The notes under the pieces: generated by a model
Database searches by the model: none
What the model was told of the DNA's origin: nothing
What the model saw: the letters and a program-made list of their open reading frames with translations, nothing else
Made by a program: the position numbers and the translations under genes
In this document: one piece after another, positions 1-18,505 of the stretch
Layout: every line of letters starts with the position of its first letter
How positions within the stretch are numbered: position 1 is the first letter of the stretch
Assembly (NCBI GenBank): GCA_016193385.1
Contig: JACPSF010000125.1
Location: 1-18,505, forward strand
Direction: 5' to 3'
DNA: 18,505 bases
Source: Deltaproteobacteria bacterium
GTDB lineage: Bacteria; Desulfobacterota_B; Binatia; UBA9968

Positions 1-1
1 T

Positions 2-109
2 CCAGCCGATAGAGCTATTGTCGCCACCGCCCGCCACCTCGGCTATCCTCTCATTACAGCAGATGAACAAATACAGGAAGGCGAATGGGTCGAGACGGTG
101 TGGGACTGA
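2..109 (+). CDS. PIN-domain toxin (VapC-like), C-terminal fragment cut by window edge
   Basis: The reading frame is open from the window edge to a TGA and gives 35 residues. It contains DRAIVATARHLGYPLITADE, which matches the end of PIN-fold ribonucleases of the VapC type: an Asp before IVATA and a later Asp in TADE, the third and fourth acidic metal ligands. The N-terminal half lies outside the window, so the partner antitoxin cannot be seen. Toxins of this family are Mg2+-dependent RNases held silent by a cognate antitoxin. The PIN assignment is fairly firm; that it is a working toxin is inference. Confidence 0.7.
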   Translation, partial: PADRAIVATARHLGYPLITADEQIQEGEWVETVWD

Positions 110-120
110 GGAGGTGTAAA

Positions 121-189
121 GTGAGTGACAGCGAGAATGACAGAAATTTTATCAGATACTGTCCGCGTCAAAATCAGGTCCGGGGCTAG
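121..189 (+). CDS. Very short ORF behind a strong ribosome binding site, probably a truncated gene
   Basis: A GTG start lies 11 nt after the PIN stop and is preceded by a clear Shine-Dalgarno (GAGGAGG, 108-114). The frame reads VSDSENDRNFIRYCPRQNQV and ends after 22 residues. The site looks like a real translation start whose body has been lost, because the following 300 bases hold no coherent frame. I recognise no family. It could equally be a chance start. Confidence 0.2.
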   Translation: MSDSENDRNFIRYCPRQNQVRG

Positions 190-233
190 GGCATCATCTT
201 TCGCCACTGTATCGGGATCTTGGACCGGACCTG
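175..233. repeat. Inverted repeat, 9-bp arms, in gene-free stretch
   Basis: CAGGTCCGG at 175-183 is matched by its exact reverse complement CCGGACCTG at 225-233, with a 41-nt loop. It sits in the roughly 390-base stretch (110-500) where I see no convincing gene. CAGGTCCGGGG recurs at 5168-5178, beyond the SIR2 gene. It could be an end of a decayed mobile element, a weak hairpin, or chance. Confidence 0.3.
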
Positions 234-500
234 GCGCGCGATCACGAAGGCGGTTTGTGAGTTCCCGATGGCCACACCGCAAAAGCGAATTCCTTTGAGT
301 GCAGATCAGAGCGCAGCGGATCGAGCGGTTGTTGCTAAAGGCCTATGAGCGGACCCTTTATCTTCAAATCCTTTTAAACCTGAGAGATGAAGGCTGATGG
401 CTAGCGGCTGTGACAAGAACCGCTGCACCGTCTTGCTCCGATGCCAGGTAGCAAGGAGCTACTGAAATCAGCTATTATCACAGTCGGATGGAGGTGATCC

Positions 501-743
501 ATGAAGGCTGTTAAGGTTGAGCCTAACGGGTCCATTAGGCTTCCAAAAGAGATTTTAAATCTCTTCCCGAGGAGGAGCGAGTTGGCGGTGTGGACGGAAG
601 GAGACATGATCGTCCTCAAACGCCTGAGGCCTCTGAGGCCTTCCCAGATAGCCGAGAGGGTTCCCGAAAAGGAGATGCCCCTCAAAGAAATTGCCGCGGA
701 GGTCCACCACATGCGCCGGGAGAAGCGGAGCAGGCGTGGCTAA
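501..743 (+). CDS. AbrB/SpoVT-like antitoxin of a PIN toxin pair
   Basis: This 80-residue protein fits an AbrB/MazE-fold antitoxin. Its N-terminal half (about 1-45) has the swapped-hairpin signature NGSIRLPKEI followed by VWTEGDMIVLKRL. The basic tail with MPLKEIAAEVHHMR (about 58-72) is the kind of segment that binds and blocks the toxin. The start is well set by a strong Shine-Dalgarno (GGAGGTGAT, 489-497). The stop overlaps the GTG start of the PIN gene by 8 nt, so the two are probably translationally coupled. Antitoxins of this family bind their own promoter and, with the toxin, repress the operon; no operator was identified here. Confidence 0.8.
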   Translation: MKAVKVEPNGSIRLPKEILNLFPRRSELAVWTEGDMIVLKRLRPLRPSQIAERVPEKEMPLKEIAAEVHHMRREKRSRRG

Positions 744-1170
744 GGTCCGGCTGGTGCTGGATTCTAACGTCTGGATTTCGGGGCTCCTATGGACAGGCAT
801 TCCCCACCAGATTATTCGAGGAGCTGAAGCCGGTGATTTTGTGCCAGTTACGATTCCCGCGATCATGGATGAGGTCCGTGAAGCGCTGTCGCGCCCCAAA
901 TTCGCGCCGAGGATTGCAGCCTTGAACACTTCAGTGGGCGAGTTGATGGAGTCTCTGCTGAGTATCGTTGAGGTCATTCACGAACCCAGGTTGGAGCCGG
1001 TGATTCCGCAGGACCCAGACGATGATAAGATTCTGGCTTGCGCTGTTGCCTCACGGGCCCAATGGATCGTGTCGGGAGATAACCATCTGCTAGCGCTGAG
1101 GCGGTATAGGGGGATTCCCATCGTGACGCCAAAACAGTTCTGGAACGCATGGGCTAGGAGGTCGAGGTGA
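736..1170 (+). CDS. PIN-domain toxin, putative RNase of a type II toxin-antitoxin pair
   Basis: This 144-residue PIN-fold protein resembles the family annotated as 'putative toxin-antitoxin system toxin component, PIN family'. All four acidic residues expected of an active site are visible: D9 in LVLDSNVWISGLL, E46 in MDEVREAL, D97 in DPDDDK, and D115 in VSGDNHLL. It should therefore be able to bind Mg2+ and cut RNA. I chose GTG at 736 rather than ATG at 691, because the 691 start adds 15 residues that merely overlap the antitoxin and precede the usual KVRLVLDSN opening. The neighbouring AbrB-like gene is the expected partner. Target RNA is unknown. Confidence 0.85.
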   Translation: MAKVRLVLDSNVWISGLLWTGIPHQIIRGAEAGDFVPVTIPAIMDEVREALSRPKFAPRIAALNTSVGELMESLLSIVEVIHEPRLEPVIPQDPDDDKILACAVASRAQWIVSGDNHLLALRRYRGIPIVTPKQFWNAWARRSR

Positions 1171-1402
1171 TAAAGCAGAACAAAGGTGGGCATGAGGGCG
1201 CCAGGGCAAGCAGCCTGGCTTGAATCTCACAACGTGGTTACAGTGGATTCTTGGGGTCTCCGCTAGGCAATTTTCATACGTAAATGACTCTGACCTTTTA
1301 TCCCCCTGTCGGCGGGGGTCACGGACCGAGCGTGGTCGCTTGGAGAAATGCTGTCCTAAGAAATAAAGGCAAGCTGATCAACAACGGAATTGCAAATTAT
1401 AA
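1171..1402. other. Non-coding stretch with two short hairpins
   Basis: No convincing gene is seen between the PIN toxin and the HsdS remnant. GCCAGG and CCTGGC face each other around 1200-1219, and CCCCC/GGGGG flank a short loop around 1302-1318. Neither is followed by a T-run, so they are not good intrinsic terminators. A 66-codon ORF beginning at 1284 has no family resemblance and overlaps the HsdS remnant in another frame. Confidence 0.4.
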
Positions 1403-1573
1403 AAGCCTGGCACCCGTTACACATATGAGCAGTGCCGCATCGTCGCCGAGTTGGACGCCTTGCAAGCGGAGATGGACAGGTTGAAAGCGCTGCAGGCAGA
1501 GACCGCCGCCGAGATCGATGCATTACTTCCAGCCATCCTCGACCGCGCGCTCAAGGGGGAGTTGCGAGTATGA
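1403..1573 (+). pseudogene. hsdS: Remnant of type I restriction-modification specificity subunit (HsdS), C-terminal coil only
   Basis: From 1427 the frame reads EQCRIVAELDALQAEMDRLK, continues through ALQAETAAEIDALLPAILDR and ends ALKGELRV at a TGA. This heptad-patterned segment is the typical final conserved coiled coil of HsdS proteins, which packs against the HsdM methyltransferase. Everything upstream is missing: the frame is closed by TAA at 1400-1402, there is no start codon, and neither target-recognition domain is present. No hsdM or hsdR is seen. It is best read as what is left of a type I restriction system after deletion or replacement. Confidence 0.75.
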
Positions 1574-1674
1574 AGCGTGGTAAGGCGAATATCTGGGACA
1601 TCCCACCGTTTCGAGGGGAGATACCGGTCGGCTTTCCTGCCAGTGGGTTAATTAAGGATGCAGTTCGTCCATAA
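1570..1674 (+). CDS. Small ORF coupled to the HsdS remnant and the SIR2 gene
   Basis: This 34-codon frame begins MKRGKANIWDIPPFRGEIPV. It starts in an ATGA overlap with the HsdS stop, has a purine-rich GGGGGAG about 8 nt upstream, and runs 17 nt into the SIR2 gene. I recognise no family. It may be the truncated head of a former operon member, or a leader that couples translation into the SIR2 gene, whose own start has only a poorly placed AAGG. Either role is inference. Confidence 0.25.
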   Translation: MKRGKANIWDIPPFRGEIPVGFPASGLIKDAVRP

Positions 1675-3076
1675 CGGCCCCGACATTCCGGATCGCCTGT
1701 TAGAGGCGCACGAAGATGGTCGCGTCGTGTTTTTCTGCGGCGCGGGAATCTCCTATCCGGCCGGCTTGCCGGGGTTTCGCGAGCTCGTCAAGGCACTCTA
1801 CGAACGCTTGGTTTGGTCACCGTCCAGCATTGAGGAAACGGCCATTGCAAAGGGCGAGTACGACACAGCCATAGGCTTGCTCGAAAACAAAATCGTTGGC
1901 GGAAGGGAAAAAGTAAGACGGGAACTGGCCGGAATTCTGACCGCGGATCTTTCCAAGCCCAAGGCCACAGTGACCCATGAAGCGTTGCTGACACTCTCGC
2001 TCAATCGTAAAGGCCGCTACCGAATTGTCACGACCAACTTTGACCGGATTTTCGAGCACGTCATCGATCGGAAAAATCTCGCGCTTGAGCGCTTCAAGGC
2101 GCCTTTGCTGCCTGTACCGAAGAATCGCTGGGACGGGGTGGTCTATCTACACGGGCTGTTGCCCGAGACTCCGACGGACAGCGAATTGGATCGGCTAGTG
2201 GTATCCAGCGGTGACTTTGGTCTTGCGTATCTCACGGAGCGCTGGGCGGCACGGTTCGTGAGCGAGCTGTTCCGCAACTACGCGGTGTGTTTTGTCGGTT
2301 ACAGCCTCAATGACCCCGTGCTGCGCTACATGATGGATGCACTCGCTGCCGATCGCCTCCTGGGCGAGTCGCCAATTCAGACATATGCCTTTGCTAGTTA
2401 CTCCAAAGGCAAAGAAGTGGAGGCTTCCAACGAGTGGAAAGCAAAGAACGTCACGCCGATCCTCTACCGGCAATCTAGGCGACACCGGCACCTTCACGCC
2501 ACACTACACGAATGGGCTGCTACATATCGGGACGGTATCTCCGGCAAGGAGAGTCTCGTCGTTCGGTACGCCGCCACTCCGCCGATGCAGAGCACGCGAG
2601 AGGACGACTATGTCGGCCGTGTGTTGTGGGCGCTGGCCGACCGCAGCGGTATCCCGGCGAAGCGCTTTGCCGAACTCGAACCGCCACCGTCGCTCGACTG
2701 GCTGGAATCGCTTACGGAAAAGCGGTTCAACCAAGAAGACTTGGCGCGGTTCGGTGTAGCGCCCGAAAGCAACAAAGACGATGTACTCGCCTTCAGCTTC
2801 GCGTTTCGTCCTACGCCCTACACTTTAGCACCGTGGAGCGCGCTTGTAAGTAGTGGTCCCACCGAAAGTCGCTGGGATAACGTAATGGTCCAACTAGCTC
2901 GCTGGCTGACGAAACACCTTGATAATCCTAAGTTGTTGCTCTGGGTAGCGAACCATGGAGGTGCGCTGCATTCAAATTTTGCGCGGCTCATTCGCGATGC
3001 ACTCAACGAGAAACCGCCACCGACGGCTATACAAACTCTATGGCGCTTGGTGCTCGGGGGGCATGTCCGTGCTTGA
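1658..3076 (+). CDS. SIR2-family protein, N-terminal part of a frame-split gene
   Basis: The first ~270 residues form a SIR2-like NAD-binding domain: VVFFCGAGISYPAGLPGF at residues 23-40, TTNFDRIF around N127 and D129, LHG with candidate catalytic His H165, then FVGYSLNDPVLRYMM. Bacterial SIR2 proteins of this kind are linked to anti-phage defence by NAD+ breakdown. The ATG at 1658 fits the family opening (MxFxxxGPxIPDxLLEA), although the Shine-Dalgarno is nearly fused to the start. The frame ends abruptly at 3076. A long open frame covers the rest of the locus in another register with no ribosome binding site, so this is probably one large SIR2 protein, perhaps of the SIR2/DUF4020 type, broken near 3056-3095. 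Residual activity cannot be judged. Confidence 0.8.
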   Translation: MQFVHNGPDIPDRLLEAHEDGRVVFFCGAGISYPAGLPGFRELVKALYERLVWSPSSIEETAIAKGEYDTAIGLLENKIVGGREKVRRELAGILTADLSKPKATVTHEALLTLSLNRKGRYRIVTTNFDRIFEHVIDRKNLALERFKAPLLPVPKNRWDGVVYLHGLLPETPTDSELDRLVVSSGDFGLAYLTERWAARFVSELFRNYAVCFVGYSLNDPVLRYMMDALAADRLLGESPIQTYAFASYSKGKEVEASNEWKAKNVTPILYRQSRRHRHLHATLHEWAATYRDGISGKESLVVRYAATPPMQSTREDDYVGRVLWALADRSGIPAKRFAELEPPPSLDWLESLTEKRFNQEDLARFGVAPESNKDDVLAFSFAFRPTPYTLAPWSALVSSGPTESRWDNVMVQLARWLTKHLDNPKLLLWVANHGGALHSNFARLIRDALNEKPPPTAIQTLWRLVLGGHVRA

Positions 3077-5067
3077 TCTCAACAGACCACGTGCATGCCA
3101 CGCTTGAGGAAATCAAGCAGGACGGGCAAGGACGCGAGGCTTTGCCTCAATTGCTGTCCGATGCCACGAGCCTGCTACACGACACACTCGATCTAATGGC
3201 CGAACTGGGCGGTGCGAATTCCGACAGCGATTTGTCCTACGTCTATCAGCCGTCTATCAGCAGACACCCGCAAAACCGAGATTTCCGTGACTGGACTGCC
3301 CTGATCGACCTCGCCCGCGATGCGTGGGTAGCAACGGTTGAAAAATTTCCGGAACGAGCACGGCTCGAAGCCGAGCACTGGTTCCAAATTGCCTATCCAC
3401 TATTTCGGCGCCTTGCGTTCTTTGCCGCAACCCATTACGACATCGTCCCACCACGCCAAGCGCTTGACTGGTTGCTCTCAGACGATCACAGGTGGCTATG
3501 GTCAATTGAAACTCAGCGTGAGTGTTTCCGTCTGCTAACTGCTATTGCTTCTCGATTGGATAGACAGGATCGTGAACGGCTGGAGCGTGCCATCCTCCAA
3601 GGCCCACCCCGAGAACTGTATAGAGACGACGTTGAGCCCCAGCATCTGCGGTACATCTTTGATCGTGAACTTTGGCTGCGCCTGGCCAAGTACCAGCGGG
3701 CTGGCGCGCAACTCGGTACTGATGCTGCCGCGCGGTTGGAAGAGTTGTCTGCGCAGCAGCCCCAGTGGCAGTTGGCAGAGGATGAACGGGACGAGTTTCC
3801 GATGTGGATGGGTGAAGCAGATGAATGGCGAAGCTTCCTCGCCACGCCCAAGCGTTATCGCGAGCTAGTGAGTTGGTTGAGGGAGCATCCGGTTAGTGAC
3901 TTCCGGAAAGGAGACGACTGGCGTGACCGCTGTAAGCGGGATTTTCGGAAAGCTGTGTCGGCTCTGATTCGTCTTGCGCGAGGTGGCGAATGGCCAGTCG
4001 AGCGGTGGCGAGAAGCCTTGCAAGTTTGGGCTGACGAAAAGCTTCTCAAGCGATCGTGGCGGTGTGTAGGGCCGGTACTGAGCGATGCGCCGAACGAGGT
4101 CCTTCAGTCACTCGCCCACACGCTCGGCTGGTGGATGCAATCACTCGCGAAGACCTTCGAAGGCCACGAGACCGTATTCTTCAACCTCATTCGCCGCATT
4201 CTTTCACTTGACTATGAAGGCGGTGTCAGGGTGGATGATCCTGTGTCAACGGCCATCAACCACCCGGTCGGACATGTGACCGAAGCCGCATTGCGTTGGT
4301 GGTACCGACGATCATTGGAAGATGGTCAGGGACTGCCGCATCAGGTTAAGCCCCTATTCACTGAGCTATGTGACACGCAGATGGCAAAATTCAGGCACGG
4401 CCGCGTACTCTTGGCTGCGCACGTGATCGCCTTATTTCGCGTGGATCGTGATTGGGCCGTGCAATACCTTTTAACCTTATTCGATTGGCAGCGGTCGGCC
4501 ATCGAAGCGTGCGCCGTGTGGAGAGGGTTCCTCTGGTCGGCGCGATTGTACGGGCCGTTATTGCAAGCCATCAAGCCACACTTTCTTGCCACGGCACAAC
4601 ATTATGGGGAAATCCGCGACCATGGCCGACAATACGCAGCCTTATTGACTTTCGCCGCTCTTGAGCGAGGAGATACGTTTTCTAAGTCTGAGATGGCCAC
4701 CGCAACACGTTCACTGCCGATAGAAGGCCTGCAGCGGACGGCGCAAACGCTGGTTCAGGCGTTGGGGAGCGCCGGGGATCAGCGGGCCGAATACTGGCAC
4801 AATCGTATCAAGCCATACATTCACGACATTTGGCCGAAATCTCAGGAAGTCAGGACCACGGCGATCGCCGAACAGTTCGCCCGTCTCTGTATCGCTGCGG
4901 GCGAAGCATTCCCAGACGCCTTGAAAGAACTGCAGGCATGGTTGCAGCCGCTCCAGCATCCCGACTTGATCGTGCATTCGCTGCATGAAGCCTCGCTGTC
5001 TGCCCAGTACCCTGAAGAGTCGCTCGCTCAAAAACTTCAAGATTATATCCGGAGGTTCAGTACTTAG
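3040..5067 (+). CDS. C-terminal part of the split SIR2-family protein (DUF4020-like, tentative)
   Basis: This frame carries about 660 residues of Trp- and Arg-rich, mostly helical-looking sequence without catalytic motifs I can name. It lies in the -1 register relative to the SIR2 frame and overlaps it by 37 nt. The nominal ATG at 3040 has no Shine-Dalgarno, and its first ~15 residues are out-of-frame SIR2 sequence, so it is probably not a genuine start. Joined to the upstream part it would give a protein of about 1,136 residues, a usual size for large SIR2 defence proteins with a C-terminal sensing or regulatory region. The DUF4020 name is from memory of proteins with this SIR2 opening and is not proved here. 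The frame stays open for 2 kb, so decay, if real, is recent, or the break is a sequencing or assembly error. Confidence 0.6.
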   Translation: MALGARGACPCLISTDHVHATLEEIKQDGQGREALPQLLSDATSLLHDTLDLMAELGGANSDSDLSYVYQPSISRHPQNRDFRDWTALIDLARDAWVATVEKFPERARLEAEHWFQIAYPLFRRLAFFAATHYDIVPPRQALDWLLSDDHRWLWSIETQRECFRLLTAIASRLDRQDRERLERAILQGPPRELYRDDVEPQHLRYIFDRELWLRLAKYQRAGAQLGTDAAARLEELSAQQPQWQLAEDERDEFPMWMGEADEWRSFLATPKRYRELVSWLREHPVSDFRKGDDWRDRCKRDFRKAVSALIRLARGGEWPVERWREALQVWADEKLLKRSWRCVGPVLSDAPNEVLQSLAHTLGWWMQSLAKTFEGHETVFFNLIRRILSLDYEGGVRVDDPVSTAINHPVGHVTEAALRWWYRRSLEDGQGLPHQVKPLFTELCDTQMAKFRHGRVLLAAHVIALFRVDRDWAVQYLLTLFDWQRSAIEACAVWRGFLWSARLYGPLLQAIKPHFLATAQHYGEIRDHGRQYAALLTFAALERGDTFSKSEMATATRSLPIEGLQRTAQTLVQALGSAGDQRAEYWHNRIKPYIHDIWPKSQEVRTTAIAEQFARLCIAAGEAFPDALKELQAWLQPLQHPDLIVHSLHEASLSAQYPEESLAQKLQDYIRRFST

Positions 5068-5419
5068 GACTTCAGGGGCAAAAAAGTACCGGGGATCTTT
5101 TCGAGACTCATAGCCTCGGTGGCTGCCCCCCCGCCAACGGTGATTCATGTCATTTTGTCCGAAACGGCAGGTCCGGGGTAGTCAACTCTCTCTAGGGTCT
5201 GTGGGGGCAAACGCATCAGGACATTTCATGCAGCCTCTACGCTGACTTTTAGCTTTAGCCTCCCCTGATTGACGATGTCCTGCAGAGCGAGAGCTACAAG
5301 GAAGGCTCTGCGTGGGTCGTAGTTTGACCTAACGGTCTCTTATCGGATACCCTCCTCTCAGAAGAGTGATCCAAGTCGGGCCGCTCTCCTTTGTCGCGGC
5401 TCGAAGAGCCTGTAAAAGA
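5068..5419. other. Intergenic stretch between the SIR2 gene and hemY
   Basis: No gene is supported in this ~350-base stretch. It contains a second copy of CAGGTCCGGGG (5168-5178; the first is at 175-185) and the first copy of the 37-nt element described separately (5321-5357). The stretch marks the change from the worn accessory region to the better-kept genes to the right. Confidence 0.5.
5321..5357 (+). repeat. 37-nt promoter-like element, copy 1 (upstream of hemY)
   Basis: It contains TTGACC (5324-5329), then 18 nt, then TACCCT, and shares 29 of 37 positions with 15219-15255. The best-kept parts are TTGAC, GTCTC and TATCGGATA, followed by TCCTC. It lies 62 nt before the hemY start. It could be a shared promoter with an operator, or an old repeat; the TTGAC box at equal spacing in both copies suggests a promoter. 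Confidence 0.4.
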
Positions 5420-6841
5420 ATGACACACCGCATCGTCGTCGTCGGCGGAGGCATCTCGGGCCTGGCGGCTGCCCATCGCTTGATTGAGCTCGGGCGGGAG
5501 CGAGGTCTTGCCGTCCAGGTCACGCTGCTCGAAGCTGGTGAGCGCTTGGGCGGCTCCATTTTAACGGAGAAGAGGGATGGGTTTCTTCTCGAGACGGGGC
5601 CGGATTCCTTCATTACCGAAAAGCCCTGGGCGCTTCGGCTCTGCGATCGCCTGGGCCTGACCTCGCGTCTGATCTCGACTAACCCGGGCCAGCGAAACGT
5701 CTATGTCGTCCATAGGGGCTCGCTGCAACCGCTCCCGGAGGGATTCACTCTGCTCGCTCCGACGCGCCTGTGGCCGTTGATTCGAACCCCGCTCTTTTCC
5801 TGGCGCGGCAAACTGCGCATGGCCACGGAGCCTTTTCGCACGCGGCAGAACGTGGACGGGGACGAGAGCCTGGCCTCATTTGTCCGGCGCCGCTTCGGCC
5901 GGGAAGTGTTGGAGCGGGTGGCCCAGCCTCTCATCGGCGGGATCTACGCGGCCGATCCCGAAAAACTTAGCCTGGGGGCTACCATGCCCCGCTTCCTAAC
6001 GATGGAGCGGAGCCGGAAGAGCGTGATTCTGGCGCTATGGTTGGAACAGCGCCGTTCTCGCGCCCGGCGGTCTGAAAGCGGGGCGCGCTGGAGCCTCTTT
6101 GTCGCGCCCCGCGGCGGCATGCACGAGCTCGTGGATGCCATCTCGAGCCGCCTCCCGGAGGGTGTGGCGCGCCTTCGGGCCAAAACCACAGAGATGAGCT
6201 GGGATGGAGCGAGGAAAACCTGGCTGGTCACCACGAACCAGGGGAAGTTTGTGGCTGACGGCGTCATTCTCGCGCTGCCCTCCTATCACTCCGCTTCTCT
6301 TCTCTCTCCCTTTGCCTCTGAGCTCGCCCGAGATCTCGAGGCTATCCCGTATTCTTCCACGGCGACGGTGAACGTGGCATATCGTGAAGACCAGATTCCC
6401 CGTTCCCTCAACGGCTTTGGGTTCGTCGTGCCCGCGATCGAGGGGCGAAAAATTTTCGCCTGCTCTTTCAGCAGCGTGAAATATACGGGCAGGGCGCCGA
6501 TTGGATATGTGTTGCTCAGGGCTTTTGTCGGTGGCGCGTTGCAGCCTGAGCTTTTTAAACGGGATGACCGCGCGATGGACGAGAGCGTGCGCGAGGAGCT
6601 TTCCAGCCTCTTGGGCGTGAAGGCTGCGCCGCTATTCTGCCGCATCCAACGCCATCCGCGCTCGCTTCCCCAGTATCAAGTCGGCCATCTAGAACTCGTC
6701 CAACGCGTGGAGCAGTGCCTACGCCAACACCCCAGTCTTGCACTCGCGGGTAATGGCTACTGGGGGGTCGGCATTTCCGACTGCATCCGCAGCGGAGAGG
6801 AAGCCGCTGAGAAGCTTTTGGAACGGTTAACGATAAAATAA
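5420..6841 (+). CDS. hemY: Oxygen-dependent protoporphyrinogen/coproporphyrinogen oxidase
   Basis: This is a 473-residue FAD flavoprotein of haem synthesis that oxidises protoporphyrinogen IX (or coproporphyrinogen III in some lineages) with O2. Residues 1-30 give the Rossmann dinucleotide signature MTHRIVVVGGGISGLAAAHR, followed by LLEAGERLGGSI and the family-typical FLLETGPDSFITEKPWALRL. QPLIGGIYAADPEKLS and the C-terminal GNGYWGVGISDCIRSG that closes over FAD are also present. Length matches the family (about 450-480). I chose ATG at 5420; the 18 extra residues from 5366 lack family character. No other haem gene is adjacent. Whether it acts before or after iron insertion cannot be told from sequence by eye. 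Confidence 0.93.
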   Translation: MTHRIVVVGGGISGLAAAHRLIELGRERGLAVQVTLLEAGERLGGSILTEKRDGFLLETGPDSFITEKPWALRLCDRLGLTSRLISTNPGQRNVYVVHRGSLQPLPEGFTLLAPTRLWPLIRTPLFSWRGKLRMATEPFRTRQNVDGDESLASFVRRRFGREVLERVAQPLIGGIYAADPEKLSLGATMPRFLTMERSRKSVILALWLEQRRSRARRSESGARWSLFVAPRGGMHELVDAISSRLPEGVARLRAKTTEMSWDGARKTWLVTTNQGKFVADGVILALPSYHSASLLSPFASELARDLEAIPYSSTATVNVAYREDQIPRSLNGFGFVVPAIEGRKIFACSFSSVKYTGRAPIGYVLLRAFVGGALQPELFKRDDRAMDESVREELSSLLGVKAAPLFCRIQRHPRSLPQYQVGHLELVQRVEQCLRQHPSLALAGNGYWGVGISDCIRSGEEAAEKLLERLTIK

Positions 6842-6866
6842 ATAAATAAGAGGAGGAGACGCTCCC

Positions 6867-7922
6867 ATGAAAGCAAAGGGAAACGCTATGAAGGAGCGAG
6901 CGGCCGGAGCACGCCTGCGCTGCGCTCTGCGGGTGTTGAGCCTGGTAGCTCTGCTCGTGGCGGTGTCGTCAAGTGTCGGGGCTGCGGAGCGCGTGTCCAT
7001 CGGTCACGCGGCCATGCAGCCGCGGGTGGCGCCGCTGTGGGTGGCGGCTGATCGGGGGCTGTTCGCACAGGAAGGCGTGGAGGTGACGATCGTTCTCATC
7101 AACGGTGCCCCCACGCTGCTGGCCTCGCTCACCGCGCGGGAGCTCCAGTTCGGGTACACCGGGGGATCGACCGTCCTGGCGGCATTCGCGGGCGGGTTGC
7201 CCGTCAAAATGCTCGCCGCTTTCACCAACAAGGTGTCGTTCGACTTCGTGGCCCGGCCGGGGATCATGCGGCCCGAAGAGCTGCGCGGGAAACGCGTGGG
7301 GGTGCAGAGCATCGGCGGCCCGCTTTGGATGGGAGCGATGCTGGGCCTGGAGTACCTGGGCCTGGAGCCAGTCCGGGACAGGATCCACATCCAGGTTGTC
7401 GGGGCCCAGCCCCAGCTTGTCCAGGCGCTTCAGGCCGGGGCGATCGACGCCACAGTGGTGGACGGCATTTTCAGCCGGCCCCTGAAGGCCCAGGGGTATG
7501 CCATCCTGGCGGAGCTCCCTACGGCCAACATCCCCTTCGTCGGTGAAGGCGTGGTCGCCCTGAAGAGCACCGTCGAACAGGCCCCTCAGGTCGTGGAGCG
7601 CGTGCTTAGGGCGCTCGTGCGCGCCGTGGCCTTCATCCAACAGCCGGGCAATCGCGAGGCGGTCATCCAGATCCTGGCCCGCCGCCTCCGAATCGAGGAC
7701 CCGCGGCGCGCCGAGGATGGGTACCGGGATATGCTGCAGATGATCGAGCGCAAGCCGTACCCGTCGCTCGAGGGGCTGCGCAATGTGCAGAGGCTCCTCG
7801 CGCGCCAGAATCCCAAAGTGGCGGCACTCCAGGTCGAGGACGTCGTGGATACACGTTTCCTGCGCAAGCTGGATGAGAGCGGCTTCACCGAGATGCTTTT
7901 CGGCACCGCCGGGGCCCACTAG
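6867..7922 (+). CDS. ABC transporter substrate-binding protein, NMT1/THI5/SsuA-like
   Basis: This 351-residue secreted binding protein has a basic N-terminus, a hydrophobic segment (about 22-36, VLSLVALLVAVSSS) and an AxA-like cleavage site near GAA-ERV. The mature part follows the type 2 periplasmic-binding fold: APLWVAADRGLFAQEGVEV, then LQFGYTGGST, RPEELRGKRVGVQS and AGAIDATVVDG. Relatives bind sulfonates, nitrate, taurine, thiamine precursors or aromatic acids, so the ligand cannot be named. A strong Shine-Dalgarno (AGGAGGAG, 6850-6857) supports the start. No permease or ATPase gene lies beside it, so it is an orphan that may use a shared transporter. Confidence 0.85.
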   Translation: MKAKGNAMKERAAGARLRCALRVLSLVALLVAVSSSVGAAERVSIGHAAMQPRVAPLWVAADRGLFAQEGVEVTIVLINGAPTLLASLTARELQFGYTGGSTVLAAFAGGLPVKMLAAFTNKVSFDFVARPGIMRPEELRGKRVGVQSIGGPLWMGAMLGLEYLGLEPVRDRIHIQVVGAQPQLVQALQAGAIDATVVDGIFSRPLKAQGYAILAELPTANIPFVGEGVVALKSTVEQAPQVVERVLRALVRAVAFIQQPGNREAVIQILARRLRIEDPRRAEDGYRDMLQMIERKPYPSLEGLRNVQRLLARQNPKVAALQVEDVVDTRFLRKLDESGFTEMLFGTAGAH

Positions 7923-7979
7923 TGCAGTGCCCCGTAAATTCGAGTCAGCCCTGCAAGGAAATATTCGGCTTCGGGAAAG

Positions 7980-8390
7980 CTATCTAATCTCTTGTGGACT
8001 TAGATGTGGCTCGTAAAGCATCTGGATAATGATTCCATCAGGATCAGCGCAGTAGAAGGAGGCGCTACCGTCCCGGTGGATTTTAAAGGAATGGACGATC
8101 TTGACACCGCGCGCGCGAAATTCCTCTTCTAGTTCCCTGATTCGCTCGACGCTCTCAACCACGAAACCCAGATGGTCCAACTGTTGTCCGGCAGGCGAAG
8201 GAGCGAAGTTCGGAGCCGTCTCGTGGAGCGCAAGATTGTCGCAACCCGAAGAGAGATAGACATTTTGTGGGTCCGGCTCCCACACCACTTCCATGCCGAG
8301 CAGCTCTTGGTAAAAGGTTTTCGAGCGCCCGATATCCCTAACCTTAAGCGCAATGTGGCGCATGCCCCTGAGGCCTCTGATAGCTGCCAT
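7980..8390 (-). CDS. VOC (glyoxalase/bleomycin-resistance/dioxygenase fold) family protein
   Basis: This ~136-residue single VOC protein has two paired beta-alpha-beta-beta-beta modules. The first opens GMRHIALKVRDIGRSKTFYQ with ELLGMEV, the second LDHLGFVVESVERIRELEEE, ending FYCADPDGIIIQMLYEP. Likely metal ligands are the His in RHIAL, the Glu in LALHE and the His in LDHLGF. The usual final Glu of DPDGxxIE is Gln here, so metal use may differ. The frame extends to an ATG at 8435, but the added residues are not family-like; ATG at 8390 or 8363 fits better, and none has a clear Shine-Dalgarno. It converges on the binding protein gene. Substrate is unknown; lyase, epimerase, dioxygenase or resistance roles all occur in the family. 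Confidence 0.82.
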   Translation of the reverse strand: MAAIRGLRGMRHIALKVRDIGRSKTFYQELLGMEVVWEPDPQNVYLSSGCDNLALHETAPNFAPSPAGQQLDHLGFVVESVERIRELEEEFRARGVKIVHSFKIHRDGSASFYCADPDGIIIQMLYEPHLSPQEIR

Positions 8391-8444
8391 CAGAAAGACT
8401 TTATACCATAGCTTATAACCCTCAGCCATCAGCATTTCAGGCGT

Positions 8445-8516
8445 GAGGCGGTAGGCAACAGAAAGAAAAAGGGAGGTTCAGAGTGTAGTGCCTGTTGTCT
8501 TGTGCCTATTGCCTCC
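8445..8516. promoter_or_regulatory. Imperfect inverted repeat in the divergent intergenic space
   Basis: GAGGCGGTAGGCAACA (8445-8460) is partly mirrored by TTGTGCCTATTGCCTC (8500-8515). The space separates the VOC gene (minus) from the radical SAM gene (plus). The second arm has a degenerate GCCTRTT-like heptad pattern, so it may be worn tandem repeat rather than an operator. Confidence 0.25.
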
Positions 8517-8560
8517 TCTCCTCTTGCGGGAGAATGGGAAAAGAGAGATAGTTTTTGTGT

Positions 8561-9622
8561 ATGAAAGAGGCGCTGTGGTGGGAAACCCAGGAAGACGGTC
8601 GCATCCTCTGTACCCTCTGCCCGCGCTACTGCAAAATCGGAGATGGCCAGGCAGGTTTCTGTTACATCCGCAAGAATATCGGCGGCAAGCTCTATTCGCT
8701 CGGGTACGGTAAATCGACCGGATTCGCCATCGATCCGATCGAAAAAAAGCCGCTCAACCACTTCCTGCCGGGTACCGGGATTCTGAGCTTCGGCACGGCG
8801 GGGTGTAACCTGGGCTGTCGCTTCTGCCAGAACTGGAGCATCAGTAAGGCGAAGTGGGATGATGCCCAAAGCCTCACAGCCGGTCCGGATGAGATCGTGA
8901 AGTTGGCGCTGAGGAAGAACGTTCCGAGCATCGCCTTCACCTATAATGATCCGGTCATCTGGGGCGAGTTTGTCATCGACATATCCCGGCTTGCCCGCGA
9001 GGCCGGTCTCCACAGTGTCATGGTCACTGCCGGTTACATCACTGCGGAGGCGCGCCCGCAGGTCTTTCGCTACGTTGACGCGGCCAACGTGGACCTAAAG
9101 GGCTTCACCGAGCGATTTTATCATAAGCTTACCTTCTCCCATCTCGCTCCCGTCCTGGATACGCTCAAGTGGCTTAAGGACGAAACCGACATCTGGTTTG
9201 AGATCACCAACCTGATCATCCCGGGCGAGAATGACGACCCGGAGGAGACCCAACGGATGTGCGAGTGGATCCTCGAGAACCTCGGCGACAGTGTTCCTCT
9301 TCACTTCACTGCCTTCCACCCGGATTTCAAAATGATGGACAAGCCGCCCACGCCGGCATCGACGCTGAGACGGGCGCGTCAAATTGCCCTGACGGCCGGC
9401 GTCAAATTTTGCTACCTGGGAAACGTCTTCGATGATGAGGGGCAGACCACCTACTGTCCAAGCTGCCGCCGTGCCTTGATTCGGCGGTCCTGGCATGATC
9501 TCCTCCAGTATGATCTTGTTGGAGATCGCTGTCCCTGTGGTCAGAGGATTCCCGGTTTTTTTGTTTCCCCGGAAAGGCCCGCCCTCGTTCGTCGGCGCCG
9601 CGCATTCCTTCATTTCCAATAA
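8561..9622 (+). CDS. amrS: AmmeMemoRadiSam-system radical SAM enzyme
   Basis: This 353-residue radical SAM protein carries the canonical CNLGCRFCQN cluster motif (CxxxCxxC) that binds the 4Fe-4S and S-adenosylmethionine. Ahead of it is a second Cys set (CTLCPRYC with a later GFC). The family-typical GKSTGFAIDPIEKKPLNHFL, FTYNDPVIWGEF and HFTAFHPDFKM follow. The C-terminus adds CPSC and CPCG, a zinc-ribbon-like addition. Such enzymes usually accompany Memo and AMMECR1 proteins; neither is in the window. The true reaction is not settled in the literature I know. ATG at 8561 is preferred to TTG at 8555. It runs in the same direction as ptsP, 73 nt apart. Confidence 0.88.
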   Translation: MKEALWWETQEDGRILCTLCPRYCKIGDGQAGFCYIRKNIGGKLYSLGYGKSTGFAIDPIEKKPLNHFLPGTGILSFGTAGCNLGCRFCQNWSISKAKWDDAQSLTAGPDEIVKLALRKNVPSIAFTYNDPVIWGEFVIDISRLAREAGLHSVMVTAGYITAEARPQVFRYVDAANVDLKGFTERFYHKLTFSHLAPVLDTLKWLKDETDIWFEITNLIIPGENDDPEETQRMCEWILENLGDSVPLHFTAFHPDFKMMDKPPTPASTLRRARQIALTAGVKFCYLGNVFDDEGQTTYCPSCRRALIRRSWHDLLQYDLVGDRCPCGQRIPGFFVSPERPALVRRRRAFLHFQ

Positions 9623-9695
9623 CCGGCTCGCCAGCGGGCAAGCCGAAAGCGAGTTTGTAATTTATCGCGAAAGCCGCGTAGAATAATTTTCTCGT

Positions 9696-12098
9696 ATGGC
9701 CAAAGCACGCAAGCCCTCCCCGAAAACGATTCCCCATCTGTCCATCCTGGAGGACATCAGCACGGTCATCAGCCACTCCCAGGATCTTCAGCAGACGCTC
9801 CGCAGCATCGTCGCGATTGTGGCCGAGCGGATGGAGACCGAGGTCTGCTCCCTCTACCTTCTCGACCGTCAGAGGAATCGCCTTACCCTGTGCGCCACGA
9901 TGGGATTGGATCAAGAGTCGGTGGGGAAGGTTTCTATGGGAATCGATGAAGGGCTGACCGGGCTGGTGATCGAGAAGATGGGCGCGGTGACGGTGGTCGA
10001 TGCCCTTGCCCATCCGCGTTACAAGTATTTCCCTGAAACCGGTGAGGAGCGCTTTCATTCGTTTTTGGGGATTCCCTTGATGGAAGGGAAGAAGCCTCTG
10101 GGGGTCCTCGTGGTGCAGACCTCGCGGCGCCGCGAATTCAATCGGGACGAGATTCGGCTCGTCAAGGCTATCTCGTATCAGGTGGCGAGCATCATCATTC
10201 AGGCGCGCCTCTTGGATTCCCTTAAGGACAAAGAGCGGGAGGGCAAGGAGTACCATAAGCGGCTCGTCGATGCCCTTAGAAGATTGCGCTCCTACGAGGG
10301 GAAGCGGCGCGAGGGAGGGATGCGCGGAGTCCTCCATAAATGGAGGGGACGTTTAGCTGGGCTCGCAGCGTCGCCGGGATTCGGTCGCGGCACAGCCTTT
10401 GTCCTGAGGCTGCGCATGGATTTGCGCTCGGTTAAGGCAGAGCTAACCCGAAATTCTCCGCGAGAGATCGAGAGATTCAGGGCCGCCGTAGAGAAGGGGA
10501 TCGCCCAAATCGAAGAACTCAAACAGCGCATGAGCAGGTTTATCTCGAAGGAAGAGGGGGCCCTTTTTGATGTCCACAGGCTGATCCTGGAGGATCCCAC
10601 CATTATTGAGCAGATCGAGACGAAAATCCGCAAAGAGCGCTACGTTGCGGAATATGCGGTCAGCAGCGTCTTCGAACAGCATCTCCAGTCCTTCACCCGG
10701 ATCGAGGATGAATATTTGAAGGAGCGAGCCGCGGACGTTCGAGATGTTGCGCAGAGGCTTTTAGAAAACCTCTCTGGGATCAAAGAGGAAGCGCTGGTAA
10801 TTCCCCGGGAGGCGATTCTGGTGGCCGATGATCTTTCGCCTGCCGATTTGGCTGTGATCGAGAGGGACCGTTTCCGGGGCATTGTCCTGGCCACGGGTGG
10901 CGTGACCTCGCACGCTTCCATTCTCGCCAAGTCCTTTGAGATACCCAGCGTGGTTGCAGTCGACGGTTTGCTCGAGTCCGTGCGGCAGGGGGACTCTCTC
11001 ATCGTGGATGGCAACTCCGGCCTGGTCTATACCAACCCGAGTGAGGAGGTCATTAAGGAATACGATCGGCTGGAGCGCGAATATCTAGCTTTTAACCGAG
11101 AATTGGATGCCCTGCGGGAGCTTCCGGCGGAGACCCAGGACGGTCACCGAGTCTCCCTCTATGCCAATATCGGGCTTTTGAGCGACCTCACCTTAGCTCA
11201 ACTTCACGGCTCTCAGGGAATCGGGCTTTATCGCACGGAAATTCCTTTTTTGGCGCACCGGGATTTTCCCAGCGAGGAGGAGCAGTACACGCTGTACCGG
11301 CGCGTTGTGGAGGCGATGGGCGGCATGCCGGTGACCATTCGTACTCTGGACATCGGAGCCGACAAGTATCCGGCCTATGTGCGCCGGGCGACTCTGGAAC
11401 CCAACCCCGTTTTGGGTTGGCGCTCGATCAGGATTTCACTCGAACTGGCCGAGATCTTTAAGGCCCAGCTGCGGGCGATTCTGCGGGTGGGAACCCTGGG
11501 CCGGGTTCGGTTGCTGCTGCCTATGGTCTCAAGTTTGGAAGAAATCCTAAGAGTCAAGGAGCTTCTCGCAGAGGTCAAAGGCGAGCTGGAGCGTGAAGAG
11601 GTCCCCTTCGATTCCCAGATGGAGCTGGGAATCATGGTGGAGGTTCCCGCGGCGGTCCAAATGGCGTCCCGCCTGATTCGCGAGGTGGATTTTTTGAGCA
11701 TCGGCACCAACGACCTCATCCAGTACATTTTGGCCGTAGACCGCAGCAACCGTAAGGTGGCTGGGCTCTACGAACCTCTCCATCCAGCGGTGCTAGCCGC
11801 GCTGACACATGTTATCGAGGTGGCGAAGAGACAAGGCAAGCGCGTGGGCATGTGTGGGGAGATGGCGGGGGATCCTCTTTGTACGCTGCTCCTCCTGGGC
11901 ATGGGGCTGGATGAGTTCAGCATGGAACCCCTCTTCATCCCCGTCATCAAGAAAATTATTCGTTCCGTTACCTATCATGCAGCCAAAACCTCGGCCCAGA
12001 TCGTCCTCCAGATGGACACGGTAGGAGAAATCAAGAAATACCTGTTCGAACAGATGCGCGTCCTCGGCATGGTAGAGCTTATGGAGCTTTACCACTAA
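9696..12098 (+). CDS. ptsP: Phosphoenolpyruvate-protein phosphotransferase with GAF domain (EI-Ntr type)
   Basis: This 800-residue protein starts with a GAF sensory domain (about 15-175; SILEDISTVISHSQDLQQTL, ETEVCSLYLLD, FLGIPLMEGKKPLGVLVVQT) and continues with a full Enzyme I. The phosphohistidine is H406 in GGVTSHASILAKSFEIPSVV. The C-terminal PEP-binding barrel shows GIGLYRTEIPFL, GTNDLIQYILAVDRSN and GMCGEMAGDP, with the catalytic Cys. Family members take phosphate from PEP and pass it to NPr/HPr, mainly for nitrogen or carbon signalling. It is slightly longer than the E. coli protein (748), through the linker. No HPr, EIIA or other PTS gene is nearby. The Shine-Dalgarno is weak. Confidence 0.93.
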   Translation: MAKARKPSPKTIPHLSILEDISTVISHSQDLQQTLRSIVAIVAERMETEVCSLYLLDRQRNRLTLCATMGLDQESVGKVSMGIDEGLTGLVIEKMGAVTVVDALAHPRYKYFPETGEERFHSFLGIPLMEGKKPLGVLVVQTSRRREFNRDEIRLVKAISYQVASIIIQARLLDSLKDKEREGKEYHKRLVDALRRLRSYEGKRREGGMRGVLHKWRGRLAGLAASPGFGRGTAFVLRLRMDLRSVKAELTRNSPREIERFRAAVEKGIAQIEELKQRMSRFISKEEGALFDVHRLILEDPTIIEQIETKIRKERYVAEYAVSSVFEQHLQSFTRIEDEYLKERAADVRDVAQRLLENLSGIKEEALVIPREAILVADDLSPADLAVIERDRFRGIVLATGGVTSHASILAKSFEIPSVVAVDGLLESVRQGDSLIVDGNSGLVYTNPSEEVIKEYDRLEREYLAFNRELDALRELPAETQDGHRVSLYANIGLLSDLTLAQLHGSQGIGLYRTEIPFLAHRDFPSEEEQYTLYRRVVEAMGGMPVTIRTLDIGADKYPAYVRRATLEPNPVLGWRSIRISLELAEIFKAQLRAILRVGTLGRVRLLLPMVSSLEEILRVKELLAEVKGELEREEVPFDSQMELGIMVEVPAAVQMASRLIREVDFLSIGTNDLIQYILAVDRSNRKVAGLYEPLHPAVLAALTHVIEVAKRQGKRVGMCGEMAGDPLCTLLLLGMGLDEFSMEPLFIPVIKKIIRSVTYHAAKTSAQIVLQMDTVGEIKKYLFEQMRVLGMVELMELYH

Positions 12099-12132
12099 GG
12101 TGCGGTGCGGCCCGGAGGTTTTTGGAGCTCGG

Positions 12133-12161
12133 TTGATTTCTGGCCTTTTAGGGGGTATGAT
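12133..12161 (+). promoter_or_regulatory. Sigma70-type promoter of the oxygenase cluster
   Basis: TTGATT (12133-12138) and TATGAT (12156-12161) are separated by exactly 17 nt, close to the sigma70 consensus. The predicted start is near 12168, about 39 nt ahead of the oxygenase ATG. No other equally good promoter is seen within the following three genes. Confidence 0.6.
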
Positions 12162-12178
12162 TCTAACGATCGTTCGAA
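12161..12178. promoter_or_regulatory. 18-bp palindrome over the predicted transcription start, probable repressor operator
   Basis: TTCTAACGATCGTTCGAA has a perfect 10-bp core (AACGATCGTT, 12165-12174) and matching TTC/GAA ends, with a single mismatched pair. It begins at the last base of the -10 box and covers the predicted start, where a bound protein would block RNA polymerase. The size and form suit TetR-family operators; no regulator gene is in the window. Confidence 0.5.
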
Positions 12179-12206
12179 CAAATCAAAAGTTGAAAGAGAG
12201 GGCGAG

Positions 12207-13307
12207 ATGAAGAAAATATCCACATTTGATGACTGGATTGACTGTTTCCGCGAGTGGCAGAAGGATATCGGTTACGACCCTGCCCTTCTCGCCGACTATA
12301 AGTTCGAAACCAAGCTTGCCGAGCTCCATTCCTCGGAGATAGAGTTTGGAGACTTCCGCGGGCGGGCCAAATGGGAGCGTGTGGAGCAGATCCCCAATCA
12401 GTCCATCCGCGACGCCCTGCTCAACCTGATCGTTTATCAGGGGGATACGGAATTCGCCTCCGTGGAGCAGCAAAAAAACCTGCTGGACACAGCCCCGACG
12501 GAATATGATCGCCAAGCAATCATCCGTGTCAACAGCGATGAAATGCGCCACGGGTGGCAGATGTGCTATCTTCTGGTGCAATATTTTGGCGACTCGGGCA
12601 AACTGGAAGCGCGGAAGCTTCTGGAGCGCCGTGCCAATCAGGGCAGCCGGCTTTTGGGGTCTTTCAATCAGCCGGTCAACAATTGGCTCGACTTTTTCAC
12701 CTACACCCAGTTCGTGGATCGCGACGGGAAGTTCCAGCTCACCATGCTGACTCATTCCTCCTTTGCTCCGTTGGCGCAAAGCGTTGCCGCCATGCTCAAG
12801 GAAGAGTTCTTCCACATGTTCACCGGCAATACGGGGCTGACCCGGATTCTTAAGTCGGGCAAGATTCCAACACCGATTATCCAGAAGTATTTCAACAAAT
12901 GGCTTTCGACCGCGTATGATCTTTTTGGCACGGACCACTCCTCTTCGGCTCAGTGGGCTTATGTCTGGGGCTTGAAGGGGCGTTACGACGAGCACGAGGC
13001 GAAGGACGACGCAGACAAGGGACGGCTGAACGAGCTTTCGCGGGTTCAGTACTTCAACGAATGCCAGCGGTTGGTAGACGAACTGAACAAACTCATCCCG
13101 AAGGATCAGCCGAAGCTGGGGATCCCCGACCTCAAGTTCCGCCGGGCCATCGGGGATTATGCCGGGAAGCCTTACAGCATCGAGGGCAAATTACTAACGG
13201 AACAAGAATACGCAAAGTATTTAGCCGAAGTCCTGCCTGGTCCCGAAGACGAAAGGATCTTGGGCGAGATCTTCAGAGCAAAAGACTGGGTAGTGCAGAT
13301 GAATTGA
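12207..13307 (+). CDS. BoxB-like diiron oxygenase (PaaA/PaaC/BoxB superfamily)
   Basis: This 366-residue ferritin-like diiron protein closely recalls benzoyl-CoA 2,3-epoxidase BoxB: SDEMRHGWQMCYLLVQYFG, LLGSFNQPVNNWLDFFTYTQ, FVDRDGKFQLTML, SSAQWAYVWGLKGRYDEHEA. Two ExxH iron motifs are intact (E112-H115 and E200-H203), and E82 or E87 can serve as a bridging or terminal ligand. BoxB itself is about 470 residues, so this is roughly 100 shorter. BoxB and PaaA oxidise aromatic CoA thioesters with O2 to epoxides; the substrate here is unknown. ATG at 12207 has a good Shine-Dalgarno (GAGAGGG, 12196-12202); an earlier GTG frame from 12105 runs through the promoter and is not credible. It is followed 46 nt later by ferredoxin and NuoF-like genes, its likely electron donors. 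Confidence 0.85.
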   Translation: MKKISTFDDWIDCFREWQKDIGYDPALLADYKFETKLAELHSSEIEFGDFRGRAKWERVEQIPNQSIRDALLNLIVYQGDTEFASVEQQKNLLDTAPTEYDRQAIIRVNSDEMRHGWQMCYLLVQYFGDSGKLEARKLLERRANQGSRLLGSFNQPVNNWLDFFTYTQFVDRDGKFQLTMLTHSSFAPLAQSVAAMLKEEFFHMFTGNTGLTRILKSGKIPTPIIQKYFNKWLSTAYDLFGTDHSSSAQWAYVWGLKGRYDEHEAKDDADKGRLNELSRVQYFNECQRLVDELNKLIPKDQPKLGIPDLKFRRAIGDYAGKPYSIEGKLLTEQEYAKYLAEVLPGPEDERILGEIFRAKDWVVQMN

Positions 13308-13353
13308 TGCGTCCCGAGACGATCCGAAGCTTGTTTGCCGCAAGGAGAGGCGA

Positions 13354-13677
13354 GTGAAGCGGATCTGCCTGGTCTGTCAGAACGTCGACTGTAAAAACCG
13401 CGGCTCCGAGGAGATCATCAAGGAGCTGCAAAAACGGGTTGCGGAGAAGGGTCTCAACGATCTGGAGGTCCGGCCTTATATGTGCTTCGGGGCTTGCCAG
13501 GAAGGTCCCAACATTGTCCTTTATCCGGAAAAGAGCTGGTATGCCGGCGTCAAGAAGGAGGACTTGGATGAAATCCTGGCCCATGTGGCGGGGGGGCCTG
13601 AGGTGAAAAGACTCGATACCATCGATTCCTCTCTGAAAGAGCTCATCTATCAACTTTTGGATACGGGGGTTTTCTAA
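13354..13677 (+). CDS. Thioredoxin-like [2Fe-2S] ferredoxin (NuoE-type)
   Basis: This 107-residue protein has four Cys spaced as in NuoE and thioredoxin-fold ferredoxins: C8-x4-C13-x30-C44-x3-C48 (VCQNVDCKNRG and MCFGACQEGPN). C5 is an extra. A C-terminal tail of ~30 residues (about 78-107, PEVKRLDTIDSSLKELIYQL) follows the domain. GTG at 13354 has a strong Shine-Dalgarno (AAGGAGAGG, 13342-13350). The stop is directly followed by the GTG of the NuoF-like gene, so they are co-translated. In complex I-type diaphorases this module passes electrons on from FMN; here it is likely to feed the diiron oxygenase, which is inference from position. Confidence 0.85.
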   Translation: MKRICLVCQNVDCKNRGSEEIIKELQKRVAEKGLNDLEVRPYMCFGACQEGPNIVLYPEKSWYAGVKKEDLDEILAHVAGGPEVKRLDTIDSSLKELIYQLLDTGVF

Positions 13678-14943
13678 GTGCTGGAGGGCGTCCTTTTCCC
13701 ACGAGGCGTCGTGGAGAGGAGAGAGAGCCTGAGAGAGTACCGTGCCCGGGGCGGCTACGGTGCTTTGGAGAAAGCTCTGCGCGAGCTTTCCCCCAATCAG
13801 GTGCTGCGGGAGGTCGTCGATTCGGGTCTGCGGGGTAGAGGCGGCGCAGGGTTTCCCACAGGGCAAAAGTGGGCTTTTACCGCCGAAACTGCCGAGCAAC
13901 CCCACTACGTCGTTCTCAACGGAGGAGAGGATGAGCCGGGAAGCAAGAAGGATCGTCTCCTCATGGAGAACCTTCCCCACCTGGTGATCGAGGGAGTTAT
14001 CCTAGCTTCATACGCGGCGAGCGCTTCCAAAGCATTCCTGTATATTAACAGCGCCTATCAAGAGGCCACGAAAAGCATGGCCGATGCCCTAGTGGAAGCG
14101 AGGGAGGCAGGATACTGGGGAGAGCGCATTCTCGGGACGGATTTTAACCTGGAGATTCTCTTCACCTCGGCCCCGCCCAACTATGTCGCCGGGGAGGATA
14201 CAGCCGCCCTTGAGGTCATCGAGAACAAGCAACCCCTGCCGCGGCAAAAGCCGCCTTATCCGGCTACTGCGGGGCTTTTTGGCAAGCCCACGGTGGTCAA
14301 CAATGTGGAGACTCTTGCCAATGTTCCGCCCATCGTGGCTCGAGGGGCGAGGTGGTATCGGTCTATCGGCACCCCGGGGAGTCCCGGCACGATGATTTTT
14401 TCCTTGGGTGATGAAGTGAGCCGGCCGGGGATTTACGAGCTTTCTTTCGGGACGCCGCTACGGTTTTTAATCGAGGAATGTAGTGGGGGAATGAGAGACG
14501 GAGGCGTCATCAAGGCCATTCTCCCGGGAGGCCCTTCATCGGCCTTTCTGCCGCCCGACAAAATTGATGTCGCTCTGGATCACGACTCTTTGCGGGCGGC
14601 AGGCTCTTCGATCGGCTGCGGCGTGGTTCGCTTGGTTAACGAGCGTGATTGTATGGTGGAGGAAACGCTCCGGATCGCTGAGTTTTTTGCCGCCGAGTCC
14701 TGCGGTCAGTGTCCCGCCTGTCGCATGGAGACGAACATGTTAGCGACGATGTTGAAGAAAGTGCAGCAGGGGCAGGGGGGAGCGCCGATTTTAGAGCAGT
14801 TCCATAAAGTGATCGAGTTCAACCGGGGCAAGGGCTTCTGCAACCTTAGCCATATGCCCGGGCCTCCCATCGAGAGCGCGCTCAGGCTCTACCGCTCTGA
14901 TTTTGAGTTTCATCTCGCAAACGGTCACTGCCCCCTAGGCTAA
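13678..14943 (+). CDS. NuoF-like NADH:acceptor flavoprotein (FMN, 4Fe-4S)
   Basis: This 421-residue protein resembles NuoF/HoxF diaphorases. GLRGRGGAGFPTGQKW (about 50-65) is the NAD/FMN glycine-rich loop. NGGEDEPGSKKDRLLMEN stands where NuoF usually has NADEGEPGTFKDR, keeping acidic FMN/NADH residues but with altered flanks. Then come the PPNYVAGEDTAALEVIE and KPTVVNNVETLANV stretches, and the 4Fe-4S ligands C342, C345, C348 (CGQCPACR) and C388 (GFCNLS). It should oxidise NADH and reduce the ferredoxin encoded just before it. It starts at GTG directly after that stop, so coupling is likely. No other complex I or hydrogenase gene is present, so a respiratory role is less likely than a stand-alone reductase. 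Confidence 0.85.
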   Translation: MLEGVLFPRGVVERRESLREYRARGGYGALEKALRELSPNQVLREVVDSGLRGRGGAGFPTGQKWAFTAETAEQPHYVVLNGGEDEPGSKKDRLLMENLPHLVIEGVILASYAASASKAFLYINSAYQEATKSMADALVEAREAGYWGERILGTDFNLEILFTSAPPNYVAGEDTAALEVIENKQPLPRQKPPYPATAGLFGKPTVVNNVETLANVPPIVARGARWYRSIGTPGSPGTMIFSLGDEVSRPGIYELSFGTPLRFLIEECSGGMRDGGVIKAILPGGPSSAFLPPDKIDVALDHDSLRAAGSSIGCGVVRLVNERDCMVEETLRIAEFFAAESCGQCPACRMETNMLATMLKKVQQGQGGAPILEQFHKVIEFNRGKGFCNLSHMPGPPIESALRLYRSDFEFHLANGHCPLG

Positions 14944-15128
14944 TTCAAATTCAGATATTTTCTCACAACGTTAAATACCTTTCCGTCCGATTTTTTGATC
15001 AGGCACGCCTCGTTTTTCCATTCCTTGAGAACCTGGACTTCCTCTCCCGGGGCGAAGGAGATCTCCTCGACCGGCGCGCTTTTGCTTCCTTGATACTTGG
15101 CCGTAAACGCTTCTTTCACCGTTGCCAT
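14940..15128 (-). CDS. Small SH3-like protein convergent with the NuoF-like gene
   Basis: This is a 62-residue acidic/basic mixed protein. Its central part (SFAPGEEVQVLKEWKNEACL, then IKKSDGKVFNVVRKYLNL) has the strand pattern of a small SH3-like barrel: 'GExVxVLxxW' followed by a short turn and 'V...YL'. A strong Shine-Dalgarno (GGAGGGA on the minus strand, near 15134-15140) supports the start. Its stop overlaps the NuoF-like stop by 4 nt on the opposite strand. I know no function for it; SH3-like domains of this size often serve as protein-binding parts. Its link to the oxygenase cluster is only positional. Confidence 0.65.
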   Translation of the reverse strand: MATVKEAFTAKYQGSKSAPVEEISFAPGEEVQVLKEWKNEACLIKKSDGKVFNVVRKYLNLN

Positions 15129-15218
15129 ATAATCCCTCCACTCATTTTCTTCGGCGGTAGTTCAGCCTCTCGCCTGATCTCAAGCTAGGGTAATTTTGCG
15201 CTCCAGGCAAGGCCTGCT

Positions 15219-15255
15219 AGGTTGACACAACCGTCTCCTATCGGATATTTTCCTC
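15219..15255 (+). repeat. 37-nt promoter-like element, copy 2 (upstream of the CoA module)
   Basis: TTGACA (15222-15227), 18 nt, then TATTTT (15246-15251) make a fair sigma70-type promoter for the DUF35 gene, 115 nt before its ATG. The element matches 5321-5357 at 29 of 37 positions, including all of TATCGGATA. Confidence 0.45.
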
Positions 15256-15370
15256 AGCGAAACGATGCTCTCGAGCCAGTCCGCCCGTTACGCGGTTCGC
15301 CGCGGGCTTGTGGACGCGGTCGGGCTGGACGGGGGGCAGATGCGACGATAATAGATGAGGAGCAAGTGGC

Positions 15371-15805
15371 ATGGCAGCTAGAGTCTACCGACCGGAGAAC
15401 TGGAGCGCCTCGCCGCTGGAGAGCGAGTCGGCCCAACTGGTCGGAGGGAGCTGCACCATTTGCGGTAAGGTGTTCTTTCCGCGATTCAAAGTGTGCCCAG
15501 GCTGCGCGTCGCGCGAGCCGATGGCAGAGATCCGGCTCAGCCGCCGGGGGAGGCTATACTCGTATTCGGTAATCCACGTCAATGCGCCAGGTTTCAAGGC
15601 GCCATACGCTGTCGGGTACGTCGACCTGCCGGAGGGGCCGCGCGTCTTTGGCCACCTGGACGGTTGGCAGGATGGCTCGATCCCGCTGGACAGTCCCGTG
15701 GAGATCTACGCCGGGCCCATCGGCAAGGACCGAAACGGTGAGGAGCTGGTCAGCGTGCGGTTCCGTCCGCTGACGCCTGATAGCGCTTCGGGAGGAGGAG
15801 CGTGA
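15371..15805 (+). CDS. DUF35 Zn-ribbon/OB-fold protein (thiolase partner)
   Basis: This 144-residue protein has an N-terminal rubredoxin-like zinc ribbon (C28-x2-C31 in CTIC, C42-x2-C45 in CPGC) followed by an OB-fold (about 55-135; RGRLYSYSVIHVNAPGFKAP, GYVDLPEGPRVFGHL). Proteins of this type bind acyl-CoA and form complexes with thiolase-like enzymes or act in CoA-thioester turnover; all four zinc Cys are kept. A good Shine-Dalgarno (GAGGAG, 15356-15361) supports the ATG. It overlaps the thiolase start by one base (TGATG), the usual gene order for a DUF35/thiolase pair. Confidence 0.9.
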   Translation: MAARVYRPENWSASPLESESAQLVGGSCTICGKVFFPRFKVCPGCASREPMAEIRLSRRGRLYSYSVIHVNAPGFKAPYAVGYVDLPEGPRVFGHLDGWQDGSIPLDSPVEIYAGPIGKDRNGEELVSVRFRPLTPDSASGGGA

Positions 15806-16953
15806 TGGCGAGCCTACGCGAAGTAAGCGTGATCGGAGTCGGCATGAGCCGATTCGCTAAGCAACCCGAGGTCGGTATTTTCGATCTCACCCAGGCACCG
15901 GTTCTGGAGGCTCTCGATGATGCCGGCGTGGCCCGCGAGCGAGTTCAGGCGGCCTACTGCGGCAGCGTGTTCGGCGGCTCCGGCATCGGCCAGAAGGTGC
16001 TCAAGGGCATCGGCATGTCGGGCATCCCGATTCTGAATGTGGAGAACGCCTGCTCTAGCGGCTCGTCGGCGTTCCGGGAGGCTTGGCTGGCTGTGGCCAG
16101 CGGCATGGTCGACGTGACGCTTGCCTTCGGCACGGAGAAGCTCACCGCGCTGGGCGGCGGCGCCTTTCCGCTGAGTGAGGAGGATATCGAGGCGGACCAG
16201 GGCGTCCTGATGCCGGCCGTCTACGCGATGCGCGCGCGCCGCCACATGGCGGAGTATGGAACCACTATCGAGCAGCTCGCGAAGATCGCGGTCAAGAACC
16301 ACCACAACAGCGTTCACAATACGCGAGCGCAATACCGGCGCGAGTACACGCTAGAGGAAGTGCTCAACTCGCGCATGATCGCCGACCCGCTGACGCTTCT
16401 GCACTGCTGCCCGAACAGCGACGGCGCGGCGGCCGTGGTAGTGGCGGCGACAGAGGTTGGGGAGCGCTTCCAGGGTAAACCGGTCAAGGTCCGCGCCTCG
16501 GTGCTACAATCGGGGCTGTTCAAGAACGACTTCCGCGACATGACGAAGTCCGACCTGAGCTACCGCGCGGCCGGCGCTGCATACGAGATGGCAGGGTTGG
16601 GCCCGCAGGACGTTGACGTCGCCGAGGTGCACGACGCCTTCACTATCGGCGAGCTGATGTATTACGAGGCGTTAGGTTTTTGCGCGCCGGGCGAGGGCGG
16701 GCGGCTGATCGACGCAGGGGCGACCGAGATCGGGGGGCGTATTCCGGTCAACCCCAGTGGCGGTCTGCTCTCCAAAGGGCACCCGGTGGGCGCGACCGGA
16801 TTGGCCCAGATCGTGGAGATCGTCGGTCAGTTGCGCGGGACCTGCGGGCCGCGGCAAGTCACGGGCGCGCGCATCGGGCTGACCCACTGCACGGGAGGCG
16901 GTGTGGCCGGGTTCGATCACATCGCCTGCACGATCCATGTCTTCGAACGCTAG
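15805..16953 (+). CDS. Thiolase-family protein (acetyl-CoA acetyltransferase / lipid-transfer type)
   Basis: This 382-residue thiolase-fold protein has the nucleophile Cys C83 in ENACSSGSSAF, His H326 in GGLLSKGHPVGATGLAQI, and C362 in HCTGGGVAGF. The N-x-H-D-A-F-type segment appears as VHDAF. All catalytic positions of a degradative thiolase or SCP-x type enzyme are therefore visible. It likely cleaves a 3-ketoacyl-CoA or acts as a two-subunit thiolase or aldolase with the DUF35 protein. I chose ATG at 15805, 6 nt behind GGAGGAGG; GTG at 15802 is the alternative. The substrate chain is unknown. Confidence 0.9.
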   Translation: MASLREVSVIGVGMSRFAKQPEVGIFDLTQAPVLEALDDAGVARERVQAAYCGSVFGGSGIGQKVLKGIGMSGIPILNVENACSSGSSAFREAWLAVASGMVDVTLAFGTEKLTALGGGAFPLSEEDIEADQGVLMPAVYAMRARRHMAEYGTTIEQLAKIAVKNHHNSVHNTRAQYRREYTLEEVLNSRMIADPLTLLHCCPNSDGAAAVVVAATEVGERFQGKPVKVRASVLQSGLFKNDFRDMTKSDLSYRAAGAAYEMAGLGPQDVDVAEVHDAFTIGELMYYEALGFCAPGEGGRLIDAGATEIGGRIPVNPSGGLLSKGHPVGATGLAQIVEIVGQLRGTCGPRQVTGARIGLTHCTGGGVAGFDHIACTIHVFER

Positions 16954-16966
16954 GGCCGAAGGGTCG

Positions 16967-18118
16967 ATGAGCCCCGCAGCGCCTCCGCTCCGCGGCGTCC
17001 GCCTCCTCGACCTCACGCAGTTTCTGGCCGGACCCTTTTGCACCCAGATCCTGGCCGATCTCGGAGCCGAGATCATCAAGATCGAGCCCCAGGCCGGCGA
17101 CCCATCGCGGGCGTTGCCGCCATACTTCTACAAGGGGGAGGGCGCCTATTTTCTGGCCATCAATCGCAGCAAGCGAAGCGTGGTACTGGACCTCGCGACC
17201 GAGGGCGGGCGGAATGTCTTCTATGATCTGGTACGGCGGGCGGATGTGGTGGTTGAGGCGTACCGCCCGGGCGTGGTCCAGAAGTTGGGCGTGGACTACG
17301 AAACGCTCAAGGCGATCAACCCGCGGATCGTGTACTGCTCGATCTCCGGCTTCGGTCAGGATGGCCCCTACGCGACGCGACCCGCCTACGACATGATCGT
17401 CCAAGCGCTGTCCGGAGCGATGAGTCTGACCGGCGAGATCGGTGGGCGGCCCGTCCGCTCCGGCACGCCGATCGGCGATCTGAATGCGGGTCAGTTTGCG
17501 GTAACGGCGATTCTGGCAGCGCTCTGGGAGCGCGAGCGCTCGGGGACGGGTCAGTTTATCGACGTCGCCATGCTGGACGTCCAGGTCGCGATGCTTTGCT
17601 ACCTGGCGCAGTACTACCTCATCTCCGGCGACGTGCCCGGTCTCCAGGGCAGGGGACACATGTCGATTCCGACCTACAACGCTTTTCGCGCTCGCGATGG
17701 CAGGGACGTCCTCATCTGCGCGAACACCGAGCGGATGTGGCAGCAGCTTTGCCAGGCGCTGGAAATGGCGGAGCTGGCAAACGATCCCCGCTTCGAGACG
17801 AACGAGCGCCGCCACGCGAACCGGGCCGAGCTGGAACCCATCCTGGAGCGGGCGTTCGCGCTGCACGATAGCGGTGACCTGCTAGCACGCTTTCACGAAC
17901 ATGGGATCCCGAGCGCGCCGGTGAACTCGGTGGCGGAGGCCCTCGCGGATCCGCAGGTCGTCCATCGGCAGATGGTGCGGGAGGTGCCGCACACTCTGGG
18001 TGGCGCCATCCGCATGCTGGGCAACCCGATCAAGTTCTCGCGCAGCCGGGAGGGTGACTTCACCAGCCCGTCGACGCTCGGCCAGCACACAGCGAAAGCG
18101 CGCGGGCCAGTGACCTAA
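16967..18118 (+). CDS. Class III CoA-transferase (CaiB/BaiF family)
   Basis: This 383-residue protein opens PLRGVRLLDLTQFLAGPFCT, followed by the family's LADLGAEIIKIEP. It carries the catalytic Asp D171 (SGTPIGDLNAG), which forms the acyl-aspartyl intermediate when CoA is moved between two acids. HGIPSAPVNSVAEALADPQV near the C-terminus is also typical. ATG at 16967 has GAAGGG just upstream and opens on the conserved region; ATG at 16937 lies inside the thiolase gene and has no Shine-Dalgarno. It lies 13 nt behind the thiolase stop, so one operon is likely. It probably activates the acid that the pathway degrades. Confidence 0.9.
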   Translation: MSPAAPPLRGVRLLDLTQFLAGPFCTQILADLGAEIIKIEPQAGDPSRALPPYFYKGEGAYFLAINRSKRSVVLDLATEGGRNVFYDLVRRADVVVEAYRPGVVQKLGVDYETLKAINPRIVYCSISGFGQDGPYATRPAYDMIVQALSGAMSLTGEIGGRPVRSGTPIGDLNAGQFAVTAILAALWERERSGTGQFIDVAMLDVQVAMLCYLAQYYLISGDVPGLQGRGHMSIPTYNAFRARDGRDVLICANTERMWQQLCQALEMAELANDPRFETNERRHANRAELEPILERAFALHDSGDLLARFHEHGIPSAPVNSVAEALADPQVVHRQMVREVPHTLGGAIRMLGNPIKFSRSREGDFTSPSTLGQHTAKARGPVT

Positions 18119-18382
18119 CCGGGATGCCTCCGAAAGCTCCTCGGGGGCCGATCCGCCTCAGGCGGACGCGGCCGATGGACTAAGCTCCCTCGGGGAACGC
18201 GCTCTCGGCTGCGGCCGATTGGTTCGTGCCTTGAGTCGTGCCGTCTGTAATCGGACGTCCGCGGCCTCGCTCGCGCTCCCCTCGGTCGCGGAAAAGGACG
18301 TAAGCGGCCTTCCTCCTCGTCCCCTTCGGGTTTGAGGAGAGTGGCTTCGAGGTGACGCTGACGAATAGGGCAGGTTAGGTCT
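18119..18382. other. Intergenic stretch with two hairpins
   Basis: No gene is seen. TCCGCC/GGCGGA form a short perfect hairpin at 18152-18166. CTCCTC (18313-18318) and GAGGAG (18334-18339) enclose an inner CCC/GGG around TTC. Neither has a T-run. They may weaken read-through from the CoA-transferase into the next gene. Confidence 0.4.
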
Positions 18383-18505
18383 ATGAAGCCGCCATCATTT
18401 GAGTATCACGCTCCGACGACGATCGCGGAGACCGTGAGCTTGCTCCACCAGTACGGGGACACCGCTAAAGTGCTGGCCGGGGGGCAGAGCCTGATGCCGC
18501 TTCTC
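18383..18505 (+). CDS. FAD-binding subunit of a molybdenum hydroxylase (CoxM/xanthine dehydrogenase M type), 5' part
   Basis: The first 41 residues are visible before the window ends. MKPPSFEYHAPTTIAETVSL is the usual opening of this family, and AGGQSLMPLL is its FAD pyrophosphate-binding motif (AGGxSLxPxL). Such subunits pass electrons from the Mo/2Fe-2S subunits to an acceptor in hydroxylases of aromatic or heterocyclic acids, or in CO dehydrogenase-like enzymes. The CoxL- and CoxS-type partners would be expected to the right. A weak Shine-Dalgarno (CAGGTTAGG) precedes the ATG. Confidence 0.88.
   Translation, partial: MKPPSFEYHAPTTIAETVSLLHQYGDTAKVLAGGQSLMPLL

What the first reader, a model, noticed from the sequence alone, without database searches (positions are those of the whole stretch)
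12133..15128. BoxB-like oxygenase wired to NuoE/NuoF-type NADH modules
Seen: a short BoxB-like protein with both ExxH motifs, then a thioredoxin-like 2Fe-2S ferredoxin and a NuoF-like FMN/4Fe-4S protein, with no BoxA, PaaE or other Rieske/plant-type reductase. Known: BoxB is paired with the flavoprotein BoxA, and PaaA complexes with PaaE. Inference: this is a self-contained NADH-to-diiron oxygenase with a complex I-like diaphorase as reductase. The protein is also ~100 residues shorter than BoxB, so the substrate may not be benzoyl-CoA.
Basis: partly seen in the sequence, partly recalled or inferred. Interest (0 to 1): 0.8.

Follow-up and report, generated by a model that had tools for sequence, protein, structure and literature searches.

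The report
Ring epoxidase with complex-I-like reductase
A bacterium encodes a short cousin of the enzyme that attacks the ring of benzoyl-CoA with oxygen, next to a two-protein electron supply that resembles parts of respiratory complex I; the pairing recurs in distant bacteria and awaits a laboratory test.

The parts
12207..13307 (+). OX: short BoxB-like diiron epoxidase, 366 aa
12438..12461 (+). Q78-G-D-T81-E82-F-A-S85: diiron ligand E82 (BoxB E120) and the counterparts of BoxB benzoyl contacts Q116, T119, S123
12540..12551 (+). first ExxH: E112, H115 (BoxB E150, H153)
12693..12719 (+). F163 to D171 (BoxB F203 to D211); holds the swaps F206->Y166 and T210->V170
12804..12815 (+). second ExxH: E200, H203 (BoxB E240, H243)
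12133..12161 (+). promoter-like match 45 bases upstream of the OX start (consensus only, 9 of 12)
13354..13677 (+). FD: thioredoxin-like 2Fe-2S ferredoxin, 107 aa; presumed ligands C8-x4-C13 and C44-x3-C48, invariant in the 10 aligned
13678..14943 (+). NF: NuoF-like NAD(H)/FMN/SLBB/4Fe-4S protein, 421 aa
13918..13941 (+). NF signature NGGEDEPG (the 11 NuoF-like controls: NADExEPG or NADEGDPG)
14701..14721 (+). NF 4Fe-4S motif C342-G-Q-C345-P-A-C348, followed by RMET (controls: CxxCxPCR); presumed fourth Cys C388 at 14839-14841
14940..15128 (-). 62-aa conserved protein on the other strand, inside the interval but not part of the proposed chain

Best explanation
OX is a BoxB-like diiron epoxidase that uses O2 to epoxidise an aryl-CoA ring, most likely benzoyl-CoA or a close analogue. 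FD and NF are its reductase: NADH gives a hydride to FMN on NF, single electrons pass through the NF 4Fe-4S cluster to the 2Fe-2S cluster of FD, and FD reduces the diiron site. In distant relatives downstream steps are probably done by the about 260-aa enoyl-CoA hydratases and the aldehyde dehydrogenases encoded beside the triad, in place of BoxC and BoxD; in the window's own lineage the triad stands without them. Shown by computation: the genes, fold, diiron ligands, mostly conserved pocket, conserved order, co-occurrence, and no BoxA or BoxC over cut-off in the genomes tested. Inferred: electron direction, NADH as donor, FD-OX docking, epoxide as product, benzoyl-CoA as substrate.
For: Fold: AlphaFold model pLDDT 95, full-length match to BoxB. 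Active site: six diiron ligands and Q116, T119, S123, F193 of BoxB invariant in 25 close and 63 distant OX rows (a few are second copies of one locus), against H, S, G at Q116, T119, S123 in E. coli PaaA. Order. OX, FD, NF in a row in L051, L079, L107, L132, L133; divergent form in L027 and L131. Association: in 297 genomes of the phylum of the nearest held genome, NF-type in 3 and strong OX in the same 3; in a second phylum, searched from the NF side, 6 of 396 genomes, NF within 5 kb of OX in 5, in a hydratase operon in the sixth; 3 of the 6 were new to me and all 3 lie beside OX. Only the best 4-6 first-look candidates per genome were scored in those scans. Among 47 other OX genomes the 9 with FD are the 9 with NF. 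NF is one clade, 100/100. BoxA over cut-off 0 of 39 and 0 of 47, positive control 682 bits. Pathway: a BoxR-like gene cluster in 6 of 61 distant loci (one member tested: NF006015 307 bits, cut-off 204), 4-hydroxybenzoyl-CoA reductase alpha in L073 (1034.5, cut-off 994.55).
Against: 38 of 47 genomes with a distant OX have neither FD nor NF, so the OX family does not need this pair. Of the 9 with both, NF lies beside OX in 4; in 4 an FD lies beside or near OX but NF elsewhere; in G049 neither is beside OX. Five sister genomes lost OX but keep FD and NF with dN/dS about 0.03-0.17 among themselves. G024 has FD-NF and no OX in its assembly, 81% complete; G033 has a distant OX and neither FD nor NF-type. 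Lack of BoxA is less telling than it looks: G036 (100% complete) has canonical BoxB and BoxC but no BoxA over cut-off either; G034's contig ends just after BoxB. The window's lineage has no hydratase or ALDH cluster near the triad, so its substrate rests on the pocket and on relatives. F206Y and T210V/I may shift specificity. No complex was modelled; no wet data.
Confidence: 0.7

Rival explanations
1. FD-NF is a general NADH:ferredoxin oxidoreductase that serves several enzymes, among them OX paralogues in trans; its place beside OX is convenient but not exclusive.
For: FD-NF kept under purifying selection after loss of the adjacent OX in five genomes, all of which keep a distant OX elsewhere; FD-NF without any OX found in G024; NF away from OX in 5 of 9 genomes; eight relatives carry a second FD copy at 60-69% identity.
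Against: In even samples of two phyla all 9 genomes with NF-type also have an OX, and the 3 newly found NF cases lie beside OX.
Confidence: 0.4
2. OX acts on another aryl-CoA or a non-aromatic acyl-CoA, not on benzoyl-CoA.
For: F206->Y and T210->V/I in nearly all OX; no BoxC over cut-off in the 25 OX genomes tested; OX scores 245 bits against the BoxB cut-off of 499; window lineage without hydratase or ALDH near the triad.
Against: Q116, T119, S123, F193 invariant and F203 nearly so; a BoxR-like regulator and 4-hydroxybenzoyl-CoA reductase beside some relatives.
Confidence: 0.35
3. OX is an ordinary BoxB whose BoxA is encoded elsewhere; FD-NF is a bystander.
For: Automatic names in some databases call OX relatives benzoyl-CoA 2,3-dioxygenase component B. 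A genome with canonical BoxB also lacks a BoxA over cut-off (G036), so a divergent BoxA could be missed.
Against: BoxA over cut-off 0 of 39 and 0 of 47, with a positive control; recurrent OX-FD-NF order.
Confidence: 0.05
4. The pair and OX form an NADH oxidase or O2-scavenging system, without productive epoxidation.
For: Nothing direct; uncoupled diiron enzymes can do this (recalled).
Against: Conserved substrate contacts and acyl-CoA catabolic neighbours in distant relatives.
Confidence: 0.04

Closest known systems
[quoted passage not shown]
   Different: OX about 107 residues shorter, under half the TIGR03225 cut-off, no BoxA or BoxC over cut-off in the OX genomes tested; NF-FD in place of BoxA, which PMC4498308 (passages) describes as NADPH- and FAD-specific with two 4Fe-4S clusters
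Phenylacetyl-CoA epoxidase PaaABCE
   Same: PF05138 superfamily; in distant relatives the same kind of neighbours (hydratases, ALDH)
NuoE/NuoF of complex I and HydB-type hydrogenase modules
   Same: FMN, SLBB and 4Fe-4S domains of NF; thioredoxin-like 2Fe-2S FD
   Different: NF clade apart from 9 NuoF-like controls (100/100), own signatures, no complex I or hydrogenase gene seen beside it
Class II benzoyl-CoA reductase BamG/BamH (recalled, not tested)
   Same: A NuoE/NuoF-like pair supplying a benzoyl-CoA enzyme (recalled)
   Different: Anaerobic ring reduction in a large complex (recalled); no sequence comparison was made here

Membership tests
BoxB (TIGR03225) | score over the curated equivalog cut-off (499.1 bits) | tested here: not met
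   245.1 bits for the window OX; 217-248 bits for the four distant OX scanned
BoxB (TIGR03225) | BoxB fold over the full length | tested here: met
BoxB (TIGR03225) | diiron ligands E120, E150, H153, D211, E240, H243 | tested here: met
   all six, invariant in 88 OX rows
BoxB (TIGR03225) | benzoyl contacts Q116, T119, S123, F193, F203, F206, T210 (the paper names F203 in one place and F206 in another; both counted) | tested here: inconclusive
   window OX keeps five of seven; F206->Y, T210->V
BoxB (TIGR03225) | BoxA as reductase | tested here: not met
   0 of 39 relatives and 0 of 47 distant OX genomes over cut-off; control 682 bits; but G036 with canonical BoxB also has none
BoxB (TIGR03225) | BoxC as next enzyme | tested here: not met
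   over cut-off in 3 of 28 genomes or records, all three with canonical BoxB; 0 of 25 OX genomes
BoxB (TIGR03225) | converts benzoyl-CoA | not testable with these tools
   needs an enzyme assay
PaaA (TIGR02156) | score over curated cut-off (280 bits) | tested here: not met
   47.7 bits
NuoF (TIGR01959) | score over curated cut-off (558.65 bits) | tested here: not met
   435 bits
NuoF (TIGR01959) | part of a complex I gene cluster | tested here: not met
   no other nuo genes seen beside NF in the window or in the FD-NF loci read
NuoE (TIGR01958) | score over cut-off, with the N-terminal part | tested here: not met
   34.7 bits against 142.4; only profile positions 72-146 of 148 matched

The most novel reading that the evidence does not exclude
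A second, BoxA-independent line of aerobic aryl-CoA epoxidases exists in several bacterial phyla, in which a NuoF-type diaphorase and a thioredoxin-like ferredoxin became the reductase of a diiron oxygenase, a reductase type that my paper searches showed for no oxygenase. The reductase module is linked with different epoxidase lineages and can serve one encoded elsewhere in the genome.
Probability: 0.5. Interest if true: 0.75.

Novelty: new variant of a known kind. Interest (0 to 1): 0.62.

Why it matters
If true, it adds a class of reductase for diiron oxygenases, shows that NuoE/NuoF-type parts can feed an oxygenase as well as respiration, and gives uncultured bacteria known from metagenomes an oxygen-dependent route into aromatic acids that searches for boxA or boxC would miss. 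The three genes are short and of families whose members are usually soluble (recalled), so the claim can be tested directly.

Tried and rejected
BoxA elsewhere in the genome: none over cut-off, with the G036 caveat. BoxC as the next enzyme: not over cut-off in 25 OX genomes. 'Shorter, so another substrate': weakened, since the missing residues are loops and tails and the pocket is mostly kept. FD-NF as a complex I or hydrogenase fragment: not seen in the loci read. L056 and L093 carry NuoEF-fused genes downstream of OX that group with NuoF-like controls beside formate-dehydrogenase-like genes (named by eye); they are not counted as NF. Tree with PaaA/PaaC: BoxB falls inside the OX radiation (95/83), but branches are long, and the tree without them shows OX and BoxB as two sides of one branch; no ancestry is claimed. 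The FD-NF link needs at least 6 changes on that second tree, which is poorly resolved. Radical SAM and PtsP genes upstream: found in 11 and 16 of 19 close loci, but absent from L005 and L006, which have long contigs and keep the triad, so not taken as part of the system. Plasmid search with FD: 60 records, all under 60% identity, the ten listed 33-39%. Paper searches that showed no work joining a BoxB-type epoxidase with a NuoF-type reductase, seen as listings only: (15 of 534 listed); passages were seen of PMC5489048, PMC4498308, PMC9973337 and PMC12844201, the last of which holds BoxB and NuoF in unrelated statements. Most subscription papers and preprints are not in that library. Not tested: PaaE-like reductases genome-wide, FD-OX docking, NADH against NADPH preference.
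Full report
What is there. The window carries three adjoining + strand genes: OX (12207-13307), FD (13354-13677) and NF (13678-14943). OX matches PF05138 and, below the cut-off, BoxB (245 of 499 bits). FD matches the thioredoxin-like 2Fe-2S family and the solved ferredoxin 1F37 (E 5e-12). NF has the FMN, SLBB and 4Fe-4S domains of NuoF, and its best solved relatives are HydB and NuoF. The PtsP gene ends 108 bases before OX; a promoter-like match lies at 12133-12161 (consensus only; 8 promoter-like sites in the 3.5 kb scanned where shuffles give 1.5). A 62-aa gene on the - strand follows NF.

The order is conserved. The search for related loci returned the best 80 of 269 relatives. Of the window and 19 close loci (75-96% identity), 19 have FD downstream on the same strand; the other contig ends 6 bases after OX. 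NF follows FD in all 18 where the contig goes on (in L017 the two hits overlap slightly). Of 62 distant OX genes (55-65%; 61 and L107, which was found through FD), 6 have FD directly downstream, and 3 of these then NF (L051, L079, L107). L027 has NF-FD-hydratase divergent from OX, and L039 has an FD nearby.

Test from the NF side. In the second phylum (that of the genome of L079) 6 of 396 genomes hold NF-type proteins. Three were already known (L079, L027, and L111 with L039). The three new ones are L131 (hydratase-NF-FD-hydratase divergent from OX, with ALDH and a PaaK-type ligase-like gene, 255 bits against a cut-off of 700), L132 (TetR-ALDH-ALDH-hydratase-OX-FD-NF, another hydratase further on) and L133 (ALDH-hydratase-OX-FD-NF-PaaC-like) (some of these names rest on clustering alone). 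In the phylum of the nearest held genome G001 (297 genomes) NF-type is in 3 and strong OX in the same 3, all three already known; a fourth genome has a weaker OX match (230 bits) that I did not classify. In these scans only the best 4-6 first-look candidates per genome were scored. Among 47 genomes with a distant OX, FD is in 9 (118-175 bits, next best 75) and NF in the same 9 (562-752 bits, next best 457); these limits were set after seeing the gap. In those 9, NF lies beside OX in 4 (G040, G046, G062, G085); in 4 (G053, G054, G059, G069) an FD lies beside or near OX and NF elsewhere; in G049 neither is beside OX.

NF is its own subfamily. Twelve NF proteins form one clade (100/100) apart from 9 NuoF-like proteins, seven of which sit beside other complex I genes by eye. 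All 12 read NGGEDEPG and CPxCxMET where the 11 other NuoF-like rows read NADExEPG or NADEGDPG, and CxPCR. FD keeps four cysteines in all 10 aligned rows.

Pathway context. Among 61 distant loci, the hydratase cluster occurs in 30, ALDH in 17, GlpC-like iron-sulfur proteins in 14, the BoxR-like cluster in 6; the 19 close loci have none of these. Representatives were named: BoxR-like L048 307 bits over 204; 4-hydroxybenzoyl-CoA reductase alpha in L073 1034.5 over 994.55; GlpC-like L030 310 over 278. The four hydratases scanned stay under every cut-off listed; their best models are generic enoyl-CoA hydratase (two), alternative oxepin-CoA hydrolase (one) and cyclohexadienecarbonyl-CoA hydratase (one). 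BoxA: 0 of 39 and 0 of 47 over cut-off, control 682 bits. BoxC: 3 of 28, all with canonical BoxB. Caveat: G036, with canonical BoxB and BoxC and rated 100% complete, has no BoxA over cut-off either.

Evidence against exclusivity. In G025, G026, G028, G029 and G031 the OX gene is deleted except for C-terminal remnants (within residues 309-366), while flanks, FD and NF remain. FD and NF evolve with dN/dS 0.03-0.15 and 0.09-0.16 among the four with like breakpoints. All five keep a distant OX elsewhere, the simplest client for FD-NF. G024 (81% complete) has FD-NF and no OX found; G033 has a distant OX and neither FD nor NF-type. And 38 of 47 distant OX genomes lack FD-NF, so their electron donor is unknown.

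Verdict. The sequence shows a BoxB-like epoxidase with a NuoEF-type electron supply, recurrent and, for FD and NF, under purifying selection in the five genomes measured. It works like BoxAB; by the tests it is not a BoxB equivalog. PMC4498308 (passages) describes BoxA as an NADPH- and FAD-specific reductase with two 4Fe-4S clusters and BoxC as needed to relieve product inhibition, so a system without both must solve these steps otherwise. Electron transfer, donor and substrate remain inferred.

Noticed in passing
window 1658-5067 (+): A Dsr1-like defence sirtuin gene lies split over two overlapping frames: 1658-3076 matches profile 1-455 and 3040-5067 matches 566-1227 of PDLC02183.
   Followed up: partly
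window 691-1170 (+): PIN_3 domain protein after a short ORF at 588-740; may be a toxin-antitoxin pair.
   Followed up: no
window 14940-15128 (-): 62-aa protein without Pfam match, in a cluster of 16 copies, mostly just after NF on the other strand.
   Followed up: partly
L087-L091: Internal deletion of OX with FD-NF retained in five sister genomes: a natural deletion experiment.
   Followed up: yes
L066 7174-13434: OX followed by a second PaaC-like protein and what look like cytochrome oxidase subunits (the latter by eye); a PaaC-like protein also follows NF in L133.
   Followed up: no
L065, L073 and 9 more distant loci: A uracil-DNA-glycosylase-like gene (one member tested by Pfam) recurs inside or beside the OX/hydratase operons (11 loci).
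   Followed up: no
G004, G007, G009, G011, G014, G016, G017, G019: Second FD copies (60-69% identity); not beside NF or OX in those read in full (output was cut for two, G016 was not fetched).
   Followed up: partly
G036: Canonical BoxB and BoxC in a genome rated complete, with no BoxA over cut-off; its reductase is an open question.
   Followed up: no
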